Made by a program: the position numbers and the translations under genes. From positions 1-64,000 of the forward strand of contig NZ_PCPS01000009.1 in the NCBI RefSeq assembly GCF_002975405.1: a stretch of 64,000 nucleotides of DNA, given 5' to 3'. The stretch comes from Arthrobacter sp. MYb229 (GTDB lineage: Bacteria; Actinomycetota; Actinomycetes; Actinomycetales; Micrococcaceae). Positions within the stretch are counted from its first letter, which is position 1. Every line of letters starts with the position of its first letter. The notes beneath the pieces are model-generated. The model had not been told where the DNA came from and ran no database searches. It was given only the letters and a program-made list of their open reading frames with translations. Below, one piece after another: positions 1 to 64,000 of the stretch.

Positions 1-160
1 TCCCATTTTCCCAGTTCAGGTCACCTTTTCATCTTTTAAGTCAGTTAATGACTACCGGCCTTCATGAAATACCCGGGCTAACCTTTCAAATTCCCGCGTC
101 TGTTCATTCCGTCGACCGTCCAACTGAGCGTTCGGCTTGCGGGATTCCGTGCTAGGTGGC

Positions 161-718
161 CTAGATGGTGAGCAAATGATTGATGATTGGACGCAGTGCC
201 GTACAGAATTCCGCTGCCTGTGTCGGGTCATATAGAAGCCGGAGCGCGAAGCCGTCTGAAATAGCAATGATGCCAGCCGCAGCAGCTTCCGGTTGCGCTG
301 TACCAAAAGACCGCAAGGCCTCTACCAATTGTTCAGAGACTAGCTTGTCCTGGCCTATAAGGATTTCAGCGATCCACGGTGTGTGGATAGCCTCGGCAGC
401 GAAGGCATTCCAGGCGATGGCCTCTTCTCTGCGCTGCTGGTCGAGGGGCAAAGTTTCCTCGACCATGCGAACCAGGTAGTCCACCGCATCTCCACTGAAA
501 GGGAGAGCATTCATACGCGCCTCGGCTCTGGAAATAACCAGATTAACGGCGGCACGGAGCAGGGCTTCCTTGTTGGAGAACGTCTTTTGCAAGGCCCCGA
601 CGGACCAGCCCGAATCTGCTGCCACGGTTCGGATACTGACAGCTTGGATACCGCCACGAACAATCAGGTCCAGTACCGATGCGGCAAAGGCTTCCCGCTT
701 ATTTATCCCTGATTTCAT
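161..718 (-). CDS. TetR/AcrR-family transcriptional repressor
   Basis: A 185-residue TetR-family regulator. The N-terminal third has the expected helix-turn-helix (AVSIRTVAADSGWSVGALQ, then TFSNKEALL); the C-terminal part is the usual variable helical ligand domain. The frame stays open far upstream of this point, but ATG at 718 gives the family-typical length and leaves only 31 bp to the divergent transporter start at 750. That gap holds a perfect inverted repeat (726-743), so the protein most likely represses itself and the transporter. No Shine-Dalgarno is visible and a TATTCT hexamer lies 7 nt upstream, so translation is probably leaderless. The ligand cannot be told from sequence. Confidence 0.85.
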   Translation of the reverse strand: MKSGINKREAFAASVLDLIVRGGIQAVSIRTVAADSGWSVGALQKTFSNKEALLRAAVNLVISRAEARMNALPFSGDAVDYLVRMVEETLPLDQQRREEAIAWNAFAAEAIHTPWIAEILIGQDKLVSEQLVEALRSFGTAQPEAAAAGIIAISDGFALRLLYDPTQAAEFCTALRPIINHLLTI

Positions 719-725
719 AAACACC

Positions 726-743
726 AGAATACGTGTGTATTCT
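726..743. promoter_or_regulatory. Shared TetR operator between divergent tetR and MFS genes
   Basis: AGAATACGTGTGTATTCT has 7-bp perfect arms around GTGT. Each arm contains a TATTCT -10-like hexamer, one per direction, placed 6-7 nt before each start codon. A repressor bound here would cover both -10 elements. The operator role is inferred from position and symmetry. Confidence 0.7.
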
Positions 744-749
744 CTGAAT

Positions 750-2312
750 ATGAAATCGCCATCAACTACCCAGAGCGCTCCCGTTCGCCAATCCTCAGCG
801 AGGTGGTCGGCAGCGCTGGTCGGTGGCCCCGCAGACTTGCTGGATTTCCTTATTCCCCTTTGGGCGGGAACAGCGCTCGCGCTGGATGCGACCGTGATAG
901 GCGTACTGGTTGCAGCGGAACTCTTTGTCTCTTTTGCCGCCAGGTTTCCCGCCGGGCTGCTGGCCGATGTGTGGGAACGTCGGAATATTGCAGCTGCTGG
1001 GGCAGTGTTGTATGGGCTCTCGTGCGCTGGATATGCACTATCCGCGGGTTCGGCAATGGCCTTTATCTCGGCGGCACTCGGTGGGTTTGGGGGTGCGTTG
1101 TTCTGGGTGTCGTTACGGGCCATAGTGAGCGAATCGGCGGGCACAGATTCGTTTGCCTTTCCCAAGCTGATGACGTGGCAGGAAACTGGATCTTGGGTGG
1201 CCTTCGTCGCCGGCCTGACACTAATCAGTTCACTGAATTTCCAAGGTGTTTTCTGGGCCGCTTCCGGTGCCTGCTTCGTCGCTGCGGTAATGATCGCAAC
1301 AGCACCTCGACGCGCCACTGTGTCCCCGAAACAGGCAGAGTCAGCCTTCCCGACGCAGCGACTACGACCAATGCTGGTTGCTACCGCACTAACCTCGCTG
1401 GCTGAAGCAGCAATTGGCTTGCTGTTGCTGCTGCACCTTCAAAAGGCTTTCGACCTCGACGTGGTTTCCATCGCGCTGGTATTCCTGCCTGGCGCCATCG
1501 TGATAAGCCTGGTTCCAGGGCCAGCACACCGGATCACTTTGAGGATCGGACGGAGCAGAGTCGCAGCTATCGCAGCGCTATCCAGTGCCACATTCGCGTT
1601 CACTTTAGCGTTCGCGCCCTCACCTTTGCCGATCGCCGCCCTGTGGATTCTTAGTGCAGCGGCGTGGGCAGCTATCATCCCGATCGAGCAATCCGTCATC
1701 GCCGAGGTAGCACGTGAACGCGGCGGAAAAGGATTTGGGCTCTACGAGTCAGCCAAGTTGGCCGGTGCCGGAGTCGGTGCGCTAGTGGCTGGCGTCAGCT
1801 ATGAGACAACTTCCTGGCAGGTTGCCTGCATCCTGTTTGCGAGCGTCATCGCCGCCGGAGCCATCGTCACGCCGTGGGCTGTACGTCGTTCTGGCGCCGC
1901 CAACGTCCCCCGGGACGAGCCAAGCCCGGTGACAGCACCGGCTGTTTCTACTTCAGAGGAAATGAACACGCCAGGCCCACAGGCCTGGCAACCCGAACAT
2001 AACCAAGAGGAAAAGATGATGGCAACAACCAAGGCAGATAACTCCAAACTCACTGGCCTCGGCTGGCATCTACTCATTTTCGCCATCGCTCAGATCGCAC
2101 TGGCCTTCACGGGCATGTCCTGGATAGTGGACTCATTCAGCACCAACGACTTCGGCGAACACCTCGCCTCCGGAGGCCGACCCGAGCTCGAAGGAATCCC
2201 AAGCTTCTTGTACGGCGCAGGAAAGATATGGGTCATCTTCTTCGTCATCGACGTCATATGGACACTGATCTCTAGTCGAAAAGGCAGCCAGACCCCGAAC
2301 AAACAAGAGTAG
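750..2312 (+). CDS. MFS transporter with extra C-terminal two-helix extension
   Basis: A 520-residue membrane protein. Residues 1-410 form a major facilitator permease with about 12 hydrophobic segments and the family loop RFPAGLLADVWERR between helices 2 and 3. After a polar linker (about 411-450) comes a second unit of about 90 residues with two more membrane segments (HLLIFAIAQIALAF and IWVIFFVIDVIWTLI). That unit begins at a strong internal ribosome-binding site, see 2016. The start at 750 is the first ATG after the shared operator, 6 nt downstream of a TATTCT hexamer. Export of a drug or toxic compound under control of the divergent TetR gene is the likely role. The substrate is unknown. 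Confidence 0.8.
   Translation: MKSPSTTQSAPVRQSSARWSAALVGGPADLLDFLIPLWAGTALALDATVIGVLVAAELFVSFAARFPAGLLADVWERRNIAAAGAVLYGLSCAGYALSAGSAMAFISAALGGFGGALFWVSLRAIVSESAGTDSFAFPKLMTWQETGSWVAFVAGLTLISSLNFQGVFWAASGACFVAAVMIATAPRRATVSPKQAESAFPTQRLRPMLVATALTSLAEAAIGLLLLLHLQKAFDLDVVSIALVFLPGAIVISLVPGPAHRITLRIGRSRVAAIAALSSATFAFTLAFAPSPLPIAALWILSAAAWAAIIPIEQSVIAEVARERGGKGFGLYESAKLAGAGVGALVAGVSYETTSWQVACILFASVIAAGAIVTPWAVRRSGAANVPRDEPSPVTAPAVSTSEEMNTPGPQAWQPEHNQEEKMMATTKADNSKLTGLGWHLLIFAIAQIALAFTGMSWIVDSFSTNDFGEHLASGGRPELEGIPSFLYGAGKIWVIFFVIDVIWTLISSRKGSQTPNKQE
2016..2312 (+). CDS. Possible separately translated 98-aa membrane protein (in-frame internal start)
   Basis: Inside the MFS gene and in its frame, AAGAGGAAAAG immediately precedes ATGATG. 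This looks like a better ribosome-binding site than anything at the full-length start. Translation from here gives a free-standing two-helix protein of 98 residues, with the segment between the helices (SFSTNDFGEHLASGGRPELE) predicted outside the membrane. It could be an original separate gene whose upstream stop was lost, or a second product of the same message. I do not recognise the domain. Confidence 0.35.
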   Translation: MMATTKADNSKLTGLGWHLLIFAIAQIALAFTGMSWIVDSFSTNDFGEHLASGGRPELEGIPSFLYGAGKIWVIFFVIDVIWTLISSRKGSQTPNKQE

Positions 2313-2315
2313 TAA

Positions 2316-2357
2316 GCAATCCCAATCGAGAATGCCGGTCGCCCTAGCGGGGATTGC
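2316..2357 (+). terminator. Weak hairpin after the MFS gene
   Basis: GCAATCCC and GGGATTGC form an 8-bp stem with a 26-nt loop a few bases after the MFS stop. There is no T-run. It may end the transcript, but the loop is long. Confidence 0.25.
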
Positions 2358-2593
2358 GGTCACACTAGTCACCAACTCGTATGTATCGGCTTGCGCAAGC
2401 TCGCCTACCACGGCCGGTTCCAACTTCAACCTGCTCCATCGCTGAATTACGGTCAACAAATAAATCTGAGCCGAACTCATCAAATAGTATCCCAGTGAAG
2501 GTTCCTCTTGTGCGCATTGAAATCGATCGTTTAGGAAATCAATTCAGGTGGGCACTTATCCCTCTTGTCCGAGCCTGATGGCAGGATGGAGAT

Positions 2594-3430
2594 ATGCAGC
2601 ACACTGTCCCTATTTACAGCATCGCGAAATCCTACACCGCCGCCGCTGTTCTCTTGACGTTTAATCCGCAACTACACATCGGTGATCGCCTGGTCTGGCT
2701 ACCAGCGCAGTTGAAATCTCTGTCGTTCGAAGACTTGCTCTCACACCGTTCCGGGCTCAATGATTATTTTGTTTGGCCGGACTATCGAGCAGCAGTAGAG
2801 AACGCCGCAGAACCTTGGGACGCAATGGACATCATTGCGCGTGCAGAGGTGCAAAACCCTGGCGGTTTTAGCTATTCAAATATCGGATATCTACTTCTAC
2901 GCTTAGCTCTCGAAGAATTCCACCAGAAGCCTTTTTACAACGTGCTCGACAGCTTGATCTTTAGCCCTCTTGGGATTCAAGCCTCTCCTTTTGATTCCCC
3001 TGATGATTGGGAACAATGCAATCATCCCGCGATCACTGAAGAACTACGCAACTACCACCCAGGATGGGTGTACACCGGAACTTTCGCGGCCACACCCGAT
3101 GAAGCTGCACGTGGAATTGCGTTAATCATGCGAAACGAGCTGGGGTCGGCTTTGCCTGAAGCAATGTCGAAAACCCATTTGGTTGGTGCTCCGCAGAATC
3201 ATCCAATGTCGCCGGAAGCTGGGTACGGGCTGGGACTTATGACGCGCGGTCTACCTCCAGTTGTTGTTGGGCATGGCGGGCAAGGCCCGGGGTTCAATCA
3301 CTTCGCTGCAGTCAGTTCCGATGGTTCTTGCTGGTGCGGAGATACGAGCGCGCAGGAAGGTGAAGATCAGGATTTGATCCGTCGATGCGTGGCCGCTGTG
3401 ACCAACGATGATTTCACGGTGCCCCCGTAA
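2594..3430 (+). CDS. Serine hydrolase of the beta-lactamase/DD-peptidase S12 family, probably 5'-truncated
   Basis: A 278-residue S12-type hydrolase. The SxxK motif is in YSIAKSYTAAA near the N-terminus, the YxN-type box in FSYSNIGYLLL, and the third box in GHGGQGPGFN, so all three catalytic elements survive. These enzymes cleave or modify D-amino-acid peptides or esters. ATG at 2594 follows AGGATGGAG. However, the same frame upstream, from a GTG at 2510, reads as the missing beta-strand of the fold (VRIEIDRLGNQFRW) and is cut by a TGA at 2576-2578. The gene is therefore either a nonsense-interrupted relic or restarts at 2594. No signal peptide is seen. Confidence 0.65.
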   Translation: MQHTVPIYSIAKSYTAAAVLLTFNPQLHIGDRLVWLPAQLKSLSFEDLLSHRSGLNDYFVWPDYRAAVENAAEPWDAMDIIARAEVQNPGGFSYSNIGYLLLRLALEEFHQKPFYNVLDSLIFSPLGIQASPFDSPDDWEQCNHPAITEELRNYHPGWVYTGTFAATPDEAARGIALIMRNELGSALPEAMSKTHLVGAPQNHPMSPEAGYGLGLMTRGLPPVVVGHGGQGPGFNHFAAVSSDGSCWCGDTSAQEGEDQDLIRRCVAAVTNDDFTVPP

Positions 3431-3716
3431 AGGTTCCTCAATCGGAACGATCAGTTATCGCAATCAGGGTCATGCCACACCTTAGATCCGGCGGCAGGCC
3501 AGCGCCCACCTTCCGGAACGGTGCGACTGTTCCGTTTGGAAAAATGCGCCTCGCTGGTTCTCGATTCGAAATGAATGAATTGGCATGGTCTGCGATTAGT
3601 TGTCCCGACACTGTTTGCCGCACAGCGCCTCCGCGGTTCGAGCGCCGAGCTCGTCTACAAGTTTTGGGTCCAAGCTGTCAGCGGCAACTCGCGCAATCCC
3701 CCTACCCAAATCAGCG

Positions 3717-4034
3717 CTAAAAGACGGATTGGCCCGAAGCCGCAACGACGCCTGAGCGAGTACGGTGGAGTGTTTTCACCAGCATCACGGCGAACACCAC
3801 GGCCAGTACATCAGCGGCCAGCACCATGAGCAGTGAAGCATGAGCTGCAATCCATAACGGATTCGCATCGGGTAGCATCTGGGCGGGATCGACTCCAGCG
3901 GCCGCCTCCATTCGATTGACGGCGGCGCTGTCCGCAATCTGCCAGAGAAAGAAAAATGCTACGACTGCGACATTAAGGCCCAGCAGCGTCAAACCGCCAA
4001 GAACCCCGAGTAGCTTATTGAAATCTCTTGGCAT
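3717..4034 (-). CDS. Hypothetical two-helix membrane protein
   Basis: A 105-residue protein with two hydrophobic segments (LLGVLGGLTLLGLNVAVVAF and WIAAHASLLMVLAADVLAVV) separated by a polar loop of about 35 residues, and a short basic C-terminal tail. ATG at 4034 has AGGAG five bases upstream, better than the in-frame GTG at 4040. It sits alone downstream of a decayed gene. I recognise no family and infer no function. Confidence 0.6.
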   Translation of the reverse strand: MPRDFNKLLGVLGGLTLLGLNVAVVAFFFLWQIADSAAVNRMEAAAGVDPAQMLPDANPLWIAAHASLLMVLAADVLAVVFAVMLVKTLHRTRSGVVAASGQSVF

Positions 4035-4342
4035 TCGCACTCCTAATTACAGCCGTTCCGAACGGATTCCCAGAGCCGCCGGATGAGCAACTTCGAGTCC
4101 AATCCCTATTATTCCCGCTTTGGCGCACCGGGGGTTCTCCGTGTCGGGGCGGCCCAGCCGGATACCGGACGGCAGTCGATGCCCTTGGCCGCGGGAGACC
4201 GGCCAGACAGTTCGCTGGATCGGTTGTCTGTGTCCCGGCACGGTCCAGGGTTTCTGGATGAAGGACTTTTTCTGCCCCACGAATCACTGCACTCGGTCAA
4301 ATGCCGAGCCCTGGCCCGGCATAATGATTCGGCCCCGGGCGA
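4035..4342. other. Gene-poor stretch
   Basis: Open frames on both strands here look like high-GC shadows: Arg/Pro/Ser-rich, no recognisable domain, no convincing ribosome-binding site. Confidence 0.4.
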
Positions 4343-5450
4343 TCAGCGACGTGGAAGCGAAAGCCGGCCGCGACGACGCGCAATGGCCAGGAATACCACG
4401 GTAGCCACCGAGCACACCAAGATGGCGACGATGCTGGCTTCCGGCCCGAAGCTTCCCCCGGAAAGCCAGTCCGGTCCGCTGGTCACCGCGGTGACCAGCG
4501 AATCGCGGGCCTCGGAACCCGAGGTGATCGATCCAAAAAAGGCCCGTTGTCGCAAAGTTCCAGCCGAAGTGCACTCCGATCGCCAGCCATAGCGATCTGG
4601 TGGCAAGGTATGCGGCGCCCAGCATGATTCCGGCTTCAATCATGATGGCGAAGGCGCCCGGCAGCGAAGCATCCGGATTCACGAGGTGAACGAGCCCGAA
4701 GAGGATCGCCGAGGCGCCAAGTGCCACGGCTGTGCCCCAGCGGCCGCGCAGCAGGCGGAACACGACTCCGCGGAAGAATACTTCTTCCGAAACGGCGATC
4801 GCGCACATCATTCCGGCGATGGAGGCCAGCAGATCCAGCGTCCCCCGATCGAGATTCGGACGAAACTGACCGGCCTCGGCCTGCACCACCATCGCGGTCA
4901 CATGATGGGTGACCACGTCGTGCAGCTCGTGGGCGATCCGCGCCCGTTCGGCCGTGATCGTCTCCCGTTCGGCCGCCTCGGAGCGGCTGCGACGCATCGC
5001 GGCCTGCGATCGGAGCCACGAGCCGAAGAACCACAGCGCCGCCAGAAGCGCTCCGAAAGCCAGCGCGTCGGAGACTGTCAGTGCCGCGTCGAGCGGAATC
5101 AGCGCCGCGGCGAGCGCGGCATAGCCGCCTAGGACGAGCAGCGAAGTCAGCATCCGGTGCCGCTGGAGCAATGCCCCGCGCCCACCAGGGCAACGAGCAG
5201 ACCGAGGGCGGCGAAGGTGGTGGGGAACCCGAGCAATTGGTACGCCGCGAACGCCGCAAAGGCCAGCGCCAAGGACCACTGCGGCCAGCGGCGCAGTATC
5301 GCGACCGAGCCTCCCTGGATCACGATCAGACAAACGCCGAGCGGATTGAGCCGGTGATCGGGCGACGCAGCCAGCTCGAGCCCCTGCTGCGCCACACCCG
5401 GCACGAACGACAAGCCGACAAGCCGATGAGAACGACAGCGGACACGACTT
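4343..5450 (-). pseudogene. Decayed fusion: sensor histidine kinase N-half joined to a CPBP-family protease
   Basis: Read on the minus strand. First come the membrane segments of an actinobacterial NarL-type histidine kinase (SFVPGVAQQGLELAA, AAYQLLGFPTTFAALG). Next is the start of its HisKA_3 domain with phospho-acceptor motif ARIAHELHDVVTHHV (His near 4920). Then, with no ATPase domain, comes a CPBP intramembrane protease core (SEEVFFRGVVFRLLRGRWG, LFGLVHL, IGVHFGWNF). The join lies near 4823. Three frame breaks are visible: an 8-bp tandem duplication at 5409-5424, one C too few in the C-run at 5174-5177, and one A too many in the run at 4535-4540. A TAG also lies just before the first possible start. 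The reading continues after the last break (SGSEARDSLVTAVTSGPDW). It cannot make a normal kinase. Confidence 0.8.
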
Positions 5451-5903
5451 CCTACTTGAGTTGCGCCACCGGAAATCGGACAGTCTTCATCCCAAAATCG
5501 TACCCGGATGCCCAGGGCGCAGGTGATGCCGCGGCGGGCAGCGCCGCGATGACGGTTCCCTCTGCCGGCGTTCCCCCAAGGGCCTGCGAGCGGGCACAGG
5601 AAGGTTGCTTCGCTGACGCCGGCGGCAGATCCGGATGATGTAGGTCAATGATCCGAGTACTGCGGTGCGGAAGTAAATGCCGCCAAACCGAGTGGATACG
5701 TTGACCTTGAGGCAGTCTCCGCTGTAACCGCCTCGCGTGTTGACAGCCGCGACCCCGTGGCGAATGGCTGTAGCCTACAAGGTGAGCACGTTCTTGCAGG
5801 GAAAACAATGATCGTGGTTGCCCCTTGGAGTCAGTCCGGCGGTTGAGTTTTCAGCGGTGAGGCATTTGGCGTCACGATTCGATCCACTAAGGAAGGTCCC
5901 GTT
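5451..5903. other. Gene-poor stretch upstream of the MerR-type gene
   Basis: No gene is supported. A TTGACA at 5738-5743 could be a -35 element, but no well-spaced -10 follows. An Arg/His-rich minus-strand frame (5452-5808) looks like a shadow. Confidence 0.35.
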
Positions 5904-6743
5904 TTGCCTTTGTCCTTTATCCCGCCGCGTCAGGTCAATATCGGCGACGCGGCAGCATTCGTCGGCACCACACCGCAGGCGATCCGTCGCTATCACGAGA
6001 TTGGCCTGCTCCCCGAGCCCGAACGGGGCAGCGATGACCGCCCCCGATACGGCTACGAAGACATGATCCGGCTGCTGTGGATCCACAAGATGACCGGCGC
6101 CGGGTTCGCCTCGGAGGAGATCCGTGACGCCTTTGCCGGCACGGCTCCTGTTGGTGCCGACAGCGTGCAAAACGCCGCTATCGCGCAACGCATGCGCACC
6201 CCAGATGGCAGAATGGGATTACTTTCCGACTTCGTCACCTGCCGCCTCAAGCCCCTGCCCAAGGGCTCCCTGCGCCAGGCGGATCTGGACAGCCTGCTGG
6301 TCACAGAGCGGATCTTCGGCCCGCTCGGCGCGGCCCTCCAAGCCACCCGTTTCATTGCCATAGCGACCCACCCGGGTCTGCAAGAAGAATCCGACCGTGT
6401 TGATATCGCCGAGGAGGCACTCGATGACACGATCGCTGCCGAGGACCCGCGTGTGGCACTGGTAGCTGCCAAACGGCACGCATTCGAATTGCAGCTGCAC
6501 GCAGTCATCGAGGGTTCCAGCCTGGCGCTGAGCGACGAAGCGATCGTCGACTCCTGGGACGCGTTGCACCCCGAGAACGAAGATGAAGATGAGAGCGGAG
6601 TCGACCAAGACCCTGGCACGGGGCCAGAGACCATGAGCGCAATCGAAGCTATTGGAAAGATGCCCTACGATTTCTCCCCGGCCCGCCTGCGCTGCATGGA
6701 ATTGGCCGAAGAACTCGCCACCAGCGAGTCACCCGGTTCTTGA
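5904..6743 (+). CDS. MerR-family transcriptional regulator
   Basis: A 279-residue regulator. Residues 9-70 form a MerR winged helix (VNIGDAAAFVGTTPQAIRRYHEIGLLPEPER, then RYGYEDMIRLLWIHKMTGAGF). The long C-terminal part is helical and ends in an acidic linker (HPENEDEDESG). It lacks the short cysteine dimerisation segment of metal-sensing MerR proteins, so a drug or other small-molecule sensor is more likely. The start is a TTG at 5904, supported by AAGGAAGG seven bases upstream; no ATG gives a complete HTH. It stands alone with long non-coding flanks, so its target is not evident. Confidence 0.85.
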   Translation: MPLSFIPPRQVNIGDAAAFVGTTPQAIRRYHEIGLLPEPERGSDDRPRYGYEDMIRLLWIHKMTGAGFASEEIRDAFAGTAPVGADSVQNAAIAQRMRTPDGRMGLLSDFVTCRLKPLPKGSLRQADLDSLLVTERIFGPLGAALQATRFIAIATHPGLQEESDRVDIAEEALDDTIAAEDPRVALVAAKRHAFELQLHAVIEGSSLALSDEAIVDSWDALHPENEDEDESGVDQDPGTGPETMSAIEAIGKMPYDFSPARLRCMELAEELATSESPGS

Positions 6744-7291
6744 ACAAGTCCCCTCGTCCTAAACCAGGAAGTATGCTCGGATATCCGTTGAGCCAGTCGA
6801 GATTCCTTGCGCCAGTGTTGGTCCAGATATCGCACCTGGGACCAGCACGTCGATGGCTTCGCCCGAGAACGTGTCCGTAGCGGGCGCCGCTAGCGGACCG
6901 AGCGCTTCTCGGAAACAGGGCTACGCCGCACCATGGATCCAGGTCCCGACCAGTGACCGTCCTATGGGACAAATCAATATGGAGCACCAATATTGGTGCG
7001 GTCTAAGCCAGCGCCCCTTCAAACGGATTGCAAAAAAGGAAATCACGTTGCCGTTCAGGAAACAGAACACCGCCTTCCACGACGGACCATAAGTACTCAA
7101 TAGTGCCGGAGCAAACCAACGCGAGCATGGACAGGGTTTCGATTCGAGAGTTGATGGCAACCACCATTGGCTGCCGCTTCCTCCGTCTTCGGCGGCCCTC
7201 TCCGACGGGCAGAGAAGCTTCAGCTACCTCGCTGGCTTTTCGAGTGCATCAACGTCTAGGCTCAGCACTAACAGCAAACGATGGAGGAACC
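6744..7291. other. Gene-poor stretch with a perfect palindrome
   Basis: No coding region is supported. It contains the 16-bp palindrome at 6984-6999. The last 100 bases lead into the ribosome-binding site of the next gene. Confidence 0.4.
6984..6999. promoter_or_regulatory. Perfect 16-bp palindrome, possible operator
   Basis: GCACCAATATTGGTGC is its own reverse complement. It lies about 290 bp upstream of the DUF4190 gene and 240 bp downstream of the MerR gene. It matches the core of the proteobacterial NtrC site (GCACCA-N4-TGGTGC), but actinobacteria normally lack that system. The binding protein is unknown. Confidence 0.4.
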
Positions 7292-7588
7292 ATGGCAACG
7301 CAAAGCGTGTCGCCACACACGGGCTCGGAACCACTGAACAAGCTGTCCGTCACGGCCCTGGCCCTTGCGGCCTTAACCCTTTTGAGCATGTGGTTCCTTG
7401 GCAACTCGGGTCTGGCGATCTTTGCGGTGGGCGCGGGCCACGTTTCGCTAAACCAGATCACCCGACGGGGCGGTCGCGGCCGCTGGCTCGCAATCGTTGC
7501 GCTCGTGATCGGATACGCCGTTGCCGCCCTCTCGTTCTATTCAATTCTGACTGCCATCCCACTGTTGATCCAGTCCTACATGGCCTGA
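7292..7588 (+). CDS. DUF4190-type small membrane protein
   Basis: A 98-residue protein with a short polar N-terminus and two membrane segments (ALALAALTLLSMWFLG region and WLAIVALVIGYAVAALSFYS). Between them lies the typical DUF4190 pattern of a Gly/His segment followed by a basic stretch (GAGHVSLNQITRRGGRGRW). The start at 7292 has GGAGGAAC directly upstream. DUF4190 proteins are common in actinobacteria, often fused to other domains. Their function is unknown and no neighbour helps here. Confidence 0.75.
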   Translation: MATQSVSPHTGSEPLNKLSVTALALAALTLLSMWFLGNSGLAIFAVGAGHVSLNQITRRGGRGRWLAIVALVIGYAVAALSFYSILTAIPLLIQSYMA

Positions 7589-8264
7589 CGCCGTATTTGA
7601 CGAGCAAGGTTTCTTGGCCGGCGGTAAAGCCAGCCCGAGGGTTCGTTTCCTATTTTTTGATGCTTCCCATCTCTACGGGTTTCCCGGCATTGGGGTTGTT
7701 TCCCATCAGGCGGACTATCCGGTTTTTCGCGGAATGCCGAAAGTCCCCTCCCGCTCGAAGCCCATCTCGACGAACAACTCGAACAAGCGTCCTTCCGCCT
7801 GTTCGTCCACTCACCGGAGCGCCTGGGATACGTCCTGCAACTCAACGAGCGCATAGGCATCCAGATTCCATGCATTCCCGGGGTGCAGTTGCGAGCAAAA
7901 ATTGACCCGATAGCAGGGCGAACTCACCGAGGCGCGTGGTTCGGCGTGGTCAGTTCCTATGGCGCGCATGGCACCAAGATACAAGGCTGTGCGGTGGAGC
8001 TCTAGAACAACCAGTTGCCTAGGTCGCATGAATTATTTGAACCGTAGAATCGCATCTGGTGAGGGTTCCGTATACTCTGCACTTGTTTTCTGGCGCCAAG
8101 CATGGACGAAGAATCGCTGGAAGTTGACTTTTATGAGCCGCATCTCGGGAGCCGCTTGAGCAGTCAGGCTTTCTCCTACTTCACAAAACCATGCCGGGTG
8201 GTCGATCACCGTGGCTGCCGGTTCGCGAAGGCAGCCTAGCCACCGCCGCCGGCCCGTTGCGGCG
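7589..8264. other. Gene-poor stretch containing a gene remnant
   Basis: No intact gene is supported. Apart from the minus-strand remnant at 7716-7860, the six frames are short and compositionally random. Confidence 0.4.
7716..7860 (-). pseudogene. Short gene remnant with an internal stop
   Basis: One minus-strand frame reads YALVELQDVSQALR, a TGA at 7811-7813, then VDEQAEGRLFELFVEMGFER before a TAG at 7716. The second half has good high-GC codon use (GAG, GTC, TTC, CGC) and protein-like amphipathic composition, unlike the flanks. I read it as the 3' end of a decayed gene. The family is not recognisable. Confidence 0.35.
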
Positions 8265-8645
8265 TCATGAATCATGGAAGTCCGCTGGCTCCGGTGCGAT
8301 GCGTTTGGCCATGAGGCAGAATTTGTTGCCCTCCGGGTCAGTGAGAACGTGCCAACTGCCCGACGGGACCACATCGGTCGACATGGCCCCCAACGACAGG
8401 AGCCGTTCCAGTTCTTCCGCCTGGCCGCTATCTGTCGGACACAGATCGAAGTGCAACGTTTCGGCTCTGGGCACGACGTCGTCCGTACGCAGGAACAGCA
8501 TCGTCGGGGCATTCGGAGCCCCGGAGATCGCGACTCCCGTCGCGTCCGACCCCGTGATCCGGTAGCCGAGCGCCGCGCACCAAAAACGAGCCAAGCGCTC
8601 CGGATTCCGTGCCTTGATCACGATGTCCGCAATTCGACTAGCCAT
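8265..8645 (-). CDS. VOC (glyoxalase-like) superfamily protein
   Basis: A 126-residue protein with the Glyoxalase_6 pattern: IADIVIKARNPERLARFW at the N-terminus, the first metal-ligand strand THFDLCP-like (TLHFDLCPTDSGQAEELERL), and WHVLTDPEGNKFCLM at the end. Members are small metal-dependent enzymes or binding proteins for antibiotics and metabolites; the substrate cannot be assigned. ATG at 8645 follows GGTGGAG; a GTG at 8654 is an alternative. It is a lone gene within gene-poor DNA. Confidence 0.8.
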   Translation of the reverse strand: MASRIADIVIKARNPERLARFWCAALGYRITGSDATGVAISGAPNAPTMLFLRTDDVVPRAETLHFDLCPTDSGQAEELERLLSLGAMSTDVVPSGSWHVLTDPEGNKFCLMAKRIAPEPADFHDS

Positions 8646-9012
8646 GCACTCCACCCGCTTCCTGCTCGCCGACCGTGCGGCTTTCGACTTCGTGGCAACC
8701 CCGCGCGGCTGGAACTCGCACGGGCCGGCAAACTGTCAGTATCCCATCGCTTCAGGTGCCGATCGCCAACCGGACAACAGTGAGCACGAGCCACCTAATA
8801 GCTTTTCGAGAATCCCGCCATTGATCTCTGCGATTCACAGTACACCCGGCATGGTGTGATGCCGACTATGGAAAAGCTCCCATCCATCCGGCGAGCGCCG
8901 CACTTTTACTACGCCACTCCCCCTGATCGATCCAACCAATTCATACCGTGCGTCACTCCTCACATTTTCGGTTTCGAGGTAGCCATCTGGAACATTTTCA
9001 GATACTTTTTAA
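8646..9012. other. Gene-poor stretch before the efflux cassette
   Basis: No gene is supported. The right end becomes AT-rich and probably holds the promoter of the Bcr/CflA-type transporter. Confidence 0.4.
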
Positions 9013-9032
9013 CCTACCTACCGATAGGTAGG
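9013..9032. promoter_or_regulatory. TetR-type operator upstream of the efflux gene
   Basis: CCTACCTACCGATAGGTAGG has 8-bp perfect arms (CCTACCTA/TAGGTAGG) around CCGA, 28 bp before the transporter start. The likely ligand is the TetR protein encoded just downstream of the transporter, giving autoregulation of the two-gene operon. Confidence 0.75.
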
Positions 9033-9060
9033 CAAGATTCTTGATTTAGAAGGCGTTTGC

Positions 9061-10284
9061 ATGACTACTACAATTTCCCGCCCCCTCAAGGTGGGTGCAT
9101 GGTTTGCTATCTCATTGGCACTCGTGACAGTTCTTGGTCCGGCAGGCACGGATATGTACCTGTCGTCCTTGCCCGATGTGGTGGAGCATTTAAACGGCAC
9201 AGCGGCTTCAGGCCAGCTCACTTTAACCGTTTACTTGCTGGCCATGGGTGCAGGCCAGCTGGTATTCGGGCCGATTACTGATGCTTTCGGGCGCCGGCGG
9301 CCACTGCTGGCCGCCCTGATCGTTTTCCTGCTGTCCTCCGTATGGGCTGCCATGAGCCCATCAATGGGCATACTTTTAATGTCGCGCACATTGCAGGGGC
9401 TGGCAGCTGCCCTTACCCTAGTCGTGGCCCTGAGTATGGTTCGAGACGCAGCGCAAGGTGTCCGAGCCGCGCAGCTCTTTGCATTGCTCATGACGATCGA
9501 AGGCTTGGCTCCGGTATTGGCTCCCACGGTCGGTGGTTTTGTCGACCAGCATTTCGGGTGGCGTGCTGTGCTTCTGGTCTTGGCGGGGCTGGCAGCAATC
9601 GCGTTTGCGAACTCAACGGTGAGCTTGCGCGAGACACTTCCAGCTGAATCCAGAACGTCGTTGCGGTTGGGCCAGGTGATGCGCACCTACGGACGCATCG
9701 CACGGGATGGGCAATTCCTGCTACCGGCCTTAGGCCTCTCGGCAGTGTTCTTTTTCCTCTTCGCCTACATCGGCGGGGCGCCCTTCATCTACCAGGGGGA
9801 GTTTGGTCTCAGTTCAGATACCTTTGGCCTTGTTTTCGGTGGAACCGGGCTCGCCGTGATGTTCGGTGCAATTATTGCCGGGCGCACGGTAGGTAAATTC
9901 GGCGCCGGCAAACTCGGCGTCATTGGCACTATCTTGATCGCACTCGGCGCGCTGATCGGCCTAATTCTCTCAGGTATTGGGTTGGGTCTCGCAGGCATTG
10001 TCATCGGCATGTTTGTTGCACTCCTCGGAGTCGGAATAGCCGAAGCGACGTTGATGGCCTTGGCAATGGCTTCGCAAAATACTGCGCTTGGTTCAACCGC
10101 TGCGCTCCTGGGAGCTTTCCAGCTGATCATTTCCTCGGCGGCTACGCCCTTGGCAGGGCTTGCCGTGGGGATATCCACGGGGGCATGGCTGGGATTCCTT
10201 CTGGGCATCTCCTTGGTAGCCTTTATCATCGTAGGAGTGAGCATTAAGCGCGCCCCGGCGATCACCGATCTCGGAAGTCACTAG
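9061..10284 (+). CDS. Bcr/CflA-family multidrug efflux MFS transporter
   Basis: A 407-residue, 12-helix MFS drug:proton antiporter. The helix 1 region LGPAGTDMYLSSLP is the Bcr/CflA signature. The loop GPITDAFGRRRPLL and the antiporter motif (EGLAPVLAPTVGGFV) are intact. ATG at 9061 follows GAAGGCG. It is followed after 27 bp by a TetR repressor gene, and a palindromic operator lies upstream. Export of a toxic compound, induced by that compound, is the expected role. The actual drug range is unknown. Confidence 0.88.
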   Translation: MTTTISRPLKVGAWFAISLALVTVLGPAGTDMYLSSLPDVVEHLNGTAASGQLTLTVYLLAMGAGQLVFGPITDAFGRRRPLLAALIVFLLSSVWAAMSPSMGILLMSRTLQGLAAALTLVVALSMVRDAAQGVRAAQLFALLMTIEGLAPVLAPTVGGFVDQHFGWRAVLLVLAGLAAIAFANSTVSLRETLPAESRTSLRLGQVMRTYGRIARDGQFLLPALGLSAVFFFLFAYIGGAPFIYQGEFGLSSDTFGLVFGGTGLAVMFGAIIAGRTVGKFGAGKLGVIGTILIALGALIGLILSGIGLGLAGIVIGMFVALLGVGIAEATLMALAMASQNTALGSTAALLGAFQLIISSAATPLAGLAVGISTGAWLGFLLGISLVAFIIVGVSIKRAPAITDLGSH

Positions 10285-10311
10285 CAGAAGCCTGAACTTG
10301 TGGAGGTTTCA

Positions 10312-10878
10312 TTGGCAAAACCCCTGTCCCCGTCAGCCCAACGCGTCTGCTTAGTGGCTGCCCAGCATTTTGCGCAACATGGCTATGATGGCTCATCACT
10401 CACCGTCATCGCCGAAGGCGCAGGCATGCGCAAGGCCTCACTGTATGCGCACTTCTCCAATAAGGATTCCTTATACGAGCAGACTCTGGATTTGGCATTT
10501 GCCGACCAGGAGGCCGCAGCGAAAGCTGCATTCGCTAGCGAAGCGGACGGGAAAATGCCGGGAATCGAGTACTTGGAGGCACTTTCCGCGAGGTATGCAG
10601 CGTCAGTGAACTTCCGATTCCTGCTGCGGTCCGTGTATGCCCCGCCGCATGCACTTGAAGCAAAGATCATTGGCAAATATCGTAACTTCGAAAACGAGCT
10701 GCGAGCCCTATTCGTGTCAGCTGCGGCCAAGGAAGACGAGAAAACGCGCGATCTGACGGAAGCGTATCTGGCGGTGGTCGACAGCCTCCAGGTCGAGCTG
10801 ATCTATAATTCTGCTGAGAATTACGAGGTCAGATACCGAGCCGTGTTGCGGATGCTTCAGCATTACTACGAGAAGTGA
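10312..10878 (+). CDS. TetR-family repressor of the efflux operon
   Basis: A 188-residue TetR protein with a clear HTH (SSLTVIAEGAGMRKASLYAHFSNKDSLY matches across residues 30-57, shown here in parts: LTVIAEGAGM, KASLYAHFSNKDSLYEQ). The start is a TTG at 10312 with GGAGG five bases upstream; a GTG at 10300 lies in the same frame but has no ribosome-binding site. It is transcribed with the Bcr/CflA gene, and the operator at 9013-9032 is its likely target. Confidence 0.85.
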   Translation: MAKPLSPSAQRVCLVAAQHFAQHGYDGSSLTVIAEGAGMRKASLYAHFSNKDSLYEQTLDLAFADQEAAAKAAFASEADGKMPGIEYLEALSARYAASVNFRFLLRSVYAPPHALEAKIIGKYRNFENELRALFVSAAAKEDEKTRDLTEAYLAVVDSLQVELIYNSAENYEVRYRAVLRMLQHYYEK

Positions 10879-11532
10879 TCAAAGAGTTCCGCAATGCTTC
10901 CGGCCAAGCAGCTGAAGCAGTTCGGCACGAGCACCGCGGTGAAGCCGTCATCCGAATAATGCGTTCGAATGACGGCTTCGTGCTGTTCTGAGCCAACTAG
11001 CCTGTGAAACGTAAACACGAACGGATCCGAGCCACTACTAGGGTGCATATTCTTGGTCCTCGGAATGGAGTTCTCGTTGAGTTCAATCAAAAAGATCGTC
11101 GAGCAGAATCGATTACCGAAAAACCATGTTGCACCCCGGTGGCAGCGCATCCCTTAAGACTTGTCGAATGGTTCCGTGGATGTTTCCACTCGTTTCGGGA
11201 TCATCGTGGCTCCGGGCCTGTTTTCGCCCCGGTTGTTGGACTAAGACAAATAATCGATTCCGTCACCAGTCTCGACATTCAGCGCTTCAGGCTCAGGTGC
11301 CTTACGCACGGCGGCTGCGTTCTGATTCCGGCAATGTGCCCGTCCAACGACGCTGCTTTGCGCGTATGCGCGGAGTCGAAAAAAGGTTAGTTCCATCATA
11401 ATTCGCCCGGACAACTGGAGCTATTCCGCAGAACTCATAATGCATCCGAGGAAAAACCGTGATTGATTTGGAGGCATACTGTCGATGACTTCTTCAGGCA
11501 CCGACTACGCTGTGCATCCAGCTGGTGTCGGC
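10879..11532. other. Gene-poor stretch with a hairpin
   Basis: GAAGCCGTCAT (10941-10951) pairs with ATGACGGCTTC (10969-10979), which may end the tetR transcript, though no T-run follows. The other frames lack support. One minus-strand frame (10866-11150) is discussed among rejected items. Confidence 0.35.
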
Positions 11533-12393
11533 CTAGGCAAGGTTCTCTCGGAGCCATCTGGATGCATTGTCGGCCGCGGCGAGAATCTCAGGCTCTGGGC
11601 GTTGGGAGACTATCAGGAAACCCACCTGTTGAAGCCGGAAGGTATTCCTCCGAATCAATGCCCGTTGCACTTGATCGGCGGAGCAAATCTTCGATAGCTT
11701 CTCCCACCCATGCCAGACTCCCATACTGGCGAGGTCAGTTGAACGATCGCTCCCGGAAGACAAATCCCAGTCCAGAATGCCGGATACACGTCCTTGATCC
11801 CACAAGACATTATGGCCGCCCAAATCCCCATGCGAGAAGACTCGATCCTCAGCACTGATTCCGGCAAGGGCTTCAACCGCTTCTCCAGCCAACGCTCGAA
11901 TTTGTGGTTCAATCCTTGGAAGGACCTCATCGATTTGAACCCGATGCCAGTCCGAGCCTCCGCAAAATGACAGGGGCTCAGCCAACAAAGAACGCAACGG
12001 CACCAGATCTATGGAGGACACCAAATCCAGCAGCCGCCTGATTTCGCCCGGCGAACCTTCACCGGCGGGGCATGGGCGTCCCGGGATGAATTCCGTCGCG
12101 ACAGCTGATATGCCGTCAACCTCGATAACCGGCCCCATCGACCAGGGCAGATTCAATCCGATATCGCGCGGAATCATGTCGACAAGCTCTTGCCTCCGAC
12201 ACATTTGATCGCCGGTAAATTTGTCTCGCGCGATTCTGATAGCGGCCTGCTGCTCCAGCAGAACAACAACGTGGGCGGAACCTTCTTCGACGACTTTTCG
12301 ACGCGCGCCACGCGCCTTGCGTGGAAGATCCGCGATCGCAAAGTCAACGATAGACGTCAGGCCGGAGTTGATTACTGGCATTGGCATAGTCAT
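11533..12393 (-). CDS. Aminoglycoside phosphotransferase (APH)-family kinase
   Basis: A 286-residue protein with the APH kinase core: catalytic loop HGDLGGHNVLW and metal-binding ILDWDLSSGSD. The N-terminal lobe (AIRIARDKFTGDQMCRR) carries the expected lysine region. APH-fold enzymes phosphorylate antibiotics, choline, homoserine or similar small alcohols; nothing here picks a substrate. ATG at 12393 begins MTMPMP, so ATGs at 12387 and 12381 are alternatives; the ribosome-binding site is weak. A P-loop kinase-like gene lies upstream on the same strand, 119 bp away. Confidence 0.75.
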   Translation of the reverse strand: MTMPMPVINSGLTSIVDFAIADLPRKARGARRKVVEEGSAHVVVLLEQQAAIRIARDKFTGDQMCRRQELVDMIPRDIGLNLPWSMGPVIEVDGISAVATEFIPGRPCPAGEGSPGEIRRLLDLVSSIDLVPLRSLLAEPLSFCGGSDWHRVQIDEVLPRIEPQIRALAGEAVEALAGISAEDRVFSHGDLGGHNVLWDQGRVSGILDWDLSSGSDRSTDLASMGVWHGWEKLSKICSADQVQRALIRRNTFRLQQVGFLIVSQRPEPEILAAADNASRWLRENLA

Positions 12394-12512
12394 GAGCCTA
12401 CAAGACTCGTTGGGCTGAAACGCTCCCTGGAAGTGACTCGCGATTCTCGCCTACGTTCCGTGTACCGAATGCATTTCCGCGTATGGATCCGGCATAAGGT
12501 GAGCCCTAGGGT

Positions 12513-12998
12513 CTAAAGCGCAGGGCCATGCAAAATGCGTTCAACGATCTCGTCAGGGTGTTCGTCAGCCAGAATTCGCTGCTCTGCAACAAACGACAAG
12601 GGCTGCCATCCGTGATACCAACTTTGCATATCCGCGATGCTAAATTCAGTGGCCTTTGCCCTGCTCAAATGCCGTAGAGCCGTCTCCTCGAACGTCAGGT
12701 CGAAAGCATAGAACCGGGCATCATCAACATGTTCTGCCACGCGCTCTAACATTTCGCCATATCGGGAGGCGTTGAAGATTCCTTCCAGAATCACGTTGTG
12801 GCCACGACCTATGCAATACGTAGCCGCCATTTCGAGTAGATCTTTGTGAGCTAGGCTTTCGTTTTCACGCTCGTGGTAGATGACCCGTCTGAAGTGGTCC
12901 TGCTGAAGTACCGCTGTCGGCGCCCCGAGCTTGGTCTGGAGCAAACGCGCAATGGTGCTCTTACCAGACCCCGAATTTCCACGAATCACTACCAGCAT
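12513..12998 (-). CDS. P-loop kinase-like ATPase (AAA_33 type)
   Basis: A 161-residue protein with a Walker A motif at the very start (IRGNSGSGKSTIARLL), the partner strand HNVILEGIF, and a lid-like Arg/Lys segment (LRHLSRAKATEF). The layout is that of small-molecule kinases such as chloramphenicol phosphotransferase and related AAA_33 proteins. ATG at 12998 has AAGG eight bases upstream and begins right at the P-loop strand, as in the family; an ATG at 13013 is possible. With the neighbouring APH-like gene it may form a modification or resistance pair, which is inference. Confidence 0.75.
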   Translation of the reverse strand: MLVVIRGNSGSGKSTIARLLQTKLGAPTAVLQQDHFRRVIYHERENESLAHKDLLEMAATYCIGRGHNVILEGIFNASRYGEMLERVAEHVDDARFYAFDLTFEETALRHLSRAKATEFSIADMQSWYHGWQPLSFVAEQRILADEHPDEIVERILHGPAL

Positions 12999-13425
12999 GG
13001 CTAAAACCTTCATTCCGAATGTCCGCAGATAAACCTGTTACGCAATGCTGAGCACAGGCGGTGTCATCCAATTCCAGGGGGCGCAGCGTCCCGCATCGTG
13101 TTCGCCCTGCGGACACATCGAATTGTAAAGTCCGACTCAAAGCTATCCCGGCCCGAGGACCAAAACTTCAATGGACAAAACAGGCCTGAAGATCCGGCTG
13201 GCCGTCGCCCAGCATCGCGATTAAACCGATTCCGTCGTCAGCGCCACGCTAGTTCCCTACCAAGAGAAGCTTCGATTGCATTCAACAATGAACGACTAGA
13301 TGGCGCCCAACGCCTTGCCACAGGCAATTCCAGCACCAGGGCCGGAGCCGAGCTGGATCTGCGGGGGCTCGAACACGGCCCCTTCGCCCTTGACCTGACA
13401 CCAGATTACTGGTTGCCCCGTTCAC
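12999..13425. other. Gene-poor stretch
   Basis: No gene is supported. A plus-strand frame spanning 13098-13529 has no ribosome-binding site or domain, and it overlaps the well supported small Cys-rich gene on the other strand. Confidence 0.4.
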
Positions 13426-13602
13426 CTACCGACCCAAAAGGCGTGAGAAGAATCCTCGGGCGGAGCGTGATTTCTTCGGCGCATTTGGGTCGCAACTGCA
13501 GCGCTCTTTTTGTGGAATATGAGCCATGACCTGCTGGACATGCTGGCCACAGCCGGCCCAAGTTGTTTTATGGCATAGGCGACAATTGACGGCACGGCAC
13601 AT
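13426..13602 (-). CDS. Small Cys-rich protein, zinc-ribbon-like
   Basis: A 58-residue protein, MCRAVNCRLCHKTTWAGCGQ at the start, then HVQQVMAHIPQKERCSCD and a C-terminal FFSRLLGR. Six cysteines (2, 7, 10, 18, 35, 37) and two histidines (11, 21) suggest a bound metal. From memory, short actinobacterial proteins share the TWAGCGQHV core and the FFSRLxGR end; no function is known to me. ATG at 13602 has AGGAAG seven bases upstream. It is divergent from the CsoR-family gene across a 162-bp gap containing two operators, so the two are probably co-regulated. Confidence 0.75.
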   Translation of the reverse strand: MCRAVNCRLCHKTTWAGCGQHVQQVMAHIPQKERCSCDPNAPKKSRSARGFFSRLLGR

Positions 13603-13667
13603 GCTTACACTTCCTAAACTTAGTAGCACTTTCGAGGGTATCTCCGCGAGCATATCCAGTATTGCAC

Positions 13668-13683
13668 ATACCCTAGGGGGTAT
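13668..13683. promoter_or_regulatory. CsoR-family operator 1
   Basis: ATACCCTAGGGGGTAT is an inverted repeat of the TACCC/GGGTA type bound by CsoR/CstR repressors. It lies between the divergent Cys-rich and CsoR-family genes. Confidence 0.75.
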
Positions 13684-13712
13684 TTAAAAGCATGGACTCA
13701 ACCACGACAGGG

Positions 13713-13728
13713 AAACCCCTAGGGGTAT
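13713..13728. promoter_or_regulatory. CsoR-family operator 2
   Basis: AAACCCCTAGGGGTAT has a perfect ACCCCTAGGGGT core and runs into TATAGA, a possible -10 element of the repressor gene. This implies autoregulation. Its centre is 45 bp from operator 1. Confidence 0.75.
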
Positions 13729-13764
13729 AGACTGAACTGAACTACGACCCCGAAGGATCCCTCC

Positions 13765-14022
13765 ATGCAGCTTGAAGTCGAAACCATGAAGCCCGCAATC
13801 AACAGGCTCAAGCGGGCACAGGGTCAGCTCAATGCAGTGATTCGCATGTTGGAAGAGGGAAGCGATTGCCGCGCAGTGGTCACGCAGCTATCCGCCGCCT
13901 CCAAGGCGATTGACCGCGCGGGGTTCTCCATCATCGCCACCGGACTGGAGCAGTGCCTGCAATCCGAAAATCCGGAACTAGACCGAGCCGACATGGAGAA
14001 ATTATTCCTCTCACTGGCCTAG
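13765..14022 (+). CDS. CsoR/CstR-family transcriptional repressor with a Cys-Gly-Cys ligand set
   Basis: An 85-residue all-helical repressor (DUF156). The N-terminal AINRLKRAQGQLNAVIRMLE is diagnostic. The copper sensor CsoR uses Cys, His, Cys with spacings of 25 and 4; here the positions are Cys35, Gly60, Cys64. The histidine is missing but the two thiols keep the 29-residue spacing of the persulfide sensor CstR. The protein may therefore sense sulfane sulfur or thiol oxidation rather than Cu(I). Four matching operators lie in the window, two at its own promoter and two at copZA. A second, true CsoR elsewhere in the genome could also use them. Confidence 0.88.
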   Translation: MQLEVETMKPAINRLKRAQGQLNAVIRMLEEGSDCRAVVTQLSAASKAIDRAGFSIIATGLEQCLQSENPELDRADMEKLFLSLA

Positions 14023-14094
14023 GCAAGAAGCCGGCGGCTGCCCTGGAGACTACGAAGCGATCCCCCATCTTGCATATGGCCGAAAGCTGGTCGC

Positions 14095-14505
14095 CTAGTC
14101 CCGAGCATCATCCAGCAGCGCCGCCAGGAGTGCGCGGTCTGCCCCATCAAGCAAGCCCACGAACCGCGCGAGGCAGTTCTCCTTATTGTTCGTCTCCGTT
14201 AACGAACGGACCATATGCGCTGCAGAAAACTGGCAACCGGTCAGCGTGGCCTCGTATGTCCAGACTCTCCCGATCAGCGTGCGCGCGAGCAGTCCCTTGT
14301 CGAAGAGGTGCCCAAGCACGGTGGCGACCGTGGTGTAAGCAGGTGTGACCTCCTCTTCCGCATCCATTATTTCGAGTACGGTACGCGCGGTGTGCGGTTG
14401 GCCGCTGCGCCATAAGATGTTCATCACCCGTCGCTCCAGGGACCCGAGCTGCGGGGCATGCTCCACGCTGAAGGGCAAAGACGGCGGCACAGAGTCACTG
14501 GTCAT
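14095..14505 (-). CDS. BlaI/MecI/CopY-family transcriptional repressor
   Basis: A 136-residue protein with the BlaI winged helix (LGSLERRVMNILWRSGQPHT, YTTVATVLGHLFDKGLL) and a C-terminal helical dimerisation part. No BlaR-type sensor protease is present; instead the gene overlaps the upstream CxxC membrane protein gene by 4 bp (ATGA), so both are translated together. The start at 14505 has GGAGG upstream and matches family length. The candidate operator at 15169-15185, between the membrane protein and the dsbA-like gene, is its likely target, which would place the thiol-redox genes under its control. Confidence 0.85.
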   Translation of the reverse strand: MTSDSVPPSLPFSVEHAPQLGSLERRVMNILWRSGQPHTARTVLEIMDAEEEVTPAYTTVATVLGHLFDKGLLARTLIGRVWTYEATLTGCQFSAAHMVRSLTETNNKENCLARFVGLLDGADRALLAALLDDARD

Positions 14506-15098
14506 CGAGGAAGACCTCCAATCGATACGCGTGGACGCGCAGGTACAGCACACTGGACTTGGCCGGAAAGCCGGAAAATCAAAGCAACGAACGTTGATGC
14601 CACTGCGATGCCTGCCAGCCAAGGCTGCAACGGAGCAAAGTACGTAGTTGCTCCGGAATACCCTAAGACCAAGAGGGCGATTTTATTGCAGACCGGGCAA
14701 CCCACGGCGAACCAAGCCAGAACGCCGCCGGTGAGCCCTAGCCTAGAAGTCGCTTTTTCTTCTTTTCCTTGCCGTTTCTCGGCGGACCGAGTTGCCGGAT
14801 CCTGACTCTGCGCGGAACCACTTGAATTCATTTCTGTTGAATTTTTGACGTAGCTTGCCAAGAGAAGTCCTGAGAGTCCCGAGGTGGCGATCCACACTGG
14901 GTAATTCCACAGGGTCGCGGGGATCTCGCGGGTGAAGATGCCGTTGGGAATCAAGACTGTTGCGAGCCCCAAAAGCACTCCTACCGCCACGGTGGCGGCG
15001 ATTGCCGCCAGCCACTGCCGAGTCCCCCATAAGCTCAAGGCCTGTCCCGACAAAGGAATCCGACTGATAAACCCCTTCACCCATTCGTTCGCTGGCAA
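14502..15098 (-). CDS. Membrane protein with a CxxC motif at a membrane edge
   Basis: A 198-residue protein with about four membrane segments and a charged loop of about 40 residues (EMNSSGSAQSQD to KEEKATSRL). The motif GCPVCNK (Cys134, Cys137) opens the third hydrophobic stretch, a place suited to thiol exchange across the membrane or metal passage. The start is a TTG at 15098 with AAGGAG five bases upstream. It is divergent from the DsbA-like gene and coupled to the BlaI-type repressor. I do not know a characterised member; a partner of the adjacent Dsb-like system is inference. Confidence 0.75.
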   Translation of the reverse strand: MPANEWVKGFISRIPLSGQALSLWGTRQWLAAIAATVAVGVLLGLATVLIPNGIFTREIPATLWNYPVWIATSGLSGLLLASYVKNSTEMNSSGSAQSQDPATRSAEKRQGKEEKATSRLGLTGGVLAWFAVGCPVCNKIALLVLGYSGATTYFAPLQPWLAGIAVASTFVALIFRLSGQVQCAVPARPRVSIGGLPR

Positions 15099-15168
15099 CC
15101 TAGCTCCTTACCGAGCGCAGGCGGTCGCTCCGCCGGCATTTGTTTATTACTATGCCCCATCGTACTGT

Positions 15169-15185
15169 TACTAATCAACGTAGTA
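15169..15185. promoter_or_regulatory. Candidate BlaI-type operator
   Basis: TACTA and TAGTA (15169-15173 and 15181-15185) flank 7 bp in the gap between the divergent membrane protein and DsbA-like genes. A further TTACTA lies at 15147-15152. BlaI/CopY repressors bind TACTA/TAGTA-like dyads; assignment to the local repressor is inference. Confidence 0.45.
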
Positions 15186-15224
15186 GTAAGTATTGGCGCC
15201 CTGACGGCAGGGAAGGAAATATAG

Positions 15225-15995
15225 ATGATGAGCACGAATGAAACCGCTTCGAGGACACCAAAGGGGAAACGGCTTCCGTGGTTTTGGCTCCTCCCCATTC
15301 CGATCGTCATCGTCGTCGCCTTGCTGATTTGGTCCCAAATACCGGGCAAAGCTCCAGAATCGGCGCAGGCACCTTCGGCGATAGCGGAGAGCATCCAAGA
15401 AGCACCCGCTACGCCCGCGGCACCGCCGGCCTTTCCCGACGTCTCTCGCCTGGATCCAAAGGATCCAACTGCCGTGGGGTCGGTCGACGCCCCCGTCGTC
15501 ATGGTGGCCTACTCAGATTTCCAATGCCCGTTCTGCGCCAAGTGGACCGATAGCACCCTGCCGAAACTCACCGAGAAATACGTAGACAACGGGCAGCTGC
15601 GGATCGAGTGGCGAGATCTGGACATCTTCGGCGAGGCCTCGCTGACGGCCGCCCAGGCTGGCCAGGCAGCCGCACTGCAAGGCGGCTATATCGACTTCCA
15701 CCATCGCCTGTCCCAGGGCGGGAACATCTCCGCGGCAAAAGACTTCACCGATGAATCCCTGTTTGCGATCGCCGAAGACCTGGGGCTGGAGGGCGACAAA
15801 CTCGTCACCGACATGGGCAGCGCCCAGGTCAAGGACGCAGTGCAGCGCAATATTGCAGAAGCCCAGTCCCTGGGCGTATTGAGCACACCGTCATTCCTCA
15901 TCAACCGGACACCATTCGTCGGCGCCCAGCCACTGGCCAACTTCGAGGCGGCAATCGAGGCAGAGCTCGCCAAGGCCGAAGCCGAGCAACCATAG
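15225..15995 (+). CDS. DsbA-family thiol-disulfide oxidoreductase, membrane anchored
   Basis: A 256-residue protein. A basic N-terminus and one membrane helix (residues 19-37) tether it outside the membrane, followed by an Ala/Pro-rich linker. The thioredoxin fold begins near residue 85 with active site FQCPFCAKW (Cys101, Cys104) and has the cis-proline loop LSTPSFLIN. The fold is of the DsbA/DSBA_oxidored type, which forms or shuffles disulfides in exported proteins. ATGATG at 15225 follows GGAAGGAAA. The next gene, ccdA-like, starts on the last base of its stop codon, so the two are coupled and probably functional partners. Confidence 0.9.
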   Translation: MMSTNETASRTPKGKRLPWFWLLPIPIVIVVALLIWSQIPGKAPESAQAPSAIAESIQEAPATPAAPPAFPDVSRLDPKDPTAVGSVDAPVVMVAYSDFQCPFCAKWTDSTLPKLTEKYVDNGQLRIEWRDLDIFGEASLTAAQAGQAAALQGGYIDFHHRLSQGGNISAAKDFTDESLFAIAEDLGLEGDKLVTDMGSAQVKDAVQRNIAEAQSLGVLSTPSFLINRTPFVGAQPLANFEAAIEAELAKAEAEQP

Positions 15996-16867
15996 TGGAG
16001 GCCGGAATCCTATTTGCCTTTGTCGGTGGGCTGCTCGGCCTATTTAGCCCTTGCAATGCAATGCTTCTGCCGGCGTTCTTTGCCCATGCAGCGACTTCCA
16101 CCCGGCGACTTGGCGCCATCGGCTTGGCCTTTCTTGTCGGCACGCTAGCCACGCTGGTACCACTTGGCCTAGGCATGGGGTGGCTCGGCGGCGCCCTTGC
16201 CGTTGACCGCGGGCTGCTCATTGTCATCGCCGCATGGGTGATAGTGGCCTTCGGACTACTACAGATTTTTGGCGGCGGCTTTGACGCCGCGCGATTCTTG
16301 CCGTCACGAGTACGCCAACCACGCGCTCCGGGCTCGCTATGGGGTGCAGCGCTCTTGGGTACCGTTGCCGGTGTCGCAGGTTTTTGCACCGGACCGGTCC
16401 TTGGCGCAATCCTGACCTTGGTCCTCACCTCGGGCAGCCCGCTAGCCGGCGGCCTGCTGCTTTCCGTGTACGGCGCTGGCACGGTACTGCCCATCATCGC
16501 TCTGGCATGGGCCGTCAAGAAGTATGGCGGAATGCGCTGGAGGTGGATGCGCGGCCGCCAGCTTCGGCTGGGCCGGTTGCACTTGCACAGCAACACCCTG
16601 ATCGCCGGAACAGTCACCTTGCTCGTCGGTGTGGCGATGCTTCTCACCGGCGGCTTGGCCACCGCCGGCGAGCTGCTGCCGCACGACATCCTCGATGGAA
16701 TTTCTACAACTGCCGCGAACATCGACGCGGCCATACCAACGTGGATCTGGATCACTCTGGCCGCGGCCGGTTTCTTCGCCTGGTGGGTTGCAGAAGCTCT
16801 TCGCCGTTTATCGGCATCGGCTAGCGCTCGGTCGGCGCAGTCCACTTCCACGAAGGGAACACCATGA
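15995..16867 (+). CDS. CcdA/DsbD-like membrane electron carrier
   Basis: A 290-residue membrane protein of the CcdA fold. The paired cysteines expected for moving reducing power across the membrane are seen in FSPCNAMLLP (Cys20) and GFCTGPVLG (Cys131). The GTG start at 15995 overlaps the TAG of the DsbA-like gene by one base. The final 40 residues (a last helix and a Ser-rich tail) extend beyond the minimal fold. The three-gene operon continues with a DsrE-like protein overlapping by 4 bp. It likely keeps the DsbA-like partner, or an exported thiol, reduced. Confidence 0.88.
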   Translation: MEAGILFAFVGGLLGLFSPCNAMLLPAFFAHAATSTRRLGAIGLAFLVGTLATLVPLGLGMGWLGGALAVDRGLLIVIAAWVIVAFGLLQIFGGGFDAARFLPSRVRQPRAPGSLWGAALLGTVAGVAGFCTGPVLGAILTLVLTSGSPLAGGLLLSVYGAGTVLPIIALAWAVKKYGGMRWRWMRGRQLRLGRLHLHSNTLIAGTVTLLVGVAMLLTGGLATAGELLPHDILDGISTTAANIDAAIPTWIWITLAAAGFFAWWVAEALRRLSASASARSAQSTSTKGTP

Positions 16868-17211
16868 ACCACCATCTCCTGCTCCATCTTGCCGGTACCG
16901 GCGAAGCCCCGCAGCCCAATCTGGAGATGGCTGCGCGCGTCGCCCGCAACGCCCGAGCCGAGCTCCCCGATTGGACCATCGAGCTTGTGGTCCAGGGCCC
17001 GCAGGTAGCGCTCCTGGCCACCGGGAGCGAGCTGGCCCAAGAGGTGGTTTCGCTAGTGGATGCCGGGTTCATCGTGAGTGCCTGTGCCAACAGCCTGCGC
17101 TCGGCCGCGGTTGACGGCGAAGGACTGGCAGCCGGCGTTCGAATTGTCAGCGCCGCGGTGGCGCGCCTAGCCACCGCTCAAATCGACGGTGCCGCGTACA
17201 TCCGTGTTTAG
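16864..17211 (+). CDS. DsrE-like sulfur-carrier protein
   Basis: A 115-residue protein of the DsrE/DsrF-like type (COG1416-like). The pattern is a first strand LLLHLAGTG, the strand IELVVQGPQVALLA, the conserved cysteine in VSACANSLR (Cys74), and the C-terminal GVRIVSAAVARLATAQIDGAAYIRV-type segment, seen here as GVRIVSAAVARLATAQ and DGAAYIRV. Such proteins carry or sense persulfide sulfur. It overlaps the ccdA-like gene by ATGA. Together with the CstR-like regulator nearby this points to sulfane-sulfur or thiol-stress handling. Confidence 0.8.
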   Translation: MNHHLLLHLAGTGEAPQPNLEMAARVARNARAELPDWTIELVVQGPQVALLATGSELAQEVVSLVDAGFIVSACANSLRSAAVDGEGLAAGVRIVSAAVARLATAQIDGAAYIRV

Positions 17212-17259
17212 TGCGGCAACACCGATTTTGGGAATCCGATGCTTACCTCATCGGACATA

Positions 17260-17301
17260 GAATGCCGGTGTTCCTCCGCTAGTGGAGGAACACCGGCATT
17301 C
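17260..17301. terminator. Bidirectional terminator between the dsrE-like gene and copA
   Basis: Perfect 18-bp stem (17260-17277 with 17284-17301), 6-nt loop, followed by ATGTTTTT on the plus strand. It separates two convergent operons. Confidence 0.9.
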
Positions 17302-17325
17302 ATGTTTTTGGCCTAGAAACGAAGC

Positions 17326-19629
17326 CTAGCTTGATCGTTGCTTTCGTCCGAACCCACGCAGCCGCAGCGAGTTCGCGACGACCAGCACTGAGCTGGCGGC
17401 CATGGCGGCACCTGCAATCATGGGATTCAAGAACCCCAGGGCTGCCACCGGAATACCAGCGGTGTTGTAGACAAACGCCCAGAACAGGTTCATCTTGATA
17501 GTTCCCAGTGTCTTGCGGGAAAGCTCGATAGCTTGCGCAACCTGCTCGACGTCATTGCCCATGATGGTGACGTCGGCTGCTTCGATCGCCACATCCGTCC
17601 CGGAACCCATCGCGATGCCAAGGTCTGCCTGAGCCAGCGCCGGAGCGTCGTTGACGCCGTCGCCGACCATTGCCACGACCCTGCCTTGCTCCTGCAGCTG
17701 GCGCACGGCCTGAGCCTTGCCTTCGGGGAAGACATCCGCGAACACGTCTTCCGGCGCGATACCAACCTTGGCGGCAACTTGCTGCGCTACCGCCTTGTTA
17801 TCCCCGGTGAGCAATACCGGGCGCAACCCAAGTCCCTTGAGCCTTGCAATGGCGGCAGCCGAGGACTCCTTGATGGTGTCGGTCAGGTTGACGAATCCGG
17901 CAAAGGCTCCATCCACGCCGATCATAATCGAGGTCGCGCCACTGCTCTGCGCGGTTGCAAGATCCGCGAGCTGCCGATCGGTTAGCTCAATCCCATTTTC
18001 CTTCAGCCAGCTTTCCCGGCCGGCCACCACGGTGTGCACACCCACCGTTGCTCGCACGCCGCCACCGGCGGCGGAGACGAACCCGGTAGCCACGGCCAAG
18101 GAAGCGTTGGCACGCGCCGCTTCGACAATTGCTTGGGCAATCGGGTGCTCAGACCCCGCTTCCGCCGCGCCGGCCAGTGCCAGCAGCTCTTCTTCGTCAA
18201 ATCCCGACGCCGGGGTTGTAGAGGTGACCGCAAGGTTGCCCTCGGTCACGGTGCCGGTCTTGTCCAGCAGCACGGTGTCAACCTTGCGGGTGTCTTCCAG
18301 GACTTGCGGTCCACGGATCAGGATGCCCAGCTGGGCCCCGCGTCCGGTACCCACCAGCAAACCAATAGGAGTCGCCAGGCCTAAGGCACAAGGGCAAGCA
18401 ATGACCAGCACCGCTACCGCGGCAGCGACGGCCGAGCCCATATCACCGGTGAGCAATAGCCAGAGAACAAAGGTGGACAGCGCAATGACCAGCACAATCG
18501 GCACGAAGACCGCGGAGATGCGGTCTGCAAGTCGAGCGATCGGCGCCTTGCCCGTCTGCGCCTGGGATACCAGGCGTCCCATCTGAGCCAGCGTGGTGTC
18601 CTTGCCAACGCGGGTAGCACGAATAACCAGTACGCCGGAGGTGTTGATTGTTGCACCGGTAACGGTGTCATCCGGGCCGACTTCCACGGGCACCGATTCT
18701 CCGGTAACCAATGCGGTATCCACCGCCGAGTGCCCCGAGACGACAAAGCCGTCGGTGGCAATTTTTTCGCCGGGGCGCACAATGAACTCATCGCCAGGAA
18801 GCAACTCGGCCGCTGAAACCTTGGTTTCGACGCCCTCGCGGATCAATGTGGCTTCCTTGGCGCCTAGATCCAGCAAGGTCTTAAGCGCGTCGCCGGCCCG
18901 GACTTTGGCGCGGGCTTCCAACCAGCGGCCGAGCAGCAGGAAGGTCGCCACGACACCCGCGGTCTCGAAGTACAGCGCATGCTCGCTCATGGCCATGCCG
19001 ACGTGGGCCGTGATATTCGGATCCGCAATCAGCTGCCACAGCGAGTAGAAGTAAGCCGCAAGTACACCAATTGAGACCAGGGTGTCCATGGTGGAGGACA
19101 GATGGCGCGCGTTGATGGCAGCGGCACGGTGGAACGGCCAGGCTGACCAGAACGTCACCGGGGTGGCAAGCGCCAGCGCAACCCAACCCCAATGCGGGAA
19201 TTGAGCGCCGGGGATCATGGAAATAATGAACAGCGGCACGGTGAAGATCGCGCCGACAATGAGGCGTGTCTTCAGGTCCTGGCCTGCCTGCGCGGCGGGC
19301 TTGTTCCTGCGCGGCGGCTCAAGCGATGCTGCTGCAGTGGAGGTTCGCGCGGTTTCGGTCTGCGAACGGGCTGTCTGCTCTGCGTATTGGTCCACCTTGA
19401 GGTTGGCCTTGTAGCCGGCGGATTCGACGGTCGAGATCAGCTCTTCGTCCGTTACGCCTTCCGGAACCGTCACGCGAGCGGACTCCAGCGGAAGATTCAC
19501 CAGCGCTTCCACGCCTTCCAGCTTCCCCAGCTTGCGTTCGACTCGACCCACGCAGGAAGCACAGGTCATTCCCTGAATATCCAACTCGACGATGCGTTGA
19601 TTGGTGGGGAATGCGGTGTCGTTACTCAT
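17326..19629 (-). CDS. copA: Copper-exporting P-type ATPase (P1B-1)
   Basis: A 767-residue heavy-metal ATPase. One N-terminal HMA domain (GMTCASC, Cys23/Cys26) is followed by an Ala-rich linker, eight membrane segments, TGES (309-312), the ion-channel motif ACPCALG (CPC at 412-414), phosphorylation site DKTGT (Asp456), SEHP (493-496) and GDGVNDAPAL. The last helices carry YNTAGIPVAA and MAASS, residues typical of Cu(I) pumps. It moves Cu(I) out of the cytoplasm using ATP. The gene lies 70 bp downstream of copZ and shares its promoter with two CsoR-type operators. Confidence 0.93.
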   Translation of the reverse strand: MSNDTAFPTNQRIVELDIQGMTCASCVGRVERKLGKLEGVEALVNLPLESARVTVPEGVTDEELISTVESAGYKANLKVDQYAEQTARSQTETARTSTAAASLEPPRRNKPAAQAGQDLKTRLIVGAIFTVPLFIISMIPGAQFPHWGWVALALATPVTFWSAWPFHRAAAINARHLSSTMDTLVSIGVLAAYFYSLWQLIADPNITAHVGMAMSEHALYFETAGVVATFLLLGRWLEARAKVRAGDALKTLLDLGAKEATLIREGVETKVSAAELLPGDEFIVRPGEKIATDGFVVSGHSAVDTALVTGESVPVEVGPDDTVTGATINTSGVLVIRATRVGKDTTLAQMGRLVSQAQTGKAPIARLADRISAVFVPIVLVIALSTFVLWLLLTGDMGSAVAAAVAVLVIACPCALGLATPIGLLVGTGRGAQLGILIRGPQVLEDTRKVDTVLLDKTGTVTEGNLAVTSTTPASGFDEEELLALAGAAEAGSEHPIAQAIVEAARANASLAVATGFVSAAGGGVRATVGVHTVVAGRESWLKENGIELTDRQLADLATAQSSGATSIMIGVDGAFAGFVNLTDTIKESSAAAIARLKGLGLRPVLLTGDNKAVAQQVAAKVGIAPEDVFADVFPEGKAQAVRQLQEQGRVVAMVGDGVNDAPALAQADLGIAMGSGTDVAIEAADVTIMGNDVEQVAQAIELSRKTLGTIKMNLFWAFVYNTAGIPVAALGFLNPMIAGAAMAASSVLVVANSLRLRGFGRKQRSS

Positions 19630-19699
19630 GATTCCACTTCTTTCTCACTCCCGGAGACGGGCACATATAGCTATTCGCGCCCCGTCTCGGGGCCGGTAT

Positions 19700-20008
19700 T
19701 TAGGCTTCCGCGGAAACGAGCTTGTAGCCCGCTTCGGCGACGGCCGCTTCGAGAATCGAGTTCTCGACTGGTTTGTTGGTGGCGATGGTAGCCGTAGAGG
19801 CTCCACCGACGACGAGGTCAACCTCGACATTGCTGACACCAGGGATCTCTTGGAGTTCCTCGGTCACTGACGAAACACAGTGCCCGCAGGTCATGCCTTC
19901 AATCTTCAAGGTGATGTCGTTGCTCATGATGTCCTCCGTGTTTGTTGTATTGCTATTTGCTTCTTCATCGCTCGAGCTGCATCCGCAGCAGCTTGATTCG
20001 TTGCTCAT
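19700..20008 (-). CDS. copZ: Copper chaperone CopZ with a Cys-rich N-terminal extension
   Basis: A 102-residue protein. Residues 30-102 are an HMA domain with GMTCGHC (Cys41, Cys44). Residues 1-27 are an added Cys/Ser/Asp-rich tail (SSCCGCSSS). Two starts have good ribosome-binding sites: ATG 20008 after AGAGGAACTC, and ATG 19927 after GGAGGACATC, which gives the plain chaperone of about 75 residues. Both begin MSN. It delivers Cu(I) to CopA, encoded just downstream. Confidence 0.88.
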   Translation of the reverse strand: MSNESSCCGCSSSDEEANSNTTNTEDIMSNDITLKIEGMTCGHCVSSVTEELQEIPGVSNVEVDLVVGGASTATIATNKPVENSILEAAVAEAGYKLVSAEA

Positions 20009-20134
20009 GAGTTCCTCTTCTCGCGGGATCTTTCGGTTCTCGAAAAGTCATCTGGGCAAACGGCTGGCCTTGCAGCCATCTCCATGATTTTGCATGAGCC
20101 TCAACAGCGGCCATTGCGTTTTCCATACCTTGAC

Positions 20135-20162
20135 GATATACCCCTAGAGGGTATCGAGTCAA
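20135..20162 (-). promoter_or_regulatory. copZA promoter
   Basis: On the minus strand, TTGACT (20157-20162) and TATATC (20135-20140) are 16 bp apart. The spacer is filled by a CsoR-type operator, the standard arrangement for repression. Confidence 0.7.
20138..20154. promoter_or_regulatory. CsoR-family operator 3 (copZA)
   Basis: ATACCCCTAGAGGGTAT has the same TACCC/GGGTA arms as the sites at the CsoR-family gene 6.4 kb away, and overlaps the copZA promoter spacer. Confidence 0.78.
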
Positions 20163-20179
20163 GTACCCCCATAGGGTAT
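20163..20179. promoter_or_regulatory. CsoR-family operator 4 (copZA)
   Basis: GTACCCCCATAGGGTAT is a second, less perfect dyad upstream of the -35 element, centred 25 bp from operator 3. The tandem layout resembles that at the repressor gene. Confidence 0.7.
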
Positions 20180-21066
20180 ATTTTCAGTTAAATTCAAAGC
20201 CACTGGATCCAACGAACTGCGTCATCAATACATTGATTATCCGATGTCCGGGTAGACGCTTCATGCACAATTGCCCAGCCGAGGATCGCAGTTTGAGAAA
20301 TCGGAGCGCGAAGCACCACCCCGGGGATGCCGCCGATTTCCGAAAACTAGCCATTGCACTCAAGGCAGGCAGGGCTTCGCGGCACCCGCGGGAAGCGCGG
20401 CCCTAAACTTATAGAGGATGCCTCCCTCACCGCCAAGGCCAAATAGCTAACGGTGCGCAACCAGAGTGCAGCGGAACCTGCAAATACTCCACCGACCGCG
20501 TACCTTGCAGGAAAAGCCACCGCTGTCATCGGGGTGTATATGACCCCACCCAAGGGCTCCCTGAGGCTCTGCATCGAGGAGAAATCCCGAATTCAGCACC
20601 TTGCGCGAACAACACCGCTCTTGCCGATCCGAATGGAATGCAGCGAAGACGCGCCGCGGATCTGGCGCCAGGCCTTCTAGGCTTTGCTCAGCAGATTGGC
20701 CGGATCCAATCCGGGGCGTTTTCCGCACTCGCGAATGGATCATCATTCAGCTCACAATGCTTTTATCGTGAAGTGGTGGCTCGTCTCGCCGCTGCGGATC
20801 AACACTCATTCCACGCCGGCCGGCGGATCAGGGCCGAATCTGGCGAAGGATTGGATCCTGATCGCTTATCGACAGGCGAGCGAGCGCGGCAGGTCCAGCG
20901 CCGTGAAAAATCTGAATCGGCATATCCGGAAATTCACTCCGGGGTGGGTTGAGCACGGAGATCAAATTGCATAAAGCTCATCCACTGCGGAAGGCTTGCG
21001 GACGGCTCCCCCTTCCAGAACTTCTAAACACCGGGCAAGAGATCAACGATTCGGTGAAAGCGCAGT
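20180..21066. other. Gene-poor stretch of about 0.9 kb
   Basis: No gene is supported. Several overlapping frames on both strands (20347-20574, 20447-20746, 20638-20974) have no ribosome-binding site and no recognisable domain. Some could be relics; I cannot decide. Confidence 0.35.
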
Positions 21067-21109
21067 TGGGCCCGGAGGATCTTCGGCGTCTAAAGATCCT
21101 CCGGGCCCA
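21067..21109 (-). terminator. Terminator of the flavin monooxygenase gene
   Basis: Perfect 17-bp stem (21067-21083 with 21093-21109), 9-nt loop, about 32 bp beyond the stop of the minus-strand monooxygenase gene. It has no long T-run. Confidence 0.8.
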
Positions 21110-21140
21110 GCTCACAAGTCAACCTTGAACAGCTAGTTGA

Positions 21141-22931
21141 TCAGGCTTGATGATAGGTTTCGGCGAGCGCGTAGACGGGTGTGGGCAGCCCCTCGAAACG
21201 GGCCTTGAGCTGCAAGCCCAGATATTTCGAGTAGTGCCTGGACTGGTGCAAGTTCCCGCCATGGAACCAGAGATTCTTGACCTTGGTTGGCTTCCACATA
21301 TTTCGCAGTTCGCCTTGCCAGGGACCTGGATCCTTAGTGGTTTCAGAGCCCAAGCCCCAGCATTTACCCACCGCATCGGCGACTTCTTGGGAGATCAGGT
21401 GGGCGGCCCAGCCGTTCATCGACCCGTAGCCTGTTGCGTAGACCACCGCGTCGGCGGGCAGCTCGGTTCCATCGGCCAGGATCACGCTGTGCTCGGTCAA
21501 GTGCGAGACCTCGCCCTGGGCCAAGGCAATGGACCCATCGGCCACCAGCTCGCTCGCGCCGATGTTGATGTAGTAGCCCGAGCCGCGGCGCAGATACTTG
21601 AGGAACAGCCCCGAGTCGTCATCGCCGAAGTCGAGGTCGAAGCCCACGTCCTCCAGGGACTTGTAGAACTCTGCATCCTGTTCGCGGACCTTGTCGAACG
21701 CCGGACGCTGGAAATCCGGCAGGACCTTGTACGGGATGGAAGCAAAGATCAGGTCAGCCTTGTGGTGATCGATGCCTGCGGCCAAGGCCTGTTCGGAATA
21801 CAGCGGCCCCAGCACGGTATTCATCAAGGATTCCGAACGCACGATGTGGGTGCTGGAACGCTGCACCATGGTGGGCTTGGCACCGTTCTGGACCAAATCC
21901 GCGCAAATATCGTGGGCCGAATTGTTCGCACCGATCACCACGACGTTCTTCCCTGCGTAGCGTTCACCGCCTGGGTGCTTCGAGGAATGACTCTGTTCCC
22001 CGGCGAAGCTCTCGGCACCCGGGTAGCGGGGAACGCTGGGGATTCCGGACATTCCGGTGGCCAGGACCAATTGGGTGGGACGCAGGGTGAGCGGCACCCC
22101 GTCGCGTTCGACTTCGACGATCCAGCCGTCGCCGTCCGGGTCTTGCTTCGCACTGGTCGCTTCGGTCAGGGACCAGTAGTCCAGTTCCATGAGCTTGGTA
22201 TAGCTTTCCAACCAGTCGCCCATCTTGTCCTTGGGAGTGAACACCGGCCAGTGGTCGGGAAATTCGATGTACGGCATATGGTCATACCAGACCGGGTCAT
22301 GCAGGGCCAGCGAGTGGTAGCGCGAGCGCCACTGGTCCCCCGGCCTCGGATGCTTGTCGATGACCAGGGCCGGGACGCCCATGCGTTTGAGCCGTGCGGC
22401 CAATCCGATGCCGCCCTGGCCGCCACCGATGATCAGAGTGTACGGCTGCTCGGTGATTCCCAGTGTTTGCCGCTGGGCTTCGCGGCGGTCCAGCCAGTTC
22501 TCCTTGCTCATGGCCGAGCCGTGCTCGGCCCCGAGTTCGCGCCTGGACCCGGCAGGTTCGGGATATTCGCGCAGTTCCTGGGCCGTGCTCAGCAGGGTCC
22601 AGCACCGGCCGTCGCGCAGCCGGAAGAGCCCGAGCCCGTTGATGGCATCGTTCTCGAAGGTGTACCAGGCCTCGACGACTCCATCGGCGTCCTGTGCGCT
22701 GGTCACCTTCAGGTTTCGCGGCCATGCCCCGCGCTCGACGCCGAGCAGCATCTTCGCGATGTCTTCGCGCCCCTCGCTGGTGTGCAGGTTCCAGGTCAAT
22801 GCGGTGAGGTCCCGCCAATAGCATTCCTCGCCGAAGAGCTCCGCGGCCCCTTGCACATCGCCTGCTTCCAAGGCCTGCTGCAGCGCTCGGCACCATTCTT
22901 GAGCCTGCGCCAGTGGATCGTTGTTCGCCAT
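21141..22931 (-). CDS. FAD/NAD(P)H flavin monooxygenase with an N-terminal NTF2-like domain
   Basis: A 596-residue protein. Residues 1-130 resemble an NTF2/SnoaL-like domain (QEWCRALQQALEAGDVQGAA, YTFENDAINGLGLFRLRDG). Then comes a flavin monooxygenase with FAD-binding LIIGGGQGGIGLAARL, substrate-side DQWRSRYHSLALHDP and NADPH-binding VVVIGANNSAHDI. Such enzymes oxygenate a soft nucleophile or ketone using NADPH and O2. Start candidates are ATG 22931 (GAAG eight bases upstream) and ATG 22937. A GAF-domain regulator is encoded 122 bp upstream on the same strand and probably controls it. The substrate is unknown. Confidence 0.85.
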   Translation of the reverse strand: MANNDPLAQAQEWCRALQQALEAGDVQGAAELFGEECYWRDLTALTWNLHTSEGREDIAKMLLGVERGAWPRNLKVTSAQDADGVVEAWYTFENDAINGLGLFRLRDGRCWTLLSTAQELREYPEPAGSRRELGAEHGSAMSKENWLDRREAQRQTLGITEQPYTLIIGGGQGGIGLAARLKRMGVPALVIDKHPRPGDQWRSRYHSLALHDPVWYDHMPYIEFPDHWPVFTPKDKMGDWLESYTKLMELDYWSLTEATSAKQDPDGDGWIVEVERDGVPLTLRPTQLVLATGMSGIPSVPRYPGAESFAGEQSHSSKHPGGERYAGKNVVVIGANNSAHDICADLVQNGAKPTMVQRSSTHIVRSESLMNTVLGPLYSEQALAAGIDHHKADLIFASIPYKVLPDFQRPAFDKVREQDAEFYKSLEDVGFDLDFGDDDSGLFLKYLRRGSGYYINIGASELVADGSIALAQGEVSHLTEHSVILADGTELPADAVVYATGYGSMNGWAAHLISQEVADAVGKCWGLGSETTKDPGPWQGELRNMWKPTKVKNLWFHGGNLHQSRHYSKYLGLQLKARFEGLPTPVYALAETYHQA

Positions 22932-23053
22932 AGCCATCACTTCAATTCATCGGGAGTCCGGGAAATGATGCGGCTTATTCTGCCGCCCTGAAGCAAGGCT
23001 ATGACCTGCATCACAAAATGGAAGCGTTGCAAAAGGTTGCATGCCTCCAGGGA

Positions 23054-24226
23054 TCAAGGTTGGCGGTACACCGGTACCATCAGCCGATAGGGCCGGGAGG
23101 CAATCAGGCCACGCAGCCTTCCACGCAGCCGGGAGATTTCGGCTCGAATAGTCACGTTGGGCGTTTGCGCAGGCCACAGTTCCTGGAGCTGCGCCGCGGT
23201 GGCTCCCGCGGGGCAGCTCGCCAGAAGCTCCAAGATTTGCCAGTGCTTGGCACTGAGCCCAATGCGGGTCGTTCCGCTTGGCGTATGCACCAGCGCTTCC
23301 TGGAGGCCCCCGGCGCAGAGTTCAAGCGTCACTTGCTCATCGGCTCGTTGCAGGAGCCAGCCGCCGGCAGTTCTGCGCGCATCCACCGCACCGATGCCAA
23401 TGATCCAGTTGCGCCCTTCTTCCAAGGCCGGTGGCAAGGAGATTCTACCGCTGATGCTGTATCCACGAGCGGACGCCACAGAACCCTGGGAATCAACCAG
23501 CAGGTATGCGCCCTCCGGCAGCGTTGCTGCCAGTTCGAGCCGTTGCATTTTTAAGTCGTGCTCGCCTCGCAGCAGTAGTTCCGCTTCGTGGGCGACGGAT
23601 GAAACCAGCGCCAGCGAGTGCGGGTGAGCTGTGCGAAATGATCCGGCCAAGGTGATGGTGCCGACCAAGGATGAAGTGGCAGGGTTGCTGACCGGCGCCG
23701 AGGTGCAGACCCAGGAATGCTGTTCTTCGCGAGCATGCTCCGGACCAAAAATTTGCACCGGCGTCCGCTCGGCCATTGCGGCGCCGATGCCGTTCGTGCC
23801 GACGTCGCCTTCCCGCCATCTGGCCCCGGCAACAAAGCCGATGTCATCGCTTCTCCGGCGGATCATCGAAGGTCCCAGAACCCAAAGCACGTACCCCTGG
23901 CTATCGGAGATCACCAGTTGGTTTCCAGCCTGCGTGGCCAGTGACAGCAACCGGTCCTTGAACAGCTCAACGAGTCCGTTCAATTCCTCATTGGATTCCC
24001 GCCGCTCGCGGACAGTTGCAAGGTCCAGGGGAACAATGTCCTTGTACTGCGCTCCGGCGCGCGACCAGGAACGAGCCACCACGGGTCGAACCAGCGAGGG
24101 AATGCGCGTGCCTTCGGCCCAGCTCTGATGCAGGGCTTTGAGGCCCCGTGCTTTATTGGTTGGGTCTTCCCCAGCTGCCAGGGCCGCTTGGAACAGCGCC
24201 TGGGACCCACGGTGCTCCACAGTCAT
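23054..24226 (-). CDS. GAF-domain transcriptional regulator (AcoR-like N-terminus, winged-helix C-terminus)
   Basis: A 390-residue regulator. The N-terminal part (RPVVARSWSRAGA, WREGDVGTNGIGAAMAER) is the sensor region of AcoR-type activators. The central AAA+ sigma-54 domain is absent. The C-terminal 70 residues (LSAKHWQILELLASCPAGAT, NVTIRAEISRLRGRLRGL) form a winged-helix DNA-binding unit instead. Actinobacteria use this layout next to alcohol, aldehyde or ketone oxidation genes. Its upstream position and shared strand suggest control of the flavin monooxygenase. The inducer is unknown. Confidence 0.75.
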   Translation of the reverse strand: MTVEHRGSQALFQAALAAGEDPTNKARGLKALHQSWAEGTRIPSLVRPVVARSWSRAGAQYKDIVPLDLATVRERRESNEELNGLVELFKDRLLSLATQAGNQLVISDSQGYVLWVLGPSMIRRRSDDIGFVAGARWREGDVGTNGIGAAMAERTPVQIFGPEHAREEQHSWVCTSAPVSNPATSSLVGTITLAGSFRTAHPHSLALVSSVAHEAELLLRGEHDLKMQRLELAATLPEGAYLLVDSQGSVASARGYSISGRISLPPALEEGRNWIIGIGAVDARRTAGGWLLQRADEQVTLELCAGGLQEALVHTPSGTTRIGLSAKHWQILELLASCPAGATAAQLQELWPAQTPNVTIRAEISRLRGRLRGLIASRPYRLMVPVYRQP

Positions 24227-24430
24227 TTACTGAGAATGCCATGCTTCGCTAGTGGATGGGAAGCTTTCGCCGCTTAAAATCGCTGAGGCTTTCCCCGAAT
24301 CGTCGAAGGAACTGGGGAAGGCCCGCGAGCAGGTGCGAGTTGGCCTGTGTGCTGCCGTGAATTCGGCGACCGCCTTGGTTGCGGCATCTACGATGCTTGC
24401 GCTGCACTCCGCAGCAGCCAGGCAACTCGC

Positions 24431-25801
24431 CTATCTCTTCCCCGTCACCAGATCCGCCAGGTGCGCTATGGCGGAGGTCTTCGTCCCACCCTTGGATTCG
24501 GCCCGGTCCGCCATCCCATAGGCAGCATAGAGCCCCGTGGTGGCCATCCAACGAAGCGGTTCGGGTTCCCACTGCCGCACCTTGTGGTTGACCCAGGGCA
24601 AATTGGTCAGCGCGGTATTCTGGCCTAAGACCAGATCGCGCAGGGTTCGACCGGCAAGGTTGGTGGTAGCCACGCCGGTCCCCACATATCCCCCGGCCCA
24701 GCCGATTCCAGTGCGCGGATCCATACCGACGGTGGCGGCCCAATCTCGCGGAACCCCGAGCACCCCGGACCAGGCATGAGCGATCGCCGCTTGCTTGGCT
24801 TGCGGGAATAGCCGTTGCAAAATTTCTTGGAGTCCGTTGACCGTCACCGCTGGAGTCATCCCATCAAGGTCGGTACGCGACCCGAATTTGTAGGGAACTC
24901 CGCGACCTCCAATGGCGATCCGATCATCGGCGGTGCGCTGGGCGTACATGTACACGTGGGCAAAATCGCCAAGCACTTCGCCGTTCTTCCAGTTCACCTC
25001 ATCCCAGAAAGATGCATCCAGCGGCTCGGTGGCAATCATCGAAGAATTCATCGGCAGCCACAAGCGCTTATGGCCTTTAATTCCGGCGGTGAAGCCCTCG
25101 GTCGCACGAATGATGAAGTCCGCGGTGACGGTTCCACCAGCAAAATCCAGTCGGTGAGAACTGATCTCGGTGACCCTGGTGCTCTCGAAGATTTCTACTC
25201 CGAGAGATTCGACTGCCTGTGCCAGCCCACTGACCAGTTTGGCCGGTTGGATCCGAGCGGCATGCGGGTGCCAGGCGGCGGCAAGTGTGCCCGCGACATT
25301 GATCTGCTGTGCAGCTTCGGAGCTTTCCAGCAGCTGCACCCCGCTGTGCTCCCAAGACTGCTCGGCGGTCACGAAAGCGCGCAATCGTGCCTCTTGGGCC
25401 GGATTGTACGCAACCTCGAATTCGCCGCCCTGCAGGATGTCCGCGTCGATGTTCTCCGCGGCGCAGACCCGCACCACTTCGTCGATGGTTTGATTCATGG
25501 CCAGCTGAAAGTCGTCGACCGCTTGCCGGCCGTGGGATTTCAGATATTGTTCGCGTCCACCGGTAATGGTGTTGGTCAGCCAGCCGCCATTGCGTCCGGA
25601 CGCCCCATACCCGATATGGCGCTGCTCCAGGATAGCGATGCGCAGGCTAGGCGCTGCTTGCTTCAAATAGTAGGCGGCCCACAGACCGGTAAAACCGGCA
25701 CCCACAATGGCAACGTCAAATGCATGGGATCCGCGCAGAGTTTCCCGCGAGGTGGGTAATCCAAGGCGTTCCCACCAATGAGAGACATGGCCATTGATCA
25801 T
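24431..25801 (-). CDS. FAD-dependent amine oxidase-like oxidoreductase (DAO family)
   Basis: A 456-residue DAO-family flavoenzyme. FAD-binding motif FDVAIVGAGFTGLWAAYYL, then EQRHIGYGASGRNGGW typical of the PuuB-like group (gamma-glutamylputrescine oxidase and relatives), and C-terminal GWAGGYVGTGVATTNLAGRT. It probably oxidises a primary or secondary amine with O2. The start at 25801 follows AAGGA; an upstream in-frame start lacks one. A possible metabolic link to gabD at 35 kb (both act in putrescine/GABA degradation) is inference, as they are not in one operon. Confidence 0.82.
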   Translation of the reverse strand: MINGHVSHWWERLGLPTSRETLRGSHAFDVAIVGAGFTGLWAAYYLKQAAPSLRIAILEQRHIGYGASGRNGGWLTNTITGGREQYLKSHGRQAVDDFQLAMNQTIDEVVRVCAAENIDADILQGGEFEVAYNPAQEARLRAFVTAEQSWEHSGVQLLESSEAAQQINVAGTLAAAWHPHAARIQPAKLVSGLAQAVESLGVEIFESTRVTEISSHRLDFAGGTVTADFIIRATEGFTAGIKGHKRLWLPMNSSMIATEPLDASFWDEVNWKNGEVLGDFAHVYMYAQRTADDRIAIGGRGVPYKFGSRTDLDGMTPAVTVNGLQEILQRLFPQAKQAAIAHAWSGVLGVPRDWAATVGMDPRTGIGWAGGYVGTGVATTNLAGRTLRDLVLGQNTALTNLPWVNHKVRQWEPEPLRWMATTGLYAAYGMADRAESKGGTKTSAIAHLADLVTGKR

Positions 25802-25902
25802 GTGATTCCTTCGTTCCACAACGAATAAATGAACCACGCTCACTTTATGGTTCCGAAATCACTCTAGAGTCACGGCACCCACCCTGGCAAGGGTTCAAGA
25901 AG

Positions 25903-26835
25903 CTATTCGGAAAGCTCCACATGCGCGCCCGGTGCCGGAGCACTGACCATCATGGTGGCGACTCCCACCTCGTCTCCGAGCTGCGTCATCACCTGCTCGG
26001 CGTGTTCGGCATCGCGCACCAGCAGGGCCAAGGTCGGTCCCGACCCGGACACCATGGCCCGCAGCGCGCCGGCGCCTTCGGCGAGGTCCCGCACGGTTCC
26101 AAGTTCCGGAGCCAAGGCCAAGGATGCCTGCGTCAGGTCATTGACCAGAAGCTGCGACAGCGCTTCGGTATCCGATTCCATCAGCGCTTTAATAACCTGT
26201 GGATCGATCTCTTGTGGAACCTCAACACACTGGCCGGCGCGCAGCCGGTCGAGCATCGAATAGACGCGAGGGGTCGATAAGCCAAAACTGGCAGGGATCA
26301 ATACCCACTGCGTCTTGGCACGGGTCAGCAAGGGGGCGAGTTTGTCGCCGATGCCCAGGCCGATGGCCGCACCGCCCATGAGCGCAAAAGGCACATCGGC
26401 GCCGAGCCGGGCGCCAAGCCTGCCAAGCTCTTCACGGTCCAGTCCGGTCCCCCACAGCTCGTTGCAGGCAACGAGAGCAGCCGCGGCATCCGCGGAACCG
26501 CCGCCCATCCCGCCGGCAATCGGTACGCGCTTGGTGATGTGGAGGTTTGCACCCAAGGTGCAACCGGTATGCTCGCGGAGAAGCTCGGCGGCTTTCCACA
26601 CGAGGTTATTTTGGCCCAGCGGGAAATTTTCCGGATCGGCAACTACCGGCGAGCCCGGTTCTAGGCTCAGCTGCAGTTCACCGTCTGCACGCAGTGTGGC
26701 TTCGATTTGCTCCAGCAGGGATACCGCGACATACAGGCTGGCGACCTCATGGTAGCCGTCCTCACGCGGTGGTCCCACCCGGAAATAGCAGTTAATTTTT
26801 CCCGGCGCGGTGGCGATGACGCGTTGCTTGGCCAT
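25903..26835 (-). CDS. ispE: 4-diphosphocytidyl-2-C-methyl-D-erythritol kinase
   Basis: A 310-residue GHMP kinase of the MEP isoprenoid pathway; phosphorylates CDP-methylerythritol. ATAPGKINCYFRVG at the N-terminus and the ATP loop PIAGGMGGGSADAAAAL are diagnostic, and the C-terminal VSGSGPTLALL motif is present. ATG at 26835 is 2 bp after the rsmA stop, so the genes are coupled. The order tatD-rpfB-rsmA-ispE is standard in actinobacteria. Confidence 0.95.
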   Translation of the reverse strand: MAKQRVIATAPGKINCYFRVGPPREDGYHEVASLYVAVSLLEQIEATLRADGELQLSLEPGSPVVADPENFPLGQNNLVWKAAELLREHTGCTLGANLHITKRVPIAGGMGGGSADAAAALVACNELWGTGLDREELGRLGARLGADVPFALMGGAAIGLGIGDKLAPLLTRAKTQWVLIPASFGLSTPRVYSMLDRLRAGQCVEVPQEIDPQVIKALMESDTEALSQLLVNDLTQASLALAPELGTVRDLAEGAGALRAMVSGSGPTLALLVRDAEHAEQVMTQLGDEVGVATMMVSAPAPGAHVELSE

Positions 26836-26837
26836 CG

Positions 26838-27719
26838 TTAGTCTTCGGTCTGCACGAGCGCCGGCACCGTGTGAGCCGCACGAGCAATCGAGATGAATCC
26901 GTCTACGTCCAGCTTCTCCCCGCGCTCCTTCGGGTCGATGCCTGCAGCGTGCAGGATCTGCTCGGCGCGAGCGCCGGATCCGGCCCACCCGGACAGGGCA
27001 GCGCGCAGCGTCTTGCGGCGTTGGGCAAAGGCTGCGTCAATGATGGCAAAGACTTCCTTGCGGTCTGGTGCGTCGCTGCGATCCTTGTCGCGAGTGAAAG
27101 CCACCAGGCCGGAATGGATCTTGGGGGCCGGCCAAAAGACGTTCATGCCAATGACCCCTGCCTTGCGCATGGTGCCGTACCAGGCGCCCTTGACCGAGGG
27201 GACACCGTAGATCTTATTTCCCGGTGTCGCGCACATCCGGTCGGCGACCTCGTCCTGCACCATCACCAGGCCATGGGTGATGGATTCGAAATGCTCCATC
27301 AGGTGCAGCACCACGGGCACTGCAACGTTATATGGGAGATTTGCGACAAGGGCGGTGGGATTGCCCGGAAGCTCGGTGATCTTCATGGCATCGCTGAGGA
27401 TCACCGTCAGGTCCTCTTCGCGGCCCGGACGGAGTTCGGCCATGGTCTGCGGCAACCGCTTCGCAAGCGGCGGGTCGATCTCTACGGCGACCACCTTTGC
27501 CGCGGCATCCATGATTCCGAGGGTCAGCGAGCCGAGGCCCGGTCCGACCTCAAGCACGGTCTCCTCCGGGGCGACATTTGCGGTGGCCACAATCCTGCGG
27601 ATGGTGTTTCCGTCAATGACAAAGTTCTGCCCGAGGGTCTTCGTGGGACGTATCCCAAGCTCCTCGGCCAGTCGACGGATTTCGGTAGCCCCAAGCAGTG
27701 GCAAAGATTCCTTAGACAT
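26838..27719 (-). CDS. rsmA: 16S rRNA (adenine1518-N6/adenine1519-N6) dimethyltransferase
   Basis: A 293-residue KsgA/RsmA enzyme that dimethylates two adenines in helix 45 of 16S r[13 protein letters not shown], the SAM-binding [10 protein letters not shown] and the catalytic [10 protein letters not shown] are all present. ATG 27719 is preferred over GTG 27722; both follow TAGGT. The gene is between rpfB and ispE. Confidence 0.95.
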
Positions 27720-27761
27720 CACACCTACAATTCTAGTTCAGCGCGCAAGGACTGCTGACGC

Positions 27762-27802
27762 GACGCGACGCGCCCACCCGAATGGGGTGGACGCGTCGCG
27801 TC
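27762..27802 (-). terminator. Terminator/hairpin between rpfB and rsmA
   Basis: GACGCGACGCG(C)CCACCC pairs with GGGTGG(A)CGCGTCGCGTC, a stem of about 18 bp with one mismatch and a short loop, 17 bp beyond the rpfB stop on the minus strand. It should at least attenuate read-through. Confidence 0.75.
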
Positions 27803-27818
27803 AAAAGTTTTCTGCTGC

Positions 27819-29117
27819 TTAGCGCAGCCCGAGCTTGGACGAGCAGTGTGGCCAGTGGCCCCATCCGCCGTTGGCACGCAGCTTCTCAGCGGTAGCAATC
27901 TGTTCCTGAGGGCTGGCCTGGTGTGGCAGCGGCGCGTACTTCGTTCCGCCGGCTCCGCGCCATGACGAAGCGGAGAACTGGAGTCCACCGTAGTAGCCGT
28001 TACCGGTGTTGATCGACCAGTTGCCACCGGACTCGCACTTGGCCAGAGCCGCCCAGGTAGAGGAGATGCTACCGGTTGGAGCCTTGGTCTTGGAGTCCGA
28101 GCTCTTGGAATCCGAGCTTGATTCAGGCTTCTTGGTTCCGACTCGAATAACCTCTGCGACTGGCTCCTTGGTGACCTTGGACTTCAGAACTTCTTCCTCG
28201 CCCTTTTTACCATTGCGGGTTTCCTGGCGAAGCGTCAGTTCACGCTCGCCCTTTTTGCCCTCGGTTTTGACCTTGGTCTTGCCCTTTTCGAGCTTCGAAT
28301 CCTTGACCTTCTCGGTATCAAAACCGATCTCTCGCTTTTCATCCCAAGTCTTCACCGAAACGACGATGACCTCGATCTTGGTGTCGTCCTCGATCTTGGT
28401 GCTGGTCTTCGCGTCCTTGTCGGTGTCTTTACCTACTTGAACGTTGACCTCGTCGTCCTTGTCGAGCTTGACCTTCTGCTCGGCAAGCAGTTCCTTGACG
28501 GTCTGCGCGGTGGTCGAAATCTTCTGCTTCTTCTCGTCGACAAGCAGAGTCACATTTTTAGGGGTGATGATCTCGATTTCGTCGCTGAGGCTGACGAGCT
28601 CGATATCTTCGCCGAGGGATACTTCCGACTTCTCATCCAGCTTCAGTTCGTCCATGACATCCGCCACGGTCATGCCGGTGGTGTGCACTACTCGGTCGGT
28701 GCCGTCGATGCTGACCTGTACCGACTTGTTGCGGCTGATCTCGATGCGCTGCTCATCGGAAAGCTCCGAATCTGCGGCCACGCTCAACTCGTCACGCTCG
28801 TAAACGCTGATGCCTTCCTGCTCAAGGGCATCCTGCACGGTTGCTGCGCGGGTGGTGAAGATCTGCTCATCGCCATCAATGGCCACGGTCACGGACTTCT
28901 GGCCGGAAATATAAAAAACAGCTCCGGCAATGACCACGGCAACAGCCACGGCCTGGGCCAGATATTTGACCCAGCTTTTTTTGAGCAAGTGCATCACGGT
29001 AGTGAGATCCCCATCGTTTGTAGGTCGAACGCCAGGAAGATACTCCCGGTAAGTCTTGCTCAACCGTGGCGGCCAGGCCGCCGGTATAAAATTCAGTTTG
29101 CGCGTCACCCGATCCAC
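27819..29117 (-). CDS. rpfB: Resuscitation-promoting factor RpfB
   Basis: A 432-residue secreted/anchored peptidoglycan hydrolase. After a cytoplasmic N-terminus and one membrane helix (about 50-71) come three DUF348 repeats (SVTVAIDGDEQIFTTRAATV and two more), a G5 domain with many Lys/Glu residues, a Ser/Lys linker, and the C-terminal lysozyme-like Rpf domain (WAALAKCESGGNWSINTGNG, with catalytic Glu in CESGG). It cleaves cell-wall glycan and promotes regrowth from dormancy. The GTG at 29117 lacks a clear ribosome-binding site; ATG 28994 is the alternative. Confidence 0.93.
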   Translation of the reverse strand: MDRVTRKLNFIPAAWPPRLSKTYREYLPGVRPTNDGDLTTVMHLLKKSWVKYLAQAVAVAVVIAGAVFYISGQKSVTVAIDGDEQIFTTRAATVQDALEQEGISVYERDELSVAADSELSDEQRIEISRNKSVQVSIDGTDRVVHTTGMTVADVMDELKLDEKSEVSLGEDIELVSLSDEIEIITPKNVTLLVDEKKQKISTTAQTVKELLAEQKVKLDKDDEVNVQVGKDTDKDAKTSTKIEDDTKIEVIVVSVKTWDEKREIGFDTEKVKDSKLEKGKTKVKTEGKKGERELTLRQETRNGKKGEEEVLKSKVTKEPVAEVIRVGTKKPESSSDSKSSDSKTKAPTGSISSTWAALAKCESGGNWSINTGNGYYGGLQFSASSWRGAGGTKYAPLPHQASPQEQIATAEKLRANGGWGHWPHCSSKLGLR

Positions 29118-29206
29118 GGAGGATCTAGTCCCCTACGGAAATACGGCAACGCACTAGGTTGCGACCGGCTCAGGGCGCGCTCGCAACTCAACGCTTTCCA
29201 ATAACC

Positions 29207-29222
29207 GTAACCGAATTGTAAT
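29207..29222. promoter_or_regulatory. MtrA-box-like direct repeat upstream of rpfB
   Basis: GTAAC, 6 bp, GTAAT resembles the GTAAC-N5/6-GTAAC box of the response regulator MtrA, known to act on rpf genes in other actinobacteria. It lies about 95 bp upstream of the rpfB start. One copy is imperfect. Confidence 0.4.
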
Positions 29223-29265
29223 AATTGGCGCAACCTTTATATGTCGGAAACCACACCCGGCAGGA

Positions 29266-30213
29266 CTACAATGCGCCGTACACCGCACCCGTATTCGCGG
29301 CTAGCTGCTCGCACAATTGAGCTAATTCAGCACCCCTGGTTTCAGCCATAAAGCGGACGGTATGGGGGATCATGTAGCTCGCATTTGGCCGCCCCCGGAA
29401 AGGATGTGGCGTCAGGAACGGCGCATCCGTTTCGACAAGCAACAACTGCGGGTCTGCTAGGCGCAAGGCCTGCTGGAGATCTGTTGAATTCTTGAAGGTC
29501 ACGGTCCCCGAAAATGACATGTACCAGCCGTTGGCATTGCAGATCCGCGCCAGCTCGGCGTCGCCGGAAAAGCAATGGAAAACCACGCGCTCGGGCAACG
29601 GCGCATCGTTCAAGATCCGAACCACATCATGATGTGCGTCACGGTCGTGGATTTGGACTGCTTTTCCATGTTCCACGGCGATCCGCAAATGCTCGCGGAA
29701 GGACTTTTCCTGCGCATGATGCCCCGCTTCGCCCGTTCGGAAGTAATCCAGCCCGGTCTCACCGATGGCCCGCACCCGCTCGTTTGCCGCCAACTCCTCG
29801 ATCTGCTCAATCGCGGCCTCAAGTTCGCCATGCAACGCTAGGCGTGCGGCATCATTGGGGTGGATAGCGATCGCAGCCAAGATGTTTGGAAAGTCCTTGG
29901 CCGCCTGCACGGCGAATTTTGACGATTCCACGTCGCAGCCAACCTGGATCAGCCCCTCCACCCCGACCGCTGCGGCCGCGCTGAGGGCCTGCTGCACACT
30001 GGCATTCACCGAACCATCGCGAAAATCCAGATGCGTATGGTTGTCGATCACCGGTACCGGCAGCGGGGCGGGTGCCTCCGGGTAACGGGTATTTCGTTTG
30101 CTTCCGTTCTTTTCTGTCTTTGCCGAGCGGGCGCGTTCCCCGGTAGGTGAAGAATTCGATTCTTCTGCCGGACGGTACCCCTCGGGAATCCGTGAGAAAT
30201 CGGATTCGCTCAT
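29266..30213 (-). CDS. TatD-family metal-dependent DNase/hydrolase
   Basis: A 315-residue TIM-barrel hydrolase. Metal ligands are seen in VIDNHTHLDF, in the conserved glutamate GETGLDYF, in VQIHDRDAHHD, and in the final TDAPFLTPHPFRGRPN. Residues 1-50 are a polar extension common in this family in Micrococcaceae. ATG 30213 is chosen because the extension from there (YRPAEES to PVPVIDNHTHLDF) resembles relatives; an upstream GTG at 30273 lacks a ribosome-binding site. It heads the tatD-rpfB-rsmA-ispE group. Confidence 0.88.
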   Translation of the reverse strand: MSESDFSRIPEGYRPAEESNSSPTGERARSAKTEKNGSKRNTRYPEAPAPLPVPVIDNHTHLDFRDGSVNASVQQALSAAAAVGVEGLIQVGCDVESSKFAVQAAKDFPNILAAIAIHPNDAARLALHGELEAAIEQIEELAANERVRAIGETGLDYFRTGEAGHHAQEKSFREHLRIAVEHGKAVQIHDRDAHHDVVRILNDAPLPERVVFHCFSGDAELARICNANGWYMSFSGTVTFKNSTDLQQALRLADPQLLLVETDAPFLTPHPFRGRPNASYMIPHTVRFMAETRGAELAQLCEQLAANTGAVYGAL

Positions 30214-30416
30214 CTGCGCACCGGACCTTTCGTCATAAATATTGTCAGTTCTTGGGTCTAATTCTTCCACCACCGGTACACAGGGAAAGAATCAAGGTAT
30301 TTAGAAGCTATTCGTGGAGAAAAGAACCCCATATGATGTGAACACAAGCTACGGGAATTGCTTAGCGTGTCAAAGATGACCTCGGCACGATAAGTTGCCC
30401 AGCCAGGAGAATGCGC

Positions 30417-31379
30417 ATGAGTGCCCACCCAACACTCCCCTTGGTAGATTCGACGTTTAGGTCGAATTACCAACGGATGTTCGATGCTGTGCAGACAGTA
30501 ATCGCGGGTAAGCCCGAAGCAATTACCAACACCATTGTGGTGCTCCTCGCGCAAGGGCATCTGCTGCTCGAAGACGTTCCCGGAGTCGGCAAAACCATGC
30601 TCGCCAAGTCATTGGCCCGCAGTGTCAACGGATCCGTGCACCGAATCCAGTTCACACCGGATCTGTTGCCCAGCGACGTTACCGGCGTCTCGGTGTTCTC
30701 CCCGCAAGATCATGAGTTCACGTTCCATCCCGGCCCAATCTTTGCAAATATCGTGATCGCGGATGAGATCAACCGGGCAAACGCGAAGACCCAGTCCGCC
30801 CTGCTTGAGTGCATGGAAGAGCAGCAGGTCACCGTGGACTCGATTACCCACCCATTGCAGAGGCCATTTATGGTCGTTGCCACACAGAACCCCATAGATT
30901 CGGAAGGTACGTTCGCGCTGCCAGAGGCACAACGGGACAGGTTCATGGGTCGAATTTCGATGGGCTACCCACACCGCGAAGCAGAAATTTCCATGCTCAC
31001 CAGCCACCATGTAGCCGAACCGCTTGACTCGCTGCGCTCAGTGCTTGAGCTCGAACAACTGCGGCAAATGATCGAACAAGTGAGGCAGGTGACCGTTACC
31101 GATCGGTTGAGTGGCTACGTCGTTGATTTGGGTCGGGCCACCCGCGACCATCCGCATATCTCGTTGGGCGCTTCGCCTCGTGCGCTCGTGCAATGGGTCC
31201 GCGCCGCAAAATCCCATGCGGCTATTAACGGACGGGATCATGTATTGCCCGAAGATGTGCGTGGAGTAGCCGAGATGCTGCTCTCGCACCGGCTGATCCT
31301 GACCCGCAGGGCATTATCCGAAGGCGTGGAACCCGCTGCTTTGATCCAGGAGCTTGTTTCCGCCACACCAGTCGGATAG
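30417..31379 (+). CDS. MoxR-family AAA+ ATPase
   Basis: A 320-residue AAA+ chaperone. Walker A EDVPGVGKTMLAKSL, Walker B IVIADEINRANAKTQSALLE and the sensor region ATQNPIDSEGTFALPEAQRD are exact MoxR features. ATG 30417 has AGGAG seven bases upstream; the ATG at 30411 is too close. It leads an operon with DUF58 and transglutaminase genes, the classic MoxR set, which is thought to assemble or activate envelope-associated complexes. Confidence 0.92.
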   Translation: MSAHPTLPLVDSTFRSNYQRMFDAVQTVIAGKPEAITNTIVVLLAQGHLLLEDVPGVGKTMLAKSLARSVNGSVHRIQFTPDLLPSDVTGVSVFSPQDHEFTFHPGPIFANIVIADEINRANAKTQSALLECMEEQQVTVDSITHPLQRPFMVVATQNPIDSEGTFALPEAQRDRFMGRISMGYPHREAEISMLTSHHVAEPLDSLRSVLELEQLRQMIEQVRQVTVTDRLSGYVVDLGRATRDHPHISLGASPRALVQWVRAAKSHAAINGRDHVLPEDVRGVAEMLLSHRLILTRRALSEGVEPAALIQELVSATPVG

Positions 31380-31391
31380 GCAAGGCACGCC

Positions 31392-32714
31392 ATGGAAAAA
31401 ATGCAGCGGTTCGACTCGCGCGATGCTCTGTCGTGGACACGCACGGATTCGACGCCCGCAACGCTACGCCGGTTCCAACTTGACCTGTTCACCGTGCGCG
31501 GCTGGGCAACCTTGTGCAGCGGAGCCCTGTTGATTTTCCTGGCCTACATCCTGGGCCGCCACGAGATGATGGCTTTGGGCATCGGACTGCTGACAGTGGC
31601 CTTGGTCAGTTGGTTGCTGGTATTGCGGCTACGCAATAAATCCAAACTGACCCGCAAACTGCTCACCGCAAATCCGGTGGTCGGTGACATCACCAGGTTG
31701 CAGCTGTCCTGTGCGGAGAATGCGAAGGTCAAGGAATCGCTTCCACCCGAGTTTGGGCCGGGCCCCGAATTCACCGGTCCCGGAGAGACCGTGTACGAGC
31801 TCATCTTCCGCACCCGCGGAATCCATTTGGTGGGCCCGGCAAAGCAAATTCTTTCTGACCCCTTAGGCCTAGTGGACGGCATGGTCGATTCGGGAGATGC
31901 CTTGCCCGTCCCCGTTTGCGCCGAAATTCACCCGCTGGAACGCTTCGCTTCGCTCGGAGACAAGATGCTGACCGGTGACGCACGGTTCTCCCGAAGCACC
32001 ACCGCCGACTACTATGACGTGGCCACCCGTGATTACCAACAAGGCGACTCGATCCGACAGGTTCACTGGAAAGCCACCGCACGGCAGGGCAAGCTCATGG
32101 TGCGTCAAGAAAACCATGTTGCTACTGCCCAGGCATTGTTGGTCTTTGACCGCACCTATGAGCACTGGCATATTAACGGCGCGGACCTGCGTCTGGGGAT
32201 CCCGCAGGGCGACGGCCCTCCGATCCCAAGCAGCCGACGTTTTGAAATGGCGCTCTCCCTGGCCTGCAGTATCGGCCAACGCTACGCCGCCAACGGTTAT
32301 CAATTGCTCTTTAGAGAACTTTCGGGAGAACAGCTGCTCAAGGCCGGCAGCGTCTCGCTGTCTGGGGCTTCCGCCCAGACCGGATTTGAAGACTTTCATG
32401 CCGCGAGCGCCGAAATGTCGCTGCGCGCACCAACTAACGCCGCCGAGGGACCTGAAATTCTCGGAGAGGGATTGCGCAAGCTGCTGCTGGGCTTTCGCGA
32501 CGAACCGGTCATCATGATCCTCGGTGAGCTCCGAACCAATCAGGCCGCGTGGCTGGCAACTCTGGCGCGTTCGGTGCGCCATGTCGAACTGTTCCTGCTG
32601 GTCTCCCATCCGGAGCGCTACCGCGAGGTGCAGCAACACCTGGCCGAGACTGGGTGGAAAGTGCATTTCCTGGCGGCAAACACCAACATCAACGAATTGT
32701 GGTCACGGCCATGA
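31392..32714 (+). CDS. DUF58 (VWA-like) membrane protein
   Basis: A 440-residue protein with two N-terminal membrane helices (residues 38-75) and the DUF58 signature YDVATRDYQQGDSIRQVHWK in the middle. The C-terminal half resembles a VWA fold. It starts 12 bp after moxR, and its stop overlaps the next start (ATGA). It is the usual MoxR partner. Confidence 0.9.
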   Translation: MEKMQRFDSRDALSWTRTDSTPATLRRFQLDLFTVRGWATLCSGALLIFLAYILGRHEMMALGIGLLTVALVSWLLVLRLRNKSKLTRKLLTANPVVGDITRLQLSCAENAKVKESLPPEFGPGPEFTGPGETVYELIFRTRGIHLVGPAKQILSDPLGLVDGMVDSGDALPVPVCAEIHPLERFASLGDKMLTGDARFSRSTTADYYDVATRDYQQGDSIRQVHWKATARQGKLMVRQENHVATAQALLVFDRTYEHWHINGADLRLGIPQGDGPPIPSSRRFEMALSLACSIGQRYAANGYQLLFRELSGEQLLKAGSVSLSGASAQTGFEDFHAASAEMSLRAPTNAAEGPEILGEGLRKLLLGFRDEPVIMILGELRTNQAAWLATLARSVRHVELFLLVSHPERYREVQQHLAETGWKVHFLAANTNINELWSRP

Positions 32715-35119
32715 GCGCCGCAGTGACCCAGCGGCCAGCTCCGAACTCCAGCGCGTCGGGCGCTGGGCCCAAAAAACCCAGGACGCATCACCTGTACGCG
32801 CGATCGCTAGCGGCTGCAGCTCTGAGCCTTGCCCTGCTCGCTGGTTTAGCCTCGCTCAGCGGAGTCGTCCAAGGCGGGGCGTGGTTCGGAGCCTTGATCT
32901 GGCCAGTGGTCTTCATCCATGGCAGCGCCGGGGTATTGCGCTGCATCCGTGGCTGGCACTGGGCTGCATTGCCTGTTGCCTTGCTTGTGGCGGTTGGCGC
33001 GGTCCTGGGGCACCAAACGATGCGCGCCAATCCCCCCTCCATGAGGCTCATCGATTGGTTCGGTGCGCTAGCCTCCGAGGCCGCCATACAGTTCTCCACT
33101 CAGGTGCCCCCGGTGGCCTACTCACGATATGTCGAGTTCGTTCTGCTTTTGCTCGCGGTGGTGCTGAGCCTCGTGGTCGAGGTTCTCGCATCATTCAAGC
33201 GCCTAGCGCCACTGGTGATCATGCCATTGTGCTTCGCCCCGGTGATCGCGTCGCTGTTCAAGCAAGAAGGGGCGGGCATCGGCTATCTCGTGCTGATGAC
33301 GCTGGCAATACTTGGTTATTTCGCACTGCTCCCCTATATTTTCCGTTCCGAGCCTACAGGCGCGGGATTACCTGCGAAACGACAGGTGGGAATCCTCGCC
33401 GTCACCGCTGCCGCGTGCGCCCTCGCGATGATTCTCAGCGGCCTGTTCATGCCGGGCTTTCGCAATGGCATGCTCCCCGAAGGCACTCGGCCTTCCGGCG
33501 ACCTCTTAGCCAGCAACGTTGACCCGCTGCTCAATCTGGGCCGAGATCTCAGAGCGAACAATGGAAGCGTCGCTTTTAGCTATCTCACCAGTTCTGCTGA
33601 ACCGGTATATCTGCGTACCTCGATTATCGAAGATCTGAGCGCCACCCGCTGGGAACCGAGCGAAGATTTGCTCCAATCCGCGTATTTTGGGGACACCGCG
33701 ATGGACACCGATGCCGACATTTTCAACGGAACCCCCGAGCTCACCCAATTGACTTGGGATGGGCAGGTCAGCAGCCCTAGTCTGCCGCTGCCAGACCGCA
33801 GTTTTTATATCACCGGCATCAATGGTTCCTGGAACTGGACCAAGCAGACCTCCGTGGCTCGGCTCAGCGGGGATGCCATGGCCGAAACAGGCCAAGTCAC
33901 CGTGGGACACACGCAAATGAATTTGAGCGCGGAGATGGCGCGCAATCTTGGCTACTTTGGCGGCGAGCTGACGAATGAAATAGCGAATGTAAATCTTTCT
34001 ATGCCCGAGGACCTCGACGGCGAATTCGACCAATTGCTGCGCCAGACGCTCGCCGAAGCCTACGGCGCGCAGGGCCCCCCGGCGAACGACTTCGATAAGG
34101 CCGTCGCCATTCAGGATTTCCTGCGTTCGGCTTCTTTCGGATATTCCGAACGCACGCCGCTCCGCGAAGGCTATGACGGAGCTAACCGGCAGGTAATTAA
34201 GGCGTTCCTGGATCGCCGTCAAGGTTACTGCGTACATTTCGCTTCCACGATGACCCTGCTGGCACGAGCGTCCGGGATCCCTTCGCGCATCGTGGTCGGC
34301 TATGCCCCCGGCGAGCCAACCGGTGAGACGTTTAATGCTGCTGACCTTGCCGAAGGCAACGGGATCGGGCGCAATGTGCCTCCGGAAGTTGAATTCACCG
34401 AATATGAGGTAACCGGCCAACAAGCCCATGCCTGGCCCGAATTGTTCCTCCCGGGGATCGGCTGGGTTCCTTTTGAACCGACCCCCGGCCAAGGTCAGGC
34501 ACCTGACTACGCCCCGGGGGCAACGCCCAACGAAACGCCGCAAGAGGTGCCCGAGGAACTGAATCCTTCCGGTGCCCCGGAACTCGATGACCCGGAGGCC
34601 GAGGAAAGCGCAACCGCCAACGCGCCGCAACAAAATACCGTGCAGGCCGAAGACTATGGCTGGATGATCGTGCTTGGAGTCTTGGTGATCGCCTTGCTAC
34701 TGGCGGTTTTCCCCTGGAAGCGCGCTCGATTGCGTCGGCGCAGAATCGAACAAGTTCTTGCCGGCGGTGCCGAGAGCGCCCAGGCATTATGGGATGAGCT
34801 GCGTGCTCTGGGTGCGGACGTCGGCAGCCCCGCAGGTGAGCAAGAATCGGTCAGCGACTACACCCTGCGCTTGGCCGAGAACCACCAGCAGCTTGCAGCA
34901 CCCTTGTCCAGGCTTCGCGAAGGAATCCAGGCGAGCTTCTACGCTCATCGACACCCGGATGGGGTACAAGGCGCCGAACTTGCAGCCGCGCTGGAACAGC
35001 TCGCTGCCCAACTAGGCCGCGAGCTGCACGGCACGCAACGCGTGCTCCGCTTCTGCTTCCCGGCTTCCCTGCGCGAGCGGCAACTGCGCGAGGCAAGTGG
35101 GTTCACCAACGCACAGTAA
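32711..35119 (+). CDS. Transglutaminase-like membrane protein (TgpA type)
   Basis: An 802-residue protein. Six or more membrane helices fill residues 30-230. An extracellular part holds the transglutaminase core: FLDRRQGYCVHFASTMTLLA (catalytic Cys), then QQAHAWPELFLPGIGWVPFEPTPG (His and Asp-like positions). A Pro/Glu-rich linker, a last helix (WMIVLGVLVIALLLAVFPW) and a basic/helical C-terminal domain follow. ATG 32711 overlaps the DUF58 stop. It probably cross-links or cleaves envelope peptides. Confidence 0.9.
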   Translation: MSAAVTQRPAPNSSASGAGPKKPRTHHLYARSLAAAALSLALLAGLASLSGVVQGGAWFGALIWPVVFIHGSAGVLRCIRGWHWAALPVALLVAVGAVLGHQTMRANPPSMRLIDWFGALASEAAIQFSTQVPPVAYSRYVEFVLLLLAVVLSLVVEVLASFKRLAPLVIMPLCFAPVIASLFKQEGAGIGYLVLMTLAILGYFALLPYIFRSEPTGAGLPAKRQVGILAVTAAACALAMILSGLFMPGFRNGMLPEGTRPSGDLLASNVDPLLNLGRDLRANNGSVAFSYLTSSAEPVYLRTSIIEDLSATRWEPSEDLLQSAYFGDTAMDTDADIFNGTPELTQLTWDGQVSSPSLPLPDRSFYITGINGSWNWTKQTSVARLSGDAMAETGQVTVGHTQMNLSAEMARNLGYFGGELTNEIANVNLSMPEDLDGEFDQLLRQTLAEAYGAQGPPANDFDKAVAIQDFLRSASFGYSERTPLREGYDGANRQVIKAFLDRRQGYCVHFASTMTLLARASGIPSRIVVGYAPGEPTGETFNAADLAEGNGIGRNVPPEVEFTEYEVTGQQAHAWPELFLPGIGWVPFEPTPGQGQAPDYAPGATPNETPQEVPEELNPSGAPELDDPEAEESATANAPQQNTVQAEDYGWMIVLGVLVIALLLAVFPWKRARLRRRRIEQVLAGGAESAQALWDELRALGADVGSPAGEQESVSDYTLRLAENHQQLAAPLSRLREGIQASFYAHRHPDGVQGAELAAALEQLAAQLGRELHGTQRVLRFCFPASLRERQLREASGFTNAQ

Positions 35120-35138
35120 TTTGCGAGATTAATTGCCT

Positions 35139-35170
35139 GAAGCCCAACACCTGAAAAGGCGTTGGGCTTC
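35139..35170. terminator. Terminator between the transglutaminase gene and gabD
   Basis: GAAGCCCAACACC pairs with GGCGTTGGGCTTC (one mismatch), loop TGAAAA, between convergent genes. Confidence 0.75.
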
Positions 35171-35218
35171 ACTGGCTAGTACCGTCCGCCAACTACTCGC
35201 GGCCGTTGATCACCGAAA

Positions 35219-36706
35219 TTACTTAACCGGTGCGTATGGGTCGGCAATGCCGATGTACTGCACGGTGGTGTATTCCCCGAGCCCCTCGGCGCCGCCTTCG
35301 CGCCCGAGACCGGACTGCTTCACGCCACCGAATGGTGCGGCAGCGTTGGAGATGACCCCGGCATTAAAACCAACCAGACCGAATTCGATCTGCTCGGAGA
35401 CGCGGAACATCCGGTTGAAATCACGGGAGTAGATGTAGGAAGCCAGTCCGTATTCGCTCGCGTTGGCGAGGCGAATCGCGTGCGCCTCATCCTTGAAAGT
35501 GGTCACCGGAGCGACCGGGCCGAAGATCTCCTGAGTGAGGATCTTCGCGTCGTTGGCAACGTTAGCCAACACGGTGGGCTGGTAGAAGTAGCCCGGACCC
35601 GCTACCGGAGCACCGCCGGTGACTGCAGTGGCGCCCTGTGCCACGGCATCGGTCACCAGCGCGTGGACCTCGTCGCGAGCCTTCTCTTCGACCAGCGGGC
35701 CAACGGTGGACGATGGATCGGTTCCGCGTCCGGTCTTCAGCGCCTTCATCGCTTCCGAGAACTTCGCGATGAACTCCTCGGCCACATCTTCATGTACCAG
35801 GAAGCGGTTCGCTGCGGTGCAGGCTTCGCCCATATTGCGCATCTTCGCGGCCATGGCGCCTTCGACGGCTGCGTCCAGGTCAGCGTCTTCGAAGACGAGG
35901 AATGGTGCGTTGCCGCCCAACTCCATCGAGGTGCGCAGCACCTTGTCTGCGGCATCCTTCATCAGCTGCTTGCCGACCGGAGTGGAACCGGTGAAGGAGA
36001 CCTTGCGCAGACGATCATCTTGCATCAGCGGGCCGGAGATCTTCGATGCCGAGGATCCCGAAACCACGTTCAGCACGCCTGCCGGCAGTCCGGCTTCCAT
36101 CATGGTGGCGGCGAATAGCTGGGAAGTCAGCGGGGTGAGCTTCGCAGGCTTGAGCACCATGGTGCAACCCGCGGCGATTGCCGGGCCGACCTTGCGGGTG
36201 GCCATCGCCAGCGGGAAGTTCCATGGGGTGATCAGCAGGCACGGACCCACCGGCTTGTGGTGGACCAGAACCTTGTTCTTGCCCTCCGGGGTGGTGACGT
36301 AGCGGCCGTAGTGGCGCACGGTCTCTTCGGAGAACCAGCGCAGGAACTCGGCACCATAGGTAACCTCGCCGCGGGCCTCAGCCAGTGGCTTGCCCATTTC
36401 CAGGCTCATCAGCAACGCAAAATCGTCGGCGCGCGCGGTGACCAAGTCAAAGCCGCGGCGCAGGATTTCGGCGCGTTCGCGTGGAGCGGTCAGCGCCCAT
36501 TCGGCCTGGACCGCGTCGGCTGCATCCAAGGCCGCCATCGCGTCTTCGCTGGTGGCGCTGGCCAGCGTTGCCAGCTTTTCACCGGTGGCTGGGTCAAGTA
36601 CGTCGAAGGTGCCACCATCTGAGGCATCTCGCCATTCACCATTGATAAGCAGTCCGGTGGGTACTTTGGCGAGCAGTTCTGCTTCGCGTTCAGCGGTAAT
36701 CGACAT
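35219..36706 (-). CDS. gabD: NAD(P)-dependent succinate-semialdehyde dehydrogenase
   Basis: A 495-residue aldehyde dehydrogenase oxidising succinate semialdehyde to succinate at the end of GABA degradation. PWNFPLAMATRK (Asn163), MELGGNAPFLVF (catalytic Glu262) and GEACTAANRF (Cys296) are intact, and the C-terminal GGVKQSGLGREGG is present. ATG 36706 follows GGAGAACCG. The gene is alone, without gabT or gabP. Best assigned by similarity to actinobacterial GabD; related semialdehydes are possible. Confidence 0.88.
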   Translation of the reverse strand: MSITAEREAELLAKVPTGLLINGEWRDASDGGTFDVLDPATGEKLATLASATSEDAMAALDAADAVQAEWALTAPRERAEILRRGFDLVTARADDFALLMSLEMGKPLAEARGEVTYGAEFLRWFSEETVRHYGRYVTTPEGKNKVLVHHKPVGPCLLITPWNFPLAMATRKVGPAIAAGCTMVLKPAKLTPLTSQLFAATMMEAGLPAGVLNVVSGSSASKISGPLMQDDRLRKVSFTGSTPVGKQLMKDAADKVLRTSMELGGNAPFLVFEDADLDAAVEGAMAAKMRNMGEACTAANRFLVHEDVAEEFIAKFSEAMKALKTGRGTDPSSTVGPLVEEKARDEVHALVTDAVAQGATAVTGGAPVAGPGYFYQPTVLANVANDAKILTQEIFGPVAPVTTFKDEAHAIRLANASEYGLASYIYSRDFNRMFRVSEQIEFGLVGFNAGVISNAAAPFGGVKQSGLGREGGAEGLGEYTTVQYIGIADPYAPVK

Positions 36707-36844
36707 AACGCGGTTCTCCTGAAAGTCGTAAATGAAAGGAATCTTCGTTGATCACAACGCTAGTGCTGGTTTCGAACGGCTGTAAATCGCCTGGTGCACT
36801 ACAAACTCGTTGTTTCATTGTGCATTCAGCCTAAGCGATTTCGG

Positions 36845-37705
36845 CTATTTTTTCGCTTCGTGACGTTCCGCCAGAACCGCTTCGTACAGGTCCCGCTTCT
36901 TCGCCCCGGCGGCTTCGGCGACCTCGGCCACCGCCTGTTTCATGCGCATCCCGTCCGCAACCAGCGTGGAGACCTTGGGAAGCAGATCCTCAATGGAGGC
37001 CGTTTCCGGGGCCGAAGCACCGGAGATCACCACGACAATCTCACCGCGAAGACCTTCATCTGCCCATGCCTTGAGCGCACCGAGCTCATCGCGGCGGACC
37101 TCTTCGAATTTCTTGGTCAGCTCTCGGGCCACCGCCGCCTGGCGCTGCGCGCCGAAGGCTTCGATCGCCGAGGCCAAGAAGTCAGCGACCCGGTGCGGGG
37201 CTTCGAAGAACACCATGGTGCGCTCCTCGTGCAGTAGCGCGCCCAAGCGCTTGCGCCGTTCACCAGCCTTGCGCGGCAAGAACCCCTCGAAGGTGAAACG
37301 TCCGGTGGGCAGTCCCGATAGCGCCAGGGCGGTCAGCACCGCCGAAGGCCCAGGCACCGCGGTGACCCGGATGCCTGCTTCCATCGCGGCTGCCACCAAG
37401 GGGTAGCCCGGGTCAGAGACCGCAGGCATTCCGGCATCCGAGACGACCAGCACGGTGGCTCCTTCGCGAGCCAGTTCGATCACTTCGCCGAGCTTATGGG
37501 CCTCATTGTGTTCATGCAGGCTCATCACCCGCCCGGCGGGTTTAATTCCCAAGGCATGAGCTAGGTGATGGAAGTTGCGGGTGTCCTCGGCGGCGATCAC
37601 GTCGGCACTTTCCATAATTTCGCGGAGCCGTGGCGAAGCGTCGGACAAGTTGCCAATTGGGGTGGCGCCCAGGACGATTACGCCCTCATTATCTGAGTTC
37701 TGCAC
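36845..37705 (-). CDS. rsmI: 16S rRNA (cytidine1402-2'-O)-methyltransferase
   Basis: A 286-residue tetrapyrrole-methylase-fold enzyme. GATPIGNLSDASPRLREI, EDTRNFHHLAHALG, VSDAGMPAVSDPGYPLV and VPGPSAVLTALALSG are RsmI signatures. It 2'-O-methylates C1402 of 16S rRNA. The frame remains open upstream, but GTG 37705, with AAAGG next to it, gives family length and leaves room for the divergent mannosyltransferase promoter. This divergent pair is conserved in actinobacteria. Confidence 0.92.
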   Translation of the reverse strand: MQNSDNEGVIVLGATPIGNLSDASPRLREIMESADVIAAEDTRNFHHLAHALGIKPAGRVMSLHEHNEAHKLGEVIELAREGATVLVVSDAGMPAVSDPGYPLVAAAMEAGIRVTAVPGPSAVLTALALSGLPTGRFTFEGFLPRKAGERRKRLGALLHEERTMVFFEAPHRVADFLASAIEAFGAQRQAAVARELTKKFEEVRRDELGALKAWADEGLRGEIVVVISGASAPETASIEDLLPKVSTLVADGMRMKQAVAEVAEAAGAKKRDLYEAVLAERHEAKK

Positions 37706-37758
37706 ATCCTTTAGCCTACGCGAAGTACCAAAAGCACACATTCTCAGGGTTACGCCGG

Positions 37759-37764
37759 TAGCAT
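37759..37764 (+). promoter_or_regulatory. -10 element of a probably leaderless mannosyltransferase gene
   Basis: TAGCAT lies 8 nt before the ATG at 37773, and no ribosome-binding site is present. This fits a leaderless transcript. Confidence 0.45.
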
Positions 37765-37772
37765 GAACAACG

Positions 37773-39383
37773 ATGAGCACCACTGCAGCAAAGACCCCAG
37801 ATACCGGGCACGTGCGTTCCGCGCGCGTTGCCTTCACCTTTGAGAACCTCAAACAAAGGTTATTGCCGGTTGCGGCGCCCTCTGGTGCATTGATGTGGAT
37901 TGTTCCGCTGGTAATGACCGTTATCGGTGGTCTGCTGCGCTTTATGCACCTGGCGCATCCGAATATGTTGATCTTCGACGAGACCTACTACGTCAAAGAC
38001 GCTTATTCGCTCTTGCACTTCGGCTACGAGATGGAATGGGTCGACGAATCAAACGACCAATTCGTTGCCGGCGATCCGCAGCTGAAGGATACCGCCTCCT
38101 TCGTGGTGCACCCGCCACTGGGCAAATGGCTCATCGCCTTCGGCATGATGCTCTTTGGCGAATTCGACGGTTTTGGCTGGCGTTTTGCTACAGCTCTGTT
38201 CGGTACGCTCGCGGTTCTGCTGACAACACTGTGCGCCCGCCTGCTCTTCGGCTCGCATCTGCTGGCGGGTATCGCCGGCCTTTTGATCGCCATCGACGGA
38301 CATTCAATCGTCATGTCGCGCACCGCGTTGCTGGATATCTTCTTGATGTTCTTCGTCTTGGCCGCCTTCTATGCGCTGCTCAAGGATCGGATCCACGGAC
38401 GAACTCAGCTCGCCAGAAAACTTTCGGTGCCCGCCGGAAACAGACCCAACGAGTTCCTGCTCATCTTCGGCCCCGTGCTCTGGTGGCGCCCCTGGCGGCT
38501 CATCGCAGCGGTCATGCTCGGCTGCGCGGTTGGCATCAAATGGTCCGCGTTGACCTTCGTTGCGGTGTTCTGCCTGATGGCGGTGCTCTGGGACTTCGGC
38601 GCACGGCGCACCGTTGGAATTCAGCGGTGGCAGTCGGCCGCGTTCGTACGCGACGGCATCTACTCGTTTTTCACCATGATTCCGGTGGTGTTCCTGACCT
38701 ACCTTGCCACGTGGACCGGCTGGCTCAGCACCGCCGGCGGACGCTATCGGCAATGGGCCCTAGAGAATCCCGGCGAGGGGGTCTCCTGGCTGCCCGAGAC
38801 CTTGCGCAGCCTGTGGCACTATCACCAGGCCAGCTACAACTTCCATACCGGGCTGGATTCGGAACACGGCTGGGCTTCGTCCCCGTGGACCTGGCTCTTC
38901 TCCGGGCGCCCGGTACTGATGTACTTCGAAGGCTACGACAACGGGCAGAACGGTTGCACGATAGATCGCTGCACCGAAGTGATCATGGACATGCCTAACC
39001 CGGTGATGTGGTGGGCCTGCACGTTGAGCATGATCTTGCTGGTGTTCTGGTGGCTTGGCGCGCGCGATTGGCGTGCCGGAGCCCTGCTTTCAAGCGTTGC
39101 CGCGGGGTTCCTTCCTTGGCTGATGTACCCCGAGCGCACCATGTTCTTCTTCTACACGTTGCCCTTGGTCCCGTTCATGGTTCTCGCATTGACCTATATG
39201 ATTGGCAGGTTCATCCCCCGCGAACCACGCTCCGATGTGGCCTACCGGTCAAGGGTTGTTGTCGTGGCCCTCTTCGTAGCGCTGCTCCTTGTGGTCTCGG
39301 CATTTTTCTGGTCCGTATGGTCCGGAGAACTGACCTCGGATGCGTACTATCGCATGCACGTGTGGATCCCTAGCTGGGGATAA
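37773..39383 (+). CDS. Polyprenyl-phosphate-mannose--protein mannosyltransferase (PMT family)
   Basis: A 536-residue, roughly 11-helix GT39 enzyme. The catalytic Asp-Glu pair is in MLIFDETYYVKDAYSL on the first outside loop. It also has HPPLGKWLIAFGM and a C-terminal PMT_4TMC-like part (YPERTMFFFYTLPLVPFMVL). It transfers mannose from polyprenyl-P-mannose to Ser/Thr of exported proteins. Divergent from rsmI. The manA gene at 55.7 kb supplies mannose-phosphate in the same cell. Confidence 0.92.
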   Translation: MSTTAAKTPDTGHVRSARVAFTFENLKQRLLPVAAPSGALMWIVPLVMTVIGGLLRFMHLAHPNMLIFDETYYVKDAYSLLHFGYEMEWVDESNDQFVAGDPQLKDTASFVVHPPLGKWLIAFGMMLFGEFDGFGWRFATALFGTLAVLLTTLCARLLFGSHLLAGIAGLLIAIDGHSIVMSRTALLDIFLMFFVLAAFYALLKDRIHGRTQLARKLSVPAGNRPNEFLLIFGPVLWWRPWRLIAAVMLGCAVGIKWSALTFVAVFCLMAVLWDFGARRTVGIQRWQSAAFVRDGIYSFFTMIPVVFLTYLATWTGWLSTAGGRYRQWALENPGEGVSWLPETLRSLWHYHQASYNFHTGLDSEHGWASSPWTWLFSGRPVLMYFEGYDNGQNGCTIDRCTEVIMDMPNPVMWWACTLSMILLVFWWLGARDWRAGALLSSVAAGFLPWLMYPERTMFFFYTLPLVPFMVLALTYMIGRFIPREPRSDVAYRSRVVVVALFVALLLVVSAFFWSVWSGELTSDAYYRMHVWIPSWG

Positions 39384-39454
39384 GCTCCCGTGCGCAGGGT
39401 CCCGCTGCACCGTGAGTTGCGCCACCTGACCTCGAACGATTTCAAAGGATTTCC

Positions 39455-41296
39455 ATGCACGAACTGCACGTCGAGCTCCTGCACGACCTCGACCCCCAGG
39501 TAAACGCAACCACCCTGCTGCTGGACCGGGTGGCTTCCTCGCCAAACGACACCTTGTTCATGGTCCAACGCCCCTCCGGGTGGCGAGACGTCAGCGCCCA
39601 GGGTTTCCTACGTGATGTGAAGCGACTAGCCTCCCGGCTGATCCACGACGGATTGCAACCCGGCGACCGGGTCGCCATCGTCTCGCGTACCCGCTATGAG
39701 TGGGCGCTGGCCGAAGAGGCCATCTGGTTCGCCGGCGGAATTTCAATACCTATCTATGAGACGTCAAGTCCCTTCCAAATCGAATGGATCTTGCGCGATT
39801 CCGGCGCACGGGTCGTCTTCGCCGAGGACCACGAGTTACGCGCCAACGTTCGCCGGGCCGCGGCCCAGCTCGGAGAATCCGTCACCATCCACCTTTTTGA
39901 AGGATCGCATACCTCGGATCCGGAAGCGATTCCCGCTGCAGGCCTGCAGCAGATTCTGGTCGACGATGCACAGATCGCCGAACGAGAAATCCACGACGCC
40001 TGCGCGAGCCTGAGCTTGGAAACCACGGCCACCCTGGTCTACACCTCGGGAACTACCGGGCGGCCTAAGGGTTGCAATATCACCCATGCGAATTTCGCCT
40101 TGGTCGCCTACAACCTCGCCGAGCACATGGCCGAGGTGCTGGGTGAACGCCGCCGCACGTTGATGTTCCTGCCATTGGCACACGTCCTAGCCCGTGCGGT
40201 CCAGCAAGTCTGCATTCACGGTGGCGCAATCATTGCTCATAGCAATTCGACGGCAACGTTGATGGAGGACCTGAACGCCGTCAAGCCGGGGTTTCTGCTA
40301 GCCGTCCCCCGCGTTTTTGAAAAGATCCGCGCCACGGCACTGAATAGGGCCGAGCAGTCCGGTAAGGCCGGCCTGTTCCACAGCGCCGAGCTGACCGCCA
40401 TTGAGATCTCCAAGATCCGGGATGCGAAATCCCGTGGTGAAAAAGTGCGGATGCCGCTGTCCTTACGAGCCCGCCACCTATTTTTCGATAAGCTGCTTTA
40501 TCCCAAACTCCGCGCGGTCTTCGGTGGACAGTGCGGTTACGCGATCTCCGGGGCCAGCGCCCTTAACCAGGATCTGGCGCATTTCTTCCGCGGCGCCGGA
40601 ATCCAGCTGGTCGAAGGATACGGACTTACCGAAACCACTGCACCTGCGACGGTGAATCAGGCTCATAGCAACCGAGTGGGGACCGTGGGCCGCCCGCTTC
40701 CGGGCACCAGCGTCAGGATCGCTGATGACGGCGAAATCCTGATCAAAGGCATCGGTGTATTCGCCGGGTACCACCACAACAACGAAGCCAGTGCCGGGGC
40801 ATTCACCGAAGACGGATACTTCAAATCCGGAGATACCGGGCGCCTTGATGAGGCCGGTTATCTATGGGTCACCGGGCGCAAGAAGGAACTGATCGTCACC
40901 GCCGGGGGCAAGAACGTCTCCCCCGGTCCATTGGAGGAGATGGTCCGGGCCGGCCGGATAGTGGATCAATGCGTAGTGGTCGGTGAGAACAAACCGTTTG
41001 TCGCGGCTCTGGTCACGCTAGACGCCGAAGAACTAACGTTGTGGTCCAAGGCCCACGATTTGGGCCAGCTGTCACTCGGCGAGGCGGCCCTGCACGACAA
41101 GGTACGCTCCGAGGTGCAAAGTTATATTGACGCCGCAAACCACACTGTTTCTCAGGCAGAATCGATTCGCAAATTTGTGGTTCTTCCCGCAGAGTTCACC
41201 GAGGCTTCCGGACATTTGACCAGCTCGCTAAAGCTTAAACGCCAGCAAGTCCTAGATGATTTTGTCTCCGAAACCCAAGAGCTATACCGTCGCTGA
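39455..41296 (+). CDS. Long-chain fatty acid--CoA ligase (AMP-binding, FadD15-like)
   Basis: A 613-residue adenylate-forming enzyme. ATP-binding LVYTSGTTGRPKGCNITH, the VEGYGLTETTAPATVN motif, GDTGRLDEAGYLWVTGRKKE and the core lysine region (SSLKLKRQQVLDDF) are complete. It activates fatty acids to acyl-CoA through acyl-AMP. Its order after the PMT gene is common in Micrococcaceae. No signal for specificity. Confidence 0.92.
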   Translation: MHELHVELLHDLDPQVNATTLLLDRVASSPNDTLFMVQRPSGWRDVSAQGFLRDVKRLASRLIHDGLQPGDRVAIVSRTRYEWALAEEAIWFAGGISIPIYETSSPFQIEWILRDSGARVVFAEDHELRANVRRAAAQLGESVTIHLFEGSHTSDPEAIPAAGLQQILVDDAQIAEREIHDACASLSLETTATLVYTSGTTGRPKGCNITHANFALVAYNLAEHMAEVLGERRRTLMFLPLAHVLARAVQQVCIHGGAIIAHSNSTATLMEDLNAVKPGFLLAVPRVFEKIRATALNRAEQSGKAGLFHSAELTAIEISKIRDAKSRGEKVRMPLSLRARHLFFDKLLYPKLRAVFGGQCGYAISGASALNQDLAHFFRGAGIQLVEGYGLTETTAPATVNQAHSNRVGTVGRPLPGTSVRIADDGEILIKGIGVFAGYHHNNEASAGAFTEDGYFKSGDTGRLDEAGYLWVTGRKKELIVTAGGKNVSPGPLEEMVRAGRIVDQCVVVGENKPFVAALVTLDAEELTLWSKAHDLGQLSLGEAALHDKVRSEVQSYIDAANHTVSQAESIRKFVVLPAEFTEASGHLTSSLKLKRQQVLDDFVSETQELYRR

Positions 41297-41303
41297 CTGG
41301 CCA

Positions 41304-41360
41304 TGGAACAGTAAAACCTCGGGATCCGTACTGCCCGGTTCCCGAGGTTTTACTGTTCCA
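41304..41360. terminator. Bidirectional terminator after the acyl-CoA ligase gene
   Basis: A 21-bp perfect stem (41304-41324 with 41340-41360), loop of 15 nt, containing AAAACC/GGTTTT that gives a T-rich exit both ways. Convergent genes flank it. Confidence 0.9.
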
Positions 41361-41384
41361 GGGCGTTTTGCCCCGCGTAGTTAC

Positions 41385-42950
41385 TTAGCTATTCAAGCCG
41401 TAAACTCGCGCTTCTTGGCGTAGGCGTGAGCTTTCGCGGCGGCGCCCGGTTGGCCAGCAGGCAATGAGCGCAACAAGCACGGTGACGACCACCAACACCC
41501 CGATGGCAAGCGCAGAATCGACCCAGAACTGCTCGGGGTATAGACGGATCAGGGTGTCGCTGAGGTTGAAAGTCCAGGTGCCTTCGGCGAAGAACAACTG
41601 GTGGAAACCGGAGAAGAACGTGTTCCACCCGGTAATGGCGATGACCGCGATTCCGGCAATGAGCACCAGGGTCAAGATTGCCCCGGAGAAGAGCGCTCGG
41701 CGCACTCCGCCGGAGTAACGGTTGGCCAGGTAGGCGATGAAAATTATGGCCAATACCGCTAGCACTGCCCCGATGACATAGCCCAAACCAATCAGGTTTT
41801 TCACGTCAAGCATGTGCTGCACCTCTTGGGCGGTGAACATACTGGAGCCAGTTGGAAGTTTCAATCCAGATAAAAATTCCGGGCCAGCGAAGTTATTCAG
41901 GTAGTCCACCCCGTAGCTGCCATAGGTCAGGCGCTCCGGATCGGTGAAGCCGAACTGGTCGCTGGGGAACCCTGGCCGGGCGTAGGCCAGTGCCAAGAAC
42001 GCTGGGGTGGCGACCAGACGAATCGCGGCGATCAGCGTCAGTACCGGGAAGATGAGTGCAAGCAGCACCTGTGCGGTGCGGGCCAGCGGCGGCTTGGAAT
42101 TTAGTGCACGTTCGCGGGCCACACGGCGTTTCACCGCTGCCTCGGATGGCTCCGATTCCGGGGCGTAGCTTCCAAAGACACGCGAACGCGCCTGGGCAAC
42201 TGCGGCGGATGTAGTCTCCGGGTTGTCTTTATTTGGCGCAGCGCTGACCGGCGGCACCGTCTGTTTGGTTTCGTTGAGCGGCGCATCGGTATTGGCGGGT
42301 GCCTCGGCTTTCGTGGAGGCCTTCGGCTGCTGCTGTTCCGCGTCGAGTTCATGCGGAAGTTTAATCGCTCGAATGATGTCCTCTACCGGCTCGTCCGCTT
42401 TCGGCTTGGCTGCACTCGTAGCTGGCTTGCTCACTGCTGGCTTTGCTGCTGCTGCTGGCTTTGCTGCTGCTGACTTGGCTGCGGCCGGCTTGGCTGCAGT
42501 CGGCTTAGCTGCGGCCGCCGGCTTAGTCGCCACCGGTTTGGCCGGCGCAGGATTCGCAACGAGTTTGGTAGCTGCAGGTTTGGTAGCTGCAGGTTTGGCC
42601 GTCGCAGACTTCGTGGCCGGCTGCGCCGTGGTTGGATTCGCAGCAGGCTTGGCATCTGAAGTTCCAGGAGCCGCCGGCTTCGCCTCGGCAGGCTTGGACG
42701 CTGCTGCTTTGGCCCCTGAGGGGTTCAGGAACGCTGCCTTCGCAGCGGCCGCCGCCTTTGCAGCACGAGCGTCCTGCTGCGCTTTGGCTTGTTTCTTATG
42801 CTCTTCAAGGCGTGCCGATAATTCTTCGGCTCGCTGGCTGAGCGTGGCCTTGGTGACCGACTCGTTCGATTCAGCATTGGTGGCCGCGATGGGCATGTCC
42901 GGGCCTTCTGGGCCCTTACCACCGGGGGTGTTCTTCGCCGCCTCAGCCAT
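41385..42950 (-). CDS. DUF1461/TIGR01906-type membrane protein with a histone H1-like N-terminal tail
   Basis: A 521-residue protein. Residues 30-200 are a low-complexity Ala/Lys/Pro tail with repeated AAKPA and ATKPA units, like the basic tail of histone H1-type proteins. Residues 285-515 are the DUF1461 membrane domain: four helices and an outside loop (YGSYGVDYLNNFAGPEFLSG). The start has AGGAGG upstream. The membrane domain has no known function. In the middle (KADEPVEDIIRAIKLPHEL) the tail becomes acidic. The tail is likely cytoplasmic and unstructured. Confidence 0.85.
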   Translation of the reverse strand: MAEAAKNTPGGKGPEGPDMPIAATNAESNESVTKATLSQRAEELSARLEEHKKQAKAQQDARAAKAAAAAKAAFLNPSGAKAAASKPAEAKPAAPGTSDAKPAANPTTAQPATKSATAKPAATKPAATKLVANPAPAKPVATKPAAAAKPTAAKPAAAKSAAAKPAAAAKPAVSKPATSAAKPKADEPVEDIIRAIKLPHELDAEQQQPKASTKAEAPANTDAPLNETKQTVPPVSAAPNKDNPETTSAAVAQARSRVFGSYAPESEPSEAAVKRRVARERALNSKPPLARTAQVLLALIFPVLTLIAAIRLVATPAFLALAYARPGFPSDQFGFTDPERLTYGSYGVDYLNNFAGPEFLSGLKLPTGSSMFTAQEVQHMLDVKNLIGLGYVIGAVLAVLAIIFIAYLANRYSGGVRRALFSGAILTLVLIAGIAVIAITGWNTFFSGFHQLFFAEGTWTFNLSDTLIRLYPEQFWVDSALAIGVLVVVTVLVALIACWPTGRRRESSRLRQEARVYGLNS

Positions 42951-43214
42951 GAGGAGTCCTCCTGCAAATCGCGCGATCTCTGACCATCATAAATAGACGA
43001 AACCTGCACAACAGGCCCCGCGGTTTCAGCTTATCCAGCCGATCGCGCCAATCCGCGCATTACCACACCTAAATTAGGACCGTGGTGCGGGAAACGGCAA
43101 AGCCAGTCATTCCCATCCGATTAGTAGAAATGCGAAACTGACGGCGGCGGCGCGGCCTACGGTGTAGCGGGAGGTCAGATCCCACGCGAAGCTAAATAAA
43201 CTCGGTGGTAATTC

Positions 43215-43583
43215 TTAGATTTCTTCGGCCTCCGGCGGAAGCACTGCCAGCCGTGGGCGAGAATCGAAACGGGTGCCGCGCACCTCGCGGGGTGCAGGTG
43301 TTTCGACCGAGTGCTTGGGTTTGCGTTCTTCGCGCACGGCATTCATCAGCGCATGCAATTCATCTTCGTTTTCAATGACCTCGGGCAGGGCGCCGCGCAG
43401 CAGGTTCCACCCACTGGGCACCGTGAGCCGGTTGGCGTGCCGGGCGCACAGGTCATAGCAATGCGGCTCGGGGTACTGCGCCAATGGGCCGAGCACGGCG
43501 GTCGAATCGGCGTAGTTGTAGGTGAGGGTTGCGCGGGCCGATTCACGGCACGCGGGGCGAGAGCAAAGACGAAGACTTTCCAC
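43215..43583 (-). CDS. DUF3499 protein with four conserved cysteines
   Basis: A 122-residue actinobacterial protein. LRLCSRPACRESA (Cys7, Cys12) and PHCYDLCARHANRL (Cys42, Cys46, with histidines) suggest a zinc site. The GTG at 43583 follows GAAG and starts at the conserved ESLRLC. The longer frame upstream runs over the divergent gene's promoter region. Mycobacterial and other genomes keep it beside whiB2 and a zincin-like protein. Function unknown. Confidence 0.88.
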   Translation of the reverse strand: MESLRLCSRPACRESARATLTYNYADSTAVLGPLAQYPEPHCYDLCARHANRLTVPSGWNLLRGALPEVIENEDELHALMNAVREERKPKHSVETPAPREVRGTRFDSRPRLAVLPPEAEEI

Positions 43584-43672
43584 GGCTTCAAGTCTACTCT
43601 TGCTAGCCGTCCTAGCCCGGTAATCTGGTCCGAACGGCCACGTTCGCTCGCGCAAACGTTTACTGTGGAGCC

Positions 43673-44131
43673 ATGGAGCATAATCCCCAGACACCACAGC
43701 AGCGCTCGCGCCGCAACCGTCATGGACGCGGACGGCGTGGCCCGTTGATGCCAATGCACCTGCCCGCCTTCCGCACACGACCGGAACGCTTTGACGACGC
43801 GGTGATGGCCAGCGCCCAGCGACTAGGCGAACGCTGGGGCCAAAAACTCGCGATCATCGATTTTCGCATCGTCCCGGTACCTGGAGACAAGGTCATGACG
43901 CAGGCCGCAGCCGCCGGAGACCGCATGCCGCTGTCTTCTGCACGACCGGCAACGGCTAAGCGCCGTGCCCGGATTTCCATTTACCGGCTGCCATTGGAAC
44001 AAGCTAGTCATAGCCACACGGAATTAGTCGACCTCGTACACCAGTGTGTGGTGCACGAGGTCGCTAACTTGTGGATGCTTTCGCCCCACGAAGTTGATCC
44101 CGAATATTTTCCGGAGAACCCGGATTATTAG
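43673..44131 (+). CDS. Metallopeptidase-like (zincin-fold) family protein lacking an intact HExxH
   Basis: A 152-residue protein of the family annotated as metallopeptidase near whiB2 and DUF3499. It has a very basic N-terminus (RSRRNRHGRGRRG) and the family segment VHQCVVHEVANLWMLSPHEV. The expected HExxH is HEVAN here, so the second zinc histidine is missing, as I believe it is in many actinobacterial relatives. A catalytic role is doubtful. ATG 43673 is 89 bp from the divergent DUF3499 start. Confidence 0.8.
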   Translation: MEHNPQTPQQRSRRNRHGRGRRGPLMPMHLPAFRTRPERFDDAVMASAQRLGERWGQKLAIIDFRIVPVPGDKVMTQAAAAGDRMPLSSARPATAKRRARISIYRLPLEQASHSHTELVDLVHQCVVHEVANLWMLSPHEVDPEYFPENPDY

Positions 44132-44136
44132 TCCTG

Positions 44137-46464
44137 CTAGCCGCCGACGTTGACGACGATACCGTCACGTCCGACATTGGCTTGAGGCATTGCAGCCCAG
44201 GCCAGTGAACGATCCGACCCGAAGATCAACTGGCCAATGTAGGCGTTTGCATCTGCGGAGAAGATCACGGCTTGGGCGTCTTCGGTGATTTCCTTCGGTT
44301 TGAACACCACGTTCTGCCCGGTCTTCACCTCAAGTTTGGTCGGCTTTGAAAGCTTCCCATCTTTGTCGACCACAACAGCTTCGACTGAGGCATCGGCGGA
44401 TGGCGCGGCAATGCTGAATTCACCGGTGCCGTTCGCTGAAATAGGTGCAACCTGCTTTCCCGCCAACGGCATGGAGCTGGCGGCCCAGGCGTTGTCCGAG
44501 GAATCCTTGGGATCCGCGCCGCGCACCATGCGCACGCTGCTGGTCACCGGAGCATCAGCTTCCACGACCACGGAGTACGCGCCCGCCTCGAGACCGTTGA
44601 GGTCGATGACGCTGGTTGCGTCGGAGGCTACCGCGAGGTTCGAGCCAAGATCCGCCTTGACTTCGCCTTCGGCACCCAAGATCTTCACCTTGAAACCTGC
44701 ACCCTGCGCACCTGTGGCCGAAACGTGAAGCTGCGGCACCAGTTTCTTGTCATCTTTGCTTAGTTCGTTTCGGTCATTCTTGTTGCCGAGCCAAACGCCC
44801 GGAATCACCTGCGTATTGGCTGCCGAAGCATTTGCAGCCACCAGGTCTACCCCGGAAGGCGTCAGGCCGCGCAACGCGGCCTGTTGGACCGAAGCGGTGA
44901 TCTTTCCGCCGAGGCTGGTGATATCGGCGGACACCGAATCCAAATTCTGGGCGTACCCGCCAAGCACCAAGGCCCGCGAGCTTCCCGGCGCAAGCACGAT
45001 GTTCTGCAGCGTGGAGGTGTCGATCAGACCCTCCGGGCCGCGCAGATCGATGGAGACCTGAGCGGTGGTGTGGGTCGGGTTCGACAGGTGAAGCACGCTG
45101 GTCGCACCGGTATTCGTCAGCAGCCCGGTGAAGCGCCAGTTGGAGGCTGGCGCCTGGCAGGTCGCCGCGGCCAGTCCCGCGAGGTCGCCATCCTTGGCCA
45201 AGAAACTGCGCATGGCGCTTCCCCAGGACGGTAGCTCACCCAAGGGTTGCAGGGAGAAGACTTGCGCCTTGTCTCGGCCGTTGGTGGTGTTTACCTTTCC
45301 AACCCGACCGGTCAGCCCCTCGTCATCGGCACCCAGAGACTGCGCCGCTTCAGCATCCGGAATGCGTTCGCTGAGCTGGGCCGGATCTGAGCTGCCCAGG
45401 TCTCGGAGCGTGGCACCGGGAATTCGCTTGCCCAAGTCTGAGACCAGGGCTGTGCGGATGTTGCTTGAGATTTGTTTTGCACCGGCGGCGAACTGTGGAT
45501 CGGTACCGTCCACGCCCTTGAGAAGTTGCGGAGTTCCGGCACAGACCGACTGGGCGTCGCCGGCCGGAAGACTGGTCACCGCCGCGGGGAGCGCCGTATT
45601 GGACGGTTGTGGTGCAAGCACCGAAGCCGCGGCGACCACGCCACCAGCGGCAATGATGGCCACCAGGCTGAGCAGCACGGCGCCCGCACGACGACGCACC
45701 GGAGCAGTTTCCTGGTCCTTACGTGCTGCCTTATTTGCGTCGTCTAGTTTGCGGCGGCGTCGGCTCGCAGTCGGATCTGCGGGCACCGAAGCCTCGCTAG
45801 TTTCCGCGGCGCTTAGGATTGCCGGCTGCGCCAGGGCTGCAGCCATTTTCTCTTCCTTGGCTTCAGGATCAGCCTCGGCTTCCGGCTCAGTCTGACGCTT
45901 CGGTTCTGGCTTGGCTTGCGGCTGGGCCTTGGCCCGGTCCTTGGCTTCCGCCTTTGCGGTGGCTTTGGCCTCGGCAGCTGCTTTCGCGTCGGCTTTTGCA
46001 GTAGCCTTCGCCGCTGCCTTGGCCTCAGCCTTGGCTTCCTTCTCGGCTTTAGCCTCGGCGCGCAATTCAGACTTGCTCTTTGTTTGCCGCGCGTTTACGG
46101 CAGGTTCGGCAGCCGGAGTGGATTCCGGCTTCGCCGCAGCCACCGGTTGCGGTGCGGGCTTGGCCGGTTCGGTTGAGGAGCCGGTTTCCGCTGTGGCCGG
46201 TTTAGCGGCAGGCTTATCGATGCCGCCCGGGGAGGGGCTTTCGGCTACCGCTGATCCTTGATCCTTAGGTGGTTCCGCAGCATGCGCGGGGTGCCCGGCC
46301 TGCTCATTTTTTGCGTCATCCGCGGCGAGCTTGTCGCTGCCGTCTGGGGAGGCGTTATCGGCTACCGCTGATCCTTGATCCTTACGTGGTTCCGCAGCGT
46401 GCGCGGGGTGTCCGGCATGCTCGTTTTTTGCGTCATCCGAAGCGGGATTCTTCTCATCACTCAC
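44137..46464 (-). CDS. DUF5719-family cell-envelope protein with N-terminal repeats
   Basis: A 775-residue protein. Residues 9-86 are two copies of a 39-residue unit (DDAKNEHAGHPAHAAEP and so on). Residues 125-220 are Ala/Lys/Glu-rich and probably helical. One membrane helix (AGAVLLSLVAIIAAGGVVAA, about 265-285) is followed by an extracellular beta-rich DUF5719 region. The GTG start uses the last base of the glycosyltransferase stop (TAGTG) and has GGAGAAAAA upstream, so translation is coupled. It likely works with that GT2 protein at the envelope. Function unknown. Confidence 0.85.
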   Translation of the reverse strand: MSDEKNPASDDAKNEHAGHPAHAAEPRKDQGSAVADNASPDGSDKLAADDAKNEQAGHPAHAAEPPKDQGSAVAESPSPGGIDKPAAKPATAETGSSTEPAKPAPQPVAAAKPESTPAAEPAVNARQTKSKSELRAEAKAEKEAKAEAKAAAKATAKADAKAAAEAKATAKAEAKDRAKAQPQAKPEPKRQTEPEAEADPEAKEEKMAAALAQPAILSAAETSEASVPADPTASRRRRKLDDANKAARKDQETAPVRRRAGAVLLSLVAIIAAGGVVAAASVLAPQPSNTALPAAVTSLPAGDAQSVCAGTPQLLKGVDGTDPQFAAGAKQISSNIRTALVSDLGKRIPGATLRDLGSSDPAQLSERIPDAEAAQSLGADDEGLTGRVGKVNTTNGRDKAQVFSLQPLGELPSWGSAMRSFLAKDGDLAGLAAATCQAPASNWRFTGLLTNTGATSVLHLSNPTHTTAQVSIDLRGPEGLIDTSTLQNIVLAPGSSRALVLGGYAQNLDSVSADITSLGGKITASVQQAALRGLTPSGVDLVAANASAANTQVIPGVWLGNKNDRNELSKDDKKLVPQLHVSATGAQGAGFKVKILGAEGEVKADLGSNLAVASDATSVIDLNGLEAGAYSVVVEADAPVTSSVRMVRGADPKDSSDNAWAASSMPLAGKQVAPISANGTGEFSIAAPSADASVEAVVVDKDGKLSKPTKLEVKTGQNVVFKPKEITEDAQAVIFSADANAYIGQLIFGSDRSLAWAAMPQANVGRDGIVVNVGG
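46244..46437. repeat. 117-bp tandem repeat inside the DUF5719 gene
   Basis: Segments 46244-46320 and 46361-46437 are nearly identical and lie 117 bp apart, giving the two 39-residue protein repeats. It is in frame and could vary in copy number. Confidence 0.85.
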
Positions 46465-49400
46465 TACTTTTTCTCCTGCTCGGTGTCGGTGTCCGAAATA
46501 CGGTCACCGAGCTTCGGGGCCAAGGTGTCACGGATCTCGTGCGTCCGTTCGCGAGCCTCCCGACGGCTCAACGGTGTTGAGCTCGTCGCGGGTTCCGCTT
46601 CGAAGGCTGGTTCTGCCGGCTCGCTGGCTACGTCGACTTCCCCGTCGGCCGATTCCTCGGCGGCGCGGAAACGATATTCGCTATTTCGGTAGCTAGCGAG
46701 GCGACGGGTACTGGGTACCGGGATCGCCAGCAATACCGCGATGAGCAACACGACGCCACCGAGGATCAGCGTAGGCAATGCCAAGGGTTCGAAGTGGGTC
46801 AGCGTCAGCTTGCCGCCTTCGGCCGGCACCTCATAGGCCTGCGCCCAGCGGGCATCCGAATCCCGGGGGTACGCTACCGCGCGCAACGGCGCGCCATCGA
46901 TACTGGCACGCAGCTTTGGATCCTGCGCGGTCGCCAATACAAGCGTGCGCGATGCATCGGCTGCGGGTATTTCAAGATCCTGGATACGCCCGCGGTTGGT
47001 GGGCAGTACCTGAACCCGGTCCGACTTGTCGATCAAGCGTGCAAATCCTGCGCCCGCATTCGGCGTGGAGCTTTCATAGTTGACGCGCCAAAGCCATCCG
47101 TTGTCGGTTTGCCCCACGGCGGCCAGGCCGGTCGCGGCATCCAGCACACGCACGGTGGCCGAGACGGATTCGCCGGTCTCGTTGAGCACTACAAACCCAA
47201 CACCCAGATCCCGCAAGGCTTCGCGGGAGTCGAGAGCGGATTCAGATAAAAGCATTGCCACGGCTTCGCGCTGCACGTTGCCCGTGGCCGAAGCCTCGTT
47301 TCGTGCGGGGTTCAGCAGCGATCCGCTCAGTTGCGCCACCTGCGAGGAACGGCTGATGGCGTCGAGTGTTTCGCCGGACCCGGTGAGCAGCTGGCTGTCG
47401 ATCTCGCCCGAAGCCCGCGGGGTGAGCACCAAGGTGCGCTCTGCGGATTCCGAGCGGCCGGCGTCCGCCGCGGTGGCCGGAATCGTCCGTTCCTGCGAGG
47501 GAGACACCCGCTGAGCGGCGTTCAGCGCGGTCAAGGTGCCATCTGGATTCTGCGAATTCAGCTGCGCACCGAGTGCCACCGAACCGGCGGCCAATACGCT
47601 AACCACGCTCAGCGCTGCCATCAGGCTCAAGACTGCCCGATTCGCCGGATGGCGAAGTGGGCGTGGCTGCTCCTCATGGCGCAAGGCTGCCAGCGCGTTG
47701 GCGGCTGCGGCAAGCATGGCGAAGACCGCGAAGGAAACAAACGGCGCGGTGTACGCGCTGACCGTCGTGGACGAGTCCAGGGAGACCGAAATGAAACCGA
47801 TCCCCCAGCCGGCCACCAAGGACAAGGCTGCGGCCCAGACGAGTTTGCGCGAATTCCGCCGCATGGTGGGGTCCAGGCTAAAGGATGACCCGAGTGCGCC
47901 CAATACCGCCAAGATCGCCACAGGCGCGCCCACCAGAGCCGCAGCGACCAAAGCCCACGGTCCGGCAGGCAGGATTCCCCAACCAAGCGGGGCGAGCATT
48001 GCGTCAAAGGCCTCGGGGAAGCCCAAAAGCATCTGCCACAGCGGGGCCGGGTTGAATGCCAGCGGTGCACCAGGTTCGGTAAACAACAGTCGTGGGTTGC
48101 CCAGTGCCTCGAAAAGCAAGGGCAGGTTCCACACCACGGCCGGCAGCGGAACCCACCACAGCGTGCGCGCCCGGCGCGGAGCCGAAAGCGCCAACACGTA
48201 GATCAGCACCACAAGTGCCAAGAAGAAAGGCATTGAACCGGTAGAAATTACCCACAGGATCAGTGCCGCGCAGGCCGAAGCAGTCCAGGCGGAAGTCTTT
48301 TTGGTTTGCTCGCTTGTTGCCGGCTTGCCCTCCGGGCGCACATGCGCGTTAAGCGCACGAAGCATGGCCAGGAAGAACAACGGCAGCAGGACGTGAATCA
48401 GTACCGAGCCCACCCGGCCGCTGGCCAGGGCCGAAATCAGGGCAGGCTGCAAGGCCCAGATCACGGCGGCGAAGAAACGTACCGCGCGCGAACGGCTCAC
48501 TACGCCCACGCCCCACCAGGCGGTGAGCGCCGCCAACGGCATGGCCGCCAGGAACAAGACAACCGAAGCCTGGTTCGCGTGGTTGAAGCTCAGCACCGAA
48601 AGCAGCCAGTACATGATGTCCGTGTTATCTGGAGCGGCGCTGAAGCCGGTGCCCGCGTTCTGCCACCACGAGGTGGCATTGGCACCGATCTCATTGAGCG
48701 TGCGCGACAGCGGACGCATGGAACCGCCGCTCAGGGCGTTGGCACCGATCAGCGAACGCCAGGCGATCAGCGAGGCCGCGGTCGTGATGAGCAATGCGAG
48801 AATCAGTGACAGCACCGCGGTGGTCCGCGGCGGCCGAGCAATTCGGACAAAGTCCGAGAAGTTCTCTCCGCTTGGCTCCACCATGCCCTCGGCGCCGGAG
48901 CCATCTCCGTAAACCTGCGAGTCGTCCGCACCGCTTGACAGGTTTCGCCGGTACTCGCGCACGGCGCTATTCGAAGTCATCAGCTTGCGCACCTGGCCAC
49001 GTGGCACCTTGCGGATTTGCTTGGTCCCGCGGCGCGAGGAAGCCAGCTTCACCGGCGAGAACAAGCCCCGCAAGGTCGAGCCCAAATGGCTGAACCCATG
49101 GCCCGGATCCTTGGCTAGAAGAGCCAAAAGGAAGTGCCCGATGCCGCCCAAAAGCAGGCCTAGCCAAAGAAATGGGAGCCCCAAGGTCGGTGCGAACTTC
49201 AGCCGCTGAAAGACCTCAGCGCGGCGTGCTTCGCCCGGTCCAGCCAGCGAGTCGACCACATCGACCTGATGGTAGACCTTCGCGGAGGGAACGACCACCA
49301 CACGGTGCCCAGCCAGGCGGTTGCGCCAGCATAGATCCACGTCGTCGCCGCGGCCTGGCAGCGCCGGGTCGAAACCACCTAATTCTTCAAAGACGTCGCG

Positions 49401-50033
49401 GCGGATAAACATTCCGGCCGAGGATACGGCAAAGTAGTCGCTTCGCCCGTCGTACTGTCCCTGGTCGACTTCGTCGATATCGATCATCGTCAGGCGCTGC
49501 GCCTTGCGGTCCACGCTGAGCCCGACTTCGGCCAAGCGGCGAGGATTGTCGATGTCCAGGATCTTGCAGCCTGCAATGGTCACGGATTCGGAGGCTTCGA
49601 CCGTACGCGTCAGTTGTTCTAGCGCGTCGGGAGCCGGCATCGAATCGTCGTGGATGATCCACAGCCACTCGTCGCGATCTGCACGAGCTTCGGGCAGGGA
49701 ATCAACCGCTTCTTGAACCGAAAGTCCCAACGACCCCGCAGGGGCCGAGAGCAGGGTCGCATTGGAAGGAAGATTTGCTTTTAATACCTGGCGTGAAGCG
49801 TCTTGGGATGACGCATCGACCCCGAGGTACCGTTCAATCGGCCGGGACTGGTTTCGCAGTGCGGCTAAAGTTCGGGGTAAAAAGTCAGCGCCATCGTGCG
49901 CGGCAACGATGGCGGTGACATGAATTGGCGGTCGAATTAGATTGCTCGTTTCCGTAGTCGGCGGCGTTCGCGCTCGGAGAGCCCTCCCCAGATGCCGAAG
50001 CGCTCGTCGTTGCTCAGCGCGTATTCCAAACAT
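46464..50033 (-). CDS. Giant family 2 glycosyltransferase with polytopic and extracellular domains
   Basis: About 1,150-1,189 residues. A GT2 domain (VTAIVAAHDGADFLP, LWIIHDDSMPAP, GRGDDVDLCWRNRLAGHRVV) leads into about 14 membrane segments, a large outside domain (about 860-1090), a last helix (LPTLILGGVVLLIAVLLAI) and an acidic tail. It is the conserved neighbour of whiB2 and DUF5719, probably adding sugars to an envelope polymer. The only ATG/GTG/TTG before the GT2 fold is at 50033, overlapping whiB2 by 97 nt and without a ribosome-binding site, so the true start is uncertain and may be an ATT near 49943. Confidence 0.85.
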   Translation of the reverse strand: MFGIRAEQRRALRHLGRALRARTPPTTETSNLIRPPIHVTAIVAAHDGADFLPRTLAALRNQSRPIERYLGVDASSQDASRQVLKANLPSNATLLSAPAGSLGLSVQEAVDSLPEARADRDEWLWIIHDDSMPAPDALEQLTRTVEASESVTIAGCKILDIDNPRRLAEVGLSVDRKAQRLTMIDIDEVDQGQYDGRSDYFAVSSAGMFIRRDVFEELGGFDPALPGRGDDVDLCWRNRLAGHRVVVVPSAKVYHQVDVVDSLAGPGEARRAEVFQRLKFAPTLGLPFLWLGLLLGGIGHFLLALLAKDPGHGFSHLGSTLRGLFSPVKLASSRRGTKQIRKVPRGQVRKLMTSNSAVREYRRNLSSGADDSQVYGDGSGAEGMVEPSGENFSDFVRIARPPRTTAVLSLILALLITTAASLIAWRSLIGANALSGGSMRPLSRTLNEIGANATSWWQNAGTGFSAAPDNTDIMYWLLSVLSFNHANQASVVLFLAAMPLAALTAWWGVGVVSRSRAVRFFAAVIWALQPALISALASGRVGSVLIHVLLPLFFLAMLRALNAHVRPEGKPATSEQTKKTSAWTASACAALILWVISTGSMPFFLALVVLIYVLALSAPRRARTLWWVPLPAVVWNLPLLFEALGNPRLLFTEPGAPLAFNPAPLWQMLLGFPEAFDAMLAPLGWGILPAGPWALVAAALVGAPVAILAVLGALGSSFSLDPTMRRNSRKLVWAAALSLVAGWGIGFISVSLDSSTTVSAYTAPFVSFAVFAMLAAAANALAALRHEEQPRPLRHPANRAVLSLMAALSVVSVLAAGSVALGAQLNSQNPDGTLTALNAAQRVSPSQERTIPATAADAGRSESAERTLVLTPRASGEIDSQLLTGSGETLDAISRSSQVAQLSGSLLNPARNEASATGNVQREAVAMLLSESALDSREALRDLGVGFVVLNETGESVSATVRVLDAATGLAAVGQTDNGWLWRVNYESSTPNAGAGFARLIDKSDRVQVLPTNRGRIQDLEIPAADASRTLVLATAQDPKLRASIDGAPLRAVAYPRDSDARWAQAYEVPAEGGKLTLTHFEPLALPTLILGGVVLLIAVLLAIPVPSTRRLASYRNSEYRFRAAEESADGEVDVASEPAEPAFEAEPATSSTPLSRREARERTHEIRDTLAPKLGDRISDTDTEQEKK

Positions 50034-50500
50034 TCTGAACGTACAACACAGGCACCGCAGACACGCTTAGCGTCGCGGGTCGAACCGCCCTTTTCTGGGA
50101 AAAATGCTTCGGGGTCGGTCTGCGCGCACAAAGCGCGGGCCTGCCAACCGAGCTCGCCTTCGTCGACTTCGCCACCGACGCCGAGCCAAACGGCCTTGAT
50201 GCTTTCGCGAACCTGTTCGTCTTCATCCAGCTCCGGAGCCCACGACCCTGCGGTCGATCCGCCTTCGGTTTCCGCTGGCGCATGCTCCCGTAGGAAGTCT
50301 TCTGCGGCGTTCTCCAGATCTGCGGCAACCGCAACACGTGCGGATTCACCAGCCTGTGGATCGACAAACCAGTCCGATGGTGCACCCTCAACCCCGTATT
50401 GGGCGGACGCTACAGCCGATGTCGAAAAATCGGAGTACCCCTGCTCCAGCTTCGTCATGTTGATGTTGACCTTTCGATTGGTTTGAGAAGATCGAGCCAT
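49937..50500 (-). CDS. whiB2: WhiB-family iron-sulfur regulator (WhiB2/WhmD-like)
   Basis: A 187-residue Wbl protein. Four cluster cysteines (125, 148, 151, 157) lie in ALCAQTDPEAFFP and RVCGACVVRSECLEYAL, then GIWGGLSERERRRLRKR, the turn and basic DNA-contact tail. Residues 1-110 are an acidic extension not found in short mycobacterial WhiB2. Identity as WhiB2, a regulator of septation in mycobacteria, rests on the neighbours (zincin-like, DUF3499, GT2, manA downstream). ATG 50500 has GGGAG upstream; ATG 50458 is weaker. Confidence 0.88.
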   Translation of the reverse strand: MARSSQTNRKVNINMTKLEQGYSDFSTSAVASAQYGVEGAPSDWFVDPQAGESARVAVAADLENAAEDFLREHAPAETEGGSTAGSWAPELDEDEQVRESIKAVWLGVGGEVDEGELGWQARALCAQTDPEAFFPEKGGSTRDAKRVCGACVVRSECLEYALSNDERFGIWGGLSERERRRLRKRAI

Positions 50501-50740
50501 CCGTGCTCCCGATCCATACGTCTCTATTTATTCCATCGAAATAGTGAAACGATGGACGAGCCGAACTCACCATCTAATTACAGCCGTGTAACTCGGTCAT
50601 AGTCAAGCGGGGAGGATATTCTATGGAGAGTTCTCAGGAAACTCTCGGCACAACACGCCGCGAAAGACACCAATGAATCCGGCGAGTCGCAACTTCCGCG
50701 AATTGTCGGTAAATTCTCAGTAAATTATTTAAGGTGGAAA

Positions 50741-51469
50741 ATGCCGTTCAACTCCGCTAAGGGAGCCTTTGCCGAAGGTCTGCTAGCACCGCGCCGGGCC
50801 TCGGCCACACCATGGCTCACCTGGTACTCGACTTCCGGCGAAAGAATCGAGCTGTCGGGCAAGGTCTTTGACAATTGGGTCGCTAAGAGCGCAAACCTTC
50901 TGGGCGAGATTTTCGACCTCGACGAAGAATCGATAGTGGTCTTGGACCTCAGCGCGCACTGGAAATCCCTGGTCCTGGCGCTTGCTTCCCTGCATCACGG
51001 AGCCACCTTGGTTTCCGCCGAACATGGCCAGGCGGCCGAGGCGCAACTTTGGATCACCAGCAACCCAACAGATGAGCGCATTCCCGGCGCTGCGGAAATC
51101 TTGGCGGTCAACCCCGCAGCCATGGCGCTGTCTTTCGGCGCCGATCTAGGCCCGGTGGCCGAAGACTACAACGCCAATGTGCGCACCTATGGGGACCAGT
51201 TCTACCCCTCGGCGGTATCCGGCTCACGAATCAGCCTCATCACCGCCGGCGGCCAAGAGCTGTCTAACGCAGAATTATTTGCCGCCGAAGCACCGGCCCG
51301 CGGCACCATCTTGGTGCGCGCAGATATCCCGGTTCTTGACCTGCTGCCTTACGCGGTGGCGCAGTGGAAGGCCGGCGATACGATCGTATTGGTCGATGAA
51401 ACCATGGAGGTGAGCGACCGGCTTCGCGAGGGCGAGAAAATCAGCCACGATTACCTACTCGCTGATTAG
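50741..51469 (+). CDS. TIGR03089-family protein
   Basis: A 242-residue protein with the TIGR03089 pattern: PWLTWYSTSGERIELSGKVF, then VVLDLSAHWKSLVLALASLH and a C-terminal VAQWKAGDTIVLV. The fold resembles the N-terminal half of an acyl-adenylating enzyme without its catalytic parts. Found only in actinobacteria near whiB2/gtrA. Its stop overlaps the convergent gtrA stop by 4 bp. Function unknown. Confidence 0.82.
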   Translation: MPFNSAKGAFAEGLLAPRRASATPWLTWYSTSGERIELSGKVFDNWVAKSANLLGEIFDLDEESIVVLDLSAHWKSLVLALASLHHGATLVSAEHGQAAEAQLWITSNPTDERIPGAAEILAVNPAAMALSFGADLGPVAEDYNANVRTYGDQFYPSAVSGSRISLITAGGQELSNAELFAAEAPARGTILVRADIPVLDLLPYAVAQWKAGDTIVLVDETMEVSDRLREGEKISHDYLLAD

Positions 51470-52023
51470 CTCTTCCCAGTGGGGATGGTGCCGGTGTCCG
51501 GGGAAACGGCCTGGGTGCCGGCAGTCTTCTCGTGATGGGCCAAAAGCTCATGGTCGTGGGCAAACTTCCCCTCTTGATCCATCTCGGCGCCGAAGACCCA
51601 GAAACGGTATGCGAAGAAACGGAAGATGGTGCCCAGCACCAAGCCAACAACGGAGCCGGCAATAAATACGCTGGTCGGGTCGGTCAGGTTCAAAACGTAC
51701 TTGGTGAACCAAACACAGGCGGCGGCGATGCCCAGCCCGATGGCGTTCATAATCAGGAACATCACCAGTTCGCGAGCGACATTTGCCTGGCGGCGGTGGC
51801 GGAAGGTCCAAAAGCGATTGGCCACCCACGAGAACAAGGTCGCGACGATGCCGGCGATGATCTTGGCTTTTACCTGCGAATCGCTCATCGGTCCATGCAA
51901 CAACCACACATAGATTCCGGAGTCGATGATGAACGCAATTCCACCGACAACGCCGAACTTCGCCACTTCGCGCCAGAGCAGCGAAATGAGTCCAGCTAGT
52001 TTTCGTGAGATGCGCTCGAACAT
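51466..52023 (-). CDS. GtrA-family membrane protein (polyprenyl-linked sugar flippase candidate)
   Basis: A 185-residue protein with four membrane helices (VAKFGVVGGIAFIIDSGIYV, IIAGIVATLFSWVANRFWTF, VMFLIMNAIGLGIAAACVWF, SVFIAGSVVGLVLGTIFRFF) and a polar C-terminal tail. The GtrA motif ANRFWTFRHRR is present. Such proteins move or present lipid-linked sugars at the membrane. ATG 52023 has GGAGGAAA upstream. Placement beside purK matches mycobacteria. Confidence 0.9.
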   Translation of the reverse strand: MFERISRKLAGLISLLWREVAKFGVVGGIAFIIDSGIYVWLLHGPMSDSQVKAKIIAGIVATLFSWVANRFWTFRHRRQANVARELVMFLIMNAIGLGIAAACVWFTKYVLNLTDPTSVFIAGSVVGLVLGTIFRFFAYRFWVFGAEMDQEGKFAHDHELLAHHEKTAGTQAVSPDTGTIPTGKS

Positions 52024-52251
52024 TTTCCTCCAGACGTTTCGTCGCTCTTGCTGACCCAATTTCGAATCAGCAAGACCTAGAGATCGTCAGAATCCCGGGA
52101 AGTGCAGTTCCCTCGGTTATCGGTTTAGTGTTGCCCCGAATACGCAATGGCATGAGGGCACATCTGCCTATTTTATCCGCATTTCCTGACAATTCCCCGG
52201 ATTTGGTGAGTAATCAGTCACCGCGAGGACGGGAAGCCAGAACTATTTCGA

Positions 52252-52257
52252 TAACCT
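52252..52257 (+). promoter_or_regulatory. -10 element of purK (probably leaderless)
   Basis: TAACCT lies 6 nt before the GTG start of purK. The AGAGGG between them is too close to act as a normal ribosome-binding site. Confidence 0.45.
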
Positions 52258-52263
52258 AGAGGG

Positions 52264-53424
52264 GTGAGCTTCCCTAAAATTGGTGTGATTGGCGGCGGGC
52301 AACTAGCCCGAATGATGGCCCCAGAGGCCCTGAACCTCGGATTTGAACTGCATGTTCTCGCCGAAGGCCCGGACGTATCGGCGGCACGTTGCGTGCCCGA
52401 TGCGCCCATTGGCGACTACAAGGACTTGGCGACCCTGCGCGCCTTCGCCCAGGGTAAAGACGTGGTGACCTTCGACCACGAGCATGTTCCCAATGAGTTC
52501 CTCACCACACTCATTAATGAGGGGATCAATGTCCAGCCCCGCCCAGAGGCCCTGATCCACGCGCAAGACAAGCTGGTGATGCGTGCTGCGATTGAGAAGC
52601 TCGGACTTCCAAACCCGGCGTGGGCCAAAGTGGAAAACGTAGCCGAGCTGATTGCCTTCGGTGAGCAGACCGGGTGGCCGATCGTGCTCAAAACCCCTCG
52701 CGGCGGCTACGACGGCAAGGGCGTACGCATGTTGGAGAACGCCGAACAGGCGCGTGAAGCCGAAGCCTGGTTCGCCAACGGCGCCCTGCTGGCCGAAGAC
52801 AAGGTGGATTTCACCCGTGAGCTCTCGGCCATGGTCGCGCGCACTCCTTCCGGCGAGCGGAAAGCCTGGCCGGTAGTCCACACCATCCAGGTTGACGGCG
52901 TCTGCGACGAAGTGATTGCACCGGCCCAAGACATCTCGGCGGAAACCGCGGCTACCGCCTCAAACGCTGCCATGCGCATCGCCGAAGAGTTTGGCGTCAC
53001 CGGCGTCATGGCAGCTGAGCTTTTCGAAACTCCGGGACAGGGTGCCGGTTTCGTCATCAACGAACTTGCCATGCGCCCGCATAACACCGGGCACTGGACC
53101 ATGAACGGTTCGGTCACCAGCCAGTTCGAGCAGCACCTTCGTGCAGTCTTGGACTTGCCGCTGGGTGAAACCCGCGAACTTGGGTTGACCGTGATGAAGA
53201 ATTTCCTCGGCGGAGCCAACCAGGATCTGTTCTCCGCATTCCAGGCCGCATTGGCCGCCGCGCCGGATGTCAAGGTACACGCCTACGGAAAATCGGTGCG
53301 TCCCGGACGCAAGATCGGACACGTTAATGTGGTGGCCGAGGATGGCCAACGCGTAGAAGAACTACGTGAACGCGCCGACCGGGTCGCGAGCTTAATCCGT
53401 GATGGCATCACCCCGACCGCCTAG
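52264..53424 (+). CDS. purK: N5-carboxyaminoimidazole ribonucleotide synthase
   Basis: A 386-residue ATP-grasp enzyme that carboxylates AIR with bicarbonate and ATP in purine synthesis. GVIGGGQLARMMAPEALNLG at the N-terminus, VLKTPRGGYDGKGVRML (ATP loop) and ELAMRPHNTGHWTMNGSVTS are diagnostic. The start is a GTG at 52264. purE follows after 55 bp. The C-terminal domain is complete. Confidence 0.95.
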   Translation: MSFPKIGVIGGGQLARMMAPEALNLGFELHVLAEGPDVSAARCVPDAPIGDYKDLATLRAFAQGKDVVTFDHEHVPNEFLTTLINEGINVQPRPEALIHAQDKLVMRAAIEKLGLPNPAWAKVENVAELIAFGEQTGWPIVLKTPRGGYDGKGVRMLENAEQAREAEAWFANGALLAEDKVDFTRELSAMVARTPSGERKAWPVVHTIQVDGVCDEVIAPAQDISAETAATASNAAMRIAEEFGVTGVMAAELFETPGQGAGFVINELAMRPHNTGHWTMNGSVTSQFEQHLRAVLDLPLGETRELGLTVMKNFLGGANQDLFSAFQAALAAAPDVKVHAYGKSVRPGRKIGHVNVVAEDGQRVEELRERADRVASLIRDGITPTA

Positions 53425-53479
53425 GCTTTCAGCAAGGCTCGCTCATTTTGGGCCACGATCTTCAAGGACATAGATTCTA

Positions 53480-54013
53480 ATGACTGAAACAGCACCACTT
53501 GTCGGACTCGTCATGGGTTCGGACTCCGACTGGCCGGTTATGCGGCTGGCCGCCGAGGCGCTTACCGAATTCGGTATCCCCTTCGAAGCTGACGTCGTTT
53601 CGGCGCACCGTATGCCCACCGAAATGATCGAGTACGGCCAGCGCGCCCACACCCGTGGCCTGCGCGTGATTATCGCCGGCGCCGGTGGCGCCGCGCATCT
53701 GCCGGGCATGCTCGCCTCGGTGACGCCGCTTCCGGTGGTGGGTGTTCCGGTACCATTAGCCAAGCTCGATGGAATGGATTCCCTCTTGTCGATCGTGCAG
53801 ATGCCTGCCGGCGTGCCAGTGGCTACCGTCTCCATTGGCGGTGCCCGCAATGCCGGCCTGTTAGCTGTGCGTATGCTGGCATCGGGAACCGACGAGCTCG
53901 CCAAGTCGTTACAGGTTAAGTTGCTAGCCTTCGCAGATTCGCTGCGCGATTCTGCGTATGCCAAGGGCGCCGCGTTGCGTGCCGAGGTAGCAAACGAGAA
54001 CTTCTCTTCCTAA
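53480..54013 (+). CDS. purE: N5-carboxyaminoimidazole ribonucleotide mutase
   Basis: A 177-residue class I PurE that converts N5-CAIR to [28 protein letters not shown] (with the catalytic His) and [16 protein letters not shown] match the active site. It is the partner of PurK just upstream. Confidence 0.95.
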
Positions 54014-54030
54014 GGAAAGTCACAAAGTAC

Positions 54031-55653
54031 ATGGGTTCTGCCAGCCACCGCGCTCCAAGTCCGCTCAGGAACCCGGAGACGATTTCGTCTCCGGCCCGGA
54101 GCAAACGCGCCCTAATACTGGTCGTCTTGACCATTATTTTCCCGGGTAGCGCTCAGCTGATTGCGGGTAACCGCAAGCTGGGACGCATCGCGGTCACGAT
54201 CACCATGCTCTGCTGGGCCGCGCTCATTGGGCTCGCAGTCATCTACTTCATTGACCGTTCGATCATCCTGGGTTGGGTTGCGCACCCGAACTTCCAGTTG
54301 TTCTTGATCATCGTGCTTTCGGTGCTGGCCGTCGGCTGGCTGATCATGTTCCTGAATACACTGTTCATCATCCGGCCCCGAATGCTGGCACCGGGAATGC
54401 GCGCAATCGTCTCCATTTTCACGTTGGCTGCGGTCATCGCGACCAGCGGCATCTTCGTCTATGGTGCCTCGATCCTGAACACCGGACGCGAGACCATCGT
54501 CAAGGTCTTCGATGCGGGTCCTGCTTTTGACCCGGTGGATGGCCGCTACAACATCGCGGTTTTCGGCGCCGATTCCGGCTCGAACCGAGATGGCGTGCGT
54601 ACCGACTCCATCGCGCTGCTTTCGGTGGATGCCAAAACCGGCAAGTCACTGATGATCTCGGTGCCGCGTAACTTCCAGAATGCCCGCTTCGCCGAGGGTT
54701 CGCCCATGGCTGAGGTCTACCCCGACGGGTACAGCTGCGGGGACGAGTGCCTGTTCAATGCGATCTACCGCGACGCGGTAGATAACCACGCGGATCGATT
54801 CCCGGATTCGGTGAAGAACGTCGGTGCGCAGGCCGCCATGGATGCCTTGACCGGGACCACCGGGCTCGAGGTCCAGGGCTATGTCATGGTCGACATGGCC
54901 GGCTTCGAAAACTTCGTTGACGCCCTCGGTGGAGTCACCATCGACTCTGGCGGCTGGGTCCCCTACAACGGCAAGAAGTGGGAAGGCTCGCTGGTCAATA
55001 CCCATTGGTTCGCCCCGGGCGAGCAAACCTTCAACGGCAAGGACGCGCTCTGGTTCGCTCGTTCGCGTGACTTCACCGATGACTACCACCGCATCAAGCG
55101 GCAGCAGTGCCTGCAGCAGGCAATCATCAAGCAGTTCACCCCGCAGACCATTCTGAGCAACTTCAGCAGCATCATGCAGGCAGGCGAGCAGCTGGTCGAG
55201 ACGAACATTCCCGCCAGCCAGCTCAGCTCCTTCGTGTCGGTGGCTGACAAGGTATCGGGCACGCCGTTCAGCCGCTTGACCCTGGGCGCGCCGGACTTCG
55301 AGCGTTCGTTCTCCACCTATCCTGACTTCGGCAAGATCGATGATCGCATCACCAAGATCATTGAAAAGCAGAACGCTCCGGAGAAGCCCAAGGAATCGAA
55401 GGAATCCAAGGAGCCTGCCAAGTCCAAGGACACCACCGAGGCCGGAGGTTCGGCCGAACCATCCGAAAGCGCCGAGGAAGAATCCACCAGCATCAACGAC
55501 GCTCCGAAGCTGTCCAACGGTGAACAAGAAACCTTCACGCAGCGCGACGGCAGCCCGATCGACGAGCAGTATCTGGTGGAACTTGAGATGATCGGCCAAA
55601 CGACCCGCCTGGCGCAGATCGCTGCAAACAACGACGAATGCTCGGTGCCTTAA
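54031..55653 (+). CDS. LytR-CpsA-Psr (LCP) family cell-wall glycopolymer ligase
   Basis: A 540-residue protein with four N-terminal membrane helices rather than the usual one. The LCP domain (about 165-400) has the phosphate-binding arginine/aspartate set: GADSGSNRDGVRTDSIALLS, MISVPRNFQNAR, ARSRDFTDDYHRIKRQQ. A Lys/Glu/Ser-rich tail follows. LCP proteins attach teichoic acids or related polymers to peptidoglycan. It starts 17 bp after purE, a common arrangement in actinobacteria. Confidence 0.9.
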   Translation: MGSASHRAPSPLRNPETISSPARSKRALILVVLTIIFPGSAQLIAGNRKLGRIAVTITMLCWAALIGLAVIYFIDRSIILGWVAHPNFQLFLIIVLSVLAVGWLIMFLNTLFIIRPRMLAPGMRAIVSIFTLAAVIATSGIFVYGASILNTGRETIVKVFDAGPAFDPVDGRYNIAVFGADSGSNRDGVRTDSIALLSVDAKTGKSLMISVPRNFQNARFAEGSPMAEVYPDGYSCGDECLFNAIYRDAVDNHADRFPDSVKNVGAQAAMDALTGTTGLEVQGYVMVDMAGFENFVDALGGVTIDSGGWVPYNGKKWEGSLVNTHWFAPGEQTFNGKDALWFARSRDFTDDYHRIKRQQCLQQAIIKQFTPQTILSNFSSIMQAGEQLVETNIPASQLSSFVSVADKVSGTPFSRLTLGAPDFERSFSTYPDFGKIDDRITKIIEKQNAPEKPKESKESKEPAKSKDTTEAGGSAEPSESAEEESTSINDAPKLSNGEQETFTQRDGSPIDEQYLVELEMIGQTTRLAQIAANNDECSVP

Positions 55654-55738
55654 TCAGCATTCAAGGTTTCGCCCACGGTTAAGACCCCCCGACCGTTTTG
55701 AAACCACTATCGTTTGTGAAAATTGAAGGGTGCAAAAC

Positions 55739-56947
55739 GTGTTTGAGTTGAAAAATTCCATTCGGGACTATCACTGGGGTTCGAAGCAGGATATTACCGA
55801 GTTGCTGGGTCAGCCGGCACGGCTCAGCCCACAGGCCGAGCTGTGGCTCGGCGCCCACCCCGGATGCCCGAGCGTGCTCGTCGACTCCGGCCGGCCACTG
55901 CACGAGGCAATTGCGGCCGATCCGGTGAATATGCTCGGCGAGCAGGTCAATGAACGCTATGGCCGTCTGCCCTTCTTGTTCAAGGTGCTCTCCGCCGCTC
56001 AGCCCCTATCGATCCAGGTGCACCCGACCCTGGAGCAGGCGCGGGAACGTTTCGCCAAGGAAGATGCCGCCGGTGTCCCCCGTGATGCGGCAGAACGCAA
56101 CTACAAGGACGACAATCACAAGCCCGAGATGCTCTATGCGCTCACCGATTTCGTGGCGCTCTCCGGATTTCGCGTGCCCGAGGAGATCATCGCGGATTTG
56201 CGCCTCTTCCTGCCCCGGCTATCCACCACGGAGACGGCCCTCACCGAAAACCTGATTGCGGCTTTGCAGTCCCCCGACCCGCTGGCACGGGCGCTGAATC
56301 TCGTGCTCACCTCGGGCACCGGTATCAGCGATCTGGTGCTCACGCTCTGCGGGACCATTACCGCGGACCCGGTCCTGCAGGAAAATGTGCAGTTCGCCGA
56401 GCTGGTGCGGATCAACGAGATCTATCCTGCGGACGCCGGGGTCCTCGTCGCCTTGCTGCTGAATCTGGTGTTCTTGAAGCCTGGCGAAGCGATTAGCCTC
56501 GGTGCCGGAAACGTCCACGCCTACCTGCGCGGGCTTGGCATCGAGGTGATGGCCAACTCGGACAACGTGCTGCGCGGCGGGCTGACCAGCAAGCATATCG
56601 ATGTTCCGGAACTGCTCGAGGTGACCATCGCCGAGCCCTCCGCGGCACCGCTCTTGCAGGGCACTGCGGTTTCGGAGCACTCCCAGCTCTTCCAGCCGGC
56701 CTTCGACGAATTCCAGCTCCAGGTGGTGGACACCGCGGCGCCGCAGATTCGCACCGAGCTGCAATTGCACGGTGCCGCGCTGGTGCTGTGCACGGCAGGC
56801 GAGTTCAGCCTGGAAACCTCATCCCAGACCCTCCAGGTCTCCCGTGGCGGGTCGGTGTTCATTGCCGCCCATGAATTGCCGGTGACCGCGGTATCCGCGT
56901 CCCCGGGCGCGGCCACGCTCTTTGCCGCCAGCGCACAGGGCAAATAG
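55739..56947 (+). CDS. manA: Mannose-6-phosphate isomerase, class I
   Basis: A 402-residue zinc enzyme interconverting fructose-6-P and mannose-6-P. KNSIRDYHWGS at the start, PLSIQVHPTLEQA (Gln/His ligands), NHKPEMLYAL (Glu ligand) and LGAGNVHAYLRG (His ligand) form the metal site. GTG 55739 has GAAGGG eight bases upstream; a GTG at 55730 is the alternative. It feeds mannose for the envelope mannosylation genes in this window. Confidence 0.92.
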   Translation: MFELKNSIRDYHWGSKQDITELLGQPARLSPQAELWLGAHPGCPSVLVDSGRPLHEAIAADPVNMLGEQVNERYGRLPFLFKVLSAAQPLSIQVHPTLEQARERFAKEDAAGVPRDAAERNYKDDNHKPEMLYALTDFVALSGFRVPEEIIADLRLFLPRLSTTETALTENLIAALQSPDPLARALNLVLTSGTGISDLVLTLCGTITADPVLQENVQFAELVRINEIYPADAGVLVALLLNLVFLKPGEAISLGAGNVHAYLRGLGIEVMANSDNVLRGGLTSKHIDVPELLEVTIAEPSAAPLLQGTAVSEHSQLFQPAFDEFQLQVVDTAAPQIRTELQLHGAALVLCTAGEFSLETSSQTLQVSRGGSVFIAAHELPVTAVSASPGAATLFAASAQGK

Positions 56948-56962
56948 CGCCAACTAGCCCAT

Positions 56963-57016
56963 AAACGAGTCGAGCCGCAGATCGCCCTTTCGGGAAATCT
57001 GCGGCTCGACTCGTTT
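56963..57016. terminator. Bidirectional terminator between manA and glpX
   Basis: A 20-bp perfect stem (56963-56982 with 56997-57016), 14-nt loop, with TTT and a later TTTTT on the plus side; it ends 9 bp from the glpX stop. Confidence 0.9.
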
Positions 57017-57024
57017 AATGATTT

Positions 57025-58059
57025 TTAGCGGGTGTAGGCTTCCCACTTGTCCTGCTGGTGCTCACCATCGACGAAACGGATGGTGCCGGACTTGGCACGC
57101 GTCACGATCGACTGGGTGTGGATGCGCCCGTTCTTGTAGCGGACGCCGCGCAGCAGGTCGCCATCGGTGATGCCGGTGGCTGCGAAGTAGCAGTTATCGC
57201 TGGTAACCAGGTCGTTGGTGGTCAACACGCGGCCCAGCTCGTGGCCCGCGTCGATGGCCTTCTGCTTCTCATCGTCATCGGTTGGCCACAAGCGGCCCTG
57301 GATCACGCCGCCCATGGCCTTGATGGCGCATGCGGTGACGATGCCCTCTGGAGTGCCGCCGATACCCATCAGCGCGTCCACGCCGGTGCCCTCGCGAGTG
57401 GCCGCGATGGCGCCGGCGACGTCGCCGTCCATCAGCAGCTTGGTGCGGGCGCCAGCGGCACGGATCTCCTCGATCAGCCCGGCATGACGTGGGCGGTCGA
57501 GCAGGGTCACGGTGATCTGGCTGATCTTCTTGCCCTTGGCCTTGGCGATCAGGTGCAGATTCTGCTTCACCGGCAAACGCAGGTCAACGAGGTCCGCGGC
57601 TTCCGGGCCGGTCACCAGCTTCTCCATGTAGAACACTGCCGAAGGGTCGAACATCGAGCCTCGGTCGGCCACGGCCAGCACAGACAGGGCGTTGTTCAGG
57701 CCCAGGGCGGTCAGGCGAGTGCCGTCGATCGGGTCTACCGCGACGTCGCATTCGGCTCCCGAGCCGTTGCCGACCTGTTCACCGTTGAAAAGCATCGGAG
57801 CTTCATCTTTTTCGCCTTCGCCGATGACTACCACGCCGTTGAAATTCACGGAGGAGAGCAGGCCGCGCATGGCGTCCACTGCGGCGCCGTCGGCTGCGTT
57901 CTTGTCACCGAAGCCAACCCAAGGGGATGAAGCAATGGCTGCCGCTTCCGTGGCACGCACCAGCTCCAAGGCAAGGTTGCGGTCCGGCTCCGAGTCGGTT
58001 ACCGACAGTCGGGGAGAAAGGTGGGCATAATTGTTGTTTTCGGTCACGAAAGATCCCAT
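57025..58059 (-). CDS. glpX: Fructose-1,6-bisphosphatase, class II
   Basis: A 344-residue GlpX enzyme of gluconeogenesis. [37 protein letters not shown] and [20 protein letters not shown] are class II signatures with the metal-binding acidic residues intact. ATG 58059 matches family length; the region upstream in the same frame overlaps the divergent promoter. The glpX/DUF4245/fumC neighbourhood is conserved in actinobacteria. Confidence 0.94.
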
Positions 58060-58213
58060 CACTGAGTCGTAGTCATTGCGCCTATGCAAACAACTCCATC
58101 ATATCCCCATCGATTTTCAGCATGTAATTCATGTCGTGCGCGCCGGAGCGCAGACAACGTGTGTTTGGGCACCTCGGTTCGATTTGCACAGGAACATCGG
58201 GGAGAATGGACTC

Positions 58214-58861
58214 GTGCAGCCAGAGAACACTCCCCAGAATGACGCCCAGACCGGCGCGCAGCCGGTCCGCCGCGACCTGAACGACCCCAAAGCAACCTTT
58301 GAGGATCTTCCGTTCACCCCGGTACTCACCGAGAAGCAGTCGAAGCGCGCCAACCAGACATTCAAGGGCATGGTCCTGTCCATTGGCTTCACCGTCGCGG
58401 TGCTCATTCCGTTGCTGCTGCTGAACCCTGGCACCAAGGAAGAAAATTTCCAGCACGCGGTTGATCTGCAAAAGGTGGCTAGCGACGCTTCCGGCATTGC
58501 AGAATTCGAGGTATTCGCCCCGCAGGTTTCCGGCGAGGATTACGCGAATTTCGCCCGCTGGAAGAGCAACCAGGTGCAGGACATCTCTTACTGGGAGTTC
58601 GGACTGGTGATGAGCGAAACGAACTTTGTCTACGTTCGCCAGACTGCCGACGCGAATCCCACATGGATTGCGCTGGTCACCGATAATGCTGCCCCCACCG
58701 ACGAACGCATCGTCGACGGCTCGAAGTGGGAGGTCCGAGTTAAGGACGAGACCACCTACATGATTTCGGAACGCGAAGAGTCCACGCTGATCGTCTCCAG
58801 CGACACCGGCGAAGAAGAAATTATGGCAATTGTGCAGGCGGCCGAGGCGCAGATCTCGTAA
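58214..58861 (+). CDS. DUF4245 membrane-anchored protein
   Basis: A 215-residue protein with a polar N-terminus, one membrane helix (VLSIGFTVAVLIPLLLL, about 53-70) and an outside DUF4245 domain (FARWKSNQVQDISYWEFGLV, ANPTWIALVTDNAAPTD). The GTG at 58214 is the start; GGGAG lies about ten bases upstream. Divergent from glpX. Function unknown, but its link with glpX and fumC is ancient in actinobacteria. Confidence 0.88.
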   Translation: MQPENTPQNDAQTGAQPVRRDLNDPKATFEDLPFTPVLTEKQSKRANQTFKGMVLSIGFTVAVLIPLLLLNPGTKEENFQHAVDLQKVASDASGIAEFEVFAPQVSGEDYANFARWKSNQVQDISYWEFGLVMSETNFVYVRQTADANPTWIALVTDNAAPTDERIVDGSKWEVRVKDETTYMISEREESTLIVSSDTGEEEIMAIVQAAEAQIS

Positions 58862-58911
58862 TTTTCGCTTCACCGTGGACATCAGTGCGACCTAACTCTG
58901 GACCTCAAGCG

Positions 58912-58917
58912 TAGAAT
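58912..58917 (+). promoter_or_regulatory. -10 element of the carbonic anhydrase gene (probably leaderless)
   Basis: TAGAAT lies exactly 7 nt before the ATG at 58925, and no ribosome-binding site is present. Confidence 0.5.
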
Positions 58918-58924
58918 TTCAGTT

Positions 58925-59554
58925 ATGGATTCTGAACACAGCCAGACACCGTTGACCCCTCAAGAAGCTTGGAAAAAGCTCACCGAAGGCAACAGTCGAT
59001 TCATCCAAGGCGCCACAGAGCACCCCAACCAGGACGGTGCTCGACGTCAGTCCCTCGTGACGGGACAAGAACCTTTCGCCGTCATTTTCGGTTGCTCCGA
59101 CTCCCGCCTTGCTGCGGAGATCATTTTTGATGTGGGACTGGGCGACGTCTTCGTGGTGCGCACCGCCGGCCACGTGCTGGACCCGGCAAGCCTCGGCTCG
59201 CTGGAATTCGCCGTGGACATCCTCAACATCCCGCTGATCGTGATTCTCGGACATGACAGCTGCGGTGCCGTGACCAGCGCGATCAAGGCCAAGGAATCGG
59301 GCATTATGCCCAAGGGCTTCGTGCGCGACCTGGTCGAACACATCATCCCTTCGGTCTTCGCCGCCGAAAGCGCCAACATTACCGATGTCAACGGCACCGT
59401 CGTCGAGCACGTCAAGCAGACCACCGCCAGGTTGGTTGATCTGTCGAGCATCATCGAAACCGCAATTGCCGAAGGACGTACCGCAGTGGCCGGCGTTGCC
59501 TACAAGCTAGCCGAAGGCGAAGCGCAGCTGGTCTCCAATATGGGCCTGAAATAA
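58925..59554 (+). CDS. Beta-class carbonic anhydrase
   Basis: A 209-residue zinc enzyme that interconverts CO2 and bicarbonate. FGCSDSRLAAE gives zinc ligand Cys57 with Asp59/Arg61; ILGHDSCGAV gives His110 and Cys113. It may supply bicarbonate to PurK-type and other carboxylations. ATG 58925 directly follows a -10 element, so it is probably leaderless. Complete length for the family. Confidence 0.93.
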   Translation: MDSEHSQTPLTPQEAWKKLTEGNSRFIQGATEHPNQDGARRQSLVTGQEPFAVIFGCSDSRLAAEIIFDVGLGDVFVVRTAGHVLDPASLGSLEFAVDILNIPLIVILGHDSCGAVTSAIKAKESGIMPKGFVRDLVEHIIPSVFAAESANITDVNGTVVEHVKQTTARLVDLSSIIETAIAEGRTAVAGVAYKLAEGEAQLVSNMGLK

Positions 59555-59558
59555 TCGA

Positions 59559-59587
59559 AGTGACCCGCGGATTTTCCGCGGGTCACT
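59559..59587 (+). terminator. Terminator of the carbonic anhydrase gene
   Basis: AGTGACCCGCGGA pairs perfectly with TCCGCGGGTCACT around TTT, 5 bp after the stop, followed by GCATTTAAT. Confidence 0.88.
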
Positions 59588-59694
59588 GCATTTAATCCCG
59601 AGCTTATTCCCGGTTTTCGTTAACCTCACTGATGACTGTGATCTTTGAGGCAGATCCCTGTTCCGGCACTCGTTCCAGGCGTATGGTGAGCCTC

Positions 59695-61107
59695 ATGAGC
59701 AACAGCGAAGAATTCCGAATTGAACATGACACCATGGGCGAGGTCCGAGTCCCGGCCCAGGCCCTGTACCGTGCCCAGACCCAGCGTGCTGTAGAGAACT
59801 TCCCGATCTCGGGCAAGACGCTGGAGTCTGCCCACATCAAGGCGCTCGCGCAGGTCAAGAAGGCCGCCGCACGCGCCAATGAAGCCTTGCAGGTGCTGGA
59901 CACCGAACGCGCAAACGCCATCGTAGCGGCCGCTGACCAGGTGGCCACCGGAAAATTTGATGCGCACTTCCCGATCGACGTCTTCCAGACCGGTTCCGGC
60001 ACCAGCTCGAATATGAATACCAACGAGGTCCTGGCCGAATTGGCGACACGTGCGCTGAAGGAGTCGGGAAGCGAAACGGAAGTCCACCCGAACGACCACG
60101 TCAACGCCTCGCAGTCTTCCAATGACGTCTTCCCCACTTCGGTGCACGTAGCGGCCACCAACGCGCTACTCAACGACCTGCTCCCGGCCCTGGCAACGCT
60201 TGCCACTTCGCTGGAGGCAAAGAAGTCCGAGTTCAAGGACGTGGTGAAGTCCGGGCGCACCCACCTGATGGACGCCACCCCGGTCACCCTGGGCCAGGAA
60301 TTCGGCGGATACGCGGCACAGATCCGCTACGGCATCGAACGCGTCGAGGCTGCCCTGCCGCGCGTGGCCGAGGTCCCGCTAGGCGGCACCGCGGTGGGGA
60401 CCGGCATCAACACCCCGGACGGCTTCCCGCAGCGCGTCCTGGAATTCCTGCGTGAAGATACCGGCCTGCCGATCACCGAGGCGCGCAACCACTTCGAGGC
60501 CCAAGCGAACCGCGATGGCCTGGTCGAGGGTTCCGCCGCATTGCGCACCATCGCGATCTCGATCATCAAGATCGCCAACGACCTGCGTTGGATGGGTTCG
60601 GGCCCGAACACCGGCTTGGGCGAGATCGCGATTCCTGATCTGCAGCCCGGCTCCTCGATCATGCCCGGGAAGGTCAACCCGGTGATCTCCGAGGCAGCCA
60701 TTCAGGTTGCAGCCCAGGTCATCGGCAATGACACCGCGATCGCTTGGGCCGGCACCAACGGCGCCTTCGAGCTCAACGTCGGCATCCCGGTGATGGCTTC
60801 GAACCTGCTTGAATCCATTCGCTTGCTGGCCAACGTCTCGACGGTGATGGCCGAGAAGATGATCGATGGGATTACCGCGAATGTGGAACGTGCGCGTTTC
60901 CTCGCCGAGGCTTCCCCCTCGATCGTGACTCCGCTGAACAAGCTCATCGGCTACGAAAATGCTGCGAAGATCGCCAAGAAAGCGGTCGCCGAGGGCCTGA
61001 CGGTCCGCGAAGCAACCGTTGCGCTGGGTTTTGTGGAGCGTGGCGAAGTCACCGAAGCACAGCTTGATGAGTTGCTGGATGTTTCCACGATGACGGGCAA
61101 ATACTAG
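59695..61107 (+). CDS. fumC: Class II fumarate hydratase
   Basis: A 470-residue TCA-cycle enzyme hydrating fumarate to malate. [20 protein letters not shown] at the start, [32 protein letters not shown] and the fumarase/aspartase signature [11 protein letters not shown] are all present. ATG 59695 gives family length; the frame runs further upstream without a ribosome-binding site. Confidence 0.95.
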
Positions 61108-61146
61108 GAGCGAAGGCCAACCCCTTCGTGGCGCTCCAGGTCCTGA

Positions 61147-61184
61147 CGCGGGCGGCCACCGGAGATTCCCGGTGGCCGCCCGCG
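61147..61184. terminator. Bidirectional terminator between fumC and the acetyltransferase gene
   Basis: A 16-bp perfect GC-rich stem (61147-61162 with 61169-61184), 6-nt loop, without a T-run, between convergent genes. Confidence 0.8.
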
Positions 61185-61206
61185 TGCATTCGCCGGGGCA
61201 GTGAGC

Positions 61207-61773
61207 TTAGAGCTTGATCCAATAACGGCGTTGCGGCTCCTGAAGCCCGAACGGTTCGGCGATCTCGGCTACCGGGCAGACACGTTCCAGCACCCCGCCG
61301 CAGGCCTCGATGGTTCGTGCCGAAGCGATATTCGAGTCGGCACAGGTAAGCAGCACTTCTTCGAGGCCACGTTGGCGAGAAATCTCGAGCATTTCGGCGA
61401 GCGCCCGCTTGGCCAGGCCGGCTCCGCGTGCACTGGGGCGCAGCCCGTAGCCGATATGCCCTCCGACCTGTTTGAGGGATTCGTTGATTAATGCGTGGCG
61501 CAGGCTGACCGCACCGAGGTATTCGCCCTCGCGTTCCAGCCAGAGAGTGCTCTGGTTGACGAAGCCTTGCGGCGGGAGGATTGAGTCGTCGCTGAGGTCC
61601 TTGAGCAGTCGTACCCAGCTGGCAAAATCCTCGGGCTTCTCCAACTCCCACCCGAACCTTTCGGCAAAGAATACCGAGGCTCCCTGCTGGTCCTCGCCAT
61701 TCCATTCCCGGTTGCTCGCGAGCCATGATTCGTGAAGATGCGTGCTCGGTTCGAGCAGCTGTAGCAAAGTCAT
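61207..61773 (-). CDS. GNAT-family N-acetyltransferase
   Basis: A 188-residue acetyltransferase. The acetyl-CoA loop is HIGYGLRPSARGAGLAKRAL, and the C-terminal VLLTCADSNIASARTIEACG fits the RimJ/YafP-like group. The substrate (amine or protein N-terminus) cannot be told. It is a single gene, convergent with fumC and divergent from a TetR gene. Confidence 0.85.
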   Translation of the reverse strand: MTLLQLLEPSTHLHESWLASNREWNGEDQQGASVFFAERFGWELEKPEDFASWVRLLKDLSDDSILPPQGFVNQSTLWLEREGEYLGAVSLRHALINESLKQVGGHIGYGLRPSARGAGLAKRALAEMLEISRQRGLEEVLLTCADSNIASARTIEACGGVLERVCPVAEIAEPFGLQEPQRRYWIKL

Positions 61774-61849
61774 AGGGCCGATCCTAGTAGTTTCTGGCCG
61801 TCCCCCGCCATTGTCGGCAGGTGCCGTCCTGTGTTCCCGATTACTTAAG

Positions 61850-61865
61850 TTGCACTGTGTGCATC

Positions 61866-61875
<10 letters not shown>
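61850..61875. promoter_or_regulatory. Putative operator overlapping the tetR start codon
   Basis: TTGCACT and AGTGCAA, separated by 12 bp, enclose the ATG at 61866. A further GTGCAA lies at 61899. A dimeric repressor here would block its own gene and the exporter that follows. Confidence 0.5.

Positions 61876-64000
<2,125 letters not shown>

Follow-up and report, generated by a model that had tools for sequence, protein, structure and literature searches.

The cstR-type gene at 13765..14022 (+ strand) and the copZA genes, whose promoters lie within 7 kb of each other in the window (the whole 64,000-nucleotide stretch of Arthrobacter sp. MYb229 DNA that we analysed), very probably represent two insulated regulons side by side: a persulfide response under CstR, and copZA under a CsoR acting in trans. 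A sequence-only reading of the same DNA had held that the same operators control cstR and copZA, and had proposed that copper export is coupled to sulfane sulfur or that a second CsoR shares the sites. Both proposals presuppose one common operator, and this was not borne out; the sites before cstR have a four-base spacer (TACCC-N4-GGGTA, hereafter N4), those before copZ have one of five bases (TACCC-N5-GGGTA, hereafter N5), and the spacers sort with regulator class in 105 genes. Because the spacers, once counted, differ by one base, the puzzle dissolves, and neither coupling nor site-sharing is needed.

The cstR-type gene is an intact open frame, and its 85-residue translation (MQLEVETMKP...LFLSLA) matched PF02583 with an E-value of 4.8e-21 (75.4 bits against a cut-off of 22.8). 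Translation and alignment agreed with the ligand positions that had been read earlier from the letters: Cys35, Gly60 and Cys64 fall on the positions of the CsoR Cys-His-Cys copper site, the two cysteines are 29 residues apart, and with no His between them the protein aligns with annotated staphylococcal CstR (Cys-Asn-Cys). In phmmer alignments the best PDB sequence match was 7mq1 (E = 1e-8), deposited under the name csoR, which has Asn at the His position and which we take to be the pneumococcal persulfide sensor; in 2hh7, the M. tuberculosis CsoR, His stands at the site where the window protein has Gly. These features, along with a paralogue beside persulfide-type genes (below), uphold the earlier description of the protein as CstR-like, and judged by its sequence it is a CstR-type repressor, an ordinary cousin of CsoR and of a known kind. 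That it is still a copper sensor, taking up Cu(I) through its two cysteines with no histidine, we regard as very improbable: both Cys of the CsoR site are retained, and in vitro other members of the family bind metals to which they do not respond in cells (PMC5016687), but Gly takes the place of the His, the residue before the first Cys is Asp where 61 of 61 Cys-His-Cys genes encode Tyr, the close paralogue lies beside persulfide-type genes, and the NCBIfam RicR model, an "exception"-type model whose cut-off of 175 bits also lies above the score of the Cys-His-Cys CsoR of this genome (121 bits), gave 33.8 bits. It is also unlikely that some other thiol-reactive signal (a formaldehyde-like electrophile, nitroxyl, selenite or tellurite) is sensed and not persulfide. 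The gene company of the class is of the persulfide type, and although FrmR and RcnR share the Pfam family, the window protein scored 34.6 and 25.3 bits against their models, far under the cut-offs of 133 and 138, and has Gln at residue 2 where FrmR has Pro2; what speaks for such a signal, besides that FrmR score, is the reactivity of CstR towards nitroxyl (PMC5480029) and towards sulfite, selenite and tellurite (PMC5016687). Purifying selection acts on the window gene (dN ~0.07, with dS 1.1, 1.3 or saturated, against five relatives), the protein being conserved and synonymous sites near saturation; a DNA tree of 33 cstR genes gave no supported placement of the window copy, which has a long branch.

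Two operator-like N4 sites precede cstR, an exact one, ATACCC-TAGG-GGGTAT, at 13668..13683, between the gene and a divergent gene for a small Cys-rich protein, and a second with one mismatch, AAACCC-CTAG-GGGTAT, at 13713..13728. This is the operator class of CstR-type sensors; no exact N5 site, as expected of a copper sensor's own operator, was found before the gene. Both sites before copZ are N5, TACCC-CTAGA-GGGTA at 20139..20153 and TACCC-CCATA-GGGTA at 20164..20178, and the first falls inside a promoter-like -35/-10 pair on the minus strand (one found, 0.2 expected); around cstR no such pair was found. A looser pattern (up to three mismatches) matched 22 times in the whole window against a shuffle mean of 9.25, and no shuffle reached 22. 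The whole genome has five places with the exact N5 pattern (three at csoR and copZ, two elsewhere) and seven with the exact N4 pattern (four at the two cstR loci, three elsewhere), against one occurrence of the reversed control pattern for N5 and four for N4. An exact N5 site with an adjacent N6 version was also seen before an MFS-transporter-like ORF (L016 ~1501; G000 C18:170338).

Among 58 genomes, that of the window included, 56 had a total of 109 family matches, and 105 genes from 54 genomes were classified by residue as 61 Cys-His-Cys, 20 Cys-Gly-Cys, 22 Cys-Ala-Cys, one Cys-Thr-Cys and one Cys-His-His; many members of the CsoR family have lost the His. In the stretch scanned for each gene (from 1000 down to 60 bases ahead of the codon for the first Cys), exact N5 sites preceded 47 of the 61 Cys-His-Cys genes and N4 sites none, in counts of rows that are related by descent and do not equal independent events; with one mismatch allowed the figures were 52 and none, which leaves nine of the 61 with no N5 site. 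The Cys-Gly-Cys genes had exact N4 sites in 16 of 20 cases and N5 in none, and with one mismatch N4 in all 20 and N5 in one, where it overlaps an N4 site. For the Cys-Ala-Cys genes the N4 counts were six of 22 (exact) and eight of 22 (one mismatch), with no N5 at either setting and no N4 in the scanned stretch of 14; the single Cys-Thr-Cys gene had neither spacer and the single Cys-His-His gene had N5. A further 35 Cys-His-Cys genes yielded an exact N5 site in 22, none in the other 13, and N4 in none.

Scanning 103 whole loci for spacers of 0–9 gave 61 exact N4 sites, 82 exact N5 sites and five sites for all other spacers. When genes were labelled by phmmer with proteins of the window, C19 and C12, 55 of the N4 sites fell near CstR-type, dioxygenase-like, rhodanese or small-Cys genes and 77 of the N5 sites by Cys-His-Cys csoR, copZ or copA, the remaining six and five being unassigned and none crossed; on this split and the counts above we reject operators common to cstR and copZA. 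From a scan of named loci with the window protein we used the 75 among the best 80 of 153 that did not repeat earlier genomes, and these held 131 exact N4 sites (104 by sulfur-type genes, 27 unassigned), eight N5 sites and one N1; one of the eight is, as expected, before copZ in a Microlunatus assembly (L217). Twelve plasmid loci were hand-picked for spread among the matches. In the 11 of CstR type (from Staphylococcus, Enterococcus, Cytobacillus, Leuconostoc, Paenibacillus, Arthrobacter, Streptomyces and Rhodococcus) N4 was present and N5 absent in every case with up to one mismatch, the N4 site in some lying at the start of the gene group and not of the regulator, and one staphylococcal Cys-His-Cys csoR plasmid locus had N5. 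The cstR locus of one contig filed under Sporosarcina (Bacillota; L199) fell in a tree among Paeniglutamicibacter/Arthrobacter, possibly through contamination of that assembly.

A profile search of the assembly (3,998,291 bases) identified three PF02583 genes, those of the window and of contigs C19 and C12, and so turned up the second, Cys-His-Cys CsoR that the sequence-only reading had said to look for; there is one, on C12. It has 109 residues, a copZ-like gene downstream and one N5 site of its own. The C19 paralogue is Cys-Gly-Cys, 91% identical to the window protein and identical to a protein from Arthrobacter plasmids; its locus has four N4 sites (one with a mismatch), and its gene is divergent from those for a small Cys-rich protein, a metallo-beta-lactamase/rhodanese fusion (persulfide-dioxygenase-like) and a rhodanese protein. 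This gene company is that expected for a persulfide sensor, the dioxygenase-like and rhodanese genes being beside the C19 copy and not adjacent to that of the window. At the DNA level the C19 cstR is identical to one in G. ardleyensis, and the C19 region (L165) has a recombinase-like ORF and a P-type ATPase; it is probably a recent transfer. Given the spacer sorting and a C12 CsoR with its N5 site, the two stress responses look kept apart, not coupled.

We therefore favour, from the sequence evidence, an arrangement in which a CstR tetramer would repress cstR itself and the divergent gene for the small Cys protein through the two N4 sites, and CstR and its C19 paralogue would probably repress the C19 dioxygenase-like/rhodanese operon through the N4 sites there, until reaction of persulfide or polysulfide at Cys35/Cys64 caused CstR to release the DNA. 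The copZA genes would be a separate unit, repressed in trans by the C12 CsoR through the two N5 sites and freed when Cu(I) releases CsoR, and the one-base spacer difference would confine each paralogous repressor to its own promoters. Residues, sites, spacers, multi-locus association and synteny were observed, and from these we infer DNA binding, effectors and repression.

The copA gene (copper-translocating P-type ATPase) is at 17326..19629 (-); apart from it the genome gave one copA-like match, a P-type ATPase on C19 with 37% identity. The copZ-like gene, with an HMA domain, occupies 19700..20008 (-), the copZ part running from 19927; the alternative upstream start of this longer ORF would add a Cys-rich N-terminal stretch (MSNESSCCGCSS...), resembling the Cys-rich beginning of the C12 copZ, MSHACNCGCS. 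Of 18 genomes of the genus, that of the window counted among them, 15 have copA together with the Cys-His-Cys csoR-copZ; in the other three (that of the window, G001 and G009) csoR-copZ is found without copA, and the copZA genes neighbour a Cys-Gly-Cys cstR and the small Cys gene. By blastn, the window copZA, the cstR/small-Cys pair and the stretch 24437-31379 are collinear in G001 and G009, and all three genomes have two N5 sites at copZ and one exact and one mismatched N4 site at cstR; synteny of copZA and cstR across the three is clear, and the copZA-linked cstR copies may form one clade, the tree having given the window copy no supported placement. Conservation of this neighbourhood in two related Glutamicibacter-type genomes could be taken to mean that sulfane sulfur and copper export really are coupled, the window CstR binding the copZA operators alone or with CsoR, and the identical half-sites, the closeness of the two promoters and the seeming use of both N4 and N5 by a single CstR-type regulator in Demequina (below) point the same way. 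We nevertheless think coupling improbable: the spacers differ and sort with regulator class, the genome has a Cys-His-Cys CsoR with an N5 site, and both relatives hold N5 at copZ and N4 at cstR with no convergence. As the genes are adjacent yet their sites have not converged, joint control of copZA and cstR is disfavoured.

Only the window, of the three genomes, has an extra block between cstR and copA, consisting of genes for a BlaI/CopY-type repressor (14095-14622, -) and a membrane protein (14502-15098, -), which are neighbours outside the CstR unit, followed by DsbA-like (15225-15995, +), CcdA-like (15995-16867, +) and DsrE-like (16864-17211, +) genes. Control of the DsbA-CcdA-DsrE genes by CstR was considered and rejected; no N4 site precedes them, and in its place is a TACTA-N7-TAGTA palindrome (15169..15185), likely a BlaI-type operator of this thiol module, which also precedes the same module in L126, L182, L190, L202 and L206. 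The module (14095-17211) is mobile-looking, with palindromes in tandem in relatives and one clear copy in the window; it lies beside a cstR/dioxygenase/rhodanese cluster on an Arthrobacter plasmid and near persulfide clusters in other loci too.

The divergent gene at 13426..13602 (-) encodes a 58-residue Cys-rich protein with the family motif MCRxxxCxxCxKTTWAGCGxH...C, in which C2, C7, C10, K12, W15, G17, C18, G19, H21 and C35 are invariant in 30 aligned rows. It is a frequent neighbour of CstR-type genes, lying within 1.5 kb of 24 of 43 His-less family genes (with Gly, Ala or Thr instead) and near none of 60 Cys-His-Cys loci, and in 39 of 65 cases an N4 site (one mismatch allowed) stands no more than 200 bases upstream. 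Neither Pfam nor NCBIfam gave a family over its cut-off; the predicted fold was of modest confidence (pLDDT 74.8, pTM 0.49), and a Foldseek search with it gave no match at E≤0.001 and five at E up to 10. The protein is a likely, unnamed member of the CstR regulon, and it perhaps binds zinc or persulfide.

Exceptions to the spacer rule were found at six CstR-type promoters with N5 among the best 80 of 153 loci, those of Enemella (L238) and of five Demequina loci (L247, L249, L253, L260 and L262); the eighth N5 site of that set is further downstream in L253. A profile search of the five Demequina genomes found no PF02583 gene besides the CstR-type one and no copper CsoR; the Enemella genome has a Cys-His-Cys CsoR as well. 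Across a set of 58 named genomes searched for family genes, N5 occurred at the CstR-type gene in five of the eight without a match of at least 90 bits and in one of the 50 with one, 90 bits being the start of the Cys-His-Cys score range and residues having been checked only where a locus is given. Four of these Demequina loci (L247, L249, L260 and L262) also have an N4 site just downstream, in L249 and L260 (the two with ORFs listed) preceding an oxidoreductase-like ORF, and the Demequina regulator may accept both N4 and N5. The five are one genus and may represent one event; the pattern fits relaxed insulation after loss of CsoR without proving it. We rate as evenly balanced the wider proposal that a one-base spacer insulates CstR from CsoR in Actinobacteria and Firmicutes, even a few kilobases apart, and is relaxed in lineages that lost CsoR, such as Demequina.

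Both halves of the spacer contrast are already in print. Copper CsoR sites of S. lividans have the form TAC-X9-GTA, a spacing shown for several Firmicutes CsoRs too, that of M. tuberculosis differing (PMC3902906), and S. coelicolor ScCsoR, a sulfane-sulfur sensor with Cys37/Cys66 that regulates a persulfide dioxygenase and a rhodanese, has the site ATACC-n6-GGTAT (PMC7533328). The latter equals the N4 site of the window, and the window protein resembles ScCsoR in that site, in two Cys 29 residues apart and in the gene company of its class, which lies by persulfide dioxygenase and rhodanese genes; unlike ScCsoR, the window copy is beside the small Cys-rich gene and, past the thiol module, copZA. 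The CsoR of S. aureus, a paralogue of CstR there, is unresponsive to sulfide stress (PMC5480029), and the site of T. thermophilus TTHA1953, a protein filed near CstR, is quite unlike these (PMC10318464). The window protein shares with staphylococcal CstR the two Cys and the lack of a His ligand (with Gly where the latter has Asn), N4 sites precede cstR/cstA in S. succinus, S. xylosus and S. pasteuri, and S. xylosus CstR (36% identity) was the closest of the aligned Firmicutes rows. With S. lividans CsoR and RicR it shares the PF02583 fold family and a G-tract palindrome with TAC/GTA ends, but it differs in having no Cys-His-Cys, no Tyr before the first Cys, and N4 operators of its own. The N4-versus-N5 contrast itself was not found in the literature covered, which comprised PMC3902906, PMC10318464, PMC9918477, PMC7533328, PMC5480029 and PMC5016687, and a prior statement of it, above all in work on S. 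aureus CstR, is possible.

CsoR-family genes are often annotated just as "metal-sensitive transcriptional regulator", which hides the difference between copper and persulfide sensing. Across the loci examined two marks, the spacer of the nearby operator and the residue where CsoR has its His, agree with few exceptions, and used together they would sort CsoR-family genes and help to predict targets lying far off, such as copZA. What we consider worth keeping is the one-base spacer contrast, which is broad in these data and has informative exceptions; if the spacer does separate the two repressors, gaining or losing a single base should move an operon from copper to persulfide control or the reverse.
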